NCBI GenBank assembly: GCA_023251435.1
Contig: JAHEYU010000039.1
Coordinates: 1 to 54,757 of the forward strand
Source: Bacteroidota bacterium
Lineage (GTDB): Bacteria > Bacteroidota > Bacteroidia > Bacteroidales > Prolixibacteraceae
Direction of reading: 5' to 3'
Length of the DNA stretch: 54,757 nucleotides
Position 1 is the first letter of the stretch, and every line of letters starts with the position of its first letter. The translations under genes were made by a program, and so were the position numbers. Positions 1 through 54,757 of this stretch are shown here, piece after piece. The notes under the pieces were generated by a model. That model searched no databases. It saw only the letters and a list, made by a program, of their open reading frames with translations, and was not told where the DNA came from.

Positions 1-1095
1 GCTTACGAATTATTTAAGCCTGAAATTGACCAAACCACTGTTGATCAACACAAAAAACTGGTAGAAATTCATCTTCCCGACGGAAAAAATGACTTGCTTC
101 AGCAAATTGAACACGGCCTGATTACGATTGTTGCCGGATACCAAAGTTTGGGGCGCTTATACCGCGGAATTATTGAGAACAATCTTCGTCAGTACGTGCA
201 TTTGGGCGATGCCGCCACGATGACCGATAACCGTAAATACAATCCGGCGCTAAAAACTGATGAAGTTACCGCTCACGAATCAGGCGTTTTAGACGACCGA
301 CTGGTTTTCACCGAAGAAAATCCGGGCCGTGAACTGGATGTGGCCGAAGCTTTGGCTACCGGCGCTCGTGTGATCAAAGGATTTAACGACACACTGTCGG
401 TGCAGTCACTCAAAGCTGCCGAAGCCATTTATGCACTGGTTGATGCCGACAAGAATCAACGGTTGGCCGGGGCAAAAGTAAAAGCCGCTGTAGAGTTGCT
501 GATAACTACCGGAAATGCGAAATACAAATCCGACATTCTGAAATACACTACTTCTGAAGTTTTGAAACGAAACGATGTGATTGGCTATGTTGGCCGGGTA
601 ATGAAACTGGTAAATGACAGGCAATTCAACGAGATGGTAACATTGGCTGCCAAAAATTACAAAGCCGAAGTTGAAAAATTGCAGAACGAAAATCCTTTCG
701 GAGTTCCTTATCGTCCGCATATCTGGGGCGATGGCTGGAACATCCAAAGCTTCGGCGTAAATCAGTATTTCCTGCAAAAATGTTTTCCTGAAATTTACGA
801 TGCCACAACCATGCTGAGCGCCCTGAATTTCGTGCTGGGCAACCATCCGGGAGAAAACACTTCGTCGTTTGTTTCAGGAGTTGGTTCGCGCTCTGTTCTT
901 CAGGCTTACGGGGTAAATCGTGCCGATCGGTCGTTTATTCCCGGAGGTTCGGTTTCCGGAACAGGAATTATTCGTCCCGATTTTCCGGAGTTAAAAGAAT
1001 GGCCCTACTTCTGGCAGCAAACCGAATATGTGATGGGCGGCGGAGCAACCAATTTTATGTTTCTGGTGCTGGCTGCAAAAGAGGTGCTGAAATAA
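1..1095 (+). CDS. Glycoside hydrolase family 9 (cellulase-type), C-terminal part
   Basis: The reading frame is open from base 1, so the N-terminus lies outside the window; 364 residues remain. The C-terminal half has the GH9 layout: an LNFVLGNHPGE segment, then SFVSGVGSRS, and near the end WQQTEYVMGGGATNF, whose Glu (codon at 1024-1026) fits the GH9 general acid. GH9 enzymes cleave beta-1,4-glucans by inversion, and the Bacteroidota members are usually secreted or lipid-anchored. The nucleophile-activating Asp pair and any signal peptide are off the left edge. The last 117 bases (979-1095) are repeated at 2364-2480 with only a few, almost all silent, changes. The family call is good; substrate (cellulose, mixed-linkage glucan or xyloglucan) cannot be judged. 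Confidence 0.82.
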   Translation, partial: AYELFKPEIDQTTVDQHKKLVEIHLPDGKNDLLQQIEHGLITIVAGYQSLGRLYRGIIENNLRQYVHLGDAATMTDNRKYNPALKTDEVTAHESGVLDDRLVFTEENPGRELDVAEALATGARVIKGFNDTLSVQSLKAAEAIYALVDADKNQRLAGAKVKAAVELLITTGNAKYKSDILKYTTSEVLKRNDVIGYVGRVMKLVNDRQFNEMVTLAAKNYKAEVEKLQNENPFGVPYRPHIWGDGWNIQSFGVNQYFLQKCFPEIYDATTMLSALNFVLGNHPGENTSSFVSGVGSRSVLQAYGVNRADRSFIPGGSVSGTGIIRPDFPELKEWPYFWQQTEYVMGGGATNFMFLVLAAKEVLK

Positions 1096-1147
1096 GAGTC
1101 ATAGTTCTGTGCGCTAAAATTACACAATTGTACTCTAAATGATTAAT

Positions 1148-1198
1148 AATGAACCTACCGTGAAAAGTCGTCCATTGATTTTTCGTGGAAGGTTCATT
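1148..1198. terminator. Hairpin between convergent GH9 and Fic genes
   Basis: Arms 1148-1166 and 1180-1198 are an imperfect 19-bp inverted repeat (16 of 19 matching) with A-rich and T-rich ends. It sits between two converging genes and overlaps the Fic stop codon, so it could end transcription from both sides. Inferred from structure only. Confidence 0.5.
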
Positions 1199-2261
1199 GT
1201 CTTATACCGTAAATCGTTCCCCTGTTTTTTCCAATTGATGCAATGATCTGTTCCGTTTTCATATACTGAAGATCTTTTTTCAGGGTATGAATCGTAATGT
1301 CTGACATTGCTAAAACCAAGTCATTTAATTTGATGGGTTGATTCTTTTCGATAAATTCCCTGATTCGCTTCTGCCTGTCGTTGAGGTAGCCGCCTTTGGT
1401 TTTGAATACATCATATTTCTGTTCGAGCCGTTCTATTAACGCAAATATTGAGTCTAAAAAAAATAAAACCCAGGCATTAATTCTTTCAAAATCTGAATAT
1501 CTGTCCTTCTGTCCATCCATTAAGACTTCGTAATATGTTTTTTTCTTTTGTTCTATCAGGTTCTCAAACGAAACATACTGAATAAATTGATAGTCAGCTT
1601 TTAATAGAAGCAAATTAGTCAATAACCGGGATAATCGGCCATTGCCATCCTGAAAAGGATGAATGGATAGAAACTCGTAAATAAACATCGCAATGATCAC
1701 CAATGGGTGGATTTCGTTTATTTCCAATTGATGATTTGTCCAGTCAATCAGTTCGTTCATTTCACTTTCAACCAGATGAGGTTCCGTTGTGTTGAAAATT
1801 ACTTTTTTAGTGCCATCGGGGTAATTGGCGACTACTTTATTTGAAAGGTTTTTATAAAACCCTCTATGCCTGTCGTCTTTGACACTGTATTTTAACAATC
1901 GTTGATGTAATTGCTGTATGTAGTTTTTTGAGATTTTAATATCCGTATAGCTTTCATTGATTATTTCAAGAACATCGTAATACCCTGCTACTTCTTGCTG
2001 ATCCCTGGTTGTCAGCTTGGTTGTTTTCATGTTTTCAAGCAGTTCCTTAATCTCCGCATTTGTAAGTTGGGCACCCTCTATGCGCGTTGAGGAACCTATT
2101 GATTCAATGGTTGCTATTTTTCGGAGTTCTTTCAGATAATTGTTCTCCTTCTTCTCAACGACATTCCATTTGCCTTTAAAGGAATCAATGTAGCCAATCA
2201 AATTGATTATCTGTTGATTCGTTTTGAAATCGAAGCTTAATTTGTCTTGAAATTTATCCAT
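1194..2261 (-). CDS. Fic family protein adenylyltransferase (class II)
   Basis: A 355-residue Fic protein. The catalytic motif HPFQDGNGRLSR (His at about 201) is complete, so the enzyme should transfer AMP to a target hydroxyl. Residues 58-63 read S-TRI-EG, matching the (S/T)xxxE(G/N) inhibitory motif upstream of the Fic core, which makes it a class II, self-inhibited Fic protein. The C-terminal 60 or so residues look like a winged helix (LNDLVLAMSDITIHTLKKDL). It is more AT-rich than the flanking genes and has no antitoxin partner, as expected when inhibition is internal. It is bracketed by two copies of the GH9 tail, pointing to acquisition by insertion. Target unknown. Confidence 0.9.
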   Translation of the reverse strand: MDKFQDKLSFDFKTNQQIINLIGYIDSFKGKWNVVEKKENNYLKELRKIATIESIGSSTRIEGAQLTNAEIKELLENMKTTKLTTRDQQEVAGYYDVLEIINESYTDIKISKNYIQQLHQRLLKYSVKDDRHRGFYKNLSNKVVANYPDGTKKVIFNTTEPHLVESEMNELIDWTNHQLEINEIHPLVIIAMFIYEFLSIHPFQDGNGRLSRLLTNLLLLKADYQFIQYVSFENLIEQKKKTYYEVLMDGQKDRYSDFERINAWVLFFLDSIFALIERLEQKYDVFKTKGGYLNDRQKRIREFIEKNQPIKLNDLVLAMSDITIHTLKKDLQYMKTEQIIASIGKNRGTIYGIRQ

Positions 2262-2363
2262 TCTTTATCTGTAATTTATCCATTCAAATATATTTCAAAT
2301 TAATCAATTATCTATTCTTTATCCATATTTTATCTATTCTTTTTAAAGCTTCCTTTGAATTTT

Positions 2364-2480
2364 GACCTTCCGGAGTTGAAAGAATGGCCCTACTTCTGGC
2401 AGCAAACCGAATACGTGATGGGTGGCGGAGCAACCAATTTTATGTTTTTGGTACTGGCTGCGAAAGAGGTGCTGAAATAA
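2364..2480 (+). pseudogene. Orphan second copy of the GH9 3' end
   Basis: These 117 bases match 979-1095, the end of the GH9 gene, including the stop codon. I count 8 differences; 7 are silent and one changes Phe to Leu, and the frame is intact. There is no start or upstream GH9 sequence: homology stops abruptly at 2364 and again after the stop codon. The silent pattern means both copies were under protein-level selection while diverging, so this is not a simple recent duplication. It is the end of a once functional allele or paralogue cut off by the Fic-carrying insertion or by a deletion. Confidence 0.9.
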
Positions 2481-2501
2481 TTGACAACTGACTTTATACA
2501 T

Positions 2502-2541
2502 AAAAATGGCAGATAGTTAGAAGCAACTATCTGCCATTTTT
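2502..2541. terminator. Strong rho-independent terminator
   Basis: A perfect 17-bp stem (arms 2502-2518 and 2525-2541) with a six-base loop, A-rich on the left and T-rich on the right. It lies 21 bases after the stop of the orphan GH9 tail and probably was the original terminator of the GH9 gene before the Fic insertion. Confidence 0.85.
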
Positions 2542-2576
2542 TATTTCAGCCTACATTTCGAATACCTGCATGCAAA

Positions 2577-2604
2577 AAAACCGCCTTAAAACTAAGACGG
2601 TTTT
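2577..2604 (-). terminator. rpsT terminator
   Basis: Inverted repeat AAAACCG(C)CTTA / TAAG(A)CGGTTTT with a four-base loop, 24 bases past the rpsT stop on the minus strand and followed by T-rich sequence in that direction. Confidence 0.75.
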
Positions 2605-2627
2605 CGTATATTATATAAAAGCTACTT

Positions 2628-2879
2628 CTAGATTTTGCTGATATGCAAAGCAAGTGAAGATTTCAGGTTGGCTGCTTTGTTTGGATGAATAACATTCTTT
2701 TTTGCAAGCTTGTCAATCATCGAAACAACTGTTGGTAAAGCTACTGCAGCTGCTTCTTTGTCAGTTTCAAGACGTAATTTTTTTACAGCATTACGCATTG
2801 TCTTGGCATAGTATTTATTCTGCAAGGTTTTTACCTCGTCTTGTTTGATTCTCTTCTTTGCCGATTTATGATGTGCCAT
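2628..2879 (-). CDS. rpsT: 30S ribosomal protein bS20
   Basis: An 83-residue basic protein starting [13 protein letters not shown], with the typical bS20 body ([35 protein letters not shown]). It binds 16S rRNA early in small-subunit assembly. Length and sequence are ordinary for Bacteroidota. It lies 32 bases downstream of a tRNA-Glu gene on the same strand and has its own terminator, so the two may share a transcript. Confidence 0.98.
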
Positions 2880-2911
2880 TTTTTAGTATTCTAAATTGTT
2901 AAATTTATTTG

Positions 2912-2983
2912 TAGCCCGTAGGGGATTCGAACCCCTGCTACCAGGATGAAAACCTGGCGTCCTAACCCCTAGACGAACGGGCC
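2912..2983 (-). tRNA. tRNA-Glu (UUC)
   Basis: On the minus strand the sequence folds into a cloverleaf: acceptor arms GGCCCGT and ACGGGCT (with a terminal G-U pair), anticodon stem CCAGG/CCTGG with loop TTTTCAT giving anticodon TTC, and a T-arm with GGTTCGAATCC. The CCA end is not encoded. It lies directly upstream of rpsT. Confidence 0.95.
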
Positions 2984-3011
2984 AACTTGTTATATCCCTG
3001 ATTTGGGACTG

Positions 3012-3042
3012 CAAAAATAATTCATTTTTTTTAGCCACCAAA
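3012..3042 (-). promoter_or_regulatory. Promoter for tRNA-Glu (and rpsT)
   Basis: On the minus strand TTTG (3039-3042) is followed after 19 bases by TATTTTTG (3012-3019), the Bacteroidota -33/-7 arrangement. Predicted start lies about 20 bases ahead of the tRNA. Confidence 0.55.
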
Positions 3043-3158
3043 TTAATTCAGGATTTTTTACCAAAATTCCTTGCGCTTCGTTTAGCACCAGGCTTTTTAT
3101 TTTGGCGCTGCAAAGAAAATTAAGATTTTTGAATTGACAAACAATTTAGGATAAATAA

Positions 3159-4100
3159 TTATCGCCATTCAACAATTGTTCCTCTGTTTTTCTGAAGCAT
3201 CTTCTCGGGCATCGATGCAACTATCTCTTTCCAAAGTAGTTCGATGAGTTTGTACTTTGCATAATGCCTCGAATACACCAGGCTAACTTCGCGAAGCGGG
3301 TTGAAATCATTGAACCTTCTCACCTGATCGAAACGGGATTCACTCATCCCAAGGGTTGCGAGTTCAGGAATAACGGTCATTCCGCCTTCTTTATCGACAA
3401 TATTCATAATTGTTTCGAGTGAGCCCGACTCGAAATGAAACGGCAATGAAGTATTCGCCGCTCCTTTAAACGAACAAAGATTCACCACCTGATCGCGAAA
3501 GCAATGTCCATCGCTAAGAAGCCAAATCTCAGGGGTCGCAATATCTTTCAGCACAATGTTCTCTTTTTTGGCGAGCGGATGATCTTCGTGCACGTACAAT
3601 AACATTCCTTCGTAAAATAACGGTTTTTCGTTGATGCGGTCTTCATTAAGCGGAGTGACCAATATCCCGACATCCAACAAATCGCGGTTAAGACGATCGA
3701 TAATGTTGGCGGTCGTAAGTTCCTCCACCCGAATATTGATATTTGGAAATCTGCGCTTGTAGTTTCCAATAAATAATGGCAGCAGATATGGAGCCAGGGT
3801 GGGGATAATTCCGATTTTCAGCTCTCCTGAAATCAGGTTTTTGTGCTCTTTTATAATACTGTTTATTTTTTCCGATTCCTGAAGGGCAATCCGCGCCTGT
3901 TCGATAATCCGGCGGCCAACATCAGTTGGGATCAGCGGCTGTTTACTTCTGTCGAAAATAACCACTTCCAAATCTTCTTCGAGCTTTTTAATTTGCATGC
4001 TCAGAGTTGGCTGAGTGATGAAGCAGTTTTCGGCTGCCCTGCCGAAATGGCGAAAAGTGTCGACGGCTACAATGTATTCCAGTTGGGTTAAAGTGATCAT
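3159..4100 (-). CDS. oxyR: Hydrogen peroxide-sensing regulator OxyR
   Basis: A 313-residue LysR-type regulator. Residues 1-60 form the winged helix (ITLTQLEYIVAVDTFRHFGRAAE, then ITQPTLSMQIKKLEE). The effector domain contains LLSDGHCFRDQVVNLC: Cys200 and Cys209 sit at the nine-residue spacing of the peroxide-reactive pair of E. coli OxyR, within the same GHC-RDQ context. It should therefore activate peroxide defence genes when this disulfide forms. No catalase neighbours it; the AhpC-type peroxiredoxin near the right end of the window has an OxyR-like motif upstream and is a plausible target. The next gene to the right is divergent. Confidence 0.93.
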   Translation of the reverse strand: MITLTQLEYIVAVDTFRHFGRAAENCFITQPTLSMQIKKLEEDLEVVIFDRSKQPLIPTDVGRRIIEQARIALQESEKINSIIKEHKNLISGELKIGIIPTLAPYLLPLFIGNYKRRFPNINIRVEELTTANIIDRLNRDLLDVGILVTPLNEDRINEKPLFYEGMLLYVHEDHPLAKKENIVLKDIATPEIWLLSDGHCFRDQVVNLCSFKGAANTSLPFHFESGSLETIMNIVDKEGGMTVIPELATLGMSESRFDQVRRFNDFNPLREVSLVYSRHYAKYKLIELLWKEIVASMPEKMLQKNRGTIVEWR

Positions 4101-4217
4101 GGTTTTTATTTTGAACTGATAAATATAGATAAAAAGTTAGTCGATTTGTTTTTATCGTTCGTTTAATATCTTTTTCTTTGAGGTTCAAAATACATTAATT
4201 AATACCATTATTTACGA

Positions 4218-5006
4218 GTGAAAAATATTGAATTTGTTTTAGGAATATTTTTACTGACCGCTCTTTTATCGTGCGGGAAATCATATAAGAAACAGGCCGA
4301 GGAAAAACTCAGTCTAGCCATAAATATTTGCGAACAAGGCGATTCACTCACCTCGTTGATCCAGCTGGACTCTGTCATGTTTTTATTTCCTGAAGCCGTT
4401 GAAATCACCGGGAAAGCAAAGGAATTCAGTAAAAAAATCAATTCGGAAATTTTATACCGCAAGCAAGATCAATATGACAGGCTTACAACACAATTAACTG
4501 AACTCGAAAAATTATTCAGTATAGAAAAAACCGAGTACGATCGCTTTTCGCAATACATACATAAAATGCAGAATTTCGAACGCCGGTGGAACAAGTCGTT
4601 TATACAACTGCACCTCGACGAGCGTGGAGAATTATTTATTTCTAGCAATTATTACGGTGAGCAATGGCTCAACCATATTGGGTTACGGGTTTACGATGGC
4701 GTTTTTCAGGCAAAAACCGACAGTGTTCAGCTTACCGATCCCAACAACCATCACAGTGAATTTATGAATACCCACTGGGAAAAAGTAAGTTATAAAAACG
4801 GAAAGGACAATGGGGTAATTCAGTTTATTGCAGACAATGCCGACCGCAACCTAAAAGCAGTTTTCCTGGGGAAACGCACATATTTTATCGTTCTTGAAGA
4901 TTTTGACAAAAAGGCTGTAAAAGATGCACTTGCTTTGTCAAATGCCCTCAAACAGAAAATTCAAATCGAAAAAGAAATAAAAGCGCTTCAATCGAAAGTG
5001 AATTAA
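4218..5006 (+). CDS. Hypothetical lipoprotein
   Basis: A 262-residue protein with a lipoprotein signal: hydrophobic residues 5-18 ending LLSC, so it should be lipidated at Cys19. The rest is rich in charged residues with two likely coiled-coil stretches (about 55-120 and 240-262) around a beta-rich centre. The chosen start is GTG, since it alone places the signal peptide at the N-terminus; no ATG lies between it and the preceding stop. I do not recognise a named family. It is divergent from oxyR and converges on the ATPase gene, so no operon partner suggests a role. Confidence 0.7.
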   Translation: MKNIEFVLGIFLLTALLSCGKSYKKQAEEKLSLAINICEQGDSLTSLIQLDSVMFLFPEAVEITGKAKEFSKKINSEILYRKQDQYDRLTTQLTELEKLFSIEKTEYDRFSQYIHKMQNFERRWNKSFIQLHLDERGELFISSNYYGEQWLNHIGLRVYDGVFQAKTDSVQLTDPNNHHSEFMNTHWEKVSYKNGKDNGVIQFIADNADRNLKAVFLGKRTYFIVLEDFDKKAVKDALALSNALKQKIQIEKEIKALQSKVN

Positions 5007-5034
5007 ACTTTGAGCCCGGAGTCATGGATTTTTT

Positions 5035-6165
5035 TCACATTACATATTCCCAAAAATTATCTCTTGTAATGCATTTAAAATTGTTGCCATAGTTATCAAT
5101 CCATGTTTGCGGAGCATTTTTCTGCACTTTTGAATATTTTATTTCGTAAGCAAAAAGCTCCCCGTTCTTTTCTTCCACATAGTCAACTTCTGCGCCTGTA
5201 TAGGTTCTCCAGAAATAGGAGTTGACAGTTAATTGATTGTTATACAAATATTTTAATCGTTCAGAAACAATTAAATTTTCCCACATTTCACCCACATCAG
5301 TCCTCGAACTAAGTGGTGCAAAATTTCGAACAATACAATTTCGGACGCCCAAATCCCAGAAATAAATTTTGTCACGTTTAACAATTTCTTTGCGCAGGTT
5401 CCTGCTAAAACCGCTCAGTCGAAAAACGATAAACGATTTTTCCAACAGATCAATATAGCTGCTTACTGTTTCCTGGCTCATTCCCAGACTCTGCCCTATT
5501 TCGTTAAGCGAAACTTCCCTTCCTATCTGAAAAGCAAGAAGCCTGAGCAGGCTGCTTATTTTGGCAGAATTGCGAATATTCGACAGTTCCAATACATCTT
5601 TGTAAAGGTATGAAGTGCTTAATTCGTTGAGGTATTTTTCTTTTTCTCCTGAATTGGCATAATGAGTAATTTCCGGATAAAGACCATAGAGCATAAACTC
5701 TTCCAATCGTTGCTGAATATCAAAAATAGTTGTACTCTGCTGCAATTCCTGCAACGAAAATGGCATCATTTTCAGGGTAGAAGTTCTGCCGGTCAGTGGT
5801 TCTTTTACCTGATTGGCAAGTTCGAATGAAGAAGAGCCTGTAATCAGCATCTTCATCTCTGGCATATTGTCGTAAATAATTTTCAGATTGATGCCAATAT
5901 CCTGAATCCGTTGTGCTTCGTCGATAAATAAAATGTCGAATCCCTCCAGTAAAAGCTTCATTTTCGAAAAATCGCGCGATGAAAGCAATTCTGTATATTT
6001 TATTTCATCACCATTTATTTTCAAAATTTTACCTGGCATATCTGCAAGAACCTGATTGCACAAAGTTGTCTTTCCGGTTTGTCGCGCCCCGAAAAGCACA
6101 ACAATTTTACGATTTGATTTCAGTATATCGCCCAACGGTTTCTGAATTGTTCTTATTACATTCAT
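5035..6165 (-). CDS. AAA+ ATPase with DUF4143 domain
   Basis: About 376 residues from the ATG at 6165 (MNVIRTIQKPLG); an upstream start at 6207 would add 14 hydrophobic residues that do not belong to the family. Walker A is GARQTGKTT, Walker B ILFIDEAQRI, followed by an arginine-containing TGSSSFEL sensor-like segment. The C-terminal part is DUF4143: a helix-turn-helix stretch (SLNEIGQSLGMSQETVSSYIDLLEKS) and a nuclease-fold-like end (GAEVDYVEEKNGELFAYEIKYS). Such ATPases are very common in Bacteroidales, occur as isolated genes and have no established function. Its promoter region carries short tandem repeats. Confidence 0.92.
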   Translation of the reverse strand: MNVIRTIQKPLGDILKSNRKIVVLFGARQTGKTTLCNQVLADMPGKILKINGDEIKYTELLSSRDFSKMKLLLEGFDILFIDEAQRIQDIGINLKIIYDNMPEMKMLITGSSSFELANQVKEPLTGRTSTLKMMPFSLQELQQSTTIFDIQQRLEEFMLYGLYPEITHYANSGEKEKYLNELSTSYLYKDVLELSNIRNSAKISSLLRLLAFQIGREVSLNEIGQSLGMSQETVSSYIDLLEKSFIVFRLSGFSRNLRKEIVKRDKIYFWDLGVRNCIVRNFAPLSSRTDVGEMWENLIVSERLKYLYNNQLTVNSYFWRTYTGAEVDYVEEKNGELFAYEIKYSKVQKNAPQTWIDNYGNNFKCITRDNFWEYVM

Positions 6166-6211
6166 AATCAACGAAATAACGAATACAGTAAAATACAACA
6201 AGAACAAATAT

Positions 6212-6291
6212 CGTGAATTTTTCGGGTATATCTTAAATATTAGCGCGAATTTTTCGAATATATATTAAATATTAGCGCGAATTTTTCGAAC
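6212..6291. repeat. Two and a half tandem 32-bp repeats
   Basis: Units start at 6212, 6244 and 6276 (the last about half long). The shared core is CGCGAATTTTTCGAA followed by an AT-rich stretch ending TTAAATATTAG. The array lies upstream of the DUF4143 ATPase and downstream of nothing on its own strand (thiL ends toward it), so it may be an operator or simply a slipped-strand repeat. Confidence 0.8.
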
Positions 6292-6316
6292 TCGTTATAC
6301 AAACAATAACTTATTC

Positions 6317-7360
6317 CTATTTATTCATCAACGGATTCCAGCCCTGCGCTTGCAATGGAATAACAGAACCTCCGGAAGTGATCAAATTGGCGCCTTCGCT
6401 TTCAGGAGTAATATGACCGATGATTGTAATGTCGAATTCCTTTTTAATCAGGTCGTAGCTGGCAAGCGGAACCGTAAATAACAGCTCATAATCTTCGCCA
6501 CCGTTTAGGGCAGCAACCAACGGATTAATGCTCAACTCTTCGGCGAAATCTTTTGTTTGCCGGTCGAGGGGAATTTTTTCCTCATAAATGCTGCAACCAA
6601 CTTTCGAAGCTTTGCACAAATGCAATGCTTCCGACGAAAGTCCGTCTGAAATATCGATCATCGAAGTTGGTTTGATATCGAGCGTTTTCAGTAATTCTTT
6701 GATGTCGCCACGTGCCTCGGGCTTTAACTGCCGTTCCAGAATATAGTCGTAACCCTCGAATTGTGGTTTTTGATTTGGGTTCACTTTAAACACTTCATTC
6801 TCGCGCTCGAGCAACTGAAGCCCCATGTAAGCTCCACCTAAATCGCCGGTTACACATACCAAATCAGTTACTTTGGCGCCACTGCGGAAAACGAGTTCAT
6901 CTTCGTTTGCTTCGCCAATGGCAGTAACGCTGATGGTTAATCCGGTGAGAGAACTGGTCGTGTCACCACCAATCAGATCAACACCATATTTTTCGCAGGC
7001 CAGGTGAATTCCTGAATAAAGTTCTTCGATGGCTTCGAGCGAAAATTTGGTTGAAATAGCCAATGAAACAGTAATTTGCCGTGGTGTGGCATTCATGGCA
7101 AAAACATCTGAAAGATTTACCACTACAGCCTTGTAGCCCAAATGCTTCAGCGGAACATACATCAGGTTAAAATGAATTCCTTCGGTAAGCAAATCGGTGG
7201 TTACCACAATTTTTTTATCCGGGAAACTTAATACGGCCGCATCGTCGCCAACTCCAACCAGCGTGCTTGTGTTTTTTAACTGAATTTTTTCGGTAAGGCG
7301 GGAAATTAATCCAAACTCGCCAAGTTCTGCAAGTTGAGTATGCTTTTTTGTGTTTTCCAT
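6317..7360 (-). CDS. thiL: Thiamine-monophosphate kinase
   Basis: A 347-residue member of the PurM/SelD-like ATPase superfamily that phosphorylates thiamine monophosphate to the active cofactor thiamine diphosphate. Recognisable ThiL signatures are STLVGVGDDAAVL (about 32-44), the metal-binding TTDLLTEGIHF and NLSDVFAMNATPRQ, followed by LIGGDTTSS and SMIDISDGLSSE near 230. It is slightly longer than the E. coli enzyme (325). No other thi gene is adjacent and no TPP riboswitch is visible upstream. It is divergent from the suf operon with overlapping promoter elements. Confidence 0.95.
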   Translation of the reverse strand: MENTKKHTQLAELGEFGLISRLTEKIQLKNTSTLVGVGDDAAVLSFPDKKIVVTTDLLTEGIHFNLMYVPLKHLGYKAVVVNLSDVFAMNATPRQITVSLAISTKFSLEAIEELYSGIHLACEKYGVDLIGGDTTSSLTGLTISVTAIGEANEDELVFRSGAKVTDLVCVTGDLGGAYMGLQLLERENEVFKVNPNQKPQFEGYDYILERQLKPEARGDIKELLKTLDIKPTSMIDISDGLSSEALHLCKASKVGCSIYEEKIPLDRQTKDFAEELSINPLVAALNGGEDYELLFTVPLASYDLIKKEFDITIIGHITPESEGANLITSGGSVIPLQAQGWNPLMNK

Positions 7361-7406
7361 GTTAAATATTCGGACTTGGAGGTATTTATTGGTTCCAAAG
7401 ATTCGA

Positions 7407-7437
7407 CAAAAATAGCTTTAGTTCCTTATCTTTGCAA
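7407..7437 (-). promoter_or_regulatory. thiL promoter
   Basis: On the minus strand TTG (7435-7437) is followed after 20 bases by TATTTTTG (7407-7414). It interlocks with the oppositely oriented suf promoter. Confidence 0.55.
7427..7434 (+). promoter_or_regulatory. suf operon -7 element
   Basis: TATCTTTG fits the Bacteroidota -7 consensus TAnnTTTG, about 70 bases ahead of sufB. A clear -33 box is not visible on this strand. It abuts the -33 element of thiL. Confidence 0.6.
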
Positions 7438-7507
7438 TTTATTTTAAACAGTCAACAGATTAGATTGTTAATAGGTTGAAATCAGAAGAGACAGAAAACA
7501 GTGCGAC

Positions 7508-8953
7508 ATGGAAGATCAGGATAAATTATTAAACGACATAACAACACAGGAATATCAATACGGTTTTGTTACTGATATTGAGACAGATGTGATCCCAAAA
7601 GGACTAAGCGAAGACGTGGTCAGGTTAATATCATTTAAGAAGAAAGAACCTGAATTTATGCTCGAATTCCGTTTGAAAGCCTACCGCGAATGGTTGAAAA
7701 TGAAATCGCCGGAATGGGCTCATTTACGGATACCTCCCATTGATTTTCAGGAGACAATTTACTATGCAGCCCCCAAAACTTCGCCAAAATATCAAAGTTT
7801 AGACGAGGTTGATCCGGACTTGCTCGAGACATTTAAAAAGCTTGGAATTCCGGTTGAAGAACAAAAGCATTTGGCCGGAGTTGCAGTTGATGTGGTGATG
7901 GACAGCGTTTCGGTAACTACCACATTCAAAAAAGTACTCGCCGAAAAAGGAATCATCTTTTGCTCATTTAGCGAAGCATTGATAGAACATCCGGAATTGG
8001 TGCGCAAATACATCGGAATGTCAGTTCCGCCTACAGATAATTTTTTCGCCGCACTTAATTCAGCCGTTTTTTCCGACGGATCATTTTGTTATATCCCCAA
8101 AGGCGTTCGCTGCCCGATGGAACTTTCGACCTATTTTAGGATAAATACTGCCGGAACCGGGCAATTTGAGCGCACATTAATTGTTGCTGAAGACGATAGT
8201 TACGTTAGCTACCTCGAAGGATGCACAGCTCCGATGCGCGACGAAAATCAGCTTCATGCGGCAGTGGTCGAAATTATAGCAATGGATCGTGCCGAAGTAA
8301 AATATTCAACGGTTCAGAACTGGTATCCGGGCGACAAAAACGGAGTTGGCGGAATCTACAATTTTGTAACAAAACGAGGAATTTGCCGTGGCGAATCGTC
8401 AAAAATTAGCTGGACACAGGTAGAAACCGGTTCGGCAATTACCTGGAAATATCCAAGTTGTGTGCTGATTGGCGACAATTCCGTGGGAGAATTTAACTCA
8501 GTGGCACTGACCAATCACCATCAACAGGCCGATACCGGAACCAAAATGATTCACATCGGCAAGAACACTAAAAGCACGATTGTATCAAAAGGCATTTCGG
8601 CTGGCAAAAGTGACAATGCATATCGCGGACTGGTAAAAGTAATGCCCGGTGCAACCAACGCGCGCAACTATTCGCAATGCGATTCGCTGTTGCTTGGTTC
8701 AACCTGCGGTGCCCACACTTTCCCGTACATCGAAGTCGGCAATAAATCGTCGATTGTTGAGCATGAGGCAACTACCTCGAAGATTGGCGAAGACCAGATA
8801 TTTTATTGCAACCAGCGAGGTATTTCAACGGAAGATGCCATCGGGATGATTGTAAACGGTTATGCCCGCGAAGTACTTAACAAGCTTCCGATGGAATTTG
8901 CCGTTGAAGCACAAAAACTTCTGGCAATTAGTCTGGAAGGAAGCGTTGGGTAA
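7508..8953 (+). CDS. sufB: Fe-S cluster assembly scaffold subunit SufB
   Basis: A 481-residue SufB. Typical stretches are FIPKGVRCP-like [40 protein letters not shown], and the C-terminal [19 protein letters not shown] with the cluster-related Cys, ending [19 protein letters not shown]. SufB forms the SufBC2D scaffold on which Fe-S clusters are built in the cytoplasm. It is first in sufBCD, with a 165-base spacer of low-complexity repeat before sufC. No sufS, sufE or sufU is next to it, so the sulfur donor must be encoded elsewhere. Confidence 0.98.
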
Positions 8954-8959
8954 AGAAGC

Positions 8960-9100
8960 CCTACCAACCTCCCCTGGAAAGAATAAAAAATATCCAATGA
9001 AAAATATTGAATATCCAATATCGAACAAGAAATAAAAAATAAGAAACAAGAAACAGGGGATAGCCAGTCAACGGAGCAAACCTGGAACTTGGAATTTTGA
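8960..9100. repeat. Low-complexity intergenic repeat inside the suf operon
   Basis: The sufB-sufC spacer contains repeated words: AATATCCAAT (8989-8998) and TATCCAATATCGAACAAGAA (9012-9031), then AAGAAATAAAAAATAAGAAACAAGAAAC, then AACTTGGAATTTTGAACTTGAAAC. The pattern of near-repeats of ATTGAATATCC and GAACTTG resembles degenerate intergenic filler repeats of Bacteroidota. No gene is seen. Confidence 0.5.
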
Positions 9101-9118
9101 ACTTGAAACTATTATAGA

Positions 9119-9871
9119 ATGCTTACAATAAAAAACTTACGTGCCTCGATTGAAGGCAAAGAAATACTAAAAGGAATTAACCTTGAAGTGAAAGCCGGCG
9201 AAGTACATGCCATCATGGGTCCAAATGGTTCAGGAAAAAGTACACTTGCCAATGTTTTGGCCGGGAAAGCTGATTATGAAATTCTTGAAGGCGAAGTAAC
9301 CTATTTGGGAGAGAATTTGCTGGAATTGTCGCCTGAAGTGCGATCACGCAGCGGATTATTCCTGAGTTTCCAGTATCCGGTTGAAATTCCGGGAGTACCG
9401 ATGGTTAATTTCCTGAAAGCATCGGTAAACGAACACCGCAAATTTAAGGGACTCGCCCCGTTAACTGCCGGTGAATTTCTGAAACTGATGCGTGCAAAAA
9501 AGGAAATGCTTCACCTCGATTCTGAATTGACCAACCGGTCGGTGAATGAAGGATTTTCAGGAGGAGAGAAAAAGAAAAATGAAATATTCCAGATGGCAAT
9601 GCTCGAGCCCAAGCTGTCGATATTGGATGAAACCGATTCAGGATTGGACATCGACGCCCTCCGTATTGTTGCAGAAGGTGTAAATGCCCTGAAGACAGCC
9701 GAAAATGCGACCATTGTCGTAACCCACTATCAAAGATTACTCGACTATATTGTCCCCGATTTTGTGCACGTTCTGTACAACGGAAGGATTGTAAAATCGG
9801 GCGGAAAAGAACTGGCGCTTGAGCTGGAAGAAAAAGGGTACGACTGGATTAAAAACGGGAACGAACAATAA
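9119..9871 (+). CDS. sufC: Fe-S cluster assembly ATPase SufC
   Basis: A 250-residue ABC-type ATPase. Walker A is GPNGSGKST (about 34-42), the signature is FSGGEKKKNEI, and Walker B is LSILDETDSGLD, where Asp rather than Glu-containing ABC variants of SufC are well known (E in DE retained). It drives conformational change of the SufBC2D scaffold with ATP. It is followed by sufD after two bases, so the two are translationally coupled. Confidence 0.97.
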   Translation: MLTIKNLRASIEGKEILKGINLEVKAGEVHAIMGPNGSGKSTLANVLAGKADYEILEGEVTYLGENLLELSPEVRSRSGLFLSFQYPVEIPGVPMVNFLKASVNEHRKFKGLAPLTAGEFLKLMRAKKEMLHLDSELTNRSVNEGFSGGEKKKNEIFQMAMLEPKLSILDETDSGLDIDALRIVAEGVNALKTAENATIVVTHYQRLLDYIVPDFVHVLYNGRIVKSGGKELALELEEKGYDWIKNGNEQ

Positions 9872-9873
9872 TC

Positions 9874-11244
9874 ATGAGCATTATTTCTGAAAAAATATCG
9901 CAGGCCAATCGGTTGGTTTCGCTGTTTGAACAGAGCAGGGAAACGCTTAATCAAGGCTCTTCGCAAATTCTTAACCGGATGCGCGATGTGTCGATCAAAC
10001 GATTTGCACAAGCCGGAATACCGGATTTCAAGAATGAAGATTACAAATACACCAATCTGAAACCTTCGTTTGAAAAAACCTACCATCAGGAATTGGTTCG
10101 GGAATCGGGATTAATTAACCTGAATGAAGTTTTTAAATGCAATGTTCCTCAACTCGATACACATTTGGTTTTTCTGGTGAATGGCTGGTTTTACAGTGGA
10201 AACAAACCGGGTGCCAACCTTCCGGAGGGAGTGGTACTTGGCAGTCTGGAACAAATTGCCAACGAACGACCCGAATTGCTTGAAAACTATCTGAACCGTC
10301 AGGCTGCATTGTCAAATGATTCAATCGTTGCGTTGAATACTGCTTTCGCAAAAGATGGTTTTTTCATGTATATCCCTAAAGGTGTGGTAATTGAGAAGCC
10401 GGTTCAGATAATTAATCTGCTAAGTTCCGACGATAATCTGATGGCCACCCAGCGAAATCTTGTGATTGCTGAACCCGGAAGTCAGGTAAAAATTCTGGTT
10501 TGCGATCATACACTTACATCTTCGGCAGTACTATTTAATACTGTTTCTGAAGTTTTTATTGGCGAAGGTGCTATGGTCGATGTTTATACAATTCAGAACT
10601 ACCACAACCAATCGACTACAATAAATTCGGCGTTTTACAAGCAGCAACGTAATTCAACTCTGTTAACAGGCGCCATCAGTCTGCACGGAGGTTTGATCAG
10701 GAATAACCTGAAAGTAACTTTTAGCGGAGATCATTGTGAAGCAAGCATTTACGGGTTGTCGTTTACCGACAAAAAGCAACATGTCGATAATTTTACGATG
10801 ATTGAACATGCATCGCCCAATTGTTTGAGCAACCAGATTTACAAAAATGTACTCGACGATGAATCAACCGGAGCTTTTGCCGGAAGAATACATGTTGCCC
10901 GTGATGCCCAGCAAACCAATGCTTTCCAGCGAAACAACAATATTTTGCTATCGGATAAAGCCCGTATGCAAACCAAACCGCAGCTAATTATTGATGCAGA
11001 TGACGTGAAATGCAGCCATGGTGCAACTGTTGGTCAGATTAACGAGGAAGCGCTGTTCTTTCTTCGTGCACGCGGAATTGGAGAAAAAGATGCACGGTTG
11101 ATGCTTATGAACGCTTTTGCACACGAAGTTATTCAGAAAATTACGATAGAACCACTCCGTGACCAGATTGATGAGCTGATCGAAAAACGGTTAAAAGGCG
11201 AGATAAGTCATTGCCACGATTGCAATTATCAATGCGGCAGCTAG
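9874..11244 (+). CDS. sufD: Fe-S cluster assembly subunit SufD
   Basis: A 456-residue partner of SufB with the SufB/SufD beta-helix core. Conserved elements are FMYIPKGVVIEKPVQIINLL, FAGRIHVARDAQQTNAFQ (about 330-347), and DDVKCSHGATVGQINEEALFFLRARGI, in which the His after KCS is the residue implicated in iron entry at the SufB-SufD interface. The N-terminal helical part (FKNEDYKYTNL) is also typical. The tail HCHDCNYQCGS is Cys-rich. Third gene of the suf operon. Confidence 0.96.
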   Translation: MSIISEKISQANRLVSLFEQSRETLNQGSSQILNRMRDVSIKRFAQAGIPDFKNEDYKYTNLKPSFEKTYHQELVRESGLINLNEVFKCNVPQLDTHLVFLVNGWFYSGNKPGANLPEGVVLGSLEQIANERPELLENYLNRQAALSNDSIVALNTAFAKDGFFMYIPKGVVIEKPVQIINLLSSDDNLMATQRNLVIAEPGSQVKILVCDHTLTSSAVLFNTVSEVFIGEGAMVDVYTIQNYHNQSTTINSAFYKQQRNSTLLTGAISLHGGLIRNNLKVTFSGDHCEASIYGLSFTDKKQHVDNFTMIEHASPNCLSNQIYKNVLDDESTGAFAGRIHVARDAQQTNAFQRNNNILLSDKARMQTKPQLIIDADDVKCSHGATVGQINEEALFFLRARGIGEKDARLMLMNAFAHEVIQKITIEPLRDQIDELIEKRLKGEISHCHDCNYQCGS

Positions 11245-11277
11245 TTATTGTAGAATTCTGATTAAACATACAATCTG

Positions 11278-12078
11278 ATGGCATTCGAAAAGGGGATTTT
11301 TCAGCGTACCGAGTTACTGCTGGGCAAGGAAGTGATGGGTAAGATTGCGTCGAAAAACGTAATTATATTTGGGATTGGCGGAGTTGGAAGCTGGTGTGCC
11401 GAAAGCCTTGTGCGAAGCGGAATACGCAGGATTACTCTTGTTGATTCGGACCTTGTTTGCATTACCAATATCAACCGTCAGTTGCATGCCACCACGCAAA
11501 CCGTTGGCGAAGTAAAAACAGACGCACTTAAAAAACGATTGCTCGAAATCAATCCTTCAGCCGAAATACAAACCCTTCAGAAAATATACAATCCTGAAAC
11601 TTCTGATTCGTTTGAACTGGATTCTTATGATTTTATCATCGATGCCATCGACAGTTTGAGCAATAAAATTGATTTGATCCGGAAAGCTACACGTACCAAT
11701 GCAGTATTCTTTTCATCGATGGGCGCTTCATTGAAACTTGACCCAACCAAGATCCGCGTGGCTGAATTCTGGAAAGTCAAAGGTTGTCCGTTGGGTCACA
11801 TTGTTCGAAAAAAAATTCGGAAAGGCGATTTGCCAGCCAAAGATTTTATGTGCATTTACAGCGAGGAACTGCTCGAAAACAAAGGAGCAGGCGCTTCGTG
11901 CGGAACAGATAAATGTTTGTGCCCGAAGTCGAAAAATGCACCGGGCGATCCTGATTTAGCCGATCACGAATGGTGCAGTCAAAAAGCGGTAATCAACGGA
12001 ACAGTTGCCCACATTACCGCTATCTATGGGTTTACACTTGCCGGATTGGTAATTCAAAGTATCTATAACGAAGGATAA
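11278..12078 (+). CDS. tcdA: tRNA threonylcarbamoyladenosine dehydratase
   Basis: A 266-residue E1-like (ThiF-fold) enzyme. The nucleotide-binding loop is IFGIGGVGSWCAE (about 30-42), followed by LVDSDLVCITNINRQLHA, and IDAIDSLSNKIDLI, all characteristic of TcdA/CsdL. It cyclises t6A37 of tRNA to ct6A with ATP. A Cys-rich loop (SCGTDKCLCPKSK) fits the family. It follows sufD by 33 bases. In E. coli TcdA works with the cysteine desulfurase CsdA/CsdE, so its place beside suf genes is suggestive of a shared sulfur or cluster link, but that is inference. Confidence 0.93.
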   Translation: MAFEKGIFQRTELLLGKEVMGKIASKNVIIFGIGGVGSWCAESLVRSGIRRITLVDSDLVCITNINRQLHATTQTVGEVKTDALKKRLLEINPSAEIQTLQKIYNPETSDSFELDSYDFIIDAIDSLSNKIDLIRKATRTNAVFFSSMGASLKLDPTKIRVAEFWKVKGCPLGHIVRKKIRKGDLPAKDFMCIYSEELLENKGAGASCGTDKCLCPKSKNAPGDPDLADHEWCSQKAVINGTVAHITAIYGFTLAGLVIQSIYNEG

Positions 12079-12364
12079 GATTTCATAAATCCGGGCTTGG
12101 TTATTCAGAGATACTATATCCACACAGCCTTCTTGAATATTTTTAATGAAGCATAATTAAATATTTTCGATATTCTATTTCTGCCTGATAGCAAAATAGA
12201 GAATACAATATTCTATAATACTAACAGAAAGCATATTGTATTACATTATCCTACAATGCACTACAACACGTTATGCACGATAGTTCATTATTGTTGTTGA
12301 AATAAGCTTTAAAATATTTGTTTTATGAACGTGGGTTCATTACTTTTGTAAAAAAAATACCACT
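12079..12364. other. AT-rich intergenic region, no gene seen
   Basis: These 286 bases hold no convincing reading frame. An imperfect inverted repeat (ATTCTATTT ... AAAATAGAGAAT, about 12172-12204) is visible. The last 50 bases are the promoter described separately. Confidence 0.6.
12317..12348 (+). promoter_or_regulatory. Promoter with palindromic operator for the DUF134/NifX cluster
   Basis: TTTG (12317-12320) and TACTTTTG (12341-12348) are spaced by exactly 20 bases, matching the -33/-7 pattern. Between them lies the palindrome ATGAAC-GTGG-GTTCAT (12325-12340), whose position between the boxes would suit a repressor. The DUF134 protein encoded just downstream is the obvious candidate binder. 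Confidence 0.6.
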
Positions 12365-12616
12365 ATGAAAACTCAAATAGTTATTAAAGTATTTGTCATT
12401 TTACCAGTTTTAATAATGCTAGATTACGTATTTATGATCCTCTTAGGATGCACAACCTGCTTATTTGGATTAGGAAATGATTTTTATTGTGGCCCATATT
12501 GCTTGATTGGTAAAATAATTTTAGGATTGACTGCGGTTCTATTTTTCTTTATTATTTTTCCGAATATTAAAGAAATTATTAAATCCTCAAGGAATGCCTC
12601 GACCACGGAAAAGTAG
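12365..12616 (+). CDS. Small Cys-rich two-helix membrane protein
   Basis: Eighty-three residues with two membrane segments (about 7-28 and 48-68). The short stretch between them holds four cysteines, Cys29-x2-Cys32 and Cys42-x3-Cys46, which could bind a metal or cluster or form disulfides. I do not recognise a family. Its last 23 bases overlap the start of the DUF134 gene in another frame, so translation is probably coupled and the two belong to one transcript starting at the promoter just upstream. Confidence 0.7.
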   Translation: MKTQIVIKVFVILPVLIMLDYVFMILLGCTTCLFGLGNDFYCGPYCLIGKIILGLTAVLFFFIIFPNIKEIIKSSRNASTTEK

Positions 12617-13016
12617 AAAAATATGTAATCCACCTAAAATGAAGGGATTCAAGCCCTTCGGGTTGCCATTGTGCAAACTTGAGAGTGTGCAACTTACTTT
12701 CGAAGAATATGAAAGTATCAAGATGATTAATTACGATTTAACATCACAGGAGCAGGCAGCCGAACAAATGAATGTTTCGAGGCCTACGTTTACACGGATT
12801 TACAACAAGGCTTTGAGAACAATAACAAAAGCATTTGTTGAAGGTAAAGCAATAGCGATTGAAGGGGGAGATTATGAACTTGATAATGAATGGTTCAGAT
12901 GTAATAAATGCTTCAAATTAATAGAAGGCATTGAAAATCATGTGAAATGTGAAAATTGTCAATTATTTGGAACTGATGAGTTGGTTCTCTTAAATCAGAA
13001 TACAATTGAAAAATAA
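12594..13016 (+). CDS. DUF134 transcriptional regulator-like protein
   Basis: A 140-residue protein opening MPRPRKSRKI, the hallmark of DUF134. Residues about 50-80 form a sigma-like helix-turn-helix (TSQEQAAEQMNVSRPTFTRIYNKAL). The C-terminus adds a zinc ribbon, C103-x2-C106 and C119-x2-C122. DUF134 proteins are usually encoded next to NifX/NifB-type metal-cofactor proteins, as here, and are thought to regulate them. It overlaps the upstream membrane-protein gene by 23 bases and the next gene begins 16 bases downstream. Confidence 0.9.
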   Translation: MPRPRKSRKICNPPKMKGFKPFGLPLCKLESVQLTFEEYESIKMINYDLTSQEQAAEQMNVSRPTFTRIYNKALRTITKAFVEGKAIAIEGGDYELDNEWFRCNKCFKLIEGIENHVKCENCQLFGTDELVLLNQNTIEK

Positions 13017-13032
13017 AAAAGAAGAAATTATT

Positions 13033-13407
13033 ATGAAAGTAGCAGTACCAACAAGAGGGAACAAAGTTGACGACCATTTTGGTCATTGTGAAGTGTACAC
13101 CATTTTTACCACTGATAAAAACAGAGAAATCGAAAAAACAGAAATAATTCCTTCGCCGCAAGGTTGCGGTTGTAAAAGCAACATTGCAGTCATTTTAAAG
13201 GAAGTGGGTGTAAGCGTATTACTTGCAGGAAACATGGGTGGAGGTGCATTAAATGTACTGAATAATCATGGAATTGATGTGTATCGCGGTTGTTCAGGCG
13301 ATGTACGACTTGTAGCCGAAGCCTTTTTGCAAGGAAAAATAAGCGATTCGGGCGAAGGTTGCAAAAGCCATGAACACCAAGGTGAAGATCATCTATGCAA
13401 CCACTAA
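13033..13407 (+). CDS. NifX/NafY-type dinitrogenase cofactor domain protein
   Basis: A 124-residue protein of the NifB/NifX superfamily (MKVAVPTRGNKVDDHFGHCE, GNMGGGALNVLNNHGIDVYRG). The ATG at 13033 is preferred to one at 13006 because the family starts with this beta strand and a purine-rich GAAGAAA precedes it. The fold carries metal clusters in nitrogenase cofactor assembly, but stand-alone versions occur in many bacteria without nitrogenase. Its C-terminal tail is His/Cys-rich (Cys110, His113, His115, His120, Cys122, His124), suitable for metal binding. No nif structural gene is present. Confidence 0.88.
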   Translation: MKVAVPTRGNKVDDHFGHCEVYTIFTTDKNREIEKTEIIPSPQGCGCKSNIAVILKEVGVSVLLAGNMGGGALNVLNNHGIDVYRGCSGDVRLVAEAFLQGKISDSGEGCKSHEHQGEDHLCNH

Positions 13408-13437
13408 AAAGTACATAAATCTATAAAACACAATTTG

Positions 13438-14037
13438 ATGAGTGAATTTGATGCCCGGGCCCGTGAGTGGGACAAAGATAAAATGCATATCGATCGTTCA
13501 GTAGCCATAGCTGCTGGACTTGAAGAAATGATTCCGATCAATCCTTCAATGAAAGCACTCGAATATGGCGCAGGCACCGGTATTCTAAGTTTTCTGTTAC
13601 AAGATAAGTTTTCAGAAATTACCCTGATGGACAATTCAACAGAAATGATTAAGGTTTGTGTTGAAAAGACGGAATATCACAAAACCAATCACATTCTACC
13701 CATTTGTTTCGATCTGGAGCACAAGGATTATGATGGTCATTTTGACATTATTTACAATCAAATGGTTTTGCATCATGTAAATGATTACGAAGCAATTATA
13801 TACACTTTTCACTCCTTGCTAAACCCCGGCGGGTATTTGGCCATTGCCGATTTATATCCTGAAGACGGTTCGTTTCATGGTGCAGATGTAAAAGTCCATT
13901 TAGGTTTTGACCCGGAAAAGCTCAAAGAAATTTTAACAAAAGCCGGATTCAATAATGTTAAATACAAACCCTGTTTCGAAGTTAAACGTGATTCGGGTAC
14001 GAAATATCCGGTATTTTTACTGGTCGCGCAGAAATAA
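13438..14037 (+). CDS. Class I SAM-dependent methyltransferase
   Basis: A 199-residue Rossmann-fold methyltransferase. Motif I is LEYGAGTGILSFLL, with the acidic LMDNSTEM as the SAM ribose-binding loop and a YNQMVLHHVNDY post-motif typical of UbiE/Coq5-like small-molecule methyltransferases. The ATG at 13438 is used. It follows the NifX-like gene by 30 bases and is probably co-transcribed with the DUF134 cluster. Substrate unknown. A strong hairpin terminator follows. Confidence 0.85.
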   Translation: MSEFDARAREWDKDKMHIDRSVAIAAGLEEMIPINPSMKALEYGAGTGILSFLLQDKFSEITLMDNSTEMIKVCVEKTEYHKTNHILPICFDLEHKDYDGHFDIIYNQMVLHHVNDYEAIIYTFHSLLNPGGYLAIADLYPEDGSFHGADVKVHLGFDPEKLKEILTKAGFNNVKYKPCFEVKRDSGTKYPVFLLVAQK

Positions 14038-14049
14038 AAAGAAAAGAGC

Positions 14050-14101
14050 GAGTATAAAAAGAAAGAGGAAAATTCCCTTTTTCCTCTTTCTTTTTATACT
14101 C
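14050..14101. terminator. Very long hairpin terminator
   Basis: A perfect 23-bp stem (arms 14050-14072 and 14079-14101) with a six-base loop. The left arm is purine-rich, the right arm pyrimidine-rich. It starts 13 bases after the methyltransferase stop codon. Confidence 0.85.
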
Positions 14102-14134
14102 ATATTTGAACTCTTTCTTTATGCGAGTTTTTTA

Positions 14135-14248
14135 TTACTTGGTAACCTCCTCAAAATGAACCAACGACCAATCGATCATCGTATTTAAAACCGGGATTAA
14201 GCTTTTCGCCATTTCGGTCAACGAATATTCGACCGTGGAGGTTACCCA
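14135..14248 (-). pseudogene. Remnant of an HxlR-family regulator (C-terminus only)
   Basis: On the minus strand the frame reads STVEYSLTEMAKSLIPVLNT, then MIDWSLVHFEEVTK and a stop at 14135-14137. This is the well-conserved end of HxlR-type winged-helix regulators (VEYxLTExGxSLxPVLxxL). No start and no DNA-binding helix is found upstream, so only about a third of the gene survives. The remnant is bracketed by a 10-bp inverted repeat, GGTAACCTCC (14141-14150) and GGAGGTTACC (14237-14246). Confidence 0.75.
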
Positions 14249-14401
14249 TCGGACCATGGAGGTGGGCGCAGGCTCCTGAATGTTTAAAAATTAAATTTTT
14301 GCTATCAATCATAATAGAAAAAGTTCGCCATATTTGGTGATAGTTTCAAGCATTTTTTTTGTGACAACCGTAACGTAACATAGCTTTCAATTAAATAATT
14401 T

Positions 14402-14409
14402 TAAATTTG
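14402..14409 (+). promoter_or_regulatory. -7 element for the Crp-type regulator gene
   Basis: TAAATTTG matches TAnnTTTG and lies 20 bases ahead of the start codon. The rest of the region between the HxlR remnant and this box (14250-14400) shows nothing further. Confidence 0.4.
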
Positions 14410-14428
14410 AAAAAAATAATGCAGCAAG

Positions 14429-15037
14429 ATGAATGCAGATTTATTGGAGGCTTCCATAGAACCCTTACTCGAATACTTTAATGGGTGTATTCCATTGAGT
14501 AAGGAAGAAAAACAACTTGTTACCGGATATTTTCAGCCACGGCTTTATCGCAGAAGACAATTTGTACTGCAAGAGGGCGATATTTGCACCAAATTCAATT
14601 TTGTAGTTCGGGGTTGCCTGCGTATGTATAAAATAGACGACAAAGGGAATATGCATATCTTACAATTTACTGCTGAAAATAGGTGGCTTACAGACCTTGG
14701 CAGTTTTTACGGGAAAAACGTTTCAAAACTAAACATTGACGCTATAGAGGATACAATGATTCTGCAAATCAGTTACGATAATCTCATTGCATTATACAAA
14801 CAAGCACCAAAGTTTGACCGTATTTTCAGAGTGATGATAGAAAACAGTTTTATAGCACTTCAGGAACGTTTATTGCAAAACATCAGCTCAACAGCAGAAG
14901 AACGTTACCTTTCGTTTGTGCAAATGTATTCACACCTTTCAAACCGACTTCCACAAACCCAGATAGCCGCATTTTTAGGCATTTCACCTGAATTTTTAAG
15001 CCGCATACGAAACAACAGCACCAAACCAAAGGCTTAA
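14429..15037 (+). CDS. Crp/Fnr-family transcriptional regulator
   Basis: A 202-residue protein with a cyclic-nucleotide-binding-like beta barrel (about 30-130: RRRQFVLQEGDICTKFNFVVRGCLRMYKID) and a short C-terminal helix-turn-helix (LPQTQIAAFLGISPEFLSRIRNN). It lacks FNR-type N-terminal cysteines and the canonical cAMP-contact residues, like many Bacteroidota members that often control neighbouring oxidoreductases. It is 100 bases upstream of an F420-reductase-like gene on the same strand and may regulate it. Ligand unknown. Confidence 0.88.
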   Translation: MNADLLEASIEPLLEYFNGCIPLSKEEKQLVTGYFQPRLYRRRQFVLQEGDICTKFNFVVRGCLRMYKIDDKGNMHILQFTAENRWLTDLGSFYGKNVSKLNIDAIEDTMILQISYDNLIALYKQAPKFDRIFRVMIENSFIALQERLLQNISSTAEERYLSFVQMYSHLSNRLPQTQIAAFLGISPEFLSRIRNNSTKPKA

Positions 15038-15137
15038 TCTACATCAATACTATTTCTTGATAAAGTTTATTGGAAAACGCACCCTTTCCGAAGGATATTT
15101 GCATAGTCAAAATATTCATAAACAAAAAAGAAACAGT

Positions 15138-15788
15138 ATGTCAACAACAAAAAAAGTAGCCGTAATCGGCTTGGGCAACATTGGAAAAGTAGTTGCTGCA
15201 AATCTTGTAAATGGAAATCGTCCGGTTATCATTGCCAGTAGAAAATTTGAAGACGCAAAATCATTAGCTCAAAAATTGGGAGATCTTGCGACACCCGCAG
15301 AAACATTGGCTGCAATTAAGGAAGCCGACATTATTGTATTGTCTGTTTGGTTCGATACAATCAAAGAATTTTTGTCAAAATATGCTTCTGAATTGCAGGG
15401 GAAGATTATCGTTGACCCGTCCAATCCGATTGCACCTGATGATAAAGGCGGTTTCAAAAAAATCATCGGCGAAAAAGAATCCGCTGGACAGTTTAATGCC
15501 TCAATACTTCCCAAGGGTGCAAAATTGGCAAAAGTGTTGGGAACATTGGGTGCTGCTTCACTTGCAAACGCAGCGTTTCAAAAACCCGAAGCCGCCGCAT
15601 TATTCTATGCAACTGACGACACAAGCATTAACGCAGACATTGATCAACTCATTCGGGATAACGGTTTTGAACCACTACGGGTAGGAGGTTTAGATCAATC
15701 CATCAGAATAGAAGTATTTGGTGACCTGCACGAATTCGGAGCATTAGGTAAAACCGTTACAGTTGCCGAAGCAAAAGCGAAGCTTTGA
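15138..15788 (+). CDS. NADPH-dependent F420 reductase-like dinucleotide-binding protein
   Basis: A 216-residue Rossmann protein. The start at 15138 (MSTTKKVAVIGLGNIGKVV) places the GxGxxG motif at about 11-16; an upstream start at 15057 would add 27 unrelated residues. The arrangement, with VDPSNP, an Ala-rich helical tail and DDTSINADIDQLIRDNGFEPL, fits the F420-NADP oxidoreductase-like group common in bacteria lacking F420, where they probably act on other substrates. It may be paired with the preceding regulator or with the decayed HxlR regulator, since HxlR proteins often govern such genes. Confidence 0.82.
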   Translation: MSTTKKVAVIGLGNIGKVVAANLVNGNRPVIIASRKFEDAKSLAQKLGDLATPAETLAAIKEADIIVLSVWFDTIKEFLSKYASELQGKIIVDPSNPIAPDDKGGFKKIIGEKESAGQFNASILPKGAKLAKVLGTLGAASLANAAFQKPEAAALFYATDDTSINADIDQLIRDNGFEPLRVGGLDQSIRIEVFGDLHEFGALGKTVTVAEAKAKL

Positions 15789-15811
15789 TATTCAGAAAAT
15801 TTAAGTAAAGT

Positions 15812-15843
15812 AATGGGCCAATAAATTTTGCTATTGGTCCATT
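15812..15843 (+). terminator. Hairpin after the oxidoreductase gene
   Basis: AATGGGCCAAT (15812-15822) and ATTGGTCCATT (15833-15843) pair over 11 bases with one mismatch; T-rich sequence follows only briefly. Confidence 0.5.
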
Positions 15844-15914
15844 CTTAAAAAAAATACTGGAATGAGTGTTTCATTGAATGTTTGCTAGTATTAGCAATAT
15901 ATAACACATGGCTT

Positions 15915-16739
15915 ATGTCAATAAAAACAGAAAACGATAAAAGAAAAGTTACCACGTATCGCTTAAAAGAGATGAAGGAGCGTGGAGAAAAAATATCAAT
16001 GCTCACTGCCTATGATTATTCAATGGCATCGATCATAGATCAGGCTGGCATGGATGTCATATTGGTTGGCGATTCAGCATCAAATGTGATGGCCGGAAAC
16101 ACAACTACCCTGCCCATGACACTTGATCAGATCATTTATCACGGGAGTTCAGTAATGAAAGCCGTAAAACATGCTCTGGTAGTGGTTGATATGCCATTCG
16201 GAACCTGTTCGGGTAACCCATTTAAATCATTGGAAGCAGCTATACGGATCATGAGGGAAACCGGGGCTGACACCTTAAAGATTGAAGGAGGCGAAGAGAT
16301 CATTACAGACATAAAAATGATCATTGATGCCGGCATACCTGTTATGGGACATCTGGGATTAATGCCACAATCGATTAACAAATACGGTACTTATACAGTA
16401 AGAGCAAAAGAACAAGCAGAAGCTGAAAAGTTGATCAGTGATGCTTTATTGTTGGAGAAAGTGGGTTGCTATGCGATAACTTTTGAAAAAATACCAGCCA
16501 AATTAGCAGGTGAAATAACTTCAAAATTAACAATCCCGACAATTGGAATTGGTGCAGGCCCCAATGTTGACGGACAGGTTTTGGTTATGCACGATATGTT
16601 GGGCTTAACCAAAGGTTTTTCACCTAAATTTTTAAGGCGATATGCGGATTTACACACCACCATTTTTGAAGCAGTTTCAAGTTATATTAAGGACATTAAA
16701 TCCGCAGATTTTCCAAATGAAAATGAATCCTATCATTAA
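15915..16739 (+). CDS. panB: 3-methyl-2-oxobutanoate hydroxymethyltransferase
   Basis: A 274-residue PanB (ketopantoate hydroxymethyltransferase) from the ATG at 15915. It transfers the one-carbon unit of methylene-THF to alpha-ketoisovalerate, the first step of pantothenate and so CoA synthesis. Conserved residues are visible: [31 protein letters not shown] with the metal-binding Asp, [25 protein letters not shown], and [21 protein letters not shown]. The length is normal. panC and panD are not adjacent, and the gene lies among accessory genes. Confidence 0.97.
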
Positions 16740-16760
16740 GTTACATAAATTTCAAGTCAT

Positions 16761-17855
16761 ATGAGAACAAACATTTTACTCAAAACAGTTGTATTCGTTA
16801 TTCTAACGGCAATCCATACAATTGCCTTTTCACAGAGTGCCAAGGAATTCTATATTAATGAGATCAATGGCAATGATCAAAACTCCGGCACAAAAGAACA
16901 ACCATTAAAAACATTGAATAAAGCTGCCGATCTGGTCAATAAGGCAAATGGGAAAGGTGCTATTACGGTATATCTTTCTGAAGGTATTTATGGTTTGGAC
17001 GCAACTGCTACCTTCCATCCTGTGAACTGGCATTTTACCAAGGAGCAGCGACTGACCATCAGGGCAGAAGTTTTACCGGATGATGCTGATTGGGATCCCG
17101 GAAAAATGCCGGTTATTGTGTCAACAATGCCCCTTGATTTTAAACCGAATGGAAATAATGATCCGCTGGGAGGAACCTCCTACGGGATTCAGATTGAAAC
17201 CAACCATGTTACTATCCAGGGATTAAGGGTTTTAGGAACTCCTGTTCATGAACGACCTAAGAACGGATTGGTCAGAAGAAATTATCCAATTGTGCGGGAA
17301 GGTGGAAATCTCGACGACTTGCGCATTACCCAGTGTTTGTTCTTGGGCGACCAACATGCCATTCCCAACCATGTGGCCATACTGGCAAGCGGACAAGGAG
17401 TGGTCGTTGATCACTGTGTCTTCTATCAATGTAAAGATGCCGTTGTGTTGTGGAATTCGGACGAACCAGCCAGGAATTGTGAAATACACCACAATCTTTT
17501 TATTGACAATTATGGTGCAACTGTGTGGTCATGGTCTGCTGCCGAAGATTTAAAATTTTACAACAATGTTGCAACGGGCACCAATGTTTTCTGGATTTTA
17601 AACAGAGATGAAAAAGCATCGTTTTCCCTTTCAAACTCGCTAATTACAGGCTATAACGAACTGGTTAACAAAGGCGGCGGACCGGCAGGTTTGGGTGAAA
17701 AAGCTGACCCTGCTAAATTGAAACTTGGTAAAGATGTCATCCTTAAAAAAGAAGGCAATTTGCAAATTGAAGAAGATCCCACCAACCGGAACTATCTCCA
17801 CATCGTTTCAGGAACAGCTGGAGCCGACCTGAAGGCAGGACTATTCAATCAATAA
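16761..17855 (+). CDS. Secreted right-handed parallel beta-helix protein
   Basis: A 364-residue protein with a signal peptide (residues 1-24, ending AFS). The N-terminal EFYINEINGNDQNSGTKEQPLKTL is the start typical of secreted beta-helix (pectate lyase-like) proteins, and the middle (about 140-290) contains turns such as ILASGQGVVVDHCVFYQCKDAVVLWN and CEIHHNLFIDNYGATVWSW. Such folds bind or cleave acidic polysaccharides, but no catalytic Lys/Arg/Ca set can be assigned. It starts 21 bases after panB and is followed by a tautomerase. Confidence 0.75.
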   Translation: MRTNILLKTVVFVILTAIHTIAFSQSAKEFYINEINGNDQNSGTKEQPLKTLNKAADLVNKANGKGAITVYLSEGIYGLDATATFHPVNWHFTKEQRLTIRAEVLPDDADWDPGKMPVIVSTMPLDFKPNGNNDPLGGTSYGIQIETNHVTIQGLRVLGTPVHERPKNGLVRRNYPIVREGGNLDDLRITQCLFLGDQHAIPNHVAILASGQGVVVDHCVFYQCKDAVVLWNSDEPARNCEIHHNLFIDNYGATVWSWSAAEDLKFYNNVATGTNVFWILNRDEKASFSLSNSLITGYNELVNKGGGPAGLGEKADPAKLKLGKDVILKKEGNLQIEEDPTNRNYLHIVSGTAGADLKAGLFNQ

Positions 17856-17894
17856 GAAATTTTAATAACAATTAAACACTCAAAAATTCAAATT

Positions 17895-18116
17895 ATGCCA
17901 CATGTAATCGTAAAAATGTATCCTGGAAGCTCGGAAGAACAAAAAAGCAAACTCAGCGAAGAAATAACAAAAGTGATCATGAACAGCACCAGCAAACCCG
18001 AAGCTGCTGTTTCTGTAGCTATTGAAGAGGTAGCCGAAAGCGAATGGATGGAAAAAGTCTATGAGACTGAAATTCGTCCGAACCTTGAAAAACTGTACAA
18101 AAAACCAGGATATTAA
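17895..18116 (+). CDS. 4-oxalocrotonate tautomerase family protein
   Basis: A 73-residue protein beginning MPHVIVKMYPG. After removal of Met, Pro1 is the catalytic base of the tautomerase superfamily. The remaining pattern (SSEEQKSKLSEEITKVIM, SVAIEEVAESEW) matches PptA-like members of about 70-77 residues. It should interconvert keto and enol forms of a small acid. It is followed after 11 bases by the chimeric monooxygenase gene. Confidence 0.87.
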   Translation: MPHVIVKMYPGSSEEQKSKLSEEITKVIMNSTSKPEAAVSVAIEEVAESEWMEKVYETEIRPNLEKLYKKPGY

Positions 18117-18127
18117 AAATTAACCAC

Positions 18128-18394
18128 ATGAGAAAATTAGTTTTATTGCTCGCCATTGTATGCCTGACAAGCGTTACGTATGCTCAACAAAAATCAGAGC
18201 CGATGAAAAAAACAGTAGTTGCCCGACTTACAATCAAAAAAGAAGCAGTTGAAAGCTTCGTTCAATTTGCTCAGAAAATAGTAGAGGAAACCCGAAAAGA
18301 AGCCGGATGCATCACTTATTCTTCAGGAGCTATTGGTTTGTGGGTCGATGTTGAAACGGAAGCATACTTCGCTGATTTAAAGGTGTATGAATAG
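18128..18394 (+). pseudogene. Truncated ABM-type monooxygenase fused to a foreign C-terminus
   Basis: Eighty-eight residues. A signal peptide (1-20, VTYAQ) is followed by MKKTVVARLTIKKEAVESFV and RKEAGCITY, the first half of an antibiotic-biosynthesis-monooxygenase (ABM) dimeric alpha-beta barrel. Instead of the expected second half, the protein continues GAIGLWVDVETEAYFADLKV and stops. That ending resembles the last strands of a LamG/DUF1080-like jelly roll (GxIGLWxxxxTxAYFxDLxV). I infer an in-frame deletion that joined the start of one secreted protein to the end of another. A complete ABM domain is about 95 residues, so activity is unlikely. Confidence 0.6.
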
Positions 18395-18453
18395 AAATAC
18401 AAATCGTCTTTCTAAAACACATTTCAGCACAATTGGTCAGAAAATGAATCTTA

Positions 18454-18888
18454 TTAGCTTGTTAAAATCTTCTCCATCGAGTTTCGCTCCTTGTCTGTGA
18501 GCGAATCCATTTCGTTGAGTGCATGTTGAATTTTGGTTTTGAAGTTCCAACACGTCATTTGCCGTAATGAAAGCCGACGGCCAAATTCGTAAGTCGAAAT
18601 GTCTGCTTTCCCTTTGCAAACATTGTAGGCAATGTAAAATGCTTTGCTGATCGGAAATTTCACACCATGAAATATGGTTCCGTTCGTTGCTGTTTCTTTT
18701 GATTTACATTTTGTGCATCGTCTCGAAAATGGTTCTTTTCCTGCGCATGAGTTCTTATTCCCGCATTTCTTACAAACGAAACCACCTGCCCATTTCATAT
18801 TCGACAAAAACTCCAGACACTTTTCGTCACTTTGGAACATTTCGTCAAGCTGCTCCAGACTAAGACTATCATTAAATATTTCACTCAT
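18454..18888 (-). CDS. Orphan IS1595-type zinc-ribbon protein
   Basis: About 144 residues from the second Met (MSEIFNDSLS). It corresponds to the N-terminal domain of IS1595-family transposases: FQSDEKCLEFLSNMKWAGGFVC, then C-x2-C (CKKC) and a second C-x2-C (CTKC), then NGTIFHGVKFPISKAFYIAYNV and a helix-turn-helix (DISTYEFGRRLSLRQMTCWNFKTKI). The DDE catalytic domain is missing, no remnant of it follows, and the protein ends cleanly. It may be a decayed transposase or a domesticated DNA-binding protein. Spaced direct repeats lie just upstream. Confidence 0.8.
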   Translation of the reverse strand: MSEIFNDSLSLEQLDEMFQSDEKCLEFLSNMKWAGGFVCKKCGNKNSCAGKEPFSRRCTKCKSKETATNGTIFHGVKFPISKAFYIAYNVCKGKADISTYEFGRRLSLRQMTCWNFKTKIQHALNEMDSLTDKERNSMEKILTS

Positions 18889-18925
18889 AATCAATAGTTT
18901 CTGACTGCGAAGATAAATAATTAAT

Positions 18926-18965
18926 AGTGATACTAAAAAGATTTAAGTGATACTATAGTGATTTA
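18926..18965. repeat. Direct repeats upstream of the zinc-ribbon gene
   Basis: AGTGATACTA occurs at 18926-18935 and again at 18946-18955, exactly 20 bp apart, with a third partial copy AGTGAT at 18957. Two helical turns of spacing suit a DNA-binding protein, possibly the orphan zinc-ribbon protein itself, whose gene starts about 40 bases away on the minus strand. Confidence 0.65.
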
Positions 18966-19011
18966 TTCTTGCAATTGATTTATGTTTGCGCAATAATTTT
19001 AATACAGAATA

Positions 19012-19257
19012 ATGGAAAATAATTGTAGCGCAAGCCCAAAGCCTAAAACGGCAAAAGAATTTTTTAGATCCCGGAATTTCTGGAAACCTTTTACAGCAAT
19101 AGTGATTGGCGGAGTTGCCGGTTTTTTATATTATCATTTTGTTGGTTGCACTTCAGGAACCTGCGCAATTACCAGCAATCCATACATGAGCATAATCATG
19201 GGTGGATTCATGGGTTATTTTGTGGTGAATAGCCCTTGTGCCTCAGGTAAATGTTAA
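19012..19257 (+). CDS. DUF6132-like small membrane protein
   Basis: Eighty-one residues with two membrane segments (about 27-46 and 58-74) separated by GCTSGTCAITSNPYMS. The GCTSGTCAI(T)SNP stretch with paired cysteines is typical of a small Bacteroidota family (DUF6132) often found with thioredoxin, rhodanese and other sulfur genes. Function unknown; here it is divergent from the IS1595-like gene and lies in the same region as the sulfur-transfer operon. Confidence 0.7.
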   Translation: MENNCSASPKPKTAKEFFRSRNFWKPFTAIVIGGVAGFLYYHFVGCTSGTCAITSNPYMSIIMGGFMGYFVVNSPCASGKC

Positions 19258-19269
19258 AATGAAACCGCA

Positions 19270-19375
19270 ATAAAACCATTTGTCATAAGTCATTCAATTG
19301 TCATTTGGTAGTCATTAAGTTGCCATGAAATGACCACCGAATGACAATAACTGACCACAACTGACTTGTGGGAAT
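19270..19375. repeat. Folded GTCAT-type palindromic repeat
   Basis: The pentamer GTCAT recurs on one arm and ATGAC on the other. The central inverted repeat ATTGTCATTTGGTAGTCATT (19297-19316) pairs with 19329-19348 at 18 of 20 positions across a 12-base loop. It lies between converging genes and could act as a terminator, but its internal periodicity resembles dispersed intergenic repeats. Confidence 0.6.
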
Positions 19376-19454
19376 GCCAGATATGGAACCAGACAATCAT
19401 AAAATTTTAAAAGCTTTCCAAATTTGGTTCTATATTCCTGAAAAACAGCCAATA

Positions 19455-20129
19455 TTAACCAAGCAGGTTCCTCTTTTTTAAGTATCGAAGCGTTAAATAG
19501 CTTGCGAGCAATATTCCGCCAATGATAAAAAAGTAAACGATGCTGATGTGCTTTTGATAGATTAACAGAAGAAGCAATCCGCCCAGATAGAGATAGAAAG
19601 AATTGTACTCTTTTCGTACTACCTTTTTCAAATTGAATTTCTGACCTTCGAACGCCTTGTTGATTTTTGTAAAATCAGGAATAATGGCATTTACATTCTT
19701 CAGGTAAAGTTTGTATTCTTCGCCGAATTTATTTTCCAGAAATGCTTGCTCGGCTGAAATAATAGCAACGTACAAAAGCACAAATACCGGAATTGTAAGG
19801 AATACAAAAAGTGATGAATTTGCAAATATGCCAACTCCCAAAAGAATTAATATATTCCCAAAATACATGGGATTTCGGCAAATGCTATATATTCCGGAAG
19901 TGACAAGATGCTCGGCATAAATTTGCCTGTATAAACCACCGCGAACAATGTATTCCAAACCAATGGTAATACCACGCGACATCACTCCCAATAAAAATAT
20001 GGTCAGTCCCAAACCAATTTGAAGGCCCAAATTATCGGTTAAAGCAGGCGAAGGGATGAACATAGTTACATACAAAGTTGCGAAAAACCAGTTACGGTTG
20101 TGAAAAACCCAGTTTCCAAATTTGACCAT
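19455..20129 (-). CDS. Isoprenylcysteine carboxyl methyltransferase-like membrane methyltransferase
   Basis: A 224-residue membrane protein with about five hydrophobic segments. The stretch VTSGIYSICRNPMYFGNILILLGVGI followed by EEYKLYLKNVNAIIPDF is the SAM-binding signature of the ICMT/phospholipid methyltransferase group (RNPxYxG ... FG.EY..Y...V...P). Bacterial members methylate lipids or small lipophilic molecules, and the substrate cannot be told here. It overlaps nothing but follows cmoA by only eight bases, so the two form an operon. Confidence 0.75.
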   Translation of the reverse strand: MVKFGNWVFHNRNWFFATLYVTMFIPSPALTDNLGLQIGLGLTIFLLGVMSRGITIGLEYIVRGGLYRQIYAEHLVTSGIYSICRNPMYFGNILILLGVGIFANSSLFVFLTIPVFVLLYVAIISAEQAFLENKFGEEYKLYLKNVNAIIPDFTKINKAFEGQKFNLKKVVRKEYNSFYLYLGGLLLLLIYQKHISIVYFFIIGGILLASYLTLRYLKKRNLLG

Positions 20130-20137
20130 AATCCAGA

Positions 20138-20863
20138 CTATTTAATTGCGATTATACCCGCAAAATTGTACCATTTAAAAAAAACTTCAGTTTTATTGAA
20201 CCCAGCTTCGGCCAGCATTTCCATATTCTCGCTTAATTTATAAGGGATTAAAACATTCTCGAGGGCTTCCCTTTTTTGCGATATTTCCATTTCATCGTAA
20301 TTATTCCGGCGCTTCAAATCATAATAGAATCTGATGAACTGACGGTTAAATTCGGTGCTTTCACCCAGTACTTTTTCAATTAGTATCAGACAGCCGCCTG
20401 GGTTCAATTGCTTGTAAACCGACTGCAATAATTTTAGTCTGTTTAAAGGGCGCACAAATTGCAGCGTAAGGCAAAGCACTACGACTGATGCATTTTGGAT
20501 TTCAACCTGTTTGTTCAAATCGGCAGTGACCAAACTTAAAGAACGCGTTACCCCGTTTGCCTCCAGATTATGCCTGCAGGTTTTTAGCATTTCTGCAGAA
20601 TCGTCCACACCAACAAACTGGATGGAAGGATCAAGCAATGTATTGAGGGACAAGAAAGTTGTGCCGGTCGAACATCCTAAATCGTACAGTGCCGTTTCGG
20701 GCTGGGCGTAATCGCGGGCTATCTCGGTAATCATCCGCTGAAATTCAAGATAAAATGGCACCGAACGCACCACCATGTCGTCGAAAACATCCGCAACTTT
20801 CGCATCGAATTTAAAATCAGACGATTTTTCTATTGGTGATTTAAATACTTTATCCGTTTTCAT
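20138..20863 (-). CDS. cmoA: Carboxy-S-adenosyl-L-methionine synthase CmoA
   Basis: A 241-residue protein matching CmoA along its length: SDFKFDAKVADVFDDMVVRSVPFYLEF at the N-terminus, LYDLGCSTGTTFLSLN as motif I, FVGVDDSAEML, and LTLQFVRPLNRL. CmoA makes carboxy-SAM from SAM and prephenate, used by CmoB to form cmo5U34 in tRNA. No cmoB is in the window. It could also be a CmoA homologue that supplies another reaction. Upstream is the FNR-like regulator on the same strand. Confidence 0.88.
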   Translation of the reverse strand: MKTDKVFKSPIEKSSDFKFDAKVADVFDDMVVRSVPFYLEFQRMITEIARDYAQPETALYDLGCSTGTTFLSLNTLLDPSIQFVGVDDSAEMLKTCRHNLEANGVTRSLSLVTADLNKQVEIQNASVVVLCLTLQFVRPLNRLKLLQSVYKQLNPGGCLILIEKVLGESTEFNRQFIRFYYDLKRRNNYDEMEISQKREALENVLIPYKLSENMEMLAEAGFNKTEVFFKWYNFAGIIAIK

Positions 20864-20939
20864 TTATGTAATCTGTTATGGATATATTTTTTATGTATTG
20901 ATGGATCTATTCAGGCCTGCAAATTTATAAATATTAACT

Positions 20940-21635
20940 CTACCCTCTTTTACTTATCTCCGATAAATTTCCATGATTTAATATGGAAATGTCCTTTTCA
21001 TTCAGTTCTATTAAGCCATCCTTTTCAAAGCTTTTCAGGAGTTTTACAGCACTCTCTGTTGAAATTCCGGCGAAGTCAGCAATGTCTTTGCGCGAAAGAA
21101 GCTGAAAGATTTCAGGATATTCTGCCTTTAAACCATCGATGTACAGTAGAGTATCTGCCATGCGCCCGTTCATCTGTTTATACATTACCGTTCGCAGCGT
21201 ATCAAAAAGATTCGAGTTTTGCTCGCAGTACCGGCGGATAATTCCCAATCCGAATGTTCCGTTTTGCCTGATTATTTGTACGATCGCCTCTTTTTCAACC
21301 AGAAAAACCTGGCAATCTGTTAATGCAACCGACGAATAGTTGAAAGTGTTTCTCGCGAATACTGAAGATAATCCGACGAACTCACCCGGTTTGATGATTC
21401 GCAGATTAAAGCTTTTCGCGTGGTCGCCCTCTATGTATTGCCTGGCCAAACCTTTCATTACAAAAAGCACATACGAAGCGAAAGTACCCTGCTTGGTCAG
21501 GTTGTCGCCTTTTCTGAACAGAACTTGTGTTTTGCTTGCCCTCACCAGCTCAACCTCATCAGTTGTAAGCGTCTGAAAACATGGAGCCTGAACATCGCAA
21601 ATAAAATCACTGTCAGTTTCAAGAATGGGTTTCAT
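20940..21635 (-). CDS. Crp/FNR-like transcriptional regulator with partial cysteine set
   Basis: A 231-residue regulator: effector barrel (about 25-130), long dimerisation helix (about 130-165) and helix-turn-helix (LSRKDIADFAGISTESAVKLLKSFEKDGLI). Near the N-terminus Cys13-x5-Cys19, and in the barrel Cys108, match the positions of three of the four cluster ligands of E. coli FNR (Cys23, Cys29, Cys122); the first of the FNR cysteines is absent. It may hold a cluster with an alternative ligand or act as a thiol switch. It is divergent from the sulfur-transfer operon and is its most likely regulator. Confidence 0.85.
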   Translation of the reverse strand: MKPILETDSDFICDVQAPCFQTLTTDEVELVRASKTQVLFRKGDNLTKQGTFASYVLFVMKGLARQYIEGDHAKSFNLRIIKPGEFVGLSSVFARNTFNYSSVALTDCQVFLVEKEAIVQIIRQNGTFGLGIIRRYCEQNSNLFDTLRTVMYKQMNGRMADTLLYIDGLKAEYPEIFQLLSRKDIADFAGISTESAVKLLKSFEKDGLIELNEKDISILNHGNLSEISKRG

Positions 21636-21636
21636 A

Positions 21637-21846
21637 ATTTGTGATGAAATTTATTTCGCCTGTAAAGTTAGGATTATACTTCGACTGGGCATAGCCTGAA
21701 CTATTAATTGCAATACTTGCTTCGATTACATCAATAAAAAAGTTGTCGCAGTTCAATTCAGGAGCCGATGTGCTTCAACCCAAAAATCCTTACTCCTCCT
21801 GATTTGTGATGTAGTTTTGTATCGTAACAATTAAAACAAATCAGAA
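21637..21846. promoter_or_regulatory. Divergent control region of the sulfur-transfer operon
   Basis: The 210 bases between the FNR-like regulator and the first thioredoxin-like gene carry the 10-mer ATTTGTGATG twice (21637-21646 and 21802-21811), each close to one of the two genes; TGTGA is a Crp-type half-site. TAGTTTTG (21812-21819) fits the -7 consensus for the operon and directly follows the second copy. Confidence 0.5.
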
Positions 21847-22203
21847 ATGTTATACACCAATTTAAAACACATCGAAAGCGCTGCGGAATATGCACAAATA
21901 ATCAGCGAAAACGAAAATGTAATTGTCATCTGTGGACGCATGGGGCCAATGTGTGTTCCGGTTTACCGGATTGCCGAAGAATTGGAAAATGAATATGCAC
22001 ATGTAAAATTCTTCGACATGGAATTTGACAATCCTGAATCGCAGGTCATTCGCTCTTTGCCAGAAGTTCGCGGCTTCATTGGAATTCCGTTTACCATTTA
22101 TTACAAAAACGGGCAAGTAATGAAAGCTACTTCAAGCATTCAATCGAAAGCGCAGATAACATCCATATTGGATCAGGAATTTGCAGCGACGGTAAACGTT
22201 TAA
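21847..22203 (+). CDS. Thioredoxin-like protein with CxxxxxxC site
   Basis: A 118-residue thioredoxin-fold protein (VIVICGRMGPMCVPVYRIAEEL, GFIGIPFTIYYKNGQVM). In place of CxxC it has Cys29 and Cys36 separated by six residues, the first at the end of the beta strand and the second in the following helix. The cis-Pro (GIPFT) is kept. Such spacing suggests a binding or persulfide-handling role rather than ordinary disulfide reduction. First gene of the operon of thiol and sulfur proteins, 32 bases before the next. Confidence 0.75.
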   Translation: MLYTNLKHIESAAEYAQIISENENVIVICGRMGPMCVPVYRIAEELENEYAHVKFFDMEFDNPESQVIRSLPEVRGFIGIPFTIYYKNGQVMKATSSIQSKAQITSILDQEFAATVNV

Positions 22204-22235
22204 TTCAACCAATCAAACATATAAATTAAAAGAAT

Positions 22236-22655
22236 ATGCAAACAACATTTATTATAATCGTAATTTTAATGGCCGCTTTCATTGGTTTCCGCTATTTCGC
22301 AATGGCAAAAATGAAAAATACTCCTATGGTGGCCGACCACGAAAAAGTATTGACGCTAACAGACCAGAATTTTCAGCAACAAATAAAAAATAAAGTTGTA
22401 TTGGTCGATTTTTGGGCCAGTTGGTGCGCTCCCTGCCGAATGATGGCTCCCGTTTTAAACGATGTCTCCGCTGAATTATCAGGGAACTCGCATGTCGGAA
22501 AAGTCGACATTCAGCAATACGAATCACTTGCCCAAAAATTCAAGGTCAGGAGTATTCCAACCCTGATCCTTTTTAAAAACGGGACCGAAATCAACCGGTT
22601 TGTGGGAATTAAATCGAAAGAATTTTTGCTGAAAGAAATTGCAAAAGCAAGCTGA
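22236..22655 (+). CDS. Membrane-anchored thioredoxin
   Basis: A 139-residue protein with an N-terminal membrane anchor (about 4-22) and a full thioredoxin domain (38-139): VVLVDFWASWCAPCRMMAP with Cys64 and Cys67, and SIPTLILFKNG with the cis-Pro. The active-site domain could face either side; the positive residues after the anchor (KMK) favour the cytoplasm. It should reduce disulfides or persulfides formed by its operon partners. A 187-base gap follows before the flavoprotein, where another promoter may lie. Confidence 0.9.
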   Translation: MQTTFIIIVILMAAFIGFRYFAMAKMKNTPMVADHEKVLTLTDQNFQQQIKNKVVLVDFWASWCAPCRMMAPVLNDVSAELSGNSHVGKVDIQQYESLAQKFKVRSIPTLILFKNGTEINRFVGIKSKEFLLKEIAKAS

Positions 22656-22842
22656 AAGTTCGACTTGATGGTAAATTTCAAATGACATAACTGATAAGCT
22701 GGCAGCATCCAGCACCAGAGGTGCAAAATATTTGTAAAAAACAATCATAAACAAAGAAACTCGTCCGCGAGAAAAAACAGAACAAAACATTGACCTGCTT
22801 TCGGACGAAACATAAACAGTACTAAACAAATAAGATAAGAAT

Positions 22843-25116
22843 ATGGAAAAGATATTAATTATAGGGGGAGTTGCGGCCGGAGCAACTGCGGCGGCAAAAG
22901 TTCGCCGCATTTCTCCGACTGCTCAAATTAGAATGCTTGAAGCCGGACCGGACATTTCATTTGCCAATTGCGGCCTGCCATATTACATTGGCGGCGACAT
23001 CAAAAGCCGCTCGAAACTGATTCTGCAAAGTCCCGAAAGTTTCAACGAGCAATATGGCGTTGAAGTACATACGCATACCATCGTTTCGTCGATCGACAGA
23101 GCTGCGCACAAGGTAAAAACATTGGACACACGCAGCGGCGACTATAAAACGTTCGAATACACCAAACTAATTCTGGCACAGGGCGGCCGGCCTATAAAAC
23201 CAACGCTTCCCGGTGCGGATTACGATCATGTTTTCACGCTGTGGACTTTGGAAGACATGGACAAAATTTCACTCCATCTGGATGAAAATAAACCCAAAAA
23301 CGCAGTCGTTGTGGGTGGCGGATTTATTGGCCTCGAAATGGTGGAAGCCCTTGTAAAACGTGGCCTGAAAGTGAACGTGGTGGAGATGATGCCGCATGTG
23401 ATGGCCATTATGGAGGCCGAAACGGCAGGATTTGTTGAGAATGAAATGCTTTCATACGGCGTTGGTATTCATACCGGTGCCGGAGTAACCGAAATCATGC
23501 CCCGGAAAGTAAAACTCGACAATGGAAAAGTACTGGATGCCGACATGGTTTTACTGTCGATTGGCGTTCGCCCAACATTGCAACTCGCAATAGATGCAGG
23601 TCTCGAAATCGGGGAAGCAGGCGGACTACTGGTCAATGAGCAACTGCAAACTTCTGATCCCGATATTTTTGCGGCTGGCGATATGGTCGAAATCGAACAT
23701 CGCGTAAACGGTAAAAAAGTACGCATTCCGCTGGCCGGACCTGCAAACCGTCAGGGACGAATTGCTGCCGAGAATGTATTGGGTGGAAATCATGCCTACA
23801 AAGGTTCAATCGGAACTTCGGTGGTGCGCGTTTTCGAAGCAGTGACCGGAATAACCGGCTTCTCCCTAAAACAGGCTCGCGCTGCCGGATTGGATGCCGA
23901 TTCAGTTGTTGTTCACAAAGAGCATCATACTTCCTATTATCCGGGAGCTGAAACGGTAACCACCATGCTGGTATACGACCGAAACACCGGGATTATTCTG
24001 GGTGGACAAACGGCAGGTTACAAAGGAGCTGACAAACGTTTGGATGTGATTGCAACTGCAACAGCTTCAAAATTAACCATCGGTGATATCGCTGATATTG
24101 ACTTCGCCTATTCACCACCCATCGGAACGGCCAACGATGTCCTTAACATGGCTGCTTATACTGCCGAAAACCGGATTTCAGGGTTCAGCCCATCAGTTAC
24201 CGTTACCGAATTGGATGCTTTCATTGAAGGAAAAAATCCTGTATTTGTTGATGTTCGTGATGTGTTCGCTTTCGAAAAAAGCCATGTAAAAGGAGCTATC
24301 CATTTGCCATTGGAAATGCTGGCAGAACAAATTAAAACCATCCCGGCAAACCGAATCGTGATAGTTTACGACGAAACCGGAAAAAAAGGACATCAGGCAC
24401 TTCGCACATTGCTGGGCTCGGGTTATAACGATGTTACCAATATTTCAGGAGGACACACTTCGCTTCAGAGACAAGCCAGAACCGCTGGATTTAAGCACAT
24501 TCAAATAGATCTTTTACCGGTTGAGCCAAAATCGCTGGAAGAAGAAACTTCGAAAACGGAAGAAAAAACAGTCGCAAAAGCACAGGATAAAAATTCACCG
24601 ATTGTTGTGGATGTTCGTACTCCTGAAGAATTTGAAGACGGTGCATATCCTGACGCCATCAATATTCCGTTGGATGAATTACAAGAGAGAATTGATGAGC
24701 TGGGAAGCAAAACGAGGGAGATAACGCTCTATTGCGCTTCGGGAGCCCGTTCTGCTTATGCACAGCGGTTCCTCCTGCAAATGGGTTTTGCCAATGCAAC
24801 CAATGGCGGTGGAATTGCCGCGATGATGTCGCGCAAAAATACAAAACCCTCTTCAGCAGCTCCTTCAAACGAACCATTAGTGATCGATGTACGTACTAAA
24901 GAAGAATTTCAAGGCGGCGCTTATCCAGGCGCCATCAATATTCCGTTGGATGAATTGCAAATGCGAATCATTGAATTGGGAAGCAAAACAAGGGAAATTA
25001 CACTCTATTGTGCCTCGGGAGCGCGCTCTGCTTACGGACAAAGAGGCTTGCAGCAAATGGGTTTCACCAACGTAAAAAATGGTGGCGGCATTATGCAAAT
25101 GATGAGACAGAGATAA
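22843..25116 (+). CDS. CoA-disulfide reductase-like flavoprotein with three rhodanese domains
   Basis: A 757-residue fusion. Residues 1-445 are a pyridine nucleotide-disulfide oxidoreductase of the CoA-disulfide/persulfide reductase type: FAD loop GGVAAGATAA, redox Cys43 in SFANCGLPYYIGG, NADH loop VVGGGFIGLEM, FAD-binding IFAAGDMVE. Three rhodanese domains follow: about 449-550, where the catalytic Cys is replaced by Asp510 (VYDETG), then about 582-665 and 675-757, both active-type (YCASGARS; Cys631 and Cys723). The last two are close copies with 26 identical consecutive bases. Known CoADR-Rhd enzymes have one rhodanese domain and reduce persulfides. Here two sulfur-carrying domains could feed one flavin site. 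Confidence 0.92.
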   Translation: MEKILIIGGVAAGATAAAKVRRISPTAQIRMLEAGPDISFANCGLPYYIGGDIKSRSKLILQSPESFNEQYGVEVHTHTIVSSIDRAAHKVKTLDTRSGDYKTFEYTKLILAQGGRPIKPTLPGADYDHVFTLWTLEDMDKISLHLDENKPKNAVVVGGGFIGLEMVEALVKRGLKVNVVEMMPHVMAIMEAETAGFVENEMLSYGVGIHTGAGVTEIMPRKVKLDNGKVLDADMVLLSIGVRPTLQLAIDAGLEIGEAGGLLVNEQLQTSDPDIFAAGDMVEIEHRVNGKKVRIPLAGPANRQGRIAAENVLGGNHAYKGSIGTSVVRVFEAVTGITGFSLKQARAAGLDADSVVVHKEHHTSYYPGAETVTTMLVYDRNTGIILGGQTAGYKGADKRLDVIATATASKLTIGDIADIDFAYSPPIGTANDVLNMAAYTAENRISGFSPSVTVTELDAFIEGKNPVFVDVRDVFAFEKSHVKGAIHLPLEMLAEQIKTIPANRIVIVYDETGKKGHQALRTLLGSGYNDVTNISGGHTSLQRQARTAGFKHIQIDLLPVEPKSLEEETSKTEEKTVAKAQDKNSPIVVDVRTPEEFEDGAYPDAINIPLDELQERIDELGSKTREITLYCASGARSAYAQRFLLQMGFANATNGGGIAAMMSRKNTKPSSAAPSNEPLVIDVRTKEEFQGGAYPGAINIPLDELQMRIIELGSKTREITLYCASGARSAYGQRGLQQMGFTNVKNGGGIMQMMRQR

Positions 25117-25140
25117 TCTTAATCAAATAAATCTAAACCT

Positions 25141-25464
25141 ATGCAAAACGTATTTTCTTACATCGACTTTCAGAAAAAAATAGAAGGACACGATCGAGCT
25201 GCCCTGCTGATTCATAATCCTGAAAATGAATCTTCCCGATGTGCTTTCCGAAGTATCGCCGAAGCCATGCATTTGAGTCAGACCATATCGGTTTTTGTGG
25301 CTGATGTGAGTCAGGTTCAGGATATTCATCCGGTTTACAAGATTACAAGTGAACCTTCGCTCTTACTTTTCGCGAATGGGAAAGTGGTAAATATATTGGA
25401 AGGCTGCCATGAAAGTGACTACTTCAAAGCTATGATGAATCACGATCTGTCCAAAGAAAGATGA
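25141..25464 (+). CDS. Monothiol thioredoxin-like protein
   Basis: A 107-residue thioredoxin fold: AALLIHNPENESSRCAFRSIAEAM, VADVSQVQDIHPVYKITSEPSLLLFANGKVV. The usual CxxC is reduced to one cysteine, Cys34, and the cis-Pro is present (SEPSLL). It cannot form the standard internal disulfide, but could hold a persulfide or a mixed disulfide with a partner. It lies 24 bases after the rhodanese fusion gene and before a free rhodanese, in keeping with sulfur relay. Confidence 0.7.
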   Translation: MQNVFSYIDFQKKIEGHDRAALLIHNPENESSRCAFRSIAEAMHLSQTISVFVADVSQVQDIHPVYKITSEPSLLLFANGKVVNILEGCHESDYFKAMMNHDLSKER

Positions 25465-25554
25465 TAAGAAAATGCCCTAATGTAAGTTTTAAATACAAAG
25501 TCTAATATTGAAAGTATTGCCATATAAACGAAAACAATAATTAAATAAACAACT

Positions 25555-25866
25555 ATGTTTGAATCAATTAAGAAACTTTTAGGAATTAAAACAATCGACT
25601 ATGCCCAATTAATGAAAGAAGGGGCTGTAATTTTAGATGTTCGAACCAAAGGGGAATATGGATCCGGACACATTAGGGGATCAGTCAATATTCCGGTTGA
25701 TCAACTAAGCAAAAATCTTCAGAAATTTAAAGACAAAAAGCGCACGATAATTACTTGCTGTGAATCAGGAATGAGAAGTTCATCTGCAAAGGGAATATTG
25801 AAGTCAAACGGTTTTATCAATGTTCACAACGGTGGAAGATGGGCGAGTCTAAATAATAAATTGTGA
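25555..25866 (+). CDS. Single-domain rhodanese
   Basis: A 103-residue rhodanese domain: VILDVRTKGEYGSGHIRGSVNIP at the N-terminus and the active loop TCCESGMRSS, where the second Cys of the pair is the catalytic persulfide carrier. No signal peptide or membrane segment. It likely carries sulfane sulfur between donors and the operon's reductase or thioredoxins. It shares its design with the two active domains of the fusion protein but is clearly more distant from them. Confidence 0.93.
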   Translation: MFESIKKLLGIKTIDYAQLMKEGAVILDVRTKGEYGSGHIRGSVNIPVDQLSKNLQKFKDKKRTIITCCESGMRSSSAKGILKSNGFINVHNGGRWASLNNKL

Positions 25867-25895
25867 TATTGTGATAATTATTTGCAAATGAAATC

Positions 25896-25953
25896 AACCA
25901 CATTTACACATAGCAAAACATAAAAACTATGTGCCCTATGTGCCTATGTGGTT
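25896..25953. repeat. Folded-tandem palindrome, copy 1
   Basis: Left arm AACCACATTTACACATAG (25896-25913) faces right arm CTATGTGCCTATGTGGTT (25936-25953), 15 of 18 positions pairing. The right arm is identical to that of copy 2 at 27950-27967. Within arms, an eight-base period (CTATGTGC / CTATGTGG) is visible. It lies immediately upstream of the thioredoxin gene in the sulfur operon and overlaps a possible alternative start (25931), so the start at 25967 is preferred. Confidence 0.85.
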
Positions 25954-25966
25954 TAAAAATAAACAG

Positions 25967-26266
25967 ATGAAGGCAAACTTTGATACAATAATAAGTGATA
26001 CAAAACCCGTAATTGTTGACTTTCATGCCTTGTGGTGCGGGCCGTGCAAGGTGCAGTCGCCCATTCTGAAAGAGTTGGCAGCCGAACTTGGAGATCGGGT
26101 TCGGGTGATCAAAATTGATGTCGATCAAAATCAGCAATTGGCTGGACGTTACCAGATTCAGAGTGTTCCGACGCTAATGATTTTTAAAAGCGGAGAAATA
26201 AAATACAAACAACCGGGAGTTCACACCAAGCAACAGTTAATGAGTATATTGACAAATATTTTTTAA
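25967..26266 (+). CDS. Thioredoxin
   Basis: A 99-residue classical cytoplasmic thioredoxin: VIVDFHALWCGPCKVQSP with Cys24 and Cys27, and SVPTLMIFKSG with the cis-Pro. The ATG at 25967 is chosen because the region upstream belongs to a palindromic repeat. It probably regenerates the rhodanese-type partners or reduces released persulfide. Sixth gene of the operon, 17 bases before DUF2892. Confidence 0.95.
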   Translation: MKANFDTIISDTKPVIVDFHALWCGPCKVQSPILKELAAELGDRVRVIKIDVDQNQQLAGRYQIQSVPTLMIFKSGEIKYKQPGVHTKQQLMSILTNIF

Positions 26267-26283
26267 TTCACTAAAAAATCAAA

Positions 26284-26490
26284 ATGAAAAAAAACATGGG
26301 AACTATTGACAAGGCGATCAGGATACTGGTTGCTGTCGTGATTGCTATTCTATTCTTTACAAACGTTGTAACAGGCACATTGGGCATTGTTCTGTTAGTT
26401 TTGGCTGTGGTCTTTGTGATTACAAGCTTTATCAGCTTCTGCCCATTGTATTGGCCTTTCGGCATAAATACAGGTGCGAAAAACAAATAA
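26284..26490 (+). CDS. DUF2892 membrane protein
   Basis: Sixty-eight residues: MKKNMGTIDKAIRILVAVVIAIL, then a second hydrophobic segment and FISFCPLYWPFGINT. This is the DUF2892 (YgaP C-terminal-like) two-helix membrane domain; in YgaP it anchors a rhodanese domain in the membrane. Its occurrence in a rhodanese operon suggests the same partnership as separate proteins. The Cys in FCPLYWPFG is conserved in the family. Confidence 0.9.
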   Translation: MKKNMGTIDKAIRILVAVVIAILFFTNVVTGTLGIVLLVLAVVFVITSFISFCPLYWPFGINTGAKNK

Positions 26491-26509
26491 AAATTAAAAA
26501 GTTTAAACC

Positions 26510-26899
26510 ATGGAATATTATTTCGATGCAATTTTGCATACAGATTTTGAAGATGCGGTGGCTAAAATTACAGAAGCCTTGAAAACAGAAGGCTTTGGCG
26601 TATTGACAGAAATTGACATGCAGGCCAAATTAAAAGAGAAACTTGGCGTGGACTACAAAAAATACAAGATTCTGGGTGCCTGTAATCCGGCCTTTGCCTA
26701 CAAAGCTTTGCAGGCAGAAGAATTGATCGGGTTGATGCTGCCCTGCAATGTTGTTGTAACCGACAAAGAGGATGGGACAACACAGGTTGCAGTTATTCAT
26801 CCCATCGCGTCGATGATGGCCATACAAAACCCTGCATTGGAGCCGCTCGCGCAAGAAGTAACAGAAAAACTTAAGAAGGTAATGAATCTGCTGAAATAA
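26510..26899 (+). CDS. DUF302 domain protein
   Basis: A 129-residue DUF302 protein (TDFEDAVAKITEALKTEGFGVLTEIDMQAKLKEKLG, KILGACNPAFAYKALQAEELIGLMLPCNVVV). The conserved Cys in GACNP and the Cys in LPCN are both present. Function is not established; these proteins frequently sit with rhodaneses, DUF2892 and sulfur or heavy-metal genes, as here. Last gene of the operon, 19 bases after DUF2892 and followed by a strong hairpin. Confidence 0.92.
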   Translation: MEYYFDAILHTDFEDAVAKITEALKTEGFGVLTEIDMQAKLKEKLGVDYKKYKILGACNPAFAYKALQAEELIGLMLPCNVVVTDKEDGTTQVAVIHPIASMMAIQNPALEPLAQEVTEKLKKVMNLLK

Positions 26900-26905
26900 G
26901 TTTCA

Positions 26906-26958
26906 GATTAAGTTTATCCCTGACAGGTTTTCGAACCCTGTCAGGGATAAACTTAATC
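26906..26958. terminator. Bidirectional terminator closing the sulfur operon
   Basis: A 22-bp perfect stem (26906-26927 with 26937-26958) and a nine-base loop, GATTAAGTTTATCCCTGACAG on the left. It overlaps the stop codon of the converging sugar-isomerase-like gene, so it would end both transcripts. Confidence 0.85.
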
Positions 26959-27892
26959 AAATTTCAACATTTACCATTTTCCCCACCGACCGGATGTGAG
27001 CTGCTGCCTGTGCATATTCATCGGCAGTTGCTAAATGTTCCATCATTAGCGGAATATCTTTCAGCTTGGCTAATTCAGTCAGAAATGCCGAATAATCCAG
27101 ATTTCCTTTTCCAGCAAGAACTTCATCTAACTGGGGAACAGCATTGTCTTCCCGAAGTGTGATATCTTTGGCATGGCAACTCCTGATTTGTGGCCCAAGT
27201 CTGCGGAAACAATCGCGAATCATTTCGCCATTGCGGTAATAAATCTGCGGACTGGTAATTAAATTCATCGGATCGAGGTGCACGCCAAACTGCTTACGAT
27301 CAATGGCTTTAATGAGTTTTAGGTAAGAATCTGCAGAATCAGGATAAGACCATGGCATACATTCCAGCGTAAAATAAGTTTGCTTTGGTTTTACGGCATC
27401 AATTATTTTTCGGGTAGTTTCCACAATCAAATCAAATGTGGCATCGGTCAGATTATCCTTGTGCGGACCAGCCCAATGTTTCGGATTTCGCGAACCACTC
27501 ACATTTACACAACAACTGGCCCCAATCTCATCCGCCAAAGCCAACGAATCTGTGCATTTTTGAATGGCCTTTCCGGCCTTTTCCTGATCGGGATCAATCG
27601 GGTTACTCCAGGCTCCGACTTCGGCAATTACAATATCATTCTTTGCTGCTGCAGTTTGATAAGCTTTTATCAAAGCAGAGCCGGCGCCCGGCGACACCGG
27701 ACAATAAGCAGCCCGGTAGCCCAATTTTTTGATTGCAGCAATCCACTCTTCAGGAGAATTATACTTTTCAAAAACAGGTCCGCCCAAACGAACTTTGGGT
27801 TGGGTAGTTGAAGTCGCGGCCAATTCGGTCGGCATCACTGACAATGCTGCGATTCCTGATGCTGATAAGGTGATAAAGTTTCGTCGTTTCAT
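26957..27892 (-). CDS. Exported xylose isomerase-like TIM-barrel protein
   Basis: A 311-residue sugar phosphate isomerase/epimerase-type protein. MKRRNFITLSASGIAALS is a twin-arginine-like signal, so it should be exported. The barrel carries metal-site elements typical of AP endonuclease 2-like isomerases: FTLECMPWSYPD with Glu, FGVHLDPMNL with His-Asp, and SCHAKDI with a late His. It likely isomerises or epimerises a sugar in the periplasm. It follows the GH42 gene on the same strand, separated by a palindromic repeat, and may process its product. Confidence 0.85.
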   Translation of the reverse strand: MKRRNFITLSASGIAALSVMPTELAATSTTQPKVRLGGPVFEKYNSPEEWIAAIKKLGYRAAYCPVSPGAGSALIKAYQTAAAKNDIVIAEVGAWSNPIDPDQEKAGKAIQKCTDSLALADEIGASCCVNVSGSRNPKHWAGPHKDNLTDATFDLIVETTRKIIDAVKPKQTYFTLECMPWSYPDSADSYLKLIKAIDRKQFGVHLDPMNLITSPQIYYRNGEMIRDCFRRLGPQIRSCHAKDITLREDNAVPQLDEVLAGKGNLDYSAFLTELAKLKDIPLMMEHLATADEYAQAAAHIRSVGKMVNVEI

Positions 27893-27905
27893 AAATTCTG
27901 ATTAG

Positions 27906-27967
27906 AACCACATAGGCACATAGGAAACATAGTTTATTTTCTATGTGAACTATGTGCCTATGTGGTT
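27906..27967. repeat. Folded-tandem palindrome, copy 2
   Basis: Perfect 18-bp arms AACCACATAGGCACATAG (27906-27923) and CTATGTGCCTATGTGGTT (27950-27967), plus inner arms ACATAG / CTATGT. The arm is itself a tandem run of eight-base units (CACATAGG, CACATAGG, AAACATAG), so the element is a repeat folded back on itself. Copy 1 is at 25896-25953. Confidence 0.9.
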
Positions 27968-27993
27968 AATTTATAAATCTTTGCAATTAGAAT

Positions 27994-30087
27994 CTAGTTC
28001 TCCTCCACAATTAGCACATCCCAAGGACCAATTTCAATCGATGCTCCGGAAGCAACAACTTTTCCGGCAACCAGTTCGGTTCCACCTTTGTGCGGATACA
28101 CCAAACTCGATTTTTGCGAACTGTAATTGTAGTAATAATGTACTTTTTTGCCAGCTTCGTTCACACCGCTTTTTGTCACGAGCGGCCAGTGCAGGTTTTG
28201 GTCAACGGATTTAATTCCTGCACGTTCCAATTCCTGAAGAATCAGTTTTTCCTGAATTTCGTCTGAAACGGCACATCCCTGATAAAGCAGGGTTCCTTTT
28301 CCGAAATTGTTGATGGTGATGGCTGGATATTTTCCGAAGTGTGGATGATCGTAATAGGCCAGTGCTTTGGCGGTTTCCGGAATCAGGTATTCGCCCCAAT
28401 CGTAAACTTTGTTCGAAGCTTCGTCAACCTTGAACGGATTGTCTTTCAGACTCAATTCCTTGAACACAGTAAATTCCTGGTAATAAAATCCGCAGGCTTT
28501 GCGCAGCGGACCGGGCGCCAGCATCGGGCGAACCATCGAATTTTCGTCGCAAAATCCACTTTTGAATTGCATAATCACATGGCCACCGTTCTCAACGTAT
28601 TTGTTTATTTTATTAAGCAAATCATCACTGGCAATGTACAAAGCCGGAATCACAACCAAATCGTAATTTTCAAACTTCGCATTTTCAGGAAATATAAAAT
28701 CAACTCCCACATTGTTCCTGAAAAGCACTTTATGAAACTGCCCAACCAGTTCATTCCTGTAGATATTGCCTGAACCTCCCCACATGTCTTGTTTCCCGTT
28801 TTTAAATGGCATCACATTTAACGCTGCATTGGCATCGTGGCTAAACAGAATAGCTACTTTATTGGTGATTTTCAGGTTCACCAGTTTTTTGCCAAATTTC
28901 TGCAACTCATGAGCAGTTTTTGAATATTCGGCGTAGGCGCGGTTGGGTTGCAAATCGTGCGACAACACACCCTTCCAGTAGGTTTCCTGTCCGTAATGAA
29001 TCGAATGCCAGTGCCAGTACTCGACCATGTTGGCGCCCGAACCTATGTGTGCATACACATTTTGGCGAAGCTGACCATCATACGGAGGCATTTGCGATTT
29101 TGAATCCCAACCAATGGTTTGCGCATTGGTTTCGGTAATCAGGTAATTTTTCATTTTTACTGAACGGAAAAAATCTCCGGCAAAAGCAATTTCATCGCCG
29201 GTCAGATTATCCTGCGAACCATGGTAAACATTCACTGCCATTACGTCCATCTTTTTGGCGCTTTCAATTTGGTCGATGTCCTGAACCGATGGCATAAAAC
29301 AATGCATGATAAACTGGTCTGGGCGTTTGTATTCTGCTACGATTTCAGATTGCCAGGTAAGATAATCGGCCACTGATTTACGTTTGAAACGCTCCCATTC
29401 CAGTTTGTAGGCTGTATTGGTAACTCCATCGCGTGTTGGAAACTCATCCCAGTCGTTCATGGTCATTCCCCAGTAATTCAGGCCCCACAGTTTATTCAGA
29501 TTTTCGGTGGTGCCGAATTTCTTTTTCAGGTAATTCACAAAACTGATATGGTAATTGTAGTTATTCACCCCGTACGAAGTAGTTTCATTGTCAACCTGAT
29601 AGCCAATAATGGCCGGATGTTTGGCGTAATGCTCCATCATTTTTCGGATCACCCGTTCCGAATAAAACAGAAAAGTCGGGCTGGTAATGTTCATATTCTG
29701 GCGTATTCCGTAGTAGGCTTTCCCTCCCTTTTCATAATCAACCAGCACTTCCGGATGTTTGTGGTAAAGCCATGCAGGCATCGAATACGTTGGAGTGCCA
29801 AGAATCACCTTGATTCCATTGGCATGAAGACCGTCAATGATGCGATCCATCCAGGCGAACTCGAATTCACCTTCGCGCGGCTCGAACAAACTCCAGGTCG
29901 ATTCGCCCACACGAACCACCGACATTCCTGATTCTTTCATCAGCTTCAGGTCATCAGCCAGCCTATCTGTAGGCATGTATTCGTGGTAATAAGCTGCGCC
30001 GTAAAGCACATTGTCGAATTTTGGGGATTGTGCCGAAAGTGCTCCGGCCAAAAACAGGAGCAAAAACAGTAGGAAAAAATTTTTCAT
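27994..30087 (-). CDS. Secreted beta-galactosidase, GH42
   Basis: A 697-residue protein with signal peptide (1-20, GALSAQ). The GH42 catalytic barrel begins LYGAAYYHEYMPTDRLADDLKLMKESG and carries the acid/base Glu168 in YQVDNETTSYG and the nucleophile Glu319 in LITETNAQTIG. The trimerisation (about 410-610) and C-terminal domains follow. It cleaves beta-galactosides from plant oligosaccharides, probably in the periplasm. Its promoter on the minus strand is suggested below. The neighbouring isomerase-like gene on the same strand is a likely partner. Confidence 0.93.
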   Translation of the reverse strand: MKNFFLLFLLLFLAGALSAQSPKFDNVLYGAAYYHEYMPTDRLADDLKLMKESGMSVVRVGESTWSLFEPREGEFEFAWMDRIIDGLHANGIKVILGTPTYSMPAWLYHKHPEVLVDYEKGGKAYYGIRQNMNITSPTFLFYSERVIRKMMEHYAKHPAIIGYQVDNETTSYGVNNYNYHISFVNYLKKKFGTTENLNKLWGLNYWGMTMNDWDEFPTRDGVTNTAYKLEWERFKRKSVADYLTWQSEIVAEYKRPDQFIMHCFMPSVQDIDQIESAKKMDVMAVNVYHGSQDNLTGDEIAFAGDFFRSVKMKNYLITETNAQTIGWDSKSQMPPYDGQLRQNVYAHIGSGANMVEYWHWHSIHYGQETYWKGVLSHDLQPNRAYAEYSKTAHELQKFGKKLVNLKITNKVAILFSHDANAALNVMPFKNGKQDMWGGSGNIYRNELVGQFHKVLFRNNVGVDFIFPENAKFENYDLVVIPALYIASDDLLNKINKYVENGGHVIMQFKSGFCDENSMVRPMLAPGPLRKACGFYYQEFTVFKELSLKDNPFKVDEASNKVYDWGEYLIPETAKALAYYDHPHFGKYPAITINNFGKGTLLYQGCAVSDEIQEKLILQELERAGIKSVDQNLHWPLVTKSGVNEAGKKVHYYYNYSSQKSSLVYPHKGGTELVAGKVVASGASIEIGPWDVLIVEEN

Positions 30088-30118
30088 GAGCAGATAGTTT
30101 TAGTTAGTCAAAGCGAGA

Positions 30119-30126
30119 CAAATATA
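30119..30126 (-). promoter_or_regulatory. -7 element for the GH42 gene
   Basis: On the minus strand TATATTTG fits TAnnTTTG, 32 bases ahead of the GH42 start. No clear -33 box. Confidence 0.4.
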
Positions 30127-30188
30127 ATGATTAGACGTTAAACGTGCATCATACACTTATTAGGAGAAATAATATTCCGGAGTATGTA

Positions 30189-30222
30189 AAAAAAATTCCG
30201 GCCCCTGCGATGAAACATAGAA
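30189..30222 (-). terminator. Possible terminator of the lipoprotein gene
   Basis: ATTCCGGC and GCCGGAAT can pair over eight bases with a loop of about 19, followed by A/T-rich sequence (T-run on the minus strand). It lies downstream of the lipoprotein gene ending at 30269. Confidence 0.4.
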
Positions 30223-30268
30223 GCCGGAATCGGAATTATTCGCAAAAACAATTCAATACAAATCAAAG

Positions 30269-30826
30269 TTAACGGGAATAAATCATCGTACCTTCTGCGT
30301 GCCAGCAGGTACCTTGCCCAACCATCTGAACCGTACCAGTCATCCCCTTAAATTTGCCGATGCCATCACGCATATATACGTCACCGGTAAACGTACCATC
30401 CATAGGATTCGAGTAAGAAGTGGCATCATAAAAATAATAGTCGCCGTTGGCCGCTGTGTTCTTTCCGGTGGTTACCCAAACAACTTTATTATTTTCAAAT
30501 TTCGCACTTACCGCAGTCATCGGACTTTCCATCATTTGAAGTTTCCCAGCATGGGTAGCGTTACCACTTAACCATCCAGAACGAGGAAGATAGGAAGTAG
30601 GTTTTTGTGGGTCTAGTCCTACAATTAACATTAATACGTCCATGTTTGGAAATCCATTAGCATCAAAAGCTCCTTCCATGTTTGGAGTAAAGCAGAAATC
30701 TGCTTTCAATGGTACTGGTACTTTGGCTTTTTTCAGTTCAAGATTTTCTTCCTGAACAAATTGATCTTTGGTACAGGCTACAAACATAATCATCATGATA
30801 AAGAAAAACGAAATCACTGTTTTCAT
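30269..30826 (-). CDS. Hypothetical lipoprotein
   Basis: A 185-residue protein with a lipobox (MMIMFVAC, lipidation at about Cys18). The mature part is Gly- and aromatic-rich, with TGDVYMRDGIGKFKGMTGTVQM near the end, a pattern seen in beta-barrel folds such as allene-oxide-cyclase-like or other GxFxGMxG proteins; I regard that as only a hint. It lies 40 bases after the next lipoprotein gene on the same strand and may share its transcript. Function not known. Confidence 0.6.
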   Translation of the reverse strand: MKTVISFFFIMMIMFVACTKDQFVQEENLELKKAKVPVPLKADFCFTPNMEGAFDANGFPNMDVLMLIVGLDPQKPTSYLPRSGWLSGNATHAGKLQMMESPMTAVSAKFENNKVVWVTTGKNTAANGDYYFYDATSYSNPMDGTFTGDVYMRDGIGKFKGMTGTVQMVGQGTCWHAEGTMIYSR

Positions 30827-30866
30827 AATCAGAAATTTAAAGGGTTATACGTTTATTAATAAAACA

Positions 30867-31343
30867 TTAGTTTTCAGGAGGGCAAATGGCTTTGTCGATG
30901 GTATAGGACATGGTATTCCAGTCGGCAGTAAACTGGTTGATGATGTGGCTTCCCTGATCGCCTTGCAGGTTTAGGTGCCATTTCCATATGCCCATTGTAT
31001 GCTTGTCGTAGAAATCAGTTTCATGTACCCTGAAAATTTCCCCAGTAGATGGTCGGGTAATGGTTCCTGAAATAGTTAAAATAGACCATTTGTATTCCCC
31101 TTTTTCAAGTTTGGTTCTCCAATGGCAATTCATTTCACCTTCAAGATAGTCAAACTGAACGTCGCCGCAATACAAAAGGAACCAACAAGGTTCAACGGTT
31201 TTTTTCTCAATAATCCCTTTGGAGGATGATGCTGATTTTAATTGCACATTGTTGGGATTATCAAAATCACTTTCGTTTTTGGTGCATCCCATAAACAACA
31301 GACCAACAAGGAATGAGCAAAGCAAAATAGTTTTCATACGCAT
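30867..31343 (-). CDS. Hypothetical lipoprotein
   Basis: A 158-residue protein with a lipobox (LLFMGC, lipidation at about Cys20). Start could be the first or third codon (MRMKT). The mature part has a short Ser/Lys linker and then a compact domain with CWFLLYCGD and paired aromatic residues (WKWHLNLQGD), and ends with CPPEN; the four cysteines may form disulfides outside the cell. No family recognised. Adjacent to another lipoprotein gene of similar design, implying joint expression. Confidence 0.6.
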   Translation of the reverse strand: MRMKTILLCSFLVGLLFMGCTKNESDFDNPNNVQLKSASSSKGIIEKKTVEPCWFLLYCGDVQFDYLEGEMNCHWRTKLEKGEYKWSILTISGTITRPSTGEIFRVHETDFYDKHTMGIWKWHLNLQGDQGSHIINQFTADWNTMSYTIDKAICPPEN

Positions 31344-31479
31344 TTGGTTTTAGATTTATAATTCAAATATCTAACCCAAAGTTCAACCTTAACGACCTGA
31401 AAAGTTTTGCCCTGAATCTCAAATTCTTTGCTGAGAATACCAATTTTAATTATTCCTGATCTCCAATAAACTCTGCAAG

Positions 31480-32412
31480 TTATTTCTTTATTATCGTAAC
31501 AGTAATCTGTTCTTTCTCCACTTTTTGAGTGTATTCAGCTCCCATATATTCCGCAATTTTTCCATGTACAATTTTTAGAAAGGTCAGATATTCGTCATAA
31601 GTTACATTGTAAAGCGGACTATTATTTTTCAGGTATGGAAAGACACCATTTACACTGAATTTGAAATGATTATCATCCTGCTCCAAAACTTTAAACTTGC
31701 CTTCCGGTGCAAAACTGACCCAGTTATATTTGACCCCATTTACAAAACCATTGTATCCATAAGCTTTGTTCCAACTGGTTTTAAATTGATCACCAGTGAA
31801 ATTTGCTATATCTTCAACAGTTTTACCTATTGATTTCGCGTAATTTATTGAATTTATAATGAAGATATTTATTTGTCCAACCATGTTCAAATATCTGTCA
31901 GATACCGGTACATTGGGAAATCCTTCAGGAGCATTTGGCGAATAATAAGTTGAAACTTCAATTCTATTGCGATACACAGATTTCCATTTATTGTCTTTTT
32001 TTTCGAGGAAAACTGTCGCAATAAATTTATTCACAGACTCACCAGTTTTACTAAACACCTCATTTTCAAAAATCACCCAGGCACTTCCATTGTATATTTT
32101 AATTTTGTAGTTGGATTTTACTTCCTTCATCGTTTCTCTTTTCTCTATAATGTTTGGTTTCATACCAGCAGAGATTGAATCCCAACCGATGTTATAGCTA
32201 AATCCAGTATTCCATGCACCCATTAAAGTGTTGGTTTCATCCTGAACCTGAGTTGCAGCCCAGCGGTCAAAATCGCTGGCATAATAGGAAGCTGTTTCTT
32301 CTTCGATTAAAGCAATAATTGCTGCTTTTTCTTTTTCAATGTCAATTTTTCCCTGACAGAAAACGCCCAGTGGTATTGCAATCGCAATTAGAATAAATAA
32401 ATACTTTTTCAT
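31480..32412 (-). CDS. Hypothetical secreted protein, NTF2-like N-terminus
   Basis: A 310-residue protein with a signal peptide (1-19, GVFCQ). Residues about 25-155 resemble the SnoaL/DUF4440 cone fold (KAAIIALIEEETASYYASDFDRWAATQVQDE ... WVIFENEVFSKTG ... IATVFLEKKDNKWKSVYRN). The C-terminal part is a helical domain with FTGDQFKTSWNKAYG, not recognised. It is downstream of the hybrid kinase on the same strand (122 bases apart) and could be under its control. No catalytic residues can be assigned. Confidence 0.6.
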   Translation of the reverse strand: MKKYLFILIAIAIPLGVFCQGKIDIEKEKAAIIALIEEETASYYASDFDRWAATQVQDETNTLMGAWNTGFSYNIGWDSISAGMKPNIIEKRETMKEVKSNYKIKIYNGSAWVIFENEVFSKTGESVNKFIATVFLEKKDNKWKSVYRNRIEVSTYYSPNAPEGFPNVPVSDRYLNMVGQINIFIINSINYAKSIGKTVEDIANFTGDQFKTSWNKAYGYNGFVNGVKYNWVSFAPEGKFKVLEQDDNHFKFSVNGVFPYLKNNSPLYNVTYDEYLTFLKIVHGKIAEYMGAEYTQKVEKEQITVTIIKK

Positions 32413-32534
32413 AACGATGGGTTTTTGAATTAAATAAAAGGTGTAATTTCTGACTAAAGTTAAGGCAGCTAAAACGACAAAGTTTTGCTGTACGTCCCAA
32501 TTATTTTACTGGCAATCAGATTACTGCAAAGTTG

Positions 32535-34706
32535 TTAGTTCCTGAATTCCTTGGGGCTCTTGCCAAAATGGTGGGTGAATTCGCGGCTGAAATAGGATAG
32601 ATTTTTAAATCCGGAAGCAAAAGCTACTTCAGTAACATTCATCTTGGTAGTAGATAACAATAATTTTGATTTGAACAGTCGCAATAATTTAAAATAATCT
32701 GCGATTGATTGGTTACTCACCGATTTGAATTTTCGGTAAAGCTGGGTGCGGCTTACGGCCAGTTCGCGGCAAAGTTGAGCAATCCCAAATTCATCGTCGT
32801 CGAGGTTGGCCTCCAACACGTGTCTGACTTTCTCCATAAACGCATCTTCAATTTTATATCCATTTTCAGGCGGAGGCGGAAAGTCATCGGGCGAAGCGTA
32901 TCTCTCATGTAATTTCGTGCGGATCGCGATCAGGTTTTTCAACACAATATGCAGTTCCTTTTTGTCGAAAGGTTTGGCCAGGTAGGCATCTGCACCACTC
33001 TCCAGCCCTGAAAGCCGCGAAGCAACATCGGCTTTGGCAGTGAGCATCACCACCGGAATATGACTGGTGCGGATATCGTGCTTAACTTTTTCGAGCAGGG
33101 CTATTCCGTCCATTTCAGGCATCATCACATCGCTTAAAATGATGTCCGGAATCAGGTTCAGCGCTTTTTCGAGACCTGATTTCCCGTCTTGGGCACATTC
33201 AATCCGGTATTCGCTCTTCAGGATAGCAGCCAGATAATCTGCCACTTCGCGACTGTCTTCAACAATCAGCAAAACCGGAAGTGTACCGTTTGCAGATTGC
33301 ACTTGATGCAAGGCCGGATGTGTATTTTTTTTAATCAATGTCGAAATTTTGTCAGGTGCAATTCCTGAAGTTTCTTCGGTGGCGGCATCATGGGTTACCG
33401 GCAGACTGACAACAAAAATGGTTCCTTTACCGGGATGACTTTCAACAACAATTGTTCCTCCGAGTAACTCTATCAATTCTTTGGTTAGCGCAAGCCCGAG
33501 CCCAATGCCATCAGGGTTTCCCAAACTATTTTCAGCCTTGTAAAAACGATCGAAAATATGGGGCAAATGATCAGAATTAATCCCGATTCCATTGTCTTCA
33601 ACCCGAATAATGAATATTTTTTTTGCTTCGTCGGGAAAAGCTACAACTGACACGAGTCCACCTTCAGGAGTAAATTTTAAAGCGTTTGAAATTAGATTCG
33701 AGAGAATATGAAGTAATTTGTCGGTATCAAAATCCATGATAAATTTTTCTTCTGAAGTTTCATAAATGAGCATAATGCCCCGGCTATCGGCCACCGACCT
33801 GAAAAGCTCGCAGACGTAGCGAATGTAAGATACGATGTCGCTCTGAATCCGGTGAACTGGCATCACTCCGGTTTCGATCCTGGTGAGATCGAGCATCTGG
33901 GTTACAAGGTTGAGCATAATCTGGCTGTTATTTTTTATCCGTTCTGATCCCTCTTTCAGCCATTCATCCGGATTTTTCTCAATCAGATCGGCCATTCCCT
34001 GAATAACTGTAAGTGGGGTGCGAAACTCGTGGGTAATGTTGGTGAACAGTTTATTTTTGGCTTCATTCAATTCTTTCAGTTTATCGGCCTCCAGATTTTC
34101 GATGTGCGATTGTTGTGCGAAAAAACTAATGGTCTGGTAAAATATGAGAATCGACATCGACAATGTGTTCATTACAAACACAATGGCATTAATTCTTGGA
34201 GTAATTTCCTTCGGAACGGTTAGCCAGGGAACCAGCAGTCCCGAAAGCACAACAATGATGGTAAATATTAAAAACAAGAAAGCGGTAATCTTCGTGTTTT
34301 GAAATGGAACCGATGAAAGAACAAGAGCAAGACAGGCAAAAATTAATCCTGCGGAAGTCGCAATTCCTCCCAACTTCAAAATGGTATAAAAAGTGATCAA
34401 AAGCAAAGCGCTAAGATGGAAAACGAAATACATATTAAATCCTCTGGTTAGTTTTGGTGTAACGAAAAGTCCAATCGTCAAAAAAATCAAAAGAGTATAA
34501 CCATAATTAATCAGCAAATGAAGCGCCTGTGGAGCAAAAATCAGGAAAGCTCCGGTATGCAGAATGACATGAAACATTCCGAAAACGGTAGCAATCCACA
34601 TGGTTTTGCGAATATTCAGTGTTTTTTGGTCGCACCCAGGAAAGCTAACCAACTGCTCAGCCCATGAATCGAGTTTCTGAAAAAGGCTATTTCCCATAGC
34701 ATACAT
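32535..34706 (-). CDS. Hybrid sensor histidine kinase/response regulator with AraC output
   Basis: A 723-residue one-protein two-component system. About six membrane helices (residues 38-195) form the sensor, without a periplasmic propeller. A HisKA box FTNITHEFRTPLTVIQ holds His226; the HATPase domain has NALKFTPEGG, DNGIGIN and DGIGLGLALTKEL. A receiver domain follows with LIVEDS and phospho-acceptor Asp526 in LSDVMMPEMDG. The C-terminus (about 620-723) is an AraC-type helix-turn-helix ending FSREFTHHFGKSPKEF. Such proteins switch nearby carbohydrate genes. Either Met1 or Met4 may start it. Confidence 0.94.
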   Translation of the reverse strand: MYAMGNSLFQKLDSWAEQLVSFPGCDQKTLNIRKTMWIATVFGMFHVILHTGAFLIFAPQALHLLINYGYTLLIFLTIGLFVTPKLTRGFNMYFVFHLSALLLITFYTILKLGGIATSAGLIFACLALVLSSVPFQNTKITAFLFLIFTIIVVLSGLLVPWLTVPKEITPRINAIVFVMNTLSMSILIFYQTISFFAQQSHIENLEADKLKELNEAKNKLFTNITHEFRTPLTVIQGMADLIEKNPDEWLKEGSERIKNNSQIMLNLVTQMLDLTRIETGVMPVHRIQSDIVSYIRYVCELFRSVADSRGIMLIYETSEEKFIMDFDTDKLLHILSNLISNALKFTPEGGLVSVVAFPDEAKKIFIIRVEDNGIGINSDHLPHIFDRFYKAENSLGNPDGIGLGLALTKELIELLGGTIVVESHPGKGTIFVVSLPVTHDAATEETSGIAPDKISTLIKKNTHPALHQVQSANGTLPVLLIVEDSREVADYLAAILKSEYRIECAQDGKSGLEKALNLIPDIILSDVMMPEMDGIALLEKVKHDIRTSHIPVVMLTAKADVASRLSGLESGADAYLAKPFDKKELHIVLKNLIAIRTKLHERYASPDDFPPPPENGYKIEDAFMEKVRHVLEANLDDDEFGIAQLCRELAVSRTQLYRKFKSVSNQSIADYFKLLRLFKSKLLLSTTKMNVTEVAFASGFKNLSYFSREFTHHFGKSPKEFRN

Positions 34707-34729
34707 TTATAGCGGGATGACTATAAAGT

Positions 34730-34745
34730 TACAAAATACTTTGTA
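34730..34745. promoter_or_regulatory. Small palindrome upstream of the hybrid kinase gene
   Basis: TACAAA-ATAC-TTTGTA is a perfect 6-4-6 palindrome 24 bases upstream of the kinase gene. It may be an operator, but chance is possible. Confidence 0.3.
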
Positions 34746-34801
34746 CTCAACCATCGGTTATTGTGAGCTAAATTTCCTGAAAAACAGCCTCTTCGAAAAG
34801 G

Positions 34802-34834
34802 TTTTGCCATTCTCCGTTGCTTTATTCATCTTTG
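34802..34834 (+). promoter_or_regulatory. Promoter of the TSUP transporter operon
   Basis: TTTTG (34802-34806) and CATCTTTG (34827-34834) are 20 bases apart, one base off TAnnTTTG. The start codon at 34856 follows. Confidence 0.5.
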
Positions 34835-34855
34835 CACTTCAACAATAAAATTGCC

Positions 34856-35620
34856 ATGTCGCTTTTTAACGAAATACTCATTTTTATGGCTGCCGTTGTT
34901 GCCGGATTCATCAATGCAATGGCCGGCGGCGGAACGTTGGTTAGTTTTCCGGTTTTACTTGCGGTGGGCATTTCACCGGTAGTTGCCAATGTAACCAATA
35001 CAGTGGCGTTGGTTCCGGGAACAATTGGTGGCATGTGGTCGCAGCGAAACGAATTTCAATCGCAATACCGGCGTTTACTGAAGTTGTTGCCAGTGGCGAT
35101 CGTGGGTGGTGTCGCAGGTGGATTGCTCATTCTGAATACCAGCGAAGATGCTTTTAAAAGCCTTATCCCTTACCTCATTCTGGGAGCAACATTGCTTTTG
35201 GGATTTCAGGTGCGCATTAAAAACTGGGTGGTTTCGCGCATTGGGCAGGCTCATTCCGAGCATCACAATCCCATTTTCATGCTTTCAATGGTTTTCCTTG
35301 CAGCAATTTATGGTGGCTATTTTGGCGCTGGTCTGGGAGTTATCCTGATGGCTGTGCTGGGTTTGGTAACCGACGATTCGATGACCCGATTGAACTTTCT
35401 GAAACAGGCGCTTGGTTTTGCTATCAACCTGGCGGCAGCCATTTATTTTGTATTCTCCGGAATGGTTGACTGGAGGGTGGCTTTCGTAATGATTTTTGGA
35501 TCGCTGCTGGGCGGATTGATTGGAGGTAAACTGGCAGGAAAAATAAAACCTGAAATGCTGCGTTGGATCGTTGTTTCAGCCGGATTAATTGCTGCTACAT
35601 TTTACTTTATCAAGGAATAA
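34856..35620 (+). CDS. TSUP family (TauE/SafE) anion transporter
   Basis: A 254-residue membrane protein with about eight hydrophobic segments. It starts MSLFNEILIFMAAVVAGFINAMAGGGTLVSFPVLL, whose GFxNxxAGGG signature marks the TSUP/TauE family; a second GGYFGAGLGVILM repeat is the other half. Family members move sulfite, sulfonates or sulfoacetate and other organic anions. The ATG at 34856 is used; an in-frame upstream TTG would add 13 unneeded residues. It is followed after five bases by the DUF2007 gene. Confidence 0.92.
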   Translation: MSLFNEILIFMAAVVAGFINAMAGGGTLVSFPVLLAVGISPVVANVTNTVALVPGTIGGMWSQRNEFQSQYRRLLKLLPVAIVGGVAGGLLILNTSEDAFKSLIPYLILGATLLLGFQVRIKNWVVSRIGQAHSEHHNPIFMLSMVFLAAIYGGYFGAGLGVILMAVLGLVTDDSMTRLNFLKQALGFAINLAAAIYFVFSGMVDWRVAFVMIFGSLLGGLIGGKLAGKIKPEMLRWIVVSAGLIAATFYFIKE

Positions 35621-35625
35621 GACTC

Positions 35626-36009
35626 ATGGACAACTGGACAGTAATCATCAGTTTTACATACGGCTACGAAGCTCATTTGGCAAAATCGAAACTCGAATCG
35701 GAAGAGATCGAAGTATTGGTACGCGATGAACTAAATGCCCAGGTTTGTGAAGCTGGGGCCAATGCTGTTGGCGGAGTGAAATTATGCGTCCGCGAATCGG
35801 ATGTGATCAGGGCAATTCATTCTCTTAAAGAGGGCGGATATATTCAGGAACCGATTGAAAATGAATCCCTGTTGATGAAGAGTTTAGGTCAATATACTTC
35901 ACAAATTCCACTGATTGGTCAATTTTCTCCCGAACTGGTGTTGATAATTCTGATCGCATTGATCATTATTTTGATCTTTACTCCATTGGCATTTATTTAT
36001 TTGCCATAA
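35626..36009 (+). CDS. DUF2007 membrane-anchored protein
   Basis: A 127-residue protein. The DUF2007 domain (about 3-68) shows TYGYEAHLAKSKLESEEIEVLVRDE, GVKLCVRESDV; it resembles ACT/PII-like signal-binding folds. A C-terminal hydrophobic segment (about 104-125) anchors it in the membrane. The short start at 35626 directly follows the transporter gene, so the two are likely to be co-transcribed; the role is unknown. Its stop codon abuts that of the converging PepSY-type gene. Confidence 0.8.
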   Translation: MDNWTVIISFTYGYEAHLAKSKLESEEIEVLVRDELNAQVCEAGANAVGGVKLCVRESDVIRAIHSLKEGGYIQEPIENESLLMKSLGQYTSQIPLIGQFSPELVLIILIALIIILIFTPLAFIYLP

Positions 36010-36720
36010 TCATAACTTTTTTATTCCAGGTTTTTTCCTGAAAACAAACCAACAACCCGTAAGCGTGAGCAGCAACAATTGAATTCCGCTGAACGCAATC
36101 CAGAATGGCATCAACGTTTTCCCAACAATGGCCTCTCCGGTATGCATATCCATCACCAGTTTGTGCAAAGTTTGGGACTGCTTTTTTTTCAACCCGTCCA
36201 GCTTAGCAACAATCTCCTTTACCATCTGATTATCATTTATTTCTGTGCCATTCCGGTCGAGAAGTATAACTCCATTTTTCCCGGCGCTAACCAGAAGCTG
36301 GTTGTTTGGCGTCCGGCTGACGTGAAATACATCCTTGTCATTTAATCTGTTGATTGAGTTGTCAACCAGTCGCCAAAGACCTTGTTTGCTTGCAATATAA
36401 AGCGTGTCGTTTACCAACAGCAACGAACGCACATCGCTTCCGGCCAACTCCGGCACCGATTTTACTTCGCCAGCTTCCACAATATAAAGACCGCTTTTCG
36501 AACCAGCAAACTGCCGGTCGGCGCTAACTGCCATTGCTTTTATTTCATTTTCGGCATACTTGCCCGACGACATAGTTGGCACGTTGATTTTTACCCTATC
36601 CATGTGCAGCACACCGTCGAGCGCCAGTAAAATTGCGGTAATGCTGATCAGGAAAGCGGGAAACAGGAAAAGTATTCCCGGCCATTTATGCCAGGCTCGT
36701 ATTTGTTTGAATGAGAACAT
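36010..36720 (-). CDS. PepSY-associated membrane protein with propeller-like middle
   Basis: A 236-residue protein with two membrane segments (about 15-34 and 206-226), the first preceded by RAWHKWPGILFLFP, typical of PepSY-associated TM proteins. The region between them is not a PepSY repeat but looks like propeller blades: GSKSGLYIVEAGEVKSV, SLLLVNDTLYIASKQGLWRL and NQLLVSAGKNGVILLDRNG. Family members accompany siderophore receptors and may support ferric reduction. It starts 11 bases after the TonB receptor gene on the same strand, so they form an operon. Confidence 0.75.
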   Translation of the reverse strand: MFSFKQIRAWHKWPGILFLFPAFLISITAILLALDGVLHMDRVKINVPTMSSGKYAENEIKAMAVSADRQFAGSKSGLYIVEAGEVKSVPELAGSDVRSLLLVNDTLYIASKQGLWRLVDNSINRLNDKDVFHVSRTPNNQLLVSAGKNGVILLDRNGTEINDNQMVKEIVAKLDGLKKKQSQTLHKLVMDMHTGEAIVGKTLMPFWIAFSGIQLLLLTLTGCWFVFRKKPGIKKL

Positions 36721-36731
36721 TGTGATTGGTT

Positions 36732-39113
36732 TTAAAATTTCCAGCTTAGTCCAACTAAAAATACCTGCCCCAAACCATATTCGGTTTCGTCGGTACTCGA
36801 TTTATCAGTGCGTTCGGTTTTGCGTTTCACCAGACTGTCGAAAACATCGGTCATTCGGAATGTCAACGCTCCGTTGGTCAGGAAGCGTTTTTCGACGCCC
36901 AGGTCGGCAAACCAGATGGTACTTTCTTCCTTCGACTCCGAAACCTTTGGCCCCACTGCATTGAACGCCAACTGCGCCGACCAGCCTTTGGGCAAGGTAA
37001 AATCAGAAATCGCTTTGCCCGACCATTTGTACTGATCGTTCAGTGCATCGCCCGAATAAGCGCCGCTTGTAATTTCAGACTCGAATTGTGCAAAGCTCAA
37101 AGCCAGTTGCCAAAAATCGACCGCCTTTATGGTTGACATCAATTCGTAACCAGCCACATAAGCGCGTCCGGCATTTTGCGGCTGTTCGGTCACTATGCTA
37201 TTTTCGTCTTCAGTAATCGTCTTTTGGATCACATCGGTAATGTCGCGGTAAAAAACATTGGCGCCCACGTTGAATTTGCTGAAGTTTTTCAGGTAGCCCA
37301 ACTCATAAGCCCAGGCTTTCTCGGGTTTCAACTCCGGATTTCCTTTGGCGTATTTAGTTGGTTCTTTCTGCTCGGTAAATGGATTCAGGTCCTTAAACCC
37401 GGGACGACGAATGCGGCGGCCAAAATTCAGCGTGATGTACTGCGTTTCGTCCAGATTGAAAGTCGCTGTTCCCGATGGAAGCAACAGACTGTAATTTTTC
37501 GAGGCATTCAGATCGGTGGTTTGCGCGTTGCCCTTGGTTTGGGTGGTTTCGAAACGCAAACCTGCTTTCAGTTTCAGAAATGCTACTTTGTACTCGTCGG
37601 TTACGAAAAAGGCGTGGGTGGTTTCGTTCACTTTAAAGTTATCGAATCCGTTGCTCGACTTGGTCCAGGTGGTGTCCTTGTAGTTGAATTTATCTGTCGT
37701 GTTGTTGAATTTCCGCGAATCTGCTTCACCGGCATAGCCCACATTCAGCAGGTTTTTACCCAGTTTAATTTTCGAAAGCGTGGCATTCCAGAGGAGTTTC
37801 TCACCATTCTGATTTTCGTATTTGTTTTCCAGCGCAGGTTGAAAATTCGCCCATTTCCCTTTTTTTGTCAATGCATAAGTCGCTTTTTCCTCGGTTTTCT
37901 TCTGTTCTTCGGTCTGGTAGCTGGCATTAATCAGCAATTTCGACTGTTTGGCAAATGTGTGCTCGAATGCCCCATAAACCTGGTGATAATTGTTGGGCTT
38001 GTACTCGGTTTTTAGTTCCTGTGCCGCCGATTTAAATTTGCCTGAACCGTCGGTCCGCGTGTATTCCAAAGAGCGGTCTTTGTCTTCGAGCTGGTAGCCG
38101 TAAATGTATTCAGCGCTCAATTTGGTTTTGGGCTGAAGCAAGTAATCAAATCCTGTTCGCAGATTGTGGTTGGTGAAATTCTTGTTTTCCAGTTCGTATG
38201 AATCTTCTACTTGGGTCACTTTTCCGTTGCTGAAATCGGTTTTCAGCTTGTCTTTCGGTTTAGGCAGGTTTCGGTTCAGGAAATCGTAGTTGGCAAACAC
38301 GTTCAGTTTTTCAGATTTGTTCGAAATCGAAAAACCGCCCGATGTACCATTGTGGTTTCCGCCCATCGCCTCCGCTTTTCCATGAAGCCCGTAATTGGCG
38401 TTATCTTTCAGCACAATGTTTACAATCCCGTTGATTCCCTCGCCCTGATACTCTGCGCCCGGAACTGCCATGATCTCGATATGACTGATGCTTCCGGCGG
38501 GAATCTGGTCGAGTACTGTTTCTCGGTTGTTCCCGCTAAGCCCTGATTCCCGCCCGTTGATCAGTACTTTGGTGTAGGCATTGCCCAAGCCACGGAAACG
38601 GATGTCGCGGTTGTGCCCCGGACTCCCGCCCATAGCTACCGAAGGCATATTTTTAAGGATATCGCCAGCCGTACCGCCGCTTTGCGAAATTAGCGAACTG
38701 GTTTTGTATTTGATCATTGAAGGTTTAATCTCGCTGATGTGCGAGGTTCCGGTTATCAATACTTCGGCCAAATCGGTAATTGTTGCCACCATTTTTATAT
38801 CAGACAGATTAACAGTTGCAGCATCGTCGGCTACAACCACCTGCCCCGACCAGGTTTCGAAGCCCAGCAATGAGGTTGTAATCCGATAGTCGCCATTTTT
38901 AATATTGTTCAGACAGAAATAACCTTTATCGTCGGCCATTGCAGCAATCGCCTGTCCATCGCTGTTTCGGGTGAGAATTACACTGGCAAAAGCCACCGGA
39001 TCATTTCCGGCATCGACAAGGTTTCCGGTGACCCGACACTGCGCATATCCAGCCGAAACACCAGCCAATACCAACAACACTACAACAACTAAAAATTTCT
39101 TCATCGCTTGCAC
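36732..39113 (-). CDS. TonB-dependent outer membrane receptor
   Basis: A 793-residue protein with signal peptide (1-24, GYAQ), a carboxypeptidase-regulatory-like domain (25-110), a plug (about 115-235: GDILKNMPSVAMGG, NIEIMAVPGAEYQG-like stretch) and a long outer-membrane beta barrel ending in the aromatic WKF. Such receptors import ferric siderophores or sugars. Its partner is the PepSY-type membrane protein, which suggests a metal chelate. Start is at either Met1 or Met4 (MKKFLV). A good -33/-7 promoter lies upstream. Confidence 0.93.
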   Translation of the reverse strand: MQAMKKFLVVVVLLVLAGVSAGYAQCRVTGNLVDAGNDPVAFASVILTRNSDGQAIAAMADDKGYFCLNNIKNGDYRITTSLLGFETWSGQVVVADDAATVNLSDIKMVATITDLAEVLITGTSHISEIKPSMIKYKTSSLISQSGGTAGDILKNMPSVAMGGSPGHNRDIRFRGLGNAYTKVLINGRESGLSGNNRETVLDQIPAGSISHIEIMAVPGAEYQGEGINGIVNIVLKDNANYGLHGKAEAMGGNHNGTSGGFSISNKSEKLNVFANYDFLNRNLPKPKDKLKTDFSNGKVTQVEDSYELENKNFTNHNLRTGFDYLLQPKTKLSAEYIYGYQLEDKDRSLEYTRTDGSGKFKSAAQELKTEYKPNNYHQVYGAFEHTFAKQSKLLINASYQTEEQKKTEEKATYALTKKGKWANFQPALENKYENQNGEKLLWNATLSKIKLGKNLLNVGYAGEADSRKFNNTTDKFNYKDTTWTKSSNGFDNFKVNETTHAFFVTDEYKVAFLKLKAGLRFETTQTKGNAQTTDLNASKNYSLLLPSGTATFNLDETQYITLNFGRRIRRPGFKDLNPFTEQKEPTKYAKGNPELKPEKAWAYELGYLKNFSKFNVGANVFYRDITDVIQKTITEDENSIVTEQPQNAGRAYVAGYELMSTIKAVDFWQLALSFAQFESEITSGAYSGDALNDQYKWSGKAISDFTLPKGWSAQLAFNAVGPKVSESKEESTIWFADLGVEKRFLTNGALTFRMTDVFDSLVKRKTERTDKSSTDETEYGLGQVFLVGLSWKF

Positions 39114-39135
39114 ATTTACTTTGATTTTACAGCGA

Positions 39136-39166
39136 CAAAGCTATCGTGTGCGACACACCGGTACAA
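39136..39166 (-). promoter_or_regulatory. TonB receptor promoter
   Basis: On the minus strand TTG (39164-39166), 20 bases, TAGCTTTG (39136-39143): a full match to the Bacteroidota layout, with the start codon 23-32 bases further. Confidence 0.6.
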
Positions 39167-39293
39167 TCCCAATAAATGGGGATATTCAAACGAACTTTAA
39201 ATCGAAGTGCTAATCCTTCGCGGAACTTGGTTATATTTACGATTCAAGTTAAAACATGCGCATTCTTTGCTGTTTTTCGAAAAATAGACGCGA

Positions 39294-40619
39294 ATGAAAC
39301 ATTCACAATTGGTATCTAAAATTCTTAGCTACATCGAGCTTGACAGCGAACTCGATCACTTTGATAAAATCCACGAAACCATTAAAAAAGACCTGATTTT
39401 TAAGGGAACCAATCTATGGATTCTGGCATTTGCGATAATAATTGCTTCGGTTGGGCTTAACATGAATTCCACTGCGGTAATTATTGGAGCCATGTTAATT
39501 TCTCCGCTCATGGGGCCTATTAATGGAATGGGTTACAGTGTGGCAACCTATAATATTCCGCTTTTCATTCAGGCACTAAAAAACTTTTCGTTTGCAGTTG
39601 CAGCGAGTTTAATTGCATCAACCGCCTACTTTTTTATCAGTCCGATTTCTACTGCACATTCCGAATTACTGGCCCGCACATCACCAACTATTTACGATGT
39701 TTTAATTGCACTTTTTGGCGGATTGGCCGGTATTGTGGCCATTAGCAGCAAGCAAAAAGGGAATATAATTCCGGGAGTTGCCATTGCAACCGCTTTGATG
39801 CCACCACTTTGTACTGCAGGCTATGGCCTGGCTACCTTACAATTCAATTATTTCTTCGGCGCATTTTTCTTATTTACCATTAATTCGGTTTTCATTGCAC
39901 TTTCATCGGTTATCATATCTCAAATCCTGAAATTCCCGATAAGAACGATCGTTGGAGAAGCGCACAAGAAGAAAACCAACAGGTGGATTACTTTTGTAAT
40001 CATTTTGGTTTTAATACCCAGCATTTATTTTGGATACTTACTTGTTGAGCAGGAAAGATTTATTGAAAAAGCTACGAGATACATTAAAACTATAAATATT
40101 ACCGAAGGCAATTATTTATTGAAAAATGAGATTGATGCCAAAAATAAAACGATTACCCTGGTTTACGGAGGAATTTCGCTCACTGAAGCGCAGAAAAATC
40201 TGATCAGGGAAAAAGCGGTTGCATATTCATTGGGTAACGCCAAAATAGAATTTCACCAGGGATTTTCATTTGATCAATTGACCCGAAAAAACAGTGAAGT
40301 TGAAAATCTTTCATCAGAATTAAACCGGCTAACGCTTCTTTTAAAGGAAAAAGATCAACAACTTGAAATCCTCTCCCATAAAAGTGATTTGGGTAAGCAA
40401 ATTCTGGCTGAAATAAAAGTCTTATATCCACAAATAAAAACATGCACATACTCCGAATCAGAAATATATAATGTAACCAATTCTGCTGCGAAGAAGGTGC
40501 AAATAGTTATCTTCAGAACTGAGGGAAGAAATTTATATAACTCCGAAAAAAAGAAAATTGAGGATTGGCTGGGAGCCCGGCTAAAATCAGACAGTGTAAA
40601 AATCTTATTCGAAAACTAA
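39294..40619 (+). CDS. DUF389 membrane protein
   Basis: A 441-residue protein. Membrane helices (about 40-225) carry NSTAVIIGAMLISPLMGPINGMGYS and GVAIATALMPPLCTAGYGLA, hallmarks of DUF389. The C-terminal half after a further membrane segment (about 228-246) is soluble with a coiled coil (VENLSSELNRLTLLLKEKDQQLEIL). The substrate is unknown; it has been suggested to be a transporter. It lies ahead of nhaA on the same strand (36 bases), so ion homeostasis is a possible common theme. Confidence 0.9.
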   Translation: MKHSQLVSKILSYIELDSELDHFDKIHETIKKDLIFKGTNLWILAFAIIIASVGLNMNSTAVIIGAMLISPLMGPINGMGYSVATYNIPLFIQALKNFSFAVAASLIASTAYFFISPISTAHSELLARTSPTIYDVLIALFGGLAGIVAISSKQKGNIIPGVAIATALMPPLCTAGYGLATLQFNYFFGAFFLFTINSVFIALSSVIISQILKFPIRTIVGEAHKKKTNRWITFVIILVLIPSIYFGYLLVEQERFIEKATRYIKTINITEGNYLLKNEIDAKNKTITLVYGGISLTEAQKNLIREKAVAYSLGNAKIEFHQGFSFDQLTRKNSEVENLSSELNRLTLLLKEKDQQLEILSHKSDLGKQILAEIKVLYPQIKTCTYSESEIYNVTNSAAKKVQIVIFRTEGRNLYNSEKKKIEDWLGARLKSDSVKILFEN

Positions 40620-40655
40620 GCCTTTAAATTTTCAGATTACAATAATTTTCAAAAA

Positions 40656-41963
40656 ATGGCAAAACACACTCCAATAGATTACCTGATAAAACCAATGGGT
40701 CGCTTCATTAACAATTCGACAACCAGCGGCATCGTTCTTTTTATTGCGGCATTGGCTGCATTGATCATGGCAAATTCGCCCTTATCAGAGTTTTACAAAA
40801 GCCTGTGGGAATACAAGTTCACCATCGGATTCGAAAACTATAACATTTCAAAAACTGTGAGCCACTGGATAAACGACGGGCTGATGGCCATGTTCTTTTT
40901 TGTAATCGGACTTGAACTAAAACGAGAGGTTATTGGTGGCGAACTTTCGAACCCGAAAGATGCGATACTGCCTGTATTTGCGGGTTTTGGCGGGATGATT
41001 TTCCCTGCACTTATATTTTTGCTGTTTAATTTTGGTACCGAAACAGAGAGTGGATGGGGTATTCCGATGGCAACCGATATCGCGTTCGCCCTTGGAATCA
41101 TTTATCTTTTGGGAGATAAAGTTCCTCTTTCTCTTAAAATATTCCTGACCGCTTTGGCCATTGCCGACGACCTTGGCGCCGTGTTGGTAATAGCGTTTTT
41201 TTATACCTCACAGATATCGTACACAAGCCTGATGATTGGCGCAGCGTTTTTAGGAGTTCTTTATGCCGCAAATAAAATTGGAGTACGAAGCCCGGCATTT
41301 TACGGGATTGTCGGAGTTGGCGGGGTTTGGCTGGCCTTTCTGCTTTCTGGCGTTCATGCAACCATTGCAGGCGTTTTAGCAGCGCTTACAATTCCGGCAA
41401 ATGTAAAAGTTGACGACCTTCTGTTTACCAGAAAACTTCGTCAACTGGCAGTTTCCTTTGAAAACGCTGAAAAAAATGAGATCTCCTTAATAACCAAAGA
41501 ACAACTCGAAGTAATTGAAAATGTTCGGAATTGTACCAAAGCTGCGATAACTCCACTTCAGCAAATTGAGCACAGCTTGCACCCGATTGTAGCGTTTATA
41601 ATTTTACCACTCTTCGCCTTCGCAAATACAGGTGTCGAATTTTCAGGCAATTTTGCTGAAGGCCTGACTTCAAACATCACATTGGGCATCATTTTCGGAT
41701 TACTATTTGGCAAGTTCATCGGCATTGTTGGCGTAACAAGGCTAATCGTGTTTTTTAAACTGGCTGCACTTCCGCAGGGTGCCAGCTGGAAACAGCTTTA
41801 TGGTGTTGCCCTGCTGGCTTCGGTTGGTTTTACCATGTCGTTGTTTATTACGGAATTAGCCTTCTCAAATCCGGAACACATCGTTCAGGCCAAATTCGGG
41901 ATTCTAATTGCCTCGGCTATTGGCGGCATTTCGGGATATTTATTATTACGAAAAGGCAATTAA
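40656..41963 (+). CDS. nhaA: Na+/H+ antiporter NhaA
   Basis: A 435-residue inner-membrane antiporter. The signature FVIGLELKREVIGGEL and the essential Asp pair in ALAIADDLGAVLVIAFFY are present, as is GIPMATDIAFALG. It exports Na+ in exchange for protons. The family usually has about 390-430 residues; a longer loop between helices (about 270-310) accounts for the extra length. It follows the DUF389 gene and probably shares its transcript. Confidence 0.97.
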   Translation: MAKHTPIDYLIKPMGRFINNSTTSGIVLFIAALAALIMANSPLSEFYKSLWEYKFTIGFENYNISKTVSHWINDGLMAMFFFVIGLELKREVIGGELSNPKDAILPVFAGFGGMIFPALIFLLFNFGTETESGWGIPMATDIAFALGIIYLLGDKVPLSLKIFLTALAIADDLGAVLVIAFFYTSQISYTSLMIGAAFLGVLYAANKIGVRSPAFYGIVGVGGVWLAFLLSGVHATIAGVLAALTIPANVKVDDLLFTRKLRQLAVSFENAEKNEISLITKEQLEVIENVRNCTKAAITPLQQIEHSLHPIVAFIILPLFAFANTGVEFSGNFAEGLTSNITLGIIFGLLFGKFIGIVGVTRLIVFFKLAALPQGASWKQLYGVALLASVGFTMSLFITELAFSNPEHIVQAKFGILIASAIGGISGYLLLRKGN

Positions 41964-42018
41964 ACTGAACAAAAACAGAAGGGTACAACCATTTATTACA
42001 ATAATACATCCAAAATTT

Positions 42019-42026
42019 TACCTTTG
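42019..42026 (+). promoter_or_regulatory. -7 element
   Basis: TACCTTTG fits TAnnTTTG, 30 bases ahead of the secreted-protein gene at 42057. No -33 box seen. Confidence 0.4.
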
Positions 42027-42056
42027 ATGTTCTGATTTAAACCACTGCCCGATGCT

Positions 42057-42872
42057 ATGAAAAAATTTGCCTTATTCCTTATACTACTGCTGCCCATTTT
42101 TTCGTCTGGGCAATTATTCCCGAAGGTTCCCGATTTCAAGGGAAATATTGAAAGAATTGTTGAGAAAAGGTACGGCAAAGAAGTTTTCACTTCAAAAAGA
42201 GATTCAGGGGTTTTCAAGCCGGGAGCATTTTCGGGATGGAAATATACTTACCTGTTCGACGAAAAATCGAAACTCATTAAACGGGTAAATACACTAAGGG
42301 GAAAGGTGATGGCGGAATACCTTTACCAAAGCGAAACTATTGGCAACAAACTGACAGAAAGAGAGATAACTAAAGACCACGCCAGCAATCAGGCAGAAAA
42401 CAACATTGAATATGAAAATTTTACCGACTCGCGCGGGCTCATCCAAAAAGTAAACTCCTGGTCGGTTAACAAAAATACCGGCACCCGAGAACTACTGTTA
42501 TTCGAAACTGAAACAGAATATGACAACGATAAGCTGACAGGATTTACACGCTACTATATTGCAGAAAAAGGCGACACCACTGGCGGAGAAAGATTCAGCC
42601 TTTTCTACGATTCTGCCAATAGATTAATCAAGCTTGAACGCAAAGACATTGTACTGGATTTAAAAACCATTTTGTACTATAATTACAACAACCGGGGTGA
42701 TGTTTATCATTTTTCGATCGACTATTTAGTGGGATTGCGAAATTTCGATAACAACAAAAAACAGGATACCTTTTTTAAATACGACCGGCGGGGCAACTGG
42801 GTAAAAAAATATTATTTCATATCCGAGAAAAAGAGAGGCCTCGAAGCCAAAAGATCCATTAAATACAGGTAA
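42057..42872 (+). CDS. Hypothetical secreted protein with RHS/YD-like repeats
   Basis: A 271-residue protein with a signal peptide (1-18, IFSSGQ). The mature protein is a run of beta hairpins with repeated Y.YD/N-x-GxLIKxxxx motifs (TYLFDEKSKLIKRVNT, YDNDKLTGFTRYY, FYDSANRLIKLERKD, YNNRGDVYHFS, KYDRRGNWVKKYYF). This layout is like short RHS/YD repeats seen in secreted or lipoprotein Bacteroidota proteins. No catalytic residues are visible. Followed after 20 bases by a GNAT gene. Confidence 0.65.
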   Translation: MKKFALFLILLLPIFSSGQLFPKVPDFKGNIERIVEKRYGKEVFTSKRDSGVFKPGAFSGWKYTYLFDEKSKLIKRVNTLRGKVMAEYLYQSETIGNKLTEREITKDHASNQAENNIEYENFTDSRGLIQKVNSWSVNKNTGTRELLLFETETEYDNDKLTGFTRYYIAEKGDTTGGERFSLFYDSANRLIKLERKDIVLDLKTILYYNYNNRGDVYHFSIDYLVGLRNFDNNKKQDTFFKYDRRGNWVKKYYFISEKKRGLEAKRSIKYR

Positions 42873-42892
42873 TCCGTTACTCAGAATTTGGT

Positions 42893-43447
42893 ATGGAAAA
42901 TAATCCAGTTATATCAGACCGACTGATCATTCGCCGAATACAACCCGAAGATTGCAGTGCAATTTTCGAATACCGATCGGATTCAGATATGAATAAATTC
43001 CAGGGCTGGATTCCCGCAACTATTATCGATGTTCACCACTTCATTGCCAATAAAATTTCTCCTGAAATAAACCTTCCCGGAACCTGGTTTCAATTCGCAA
43101 TTGTGAAAAAGGACGACCACAGACTGATTGGCGATATCGGAATTCATTTCCCCACCGTTGATGAATTCCAGGTAGAGCTTGGCTGCACGCTCAACAAAAA
43201 CTTTCAGGGCAAAGGCTACGCCACCGAAGCGCTGAAAGCAACCATCAGCTACCTTTTCGACCAACTGGGCAAACGCCGGATGATTGCTTCCATCGATCCG
43301 CGAAACCTGCCATCAATAAAGCTCTTCGAACGGCTGGGATTCAGAAAGGAAGCCCATTTCAGGGAGAGTATACTCCTAAACGGCGAATGGGTTGACGATC
43401 TGGTCTATGCCTTGCTGAGGGACGAATGGAACCCTAACAGATTATAA
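42893..43447 (+). CDS. GNAT acetyltransferase, RimJ/RimL type
   Basis: A 184-residue acetyltransferase: SDRLIIRRIQPEDCSAIFEY at the start, then VELGCTLNKNFQGKGYATEALKATI (acetyl-CoA loop Q-G-K-G-Y-A) and IDPRNLPSIKLFERLGFRKEAHFRES. It transfers an acetyl group from acetyl-CoA, perhaps to an N-terminal amine, peptide or small amine. Its close start after the preceding gene suggests an operon, yet no functional link is evident. Confidence 0.9.
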   Translation: MENNPVISDRLIIRRIQPEDCSAIFEYRSDSDMNKFQGWIPATIIDVHHFIANKISPEINLPGTWFQFAIVKKDDHRLIGDIGIHFPTVDEFQVELGCTLNKNFQGKGYATEALKATISYLFDQLGKRRMIASIDPRNLPSIKLFERLGFRKEAHFRESILLNGEWVDDLVYALLRDEWNPNRL

Positions 43448-43473
43448 AAGCAATAACATTAAACAGTAAAACC

Positions 43474-45084
43474 ATGAAGAACTTCATTTCAGTATTATTA
43501 ATCTCTTTGGTATTTACGCTGAACACGCAAGCACAGAAAGTATTTAATATCACTGATTTTGGAGCAAAATCAGATTCAAAATCCGTCAATACAAAAGCGA
43601 TCAATGCAGCAATTTCAGCATGTAATAAAGCAGGTGGCGGTATTGTTTTAGTACCTGCCGGAACCTTTTTAAGCGGAACGATCAATTTGCTCAGCAATGT
43701 TGATTTTCATCTTGAAATTGGCGCAACCATAAAGGGAAGTGATAACCTGAAGGATTTCGAGATGAATGGCGTATTGTTTGGCCTGTTTTATACTGAAGAT
43801 CAGGAAAATATTTCAATTTCGGGAAAAGGAACCATCGATGGCAATGGCTCGTTTTACCACAAAGCGGAAATTCCCCACGGAATTGAAAACGGAGATGGAA
43901 CCGACTCTCGAAACAAATACACACGGCAAGGTGCCGGTTATATGAATTTTAAAGGGAATACAGAGGATGGACCAATCGCGTATACTGCCCGCCCCAACGT
44001 TATGCTCTTCTTTTCGCATTGCACACGTTTAAGCTTTACCGACTTTTTACTTATTAATTCACCTTCGTGGTCGATGAGGCTTAATGAGTGCGAAGAAGTA
44101 ATTGTCGATCGGATTACAATGCGCAATAATATGCTGATTCCCAATAGCGATGGCATCCATTCAACCTCATCCTGCAATGTGCGGATTTCAAACTGCGACC
44201 TTCAATGTGGCGACGATGCCATCATCGTTACGGGATATAGCGACTATTTCTCTTTTGACAACAACAAAATTGAGCAGGGCAAAAAATATGTTTATGGAAG
44301 CAAGGCTGGGATCGCCGAAAATTTTGTAGTCACAAATTGCATATTGTCGAGTCGTTCGGCTGGCATCCGGGTAGGCTATGGATATCAGGATATTCGCCAT
44401 TGCTATTTCAATAATATTGTCATTTTCAACTCCAACCGTGGAATTGTAATTAATGCCAGAGACAGAGGAAACATCGACGATATAACTTTCGAAAATATCT
44501 CGATAGAGACTCGCTTTCATACAGGCCACTGGTGGGGAAAGGCAGAGCCAATAAACGTTTCGGCGATTCCTGAATCATTGGAAGACAATAAAAAAGGCAC
44601 CATAAAAAATGTGCGGTTTAAAGGATTTAACATTATTGCCGAAACCGGAATTGTTGTTTGGGGTGAGAAAGAAAACGATATCAGCAATATCTCCTTTCAG
44701 GATATAAAATTGCACATTCGTAAAGGCAAGTACAACGAACTGCTGGGTGGAAATTTAGATTTGCGACCAGCTTACGATGTTAAAAGAGCTATTTTCACGA
44801 AAGATATTGCCGGACTTTATGCCAACAACGTAAATCAGTTTGAAATCAACAATCTGAAAATTACAAGGGATGAAAACCTGCCCGATTTCTACACAAATGG
44901 TATTTGGATAGAAAATTTCAGGAAGCTATTCATCGATCATTCCCAGATAAAATCATTGGACGGAAAGAGTTCTGATATTAAACTCGAAAATGGCGATGGC
45001 TGCAGAATAATGAATACCCTCGATCTGTTTGGTGAAAAAGTTACCACTACCTACAACAACGTAAAAAACTTAAAGGCAGATTAA
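43474..45084 (+). CDS. Secreted GH28 family protein (polygalacturonase-like)
   Basis: A 536-residue secreted beta-helix enzyme, signal peptide 1-20 (NTQAQ), starting VFNITDFGAKSDSKSVNTKAIN. The catalytic region has NSDGIHSTSS (Asp226) and CGDDAIIVTG (Asp247, Asp248), which match the NTD and DD motifs of GH28. The next conserved GHG loop is replaced by SRSAGIRVGYG, so it departs from classic polygalacturonases; this is common in Bacteroidota homologues. Substrate probably pectin-related, but other uronides are possible. Confidence 0.85.
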   Translation: MKNFISVLLISLVFTLNTQAQKVFNITDFGAKSDSKSVNTKAINAAISACNKAGGGIVLVPAGTFLSGTINLLSNVDFHLEIGATIKGSDNLKDFEMNGVLFGLFYTEDQENISISGKGTIDGNGSFYHKAEIPHGIENGDGTDSRNKYTRQGAGYMNFKGNTEDGPIAYTARPNVMLFFSHCTRLSFTDFLLINSPSWSMRLNECEEVIVDRITMRNNMLIPNSDGIHSTSSCNVRISNCDLQCGDDAIIVTGYSDYFSFDNNKIEQGKKYVYGSKAGIAENFVVTNCILSSRSAGIRVGYGYQDIRHCYFNNIVIFNSNRGIVINARDRGNIDDITFENISIETRFHTGHWWGKAEPINVSAIPESLEDNKKGTIKNVRFKGFNIIAETGIVVWGEKENDISNISFQDIKLHIRKGKYNELLGGNLDLRPAYDVKRAIFTKDIAGLYANNVNQFEINNLKITRDENLPDFYTNGIWIENFRKLFIDHSQIKSLDGKSSDIKLENGDGCRIMNTLDLFGEKVTTTYNNVKNLKAD

Positions 45085-45199
45085 TGAAAGGTGGGACTTC
45101 AAAAAAATGAAACTTACGATATGTTGATTTAATCTTTTTGAAAATGAGAGTAATATACAGGTCGATTGAATGAAAATGTCAAACAGAACAAGGATCGGA

Positions 45200-45226
45200 T
45201 TGCTGGATTAATATAGTGTACATTTG
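45200..45226 (+). promoter_or_regulatory. Candidate promoter, nearly leaderless transcript
   Basis: TTG (45200-45202) and TACATTTG (45219-45226), 16 bases apart. The next gene begins at 45243, so its transcript would have a leader of only about 10 bases. Confidence 0.45.
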
Positions 45227-45242
45227 ACAAAAATAATTGTTT

Positions 45243-45752
45243 ATGCAAGACACTATAATATGGAACCTTATCTCAAGGCATTTGGCAGAAGATGAGTCAA
45301 AAGAAGATAAAGAAATGTTCTTGGAATGGTTCAATCAAAGCGAAAAGAACAAAGAGTATTTCTATCAGGTGAAAGGAGTATGGGATCATTTGGAGATCAA
45401 AGATGAAGAGTTTTTAAAAATGAAAGCATCCTGGGCTTTTCGTGAAAAATTTTCCTTTACCAGAATAAAGAACTTTATCTTTCGGCAAGCACTTGGTAAC
45501 CTGGTGGGTTTTACTGTTGGGATGTGGGTAACGACTACATTCTCTCACAGCGTTTTAGAAAGAAAAAGCATTAAGAATCTTTTTGGGATAGTAAAGAGGA
45601 AAAATGTTGTAGTCGATGAAATTCCTCATTGGATGCAAGTCGGATTATCTATTTTGGTTGGCTTTATTGTGCTTGAGTTAATCAATTATTTCTTTCAGAC
45701 GAAACAATATTTGGTTTTGTGGAATTATATCAAGAGGACAGTAAAGGCTTAA
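45243..45752 (+). CDS. FecR-N-terminus-like membrane protein
   Basis: A 169-residue protein. Its first 60 residues (IWNLISRHLAEDESKEDKEMFLEWFNQSEKNKEYFYQVKGVWDHL) match the small cytosolic sigma-binding domain that opens FecR-type anti-sigma factors. The periplasmic FecR domain is missing; instead two membrane segments follow (about 80-100 and 132-152). There is no ECF sigma-factor gene beside it. It may be a stripped-down regulator or a remnant. The ATG at 45243 fits the domain start. Confidence 0.65.
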   Translation: MQDTIIWNLISRHLAEDESKEDKEMFLEWFNQSEKNKEYFYQVKGVWDHLEIKDEEFLKMKASWAFREKFSFTRIKNFIFRQALGNLVGFTVGMWVTTTFSHSVLERKSIKNLFGIVKRKNVVVDEIPHWMQVGLSILVGFIVLELINYFFQTKQYLVLWNYIKRTVKA

Positions 45753-45761
45753 TTCTTCCCT

Positions 45762-48700
45762 TTATTCCTTAACTCCCTCCAGCATTTCTTTCGCTTTTTT
45801 TACGCTTTTTACCTTTTCGAAGGTGAGCGAAAGTTTGTTGTTGCCTTCTTTCATGCGACAGGTTTGGTGGTGGGTTTGTACGTATTGAAGTACTTTCCCA
45901 AATACTGGCGACTGGTAATAAACCGATTGAGGATTGGAAATAAACTGGCAAACCATCTTTTGATGTTTCAGGATAATTTTCTCGATTCCCAGTTCAACAG
46001 CAACACGGCGCAGGCGAACCACTTCAATCAGTTCAATACTTTCGGGAGGCAATTTGCCAAAACGATCGGCCAGCCCGGCTTCGAACTGCACCAAAGCTTC
46101 TTCGGTTTCGAGGTTGTCGAGTTCGCGGTAAAGCAGCATCCGCTCCGAAATGCTCTGGATATATTTATCCGGGAAAAGCAATTGTAAGTCAGTATCAATC
46201 TGGCAATCGTTGCCAAATTTTACTTTCAGGAATGCCTGCGAAGTATCTTCTTTTTCGTCTTTGAAAAGCTCTTTAAAATCGGTTTGTTTCAGTTCCAGAA
46301 TCGCCTCGTTCAGGATGCGTTGATACGTTTCGAACCCGATATCAGCAATAAAACCGCTTTGTTCGGCGCCCAAAAGGTTTCCTGCTCCGCGAATATCCAA
46401 ATCCTGCATGGCAATGTTGAATCCGCTTCCCAGCTCCGAAAACTCTTCGATGGCACGCAAACGGCGGCTTGCTTCGGGCGTGAGGGTTGAAAGCGGTGGC
46501 GCCAGCAGATAACAAAATGCCTTTTTGTTCGATCGCCCCACCCTGCCACGAAGTTGGTGCAAATCGCTCAATCCAAAGTTTTCGGCATGGTTGATAATGA
46601 TCGTATTGGCATTCGGAATGTCCAATCCTGATTCGATAATGGTCGTGGCAATCAGCACATCGAATTCGCCGTTGATAAAATCCATCATTAGTTTTTCGAG
46701 TTTCTGACCGTCCATTTGTCCGTGCCCAACCACCGTGCGAACGCCCGGCACCAGTTTCCGGATTACCGTTTCAACTTCGTAAATATTCGCTACACGGTTG
46801 TGAATGAAAAACACCTGACCATCGCGCGCCATTTCGTATTGAATAGCCTCACGGATAATTTCTTCACTAAACCCATGTAATTCAGTAGCAATCGGGTATC
46901 GGTTGGGTGGCGGTGTTTGTATAATCGATAAATCGCGGGCGCCCATCATCGAGAATTGCAGCGTTCGCGGAATCGGTGTGGCTGTCAGCGTGAGCGTATC
47001 AACATTCAGCTTCATTTGTTTCAGCTTTTCCTTCACCGAAACGCCAAATTTCTGCTCTTCGTCAACAATCAGTAAACCCAGATCTTTAAAAACCACTTCC
47101 TTGCCCACCAGTTTGTGCGTTCCGATGAGGATGTCCACCTTTCCTGATTTGGTATCTGTAAGCACCTGCTTCACATCAGCTGGTTTGCGTAAACGACTGA
47201 TATATTCGACTCTGGCCGGAAAATCGGAAAGCCGGTCGGAGAAAGTTTTGAAATGCTGAAGCGCCAGAATGGTAGTCGGAACCAGCACTGCAACCTGCTT
47301 GCTGTCGGCCACCGCTTTAAAAGCAGCGCGAATCGCAATCTCGGTTTTCCCGAAACCCACATCGCCGCATACCAGCCGGTCCATCGGTATTTCCTTTTCC
47401 ATATCCTCTTTCACGGCAATGGTCGATTTCATCTGGTCGGGCGTATCTTCGTAGATAAACGAGGCTTCCAGTTCCTTCTGAAGGTAGGAATCGGGCGAAA
47501 AAGCGAAACCACGTTCCTGACGGCGGGCGGCATACAATTCAATCAATTCTTTGGCAATGTCTTTTACTTTGAGTTTGGTGCGGTCTTTCAGCTTTTGCCA
47601 CGCGCCACTCCCCAGTTTGCTGATGCTGGGCTCGGTTCCGTCTTTGCCCTTGAATTTCGAGATGCGGTGCAGATTATGAATGCTCACCAGCAACACATCG
47701 TTGTCCCGGTAACTTAGCCTGATTGCCTCCTGAAGTTTGCCGTCCACTTCAGTTTTAACCAAACCCATAAATTTTCCGATACCGTGATCCACATGCACCA
47801 CATAATCGCCCTGATGCAGTTTATTCAGTTCTTTCAAAGAAATGCTGTCGCGCTCGGCTTTGCGCGATTTTACCTCGTAACGGTGGTAGCGCTCAAAAAT
47901 CTGATGATCGGTATAACAGCAAATTTTCAGATCGCGGTCGATAAACCCTTCGTGCAACGTAAAGTTGACTGGCCTGAATTGAACCTCCAACCCTTTATCG
48001 TCGAAAATTGCCTGCAAACGATCGGTCTGCGAAACATTGGTTGAAAGAATATAATTGGTGAAGCCGAAGTTCTGATAATCAATCAGGTTTTCGGCCAACA
48101 TATCAAAATTCTTGTGAAATACAGGCTGATGTACAGTTTGAAAAGTAACGGTTTTCGAATGGCTGAAAAAGTGTTTCTGCCCGAATTCAGCACAGGTAAA
48201 ATGCTTAATTTCTTTCGGGAACATTGCTCCTGAAAACAGTTTTTCATGCCAGACTCGTCGTTCTTCTTCGGTTTCAGCCTTTTCGATGGTTTGACTGAAA
48301 TTATATTCCATCTGATCGGCAATCAGTTGAATATCGTGCAACAGCAAAATAGTCTCCTTCGAAATAAAATCAAGAAAACTGATTCTTTTAACGTCAGGTA
48401 AATCCTGCTGAATATTGGGAATAATGCTGATATGGGTCAGCGCTTCTTTCGAAATCTGGTTATCGATGTTGAAACTGCGGATCGAGTCCACCTCATCTCC
48501 AAAAAAATCGATGCGATAAGGATCTTCATTCGAAAACGAATAAATATCCACAATTCCGCCGCGAATGGAGTACTGGCCGGGCTCATAAACGAAGTCAACC
48601 CGTTCGAAACCATATTCGAACAGTACTTCGTTTACAAATTCGAGCGACAATTTATCGCCCTTCGACACCTGAAACGTATGCGAAGCAAGTCCTTCGCCCG

Positions 48701-49139
48701 AAATCACTTTCTCGACCAAAGCCTCCGGATAAGTAACCACCAGCAGCGGTTTCCCAACTTCTAACTTGTTTAGGACTTCTGTACGCAGAATAATATTTTC
48801 CTGCTCGATGGTTTCGAAATGAACCGATCGCTTGTACGACGAGGGAAAAAAAAGCACCGGAACTTCAGGAGCAAGCGTATTCAGGTCATCGTAAAAATAC
48901 GAAGCTTCCTCCCTGTCGTTCAGGCAAATAACAATTGTTTTTTTTATTTCTTCGGAAAGTAAACACGCGAGAATGCTCCGTGATGAGCCAACGAGACCCT
49001 GCAGATGAACCTTTTCACCCGGGGTATTCAACAGCTGGCGCAATTCGCCGAGCAAATCATGCTTTCTGAAAAGCTTTCTAAAATCCTTTCGCTCCAAAAT
49101 CAAAATATTTGGCTGCAAATGTAAGCAATAATGAGGCAA
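45762..49139 (-). CDS. mfd: Transcription-repair coupling factor
   Basis: A large protein of about 1125 residues. N-terminal UvrB-like domains are followed by the RNA-polymerase-interacting domain (LHQGDYVVHVDHGIGKFMGLVKTEVDG, about 455-480), the helicase motor (CGDVGFGKTE Walker A, LIVDEEQKFGV, TATPIPRTL, LRGRVGRS), and the C-terminal TRCF domain. Mfd dislodges stalled RNA polymerase and recruits UvrA. The start is uncertain: the frame has no ATG near the 5' end, so TTG at 49139 or a later TTG is used; the first 10-18 residues (MPHYCLHLQPN) may be spurious. Confidence 0.95.
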   Translation of the reverse strand: MPHYCLHLQPNILILERKDFRKLFRKHDLLGELRQLLNTPGEKVHLQGLVGSSRSILACLLSEEIKKTIVICLNDREEASYFYDDLNTLAPEVPVLFFPSSYKRSVHFETIEQENIILRTEVLNKLEVGKPLLVVTYPEALVEKVISGEGLASHTFQVSKGDKLSLEFVNEVLFEYGFERVDFVYEPGQYSIRGGIVDIYSFSNEDPYRIDFFGDEVDSIRSFNIDNQISKEALTHISIIPNIQQDLPDVKRISFLDFISKETILLLHDIQLIADQMEYNFSQTIEKAETEEERRVWHEKLFSGAMFPKEIKHFTCAEFGQKHFFSHSKTVTFQTVHQPVFHKNFDMLAENLIDYQNFGFTNYILSTNVSQTDRLQAIFDDKGLEVQFRPVNFTLHEGFIDRDLKICCYTDHQIFERYHRYEVKSRKAERDSISLKELNKLHQGDYVVHVDHGIGKFMGLVKTEVDGKLQEAIRLSYRDNDVLLVSIHNLHRISKFKGKDGTEPSISKLGSGAWQKLKDRTKLKVKDIAKELIELYAARRQERGFAFSPDSYLQKELEASFIYEDTPDQMKSTIAVKEDMEKEIPMDRLVCGDVGFGKTEIAIRAAFKAVADSKQVAVLVPTTILALQHFKTFSDRLSDFPARVEYISRLRKPADVKQVLTDTKSGKVDILIGTHKLVGKEVVFKDLGLLIVDEEQKFGVSVKEKLKQMKLNVDTLTLTATPIPRTLQFSMMGARDLSIIQTPPPNRYPIATELHGFSEEIIREAIQYEMARDGQVFFIHNRVANIYEVETVIRKLVPGVRTVVGHGQMDGQKLEKLMMDFINGEFDVLIATTIIESGLDIPNANTIIINHAENFGLSDLHQLRGRVGRSNKKAFCYLLAPPLSTLTPEASRRLRAIEEFSELGSGFNIAMQDLDIRGAGNLLGAEQSGFIADIGFETYQRILNEAILELKQTDFKELFKDEKEDTSQAFLKVKFGNDCQIDTDLQLLFPDKYIQSISERMLLYRELDNLETEEALVQFEAGLADRFGKLPPESIELIEVVRLRRVAVELGIEKIILKHQKMVCQFISNPQSVYYQSPVFGKVLQYVQTHHQTCRMKEGNNKLSLTFEKVKSVKKAKEMLEGVKE

Positions 49140-49191
49140 AGTGTTCCAACCGAAAAAAGTGATCAGTATTCAGTCTCAGTCTCTAAAAAAA

Positions 49192-49752
49192 TCACCATTT
49201 CATTTTTCCTTCAGGAGTTGATGGAAAAAGAGTGTCGCGCTGCTGAATGACGCGGCTGAAAAACTCCCTGACTTTGTTCATTTCAGAATCAGTAAGTTCA
49301 ACATCAATCCCCTCGTGACCAATGTATAAGCGGTATAAAATCGTTTTTGAATGAACGATCGAAACCCAGAGATTTTCAGGAACGATGAACTCACGAGACA
49401 TTAATTGTTTGTATTTGTAATTCGCCGATACAAGCTTTATTTTTTCCAGATCAAGCACCAAATACATCACAGAATCGAGTTCATCTGACCGAATGCCGGT
49501 TATAAACTGAAAATCAATTTTAGTATCAGGTATTATCCCGGATTTTATTTCTGAAATAAGATTGGCCGTCAGGTTATACGATGAGCGTCCACCCAAGTGC
49601 CCATTTTTCTCAACTGAATAAGCGGAAGGTTGCTGCCTTAGTTTGATGCTTTTTATTTCCTTGTACTGATCATCAACTTCGATGACCTTATTGATTGTAG
49701 AACAAGAATTAAGCAGTAAACAAGCGAACAAAATGAAGAGTATTATTTTCAT
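49192..49752 (-). CDS. Hypothetical lipoprotein
   Basis: A 186-residue lipoprotein from the Met at 49752 (MKIILFILFACLLLNSC, lipidation at about Cys17); an upstream start at 49800 would put 16 polar residues ahead of the signal. The mature domain has alternating hydrophobic strands and ends with a Ser/Arg-rich helix. I do not recognise a family. It lies upstream of mfd on the same strand with a 52-base gap. Confidence 0.65.
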   Translation of the reverse strand: MKIILFILFACLLLNSCSTINKVIEVDDQYKEIKSIKLRQQPSAYSVEKNGHLGGRSSYNLTANLISEIKSGIIPDTKIDFQFITGIRSDELDSVMYLVLDLEKIKLVSANYKYKQLMSREFIVPENLWVSIVHSKTILYRLYIGHEGIDVELTDSEMNKVREFFSRVIQQRDTLFPSTPEGKMKW

Positions 49753-49954
49753 AGCTGTTCTGTTAGCAGAATTTTGCCGGTATGTCAAAAATCGTTCCAC
49801 TTTTGCGTCAGAATAGCTTTTTCTTAAATTTCCTGTTCACAAACATTAACAACTCTTTTTAAAGGTTCGTTAAACTTTCAAGTTAGTCTCTTGTCTGAAT
49901 GGTATTGAAATAAAAAAAGTAGAATTTCTGAAGACATTAAACAAAAAGAGACAG

Positions 49955-52411
49955 ATGAAGAATTTATTGATTTTGTTGTTTTTAATCCTTTCAACAACAG
50001 GCACAGTTTTTTCGCAGGTTCCACCAGCGATGACAACTCCGGGAGCAGCGCCTCTTGCAAAGAGTGGAAAAATAAAAGGAAAAATTATTGATGCAGACAC
50101 CAAATCCCCGATGGAATACGCCAATGTGGCAATTTACAACAAGCAAGATGCAAAATTAATAAGTGGAACCATTGCAAACGAGTCGGGTTTATTCGAAATC
50201 AGCCAATTACCTTATGGGAACTATTACGTTGAAGCGAATTTTATAGGTTTCGAAAAAACTACGGTTGCAGATATTAAAATCATTCCAAATTCATCGTCGG
50301 TTGATATGGGAACGATTGAACTGGCAGTTTCGCGACAAAATATCGGAACAGTTGATGTTGTTGCAGAACGCAACCGGGTAGAATACAAGATCGACAAAAA
50401 AGTGATTAATGTAACGAATGACATCAATGCTGCCGGTGGTAGCGCTGTAACGGTACTCGAAAATACACCTTCGGTAGAAGTTGATATAGACGGAAACGTG
50501 AGCCTTCGCGGTTCGTCAAGCTTTACAGTGTTGATTGATGGACGCCCCAGCGTTTTAAGCGGAAGCGATGCGCTAAGGCAAATCCCGTCATCGGCCATCC
50601 AAAACATCGAAATCATTACCAATCCATCAGTAAAGTACGATCCCGACGGAATGGCCGGTATCATCAATGTGGTGATGAAGAAGAACGTACTTTCAGGAGT
50701 AAACGGAATTATTAACGTGAACCTTGGAACTGGCAAAAAATACGGCACAGATTTGATGCTGAATTACAAAACAAAAAAATACAACCTCTTCTTTGGCGGC
50801 AACTGGAACGACAATACCGACGAAGGTTCGATGAAATCGACCCGAGAAACTTACCGCAACGACACTACCACTTTCCTGAATATGGAAGGAATAAGGAATC
50901 AGACAAGAGGCGGACAGCAAATTAAAGGTGGATTCGATTATTTCCTGACCGACAAAACATCGGTAACAGTTTCAGGAGAAGCGGGTAAATACAATTTTGA
51001 TGGCGACGGAGGCGGAAACATGCATGAATACAGGCTTCCAGGCACATTCAATCTTTATACACTTCAGGAAAACAACTCTTCGAGAAGTGGAAATTTTGTG
51101 AGTGGAAAGGCCAGTTTCCTGACTAAATTCGACGAAACAGGAATGCATAAGCTCGAAGGTTCGTTTGATTACCAAAACCGTGACGGCCTTTCTTATGAAA
51201 ATATTGGTGAATATAAATCTGATTTAAATTACCTCGCAAGACAGGGAACCTTATCGGAAATCAAAACCAACGAGGACGATAACTCGAACGATTACCGAAT
51301 GAAGATTGACTATACCCGTCCGCTGGAAAAAGGCGGCAAGTTCGAGGCCGGAGTTCAAAGCCGGATGGAGCGCGAAACTGAAATCTTTAGTTTTTCTAAT
51401 TTCGGGGTAAACGATCCAAAATTTACGAGCGATATGGATTTCAAAGAAGATATCCACTCTGTTTATTCAACCTACTCCGGAAATGTAAAAGCAATTCAGT
51501 ACATGCTTGGGTTGCGTGGCGAATATACCAACCGCTCAATCGCACATTCGAAAGTAGCTGAAGCATATACTCTCGACCGTTTTGATGTATTTCCTTCGGC
51601 TCACTTCTCTTACGAACTGGTTGATAAAAGCCAGTTTATGACCAGCTATTCACGCCGGATCAACCGCCCGGGTGGCCGCGAACTCGATCCGTTCCCAAAT
51701 TACATGAACCAATATACCATTCGAATCGGAAACCCCGATCTGAAACCGGAATACACTGATTCGTACGAATTTAGCTACATGCGTAAATTTGGTAACTCTT
51801 TCGTATCGCTCGAAACTTTTTACCGTACTACCAACGACCTGATTACCAGACTTCAGGAATTGAGAGAAGATGGAATTGTTTACATGAGCGCCGATAACCT
51901 GAACCGCGATCATTCACTGGGAAGCGAACTGATGGGAAACATAAACATGACAAAATGGTTGTTGGTAAATACAAGTTTCAGCATTTACAATTATAAATTG
52001 CAGGGCGAGGTACAAGGCAAACCAATTGATAGACAAAGCACCAATTATTCCGGACGGTTGAATGCCACCATCAAATTTTCGCCCGACAGCCGTATGCAGC
52101 TCACCGGATACTACCGTGGCCCGTCGGTTTCGGCTCAGGGCGATCAAAAATCAATGATCTTCACCAACTTATCGTACCGTCAGGATTTTATGAAGAAGAA
52201 ACTTTCGGCCACGCTTAGTGTACGCGATGTTTTGGGAACTGCCAAATTTGAAGGCACATCGTTTGGCGACGATTTCAAATCGACCTTCCGCATGCAGCGG
52301 GAACCACGTGTGCTGATGCTGACTTTGAGCTACAAAATCAATAACTACAAAATGGATAACAGAGCTCCGTCAGAAGAACAAGGCGGCGGTGGTGGCGATG
52401 ACATGTTCTAA
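49955..52411 (+). CDS. TonB-dependent receptor-like outer membrane protein
   Basis: An 818-residue protein: signal peptide (1-21, TVFSQ), Pro/Ala linker, carboxypeptidase-regulatory-like domain (about 37-110: GKIIDADTKSPMEYANVAIY), plug domain (about 130-235: VTVLENTPSVEVDIDGNVSLRGSSSFTVLIDG) and an outer-membrane barrel (SRRINRPGGRELDPFPNY is the conserved OMP_b-brl_3 strand). The end is an unusual Gly-rich tail (GGGGGDDMF). Ligand unknown. No SusD partner, so not a classic polysaccharide locus. Confidence 0.92.
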   Translation: MKNLLILLFLILSTTGTVFSQVPPAMTTPGAAPLAKSGKIKGKIIDADTKSPMEYANVAIYNKQDAKLISGTIANESGLFEISQLPYGNYYVEANFIGFEKTTVADIKIIPNSSSVDMGTIELAVSRQNIGTVDVVAERNRVEYKIDKKVINVTNDINAAGGSAVTVLENTPSVEVDIDGNVSLRGSSSFTVLIDGRPSVLSGSDALRQIPSSAIQNIEIITNPSVKYDPDGMAGIINVVMKKNVLSGVNGIINVNLGTGKKYGTDLMLNYKTKKYNLFFGGNWNDNTDEGSMKSTRETYRNDTTTFLNMEGIRNQTRGGQQIKGGFDYFLTDKTSVTVSGEAGKYNFDGDGGGNMHEYRLPGTFNLYTLQENNSSRSGNFVSGKASFLTKFDETGMHKLEGSFDYQNRDGLSYENIGEYKSDLNYLARQGTLSEIKTNEDDNSNDYRMKIDYTRPLEKGGKFEAGVQSRMERETEIFSFSNFGVNDPKFTSDMDFKEDIHSVYSTYSGNVKAIQYMLGLRGEYTNRSIAHSKVAEAYTLDRFDVFPSAHFSYELVDKSQFMTSYSRRINRPGGRELDPFPNYMNQYTIRIGNPDLKPEYTDSYEFSYMRKFGNSFVSLETFYRTTNDLITRLQELREDGIVYMSADNLNRDHSLGSELMGNINMTKWLLVNTSFSIYNYKLQGEVQGKPIDRQSTNYSGRLNATIKFSPDSRMQLTGYYRGPSVSAQGDQKSMIFTNLSYRQDFMKKKLSATLSVRDVLGTAKFEGTSFGDDFKSTFRMQREPRVLMLTLSYKINNYKMDNRAPSEEQGGGGGDDMF

Positions 52412-52439
52412 CCGAAATACTCAATTTTAACGCAAATAC

Positions 52440-52475
52440 AAAAGCGGAATCCGGGTAACTGGGTTTCGCTTTTTT
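52440..52475 (+). terminator. Terminator of the outer membrane protein gene
   Basis: AAAAGCG (52440-52446) pairs with CGCTTTT about 20 bases further on, with a second pairing of CCGGG / CTGGG within, followed by a T-run. Confidence 0.6.
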
Positions 52476-52535
52476 ATTTTAACGCAAAAAAGTCCACCTT
52501 CCGGCAGACCTTTCTGTATTTTGTTTCAAGGCTAA

Positions 52536-53099
52536 CTATTTTCTGATGAAAGCTTTGCCGTTTGGAAGAACTGTTTTGCCTGCCAAATCGTTGATGATGA
52601 TGGCAGCCATCATATACCAGGCCATCAAAGCGCAGAAAATAAGCTCGTAACCTGCCACTTTAATAAATACCGGATTGCCTAAAAGTCCTGCAACGAGCAG
52701 GATAAATCCGATTAAAAGCAGTCCGAAAGTAATTGCCATTGCTTTATGTACACGCAACGAAGCAATAAACATGATTACGGTGTAAAGTGTCCACACCAAC
52801 ATATACAAGCCAAGTTCTGTATGACTGGTTTCATATACTTTCAGGAAATTAAGAACCCAGATAATCGACAATCCGATCCAGAAACTTCCGTAGGCTACAA
52901 AAGCGCTGTATCCAAAATTATTTCCCATTTTTTGCTCCTGAAAGCCCGAGATCATTTGTGCCAGTCCTCCAAAAATAATACCCATCGCTAAGACTGGTCC
53001 AAGCCCCAAAATTCCAATATTATGAAATTGCAGCAATAAGGTAGTTAAACCAAAACCTGCAAGCCCAACTACCGCAGGATTTCCCATCTTCTTTTCCAT
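52536..53099 (-). CDS. satP: Acetate/succinate transporter, SatP (YaaH/GPR1) family
   Basis: A 187-residue protein with six hydrophobic segments. The family signature NPAVVGLAGFGLTTLLLQFHN sits at the start, and QMISGFQEQKMGNNFGYSAFVAYGSFW in the middle, as in SatP/AceP. It imports acetate or other small monocarboxylates with protons. The start is Met1 or Met5 (MGNPAVVG). Stands alone on the minus strand between other genes. Confidence 0.93.
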   Translation of the reverse strand: MEKKMGNPAVVGLAGFGLTTLLLQFHNIGILGLGPVLAMGIIFGGLAQMISGFQEQKMGNNFGYSAFVAYGSFWIGLSIIWVLNFLKVYETSHTELGLYMLVWTLYTVIMFIASLRVHKAMAITFGLLLIGFILLVAGLLGNPVFIKVAGYELIFCALMAWYMMAAIIINDLAGKTVLPNGKAFIRK

Positions 53100-53211
53100 T
53101 CTGTCTTTTTATTTTTTTATGGCCGCAAATATAAAAGCAGATTTCAGAATGCTGAATTATTCGAAATGTCAAAACCAAATTTTAGGATTCATTTCACATT
53201 GGAGCATTTAC

Positions 53212-53241
53212 TAAAAAAAAAGGCCGCCCTTTCAGACAGCC
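53212..53241 (-). terminator. Terminator of the peroxiredoxin gene
   Basis: On the minus strand GGCTGTC-TGAAAG-GGCGGCC pairs over seven bases with two G-U pairs, followed by a run of eight or more T, 31 bases after the stop. Confidence 0.75.
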
Positions 53242-53271
53242 CCAACAACCTATTCTATGATTTATTGAAAA

Positions 53272-53802
53272 TTACAATGTAGCTTCACCCGGAACCCAGT
53301 CGCAAGGAGTTAATTCTCCGGTTTGCAAAGCATCAAGTACCCGTATAATTTCTTTGACGTTTCTTCCAACATTCAGTCCATTCACCGAAACATGCTGAAT
53401 GGTTCCTTCAGGATCGATAATGAAAGTAGCACGATAAGCGATTCCGTTTACCGGCTCCAGAATTCCAAGTTCTGCTGACAACGATTTGCTGGTATCGGCC
53501 AGCATTGGAAATTTAAGACCTTTAAGCCCTGAATGGCTGTTGCGCCATGCAAGGTGCACAAACTGTGAATCGATCGACGCACCAACGACATTGGCATCAC
53601 GTTTGGCAAACTCTTCGAAATGATCGTTAAACGAAACAATTTCGGTAGGACAAACGAATGTAAAATCGAGTGGCCACCAGAAAAACACGGTCCATTTACC
53701 GGCAATGTCGGCATTGGAGATTGTTTTAAACTCTTTGCCCATTTCGAGCGAAACAACTGCTTCTTTACTGTAAGACGGGAATTTTTCTCCGATAGTTTTC
53801 AT
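53272..53802 (-). CDS. AhpC-type peroxiredoxin
   Basis: A 176-residue typical 2-Cys peroxiredoxin. The peroxidatic Cys51 is in DFTFVCPTEIV, the partner Cys167 near the end in LTPCDW. GLKFPMLADTS and AYRATFIIDPEG are as expected. It reduces hydrogen peroxide and organic peroxides; no ahpF is adjacent, so its reductant may be thioredoxin or AhpD-like protein. Its minus-strand promoter carries an OxyR-like motif upstream and the oxyR gene is in this window. Confidence 0.94.
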   Translation of the reverse strand: MKTIGEKFPSYSKEAVVSLEMGKEFKTISNADIAGKWTVFFWWPLDFTFVCPTEIVSFNDHFEEFAKRDANVVGASIDSQFVHLAWRNSHSGLKGLKFPMLADTSKSLSAELGILEPVNGIAYRATFIIDPEGTIQHVSVNGLNVGRNVKEIIRVLDALQTGELTPCDWVPGEATL

Positions 53803-53845
53803 GATATGTGTAATTTTAATTTAAAATTTCGTAAAAATTATAAGA

Positions 53846-53877
53846 CAAATATAGGGTCAGTTTGTTCGTCAGTCAAA
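53846..53877 (-). promoter_or_regulatory. Peroxiredoxin promoter
   Basis: On the minus strand TTTG (53874-53877), 20 bases, TATATTTG (53846-53853): a perfect Bacteroidota -33/-7 pair, 44 bases ahead of the start codon. Confidence 0.7.
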
Positions 53878-53896
53878 TCGAATTTTTCAATACTGA

Positions 53897-53911
53897 ATAG
53901 ACAAAAGCTAT
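53897..53911. promoter_or_regulatory. OxyR-like half-site
   Basis: ATAG-N7-CTAT matches the core of the OxyR recognition element, and its centre lies about 65 bases upstream of the expected start of the peroxiredoxin transcript, a usual activator position. Only one unit is present; the rest of this 304-base divergent region up to 54106 shows no gene. Confidence 0.45.
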
Positions 53912-54106
53912 GCGAAAAAATTCATTTACTTGAAATTAGGAAAAACGTCATAAAAACACTTAACAGATTAGTGACACTGCCCAATTAATTATTCAGAAAG
54001 TCGAACTCCGGAGCTTTGTGATTCAGGAAGATAATTTTACCTTTAGGTGCTTTTTTCAAGCAAACACATAAATTCAAATACCTAAATCAAATTTAATTAT
54101 TGACCA

Positions 54107-54757
54107 ATGGAAAATAAGTCTAGCAGAAGATCGTTCATTGCAACTACTGCAACCGCTGCTGCCGCAATTACCATTCTACCAAGTAATGTAGTTTCGGGTA
54201 TGGGGCACAAAGCACCTAGTGACAAATTAAATATTGCCGGCATCGGTGTCGGCGGTATGGGTTTCGCTAACCTTAAGAATCTGAAATCAGAAAACATCGT
54301 CGGATTATGTGATGTGGACTGGAAATACGCCGACAATTGTTTCAAAGCTTTCCCAGATGCCAAAAAGTACAAAGACTGGAGAATTATGTACGACGAACTG
54401 GGCAAGTCGATTGATGGTGTTGTGATTGCAACTGCCGACCACACTCACGCAATCACCGCTGCTCACGCCATTACAATGGGCAAACATGTTTACCTGCAAA
54501 AACCATTGACTCACTCGGTTTACGAATCACGACTGCTTACCAAACTGGCCGACAAATACAAAGTAGCCACCCAAATGGGTAACCAGGGTTCATCAGGCGA
54601 AGGTGTTAACCTTACTACTGAATGGCTGGCCAACGGTGAAATTGGTGAAGTAACCAAAGTTGAAGCATTTACAGACCGTCCGATCTGGCCACAAGGCTTG
54701 AACACTCCAAAACAAGGACAATGGGTTCCTGAAACTTTGGATTGGGATTTATTTACC
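54107..54757 (+). CDS. Tat-exported Gfo/Idh/MocA family oxidoreductase, partial
   Basis: The first 217 residues of a gene that runs off the right edge. MENKSSRRSFIATTATAAAA is a twin-arginine signal (Arg7, Arg8). The Rossmann loop IAGIGVGGMG, the VVIATADHTH segment and VYLQKPLTHSVYESRLL (a variant of the EKP motif) identify the Gfo/Idh/MocA family. Exported members of this type are common in Bacteroidota and act on sugars or glycosides with a tightly bound NAD(P). ATG at 54107 is chosen since it gives the Tat signal. Confidence 0.93.
   Translation, partial: MENKSSRRSFIATTATAAAAITILPSNVVSGMGHKAPSDKLNIAGIGVGGMGFANLKNLKSENIVGLCDVDWKYADNCFKAFPDAKKYKDWRIMYDELGKSIDGVVIATADHTHAITAAHAITMGKHVYLQKPLTHSVYESRLLTKLADKYKVATQMGNQGSSGEGVNLTTEWLANGEIGEVTKVEAFTDRPIWPQGLNTPKQGQWVPETLDWDLFT

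Follow-up and report, generated by a model that had tools for sequence, protein, structure and literature searches.

Which task brings two altered thioredoxin-fold proteins, two ordinary thioredoxins, rhodaneses and a flavoprotein under one regulator? This is the question raised by a locus in a Bacteroidota bacterium (Prolixibacteraceae) contig, the whole 54,757-nucleotide stretch of which we analysed and refer to as the window. Sulfidic sediments, digesters and guts commonly harbour Bacteroidota, a group in which the control of reactive sulfur has been little described, in contrast to Firmicutes and Proteobacteria, where it is well known. Among the titles and abstracts listed by our literature searches, we found no description of this gene set. 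A preliminary description of eight co-oriented genes and a divergent Crp/Fnr-type regulator was confirmed: all nine genes are in place and match the families named there, and the eight are separated by gaps of 17-187 bp (Table 1). As judged from sequence, the operon encodes a pyridine-nucleotide flavoprotein, two WCxxC thioredoxins, two altered thioredoxin-fold proteins and rhodaneses. We infer a sulfur role for the operon, in which the gene set probably strips reactive sulfur off thiols.

Table 1. Features of the locus, in window coordinates.
Feature	Position	Strand	Basis or remark
Whole unit	20940-26899		divergent REG (-), then eight genes on the + strand with a 22-bp-stem hairpin at their end
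DUF6132-like small membrane protein	19012..19257	+	PF19628 just under cutoff
REG, Crp/Fnr-type regulator, 231 aa	20940..21635	-	Pfam cNMP_binding and HTH_Crp_2
Upstream dyad TTCGATTACATCAA	21721..21734	.	left half weaker in window
Downstream FNR-like dyad TTG-N8-CAA TTGTCGCAGTTCAA	21743..21756	.	22 bp from upstream dyad
-7 promoter element TAnnTTTG TAGTTTTG	21812..21819	+	conserved in intergenic regions (see text)
TLP1, thioredoxin fold without WCxxC, motif CGRMGPMC (C29, C36)	21847..22203	+	structure model, Cys conservation
TRXm, thioredoxin (WCAPC), N-terminal hydrophobic anchor by eye	22236..22655	+	PF00085 E 3.9e-31
CDR3R, CoA-disulfide/persulfide-reductase-like flavoprotein (Cys43) with rhodaneses R1, R2, R3	22843..25116	+	
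TLP2, thioredoxin-like, C34 and C89	25141..25464	+	thioredoxin matches all sub-cutoff
RHD, single-domain rhodanese, CCESGMR	25555..25866	+	PF00581 E 7.5e-17
TRX, cytoplasmic thioredoxin (WCGPC)	25970..26266	+	PF00085 E 3.5e-27 for 98-aa form
DUF2892 / YgaP-like TM protein	26284..26490	+	PF11127 E 4.6e-21
DUF302 protein	26510..26899	+	PF03625 E 3e-25
Inverted repeat hairpin, 22-bp perfect stem	26906..26958	.	operon end, between convergent genes

CDR3R has a CoADR domain with a single redox cysteine, the catalytic Cys43 in SFANCGLPY, kept in 22/22 sequences. It matches 3nta/3ntd, 3icr and the CoA-persulfide reductase 8a56 with E values down to 1e-131, and falls below the NCBIfam equivalog cut-off for CoA-disulfide reductase TIGR03385 (419 versus 578.8 bits). 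We take 3nta/3ntd to be NpsR of S. loihica, 3icr to be the B. anthracis enzyme and 6pfz to be NpsR of A. fulgidus. Three rhodanese stretches had been reported in the flavoprotein and all are present, but the first lacks the active-site cysteine. In R1 (about residues 465-542, with YDETGKKG at 509-516) an Asp replaces it, as in all 20 operon orthologues that have the segment (two more of the 22 are truncated); in 30 loci of 55 matches the site is Asp in 10/10 members of the CDR3R clade and Cys in 20/20 paralogues. The sulfur-accepting cysteine of the NpsR type, C531 of NpsR itself, is thus missing from R1. Its counterparts are C508 in CoAPR (available text of PMC9405070) and C519 in AfNpsr (available text of PMC7969121). 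R2 (585-665) and R3 (677-757), which follow linkers some 42 and 11 residues long, are PspE-like and bear the cysteine, and such tail rhodaneses recur across families, mostly as one to three extra copies.

The thioredoxin-like proteins depart from the canonical pattern. The TLP1 model (pLDDT 92.9) has a thioredoxin fold lacking WCxxC, its nearest solved folds being chiefly thioredoxins (TMq <=0.78 among the 50 listed); the window protein gave no Pfam match at E 0.01 and a below-cutoff NCBIfam thioredoxin match. The CxxxxxxC motif noticed earlier holds well, C29 and C36 each being kept in 97/98 sequences, and in a phmmer alignment to an E. coli/human thioredoxin chimera, read by eye, they fall on the F and the P of WCGPC rather than on its cysteines. 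P81, invariant in 44 members, occupies what we take to be the cis-Pro place of thioredoxin, and a mean column identity of 80% in these members marks TLP1 as a highly conserved family. TLP2, previously called monothiol, is not: all 27 homologues retain both C34 and C89, with C34 alone standing at the thioredoxin motif place (by eye). Long forms of 187-205 aa make up 14 of the 27, and 12 of them come from loci of the thioredoxin reductase (TrxR) type; the one long representative scanned carries a C-terminal glutaredoxin domain (PF00462). Of the ordinary thioredoxins, TRXm keeps each cysteine in 69/70 sequences and would face the cytoplasm by the positive-inside rule. TRX more likely starts at ATG 25970 than at the listed GTG 25931 because the upstream codons form a repeated CTATGTG stretch (by eye), and the resulting 98-aa form still spans the thioredoxin model.

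RHD keeps C69 in 17/17 and C68 in 15/17 sequences. The operon had been said to end in a strong terminator; the hairpin is indeed strong (-36.5 kcal/mol, z -9.3), but neither strand shows a T run after it (by eye), so that, lying between convergent genes, it is likely a terminator of a type other than the textbook one. A simple terminator scan, which ran near the shuffled level (11 versus 9.6), missed it. We rejected the hairpin as a repeated element, its core being present once in the genome.

REG was described as FNR-like. The label suits its Crp/Fnr fold and HTH (Pfam; model pLDDT 86.7, TMq 0.83 to 2gau and 0.73 to FNR 5e44) and the TTG-N8-CAA dyads in the control region, but not its cysteines. 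FNR holds its cluster through C20, C23, C29 and C122. In an hhalign alignment with E. coli FNR, REG C13 and C19 are in register with C23 and C29, C20 has no partner, and C108 lies three residues ahead of the C122 position, which is Phe in the window protein. Among 92 REG-cluster proteins, paralogues included, 12 have Cys in the C122 column, whereas C13 is kept in 83, C19 in 81, C108 in 67 and C137 in 66. With two aligned partners for the four ligands, membership of REG among FNR proteins with a 4Fe-4S cluster was rejected. Whether or not it binds a cluster, the C13-C19 pair may instead sense thiol oxidation or persulfidation.

The control region between REG and TLP1 was compared in 69 loci with a gap below 500 bp. 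TAnnTTTG, which we take to be the Bacteroidota-type -7 promoter element, occurs in 68/69 intergenic regions versus 7.2 expected. The upstream dyad sits at a fixed place 84.5 bp before it, with the CAA half there in 52/68 loci, and the downstream dyad at its own fixed place in 48/68; TTG-N8-CAA dyads occur anywhere in 56/69 regions versus 7.3 expected. The FNR box consensus is TTGAT-N4-ATCAA; this exact box is found in 2/69 regions (0.16 expected) and is absent from the window, where the FNR-type operator takes the form of the looser dyad. REG and TLP1 have in common a rigid two-dyad control region, from whose tandem dyads REG would activate the operon in a class I geometry. As a side reading, REG might repress itself in some relatives, through overlap of the upstream dyad with the -7 element of its own promoter: CAAAnnTA is at the right place in 21/68 loci, 52 of the 68 having enough upstream sequence, and anywhere in 34/69 regions versus 13.2 expected, and the overlap does not occur in the window. 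Across the window's own genome the fixed-spacing pattern gave 10 matches versus 6 for a reversed control, so no wider regulon is visible beyond the known promoter, and a sigma-70 promoter scan stayed near the shuffled level (19 versus 19.7).

Co-occurrence in other genomes, which the preliminary description had named as the finding its proposal depended on, was examined by gathering loci through TLP1 similarity (the best 80 of at least 562 matches, plus 33 further loci). Removal of 9 exact duplicates, near-duplicates being retained, left 105 loci including the window; L219 and L131 appear to be one genome, and many contigs are short, so absences of genes are partly contig ends. The unit survived, with variations. 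REG and TLP1 are divergent and at most 2 kb apart in 86/105 listed loci (Bacteroidales), and REG, TLP1 and the membrane thioredoxin are widely found together; conservation of neighbourhood and promoter exceeds chance. The eight-gene set comes back with variations in near relatives: of the 113 loci from relatives, 2 (L031, L047) have the complete set with REG, and another 7, two of them the same place, have seven of the eight genes. An obligatory eight-gene set was accordingly rejected, CDR3R also occurring without these neighbours or with REG only. By a count of the table by eye, CDR3R is co-located with TLP1 in 27/38 family matches. In 20 CDR3R loci, selected rather than drawn (15 of 38 near-full matches, most unlinked ones included, and 5 shorter matches), REG lies beside CDR3R in 13, 5 of them without TLP1. 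In other families CDR3R often lacks the operon neighbours; of nine order-level loci from outside the window's family, 3 have REG near CDR3R and 1 has TLP1, which indicates that CDR3R works without the operon.

The flavoprotein slot itself is variable, being filled by TrxR only in 68 of the 105 listed TLP1 loci, by CDR3R only in 21, by both in 1 and by neither in 15; CxxCDG is present in 66/71 TrxR sequences. A REG tree (83 rows, 8 unlabelled; a quick method, long branches flagged) requires at least 6 switches, 3 of them forced by starred branches. The slot is thus interchangeable. In most relatives seen TrxR fills it, so the main function may be general thiol reduction. To our knowledge, the known CoADRs are not thioredoxin reductases, so the swap is no proof that both flavoproteins do the same job. 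A unit of regulator, operator and operon with this natural exchange between TrxR and a persulfide-reductase relative gives a direct means of asking if removing persulfides and reducing disulfides serve a single physiological purpose. The 'swinging CoA arm' model has a natural test in the CDR3R clade, where the rhodanese cysteine is replaced and further domains are added at the tail. Downstream, sulfur-type genes (rhodanese, SQR-like, sulfur transport, DUF302, DUF2892) are present in 19/21 CDR3R loci and 27/68 TrxR loci; upstream, they are present in 1/21 and 4/68. With no more than 27/68 for the TrxR loci, sulfur may be a supplement to a broader thiol system. Neighbour labels were assigned by eye and one representative of each was checked with Pfam, which upheld sulfur transport, DUF302, OsmC, rhodanese-thioredoxin and glutaredoxin, gave Pyr_redox_2 only for 'SQR-like' and methyltransferase only for 'ArsM', and placed 'NifX' barely under cutoff.

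On balance, we favour by a little a reading of the operon as a redox-regulated reductive relay from NAD(P)H to persulfides, acting on sulfane sulfur carried by thiols. Electrons would run from NAD(P)H through FAD to Cys43/CoA in CDR3R, as in NpsR. Since R1 lacks the sulfur-accepting cysteine, R2 and R3 would supply the CoA arm with persulfide sulfur, and R1 would serve as a dock. RHD, TLP1 and TLP2 would pass sulfane sulfur to or from protein and small thiols, and the two thioredoxins would reduce the remaining persulfides and disulfides, sulfide leaving; DUF2892 and DUF302 would be accessory. A persulfide role, as originally proposed, fits the homology of CDR3R to NpsR and CoA-persulfide reductase and the sulfur-type neighbours. 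The proposed path from rhodanese to flavoprotein to thioredoxin fits less well, given the catalytically changed R1, TrxR in the slot of most relatives, the two cysteines of TLP2 and a CDR3R that in other families is often without these neighbours. In a broader picture, tentative but possible, Bacteroidota would respond to reactive sulfur through a two-cysteine switch derived from FNR rather than through an iron-sulfur FNR; the switch would read thiol persulfidation and drive an exchangeable flavoprotein, TrxR or CDR3R. TLP1 would represent a novel class of thioredoxin-fold persulfide carriers whose cysteines are displaced, and CDR3R would be a persulfide reductase in which mobile tail rhodaneses, variable in copy number, have taken over the sulfur-accepting site of the built-in one.

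Known systems share parts of this design. NpsR likewise joins a CoADR domain with an active-site Cys to an adjoining rhodanese; in CDR3R, R1 has exchanged Cys for Asp and mostly one to three Cys-bearing rhodaneses are appended. CstR belongs to the CsoR family. The E. faecalis cst-like operon (CstR, RhdA/RhdB, CoAPR), whose CoAPR reduces CoA persulfide, also combines a CoA-persulfide reductase, free rhodaneses and a thiol-sensing regulator (available text of PMC9405070). The window operon holds a rhodanese and a CoA-persulfide-reductase-like enzyme together, but its regulator is Crp/Fnr-type rather than CstR, and thioredoxins, TLP1/TLP2, DUF2892 and DUF302 are added. BF638R_0572-bmoR and the trxP operon of B. 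fragilis tie a CoADR-rhodanese flavoprotein to thioredoxin and thiol balance in a member of the Bacteroidales (accessible part of PMC6158253); there BmoR is MarR-type, and TusA and DsrE domains stand where CDR3R has PspE-type repeats. Guessing from length, the B. fragilis flavoprotein gene may belong with the 39-43% paralogues.

The same B. fragilis protein bears on a rather doubtful alternative, a general disulfide-stress operon in which REG-controlled thioredoxins and TLP1 repair disulfides of proteins and of CoA, CoA or the thioredoxins are kept reduced by the flavoprotein, and the rhodaneses are passengers. Loss of this CoADR-rhodanese-TusA-DsrE protein increased diamide sensitivity (accessible part of PMC6158253), TrxR, absent from that place in the window, is the commonest occupant of the slot, as in thioredoxin reductase-thioredoxin operons, and 41/68 TrxR-type loci have no downstream sulfur-type gene within the sequence covered. 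Against it stand the sulfur-type genes of most CDR3R-type loci and the Cys-bearing tail rhodaneses that recur across families. AfNpsr, moreover, reduces persulfides and polysulfide and had no detectable CoA-disulfide activity, the same being stated for bacterial enzymes (available text of PMC7969121). Sulfur supply, in which rhodaneses and TLPs channel persulfide sulfur to biosynthesis (Fe-S, tRNA/cofactor thiolation) or anaerobic sulfur respiration rather than detoxification, is improbable: sulfur respiration was the role proposed for NpsR (available text of PMC7969121), and 4Fe-4S membrane proteins and SQR-like flavoproteins (by eye; Pfam Pyr_redox_2) recur in related loci, but no biosynthetic acceptor gene was seen by eye among the 45 commonest neighbour clusters listed and the window operon has no respiratory complex. 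A metal(loid) response, for example to arsenic with thioredoxins as electron donors, is highly improbable, the ArsM-like neighbour (by eye; Pfam methyltransferase only) being rare (4/105 listed TLP1 loci) and absent from the window operon.

A separate observation concerns the DUF6132-like gene beyond REG, perhaps a peripheral component of the set: its cluster is present in 12 of the 105 listed TLP1 loci, 7 times on the side of REG and 5 times downstream of TLP1.

The window corresponds to contig C127 in a genome of 5.73 Mb, and the nearest named match among those listed is a Prolixibacteraceae bin (L064) with 90% identity in TLP1. We coined the names REG for the Crp/Fnr-type regulator, TLP1 and TLP2 for two thioredoxin-like proteins, TRXm for a membrane-anchored thioredoxin and CDR3R for a flavoprotein resembling CoA-disulfide and persulfide reductases that carries the rhodanese domains R1, R2 and R3. 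Pfam and NCBIfam scans agreed with the family names of the preliminary description, and the unit ends in a perfect inverted repeat of 22 bp.

Genes and control elements of the unit (window positions)
Feature	Position	Strand	Detail
REG	20940-21635	minus	
Upstream dyad	21721		TTCGATTACATCAA
Downstream dyad	21743		TTGTCGCAGTTCAA
TAnnTTTG element	21812		TAGTTTTG
TLP1	start 21847	plus	118 aa
TRXm	start 22236	plus	
CDR3R	start 22843	plus	
TLP2	start 25141	plus	
RHD (free rhodanese)	start 25555	plus	
TRX (cytoplasmic thioredoxin)	start 25970 (or 25931)	plus	
DUF2892	start 26284	plus	
DUF302	26510-26899	plus	

TLP1 is present in 34 of 61 near genomes and gave matches in 100 of the 140 genomes of the family, although two of these matches, at E 5e-5 and 5e-4, probably represent different thioredoxins; phylum-wide it was found in 27 of 296 sampled genomes, 16 of these (window included) matching at E <1e-40. 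Around TLP1 (105 non-identical loci, window included), the REG cluster occurs in 89 loci and a thioredoxin cluster in 77, and REG lies divergent from TLP1 at <2 kb in 86. The eight co-oriented genes had been proposed as one set to be sought in other genomes; what recurs widely is the core of REG, TLP1 and thioredoxin, whereas REG with all eight genes appears in only two of the 113 fetched loci (L031 and L047), with seven of the eight in 7 loci and six in 9. With CDR3R residues 450-757 as query, the 140 family genomes yielded 38 near-full matches, 27 of which have TLP1 within 5 kb (counted by eye). REG stands beside CDR3R in 13 of 20 chosen and fetched CDR3R loci, five of them (L164, L165, L166, L168 and L183) reading REG-TRXm-CDR3R without TLP1 in the stretch. 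Nine order-level loci from other families speak against a strict operon: three have REG near CDR3R and one has TLP1, and in the remaining ones CDR3R occurs with neither. One genome (G017) holds two REG-TLP1-TRXm-CDR3R units on different contigs (L043, L046).

The flavoprotein slot beside TLP1 is filled in alternative ways. A thioredoxin reductase (TrxR) cluster without CDR3R occupies 68 of the 105 loci and CDR3R without TrxR 21, with both in one and neither in 15; the motif CxxCDG is found in 66 of 71 thioredoxin reductases. A tree built from 83 REG proteins (55 labelled TrxR, 20 labelled CDR3R, 8 without label) requires at least six changes of the flavoprotein label, three of them forced by starred branches, indicating that one regulator has repeatedly been paired with either reductase. 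Shuffled labels need about 18 changes, so the label is also clustered on the tree. The TrxR form occurs even inside the window's own genus (G010, locus L086; G019, locus L069). Among named organisms, Alkaliflexus imshenetskii DSM 15055 (L132) and Geofilum rubicundum (L138) have this form. TLP2 keeps C34 and C89 in 27/27 homologues and comes in long forms (187-205 aa; 14 of 27, 12 of these in TrxR-type loci) and short forms, all 13 in CDR3R-type loci; a glutaredoxin domain was detected in the single long form scanned. Genes for OsmC (PF02566 on the representative) and for NifX-like proteins, the latter scoring just below the cutoff, are repeated neighbours of TLP1, chiefly where the locus is of the TrxR type (L056-L060, L079, L083 and others).

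CDR3R matches the structures of the persulfide reductase NpsR and of CoA-persulfide reductase. In NpsR, as described in PMC7969121, sulfur is taken up by the rhodanese Cys and carried by CoA to the flavin-side Cys. Cys43 of CDR3R is kept in 22/22 sequences, and the R1 rhodanese Cys is replaced by Asp in all 20 orthologues with the segment; Asp also stands at this site in 10/10 order-level clade members (identity 73-100%, window included), and paralogues at 39-43% identity keep Cys in 20/20, within CxxG[LIM]R motifs. Of 29 further loci, 26 contain the motif [VI]YDExGKKG; a scripted search did not find it in L170, L178 and L180. PspE models match CDR3R in three stretches; the R2-R3 pair follows about 42 residues after R1, both domains carry YCASGARS, and they are identical to each other at 61/80 residues and 175/240 bases. 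Counted in the longest frame, perfect copies of the YCASGxRS motif number 0 to 3 among relatives, and in L220 the tail is cut off by a frame break. We infer that the sulfur-accepting role may have moved from R1 to the mobile tail domains. The free rhodanese keeps C69 in 17/17 homologues and the neighbouring C68 in 15/17. The number of rhodanese copies in the tail varies, the tail being shorter in G004 (L037/L070, 665 aa) and longer in L047, at 870 aa, and in L217, which has three YCASG motifs. In L222, where REG was not found at the locus, a CoA-binding-domain protein (PF13380; 10256-10633) begins 7 bp after CDR3R.

TLP1 is predicted to adopt a thioredoxin fold (pLDDT 92.9), and the best solved structural matches of the model are mainly thioredoxins. 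Its C29, near a strand end, and C36, just before a helix, are each kept in 97/98 sequences, and in a phmmer alignment neither falls on the two thioredoxin active-site cysteines.

The predicted structure of REG is a Crp/Fnr fold. In a profile alignment with E. coli FNR, C13 and C19 of REG pair with C23 and C29 of FNR, C20 of FNR has no aligned partner, and C122 of FNR falls on F111 of REG, with C108 three residues earlier. The earlier designation as FNR-like thus holds for fold and operator but not for the four ligands, as C20 and C122 lack an aligned Cys. Among 92 REG-cluster proteins, C13 is kept in 83, C19 in 81, C108 in 67 and C137 in 66, making the CX5C pair the most constant part. REG may be a switch of the dithiol or persulfide type.

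Of the 69 regions between REG and TLP1 with a gap <500 bp, 68 contain TAnnTTTG and 56 contain TTG-N8-CAA, versus 7.2 and 7.3 expected from first-order resampling. Alignment on TAnnTTTG places two dyads at fixed positions, centred 84.5 and 62.5 bp upstream and hence 22 bp apart. The downstream dyad is exactly placed in 48/68 loci, the CAA half of the upstream dyad is at its fixed place in 52/68, and both are in place in 33/68 when a loose left half is allowed for the upstream dyad; L132 (Alkaliflexus) and L136 contain an exact TTGAT-N4-ATCAA box. With two helical turns between them and this distance to the promoter, the dyads would suit a pair of dimers activating in class I mode. In 21/68 loci a separate TAnnTTTG on the minus strand coincides with the upstream dyad, as for autorepression; this element is absent in the window. 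Elsewhere in the window's own genome, the fixed dyad-promoter spacing pattern shows no clear excess.

Sulfur-type families (rhodanese, SQR-like, sulfur transport, DUF302 and DUF2892, with labels checked on representatives, the SQR-like one being a flavoprotein fold only) lie downstream in 19/21 CDR3R loci and 27/68 TrxR loci, and upstream in 1/21 and 4/68, respectively, the sides compared being unequal (5 and 8.5 kb). DUF302 has previously been tied to sox gene clusters, according to PMC5037610. These observations favour a persulfide-handling role for the CDR3R form; the TrxR form may serve general thiol reduction. The nearest known systems are the NpsR/CoAPR persulfide reductases, the E. faecalis cst-like operon and the B. 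fragilis bmoR/BF638R_0572 and trxP genes. The unit in the window may function similarly, although it differs from them in regulator type, the changed R1, the tail rhodaneses and TLP1.

Beyond REG, window 19012-19257 encodes a small membrane protein that resembles DUF6132 and contains several Cys, a cluster found near TLP1 in 12/105 loci (7 upstream, 5 downstream). Two genes that look methyltransferase-like by eye (19455-20863) sit between it and REG, unlike in L064 and L077, where DUF6132 directly adjoins REG. The small protein encoded at window 18454-18894 carries the zinc ribbon of IS1595-type transposases (PF12760) and gave no transposase domain match; its 144-aa cluster occurs near REG in 6/105 loci, beside DUF6132 in at least three.
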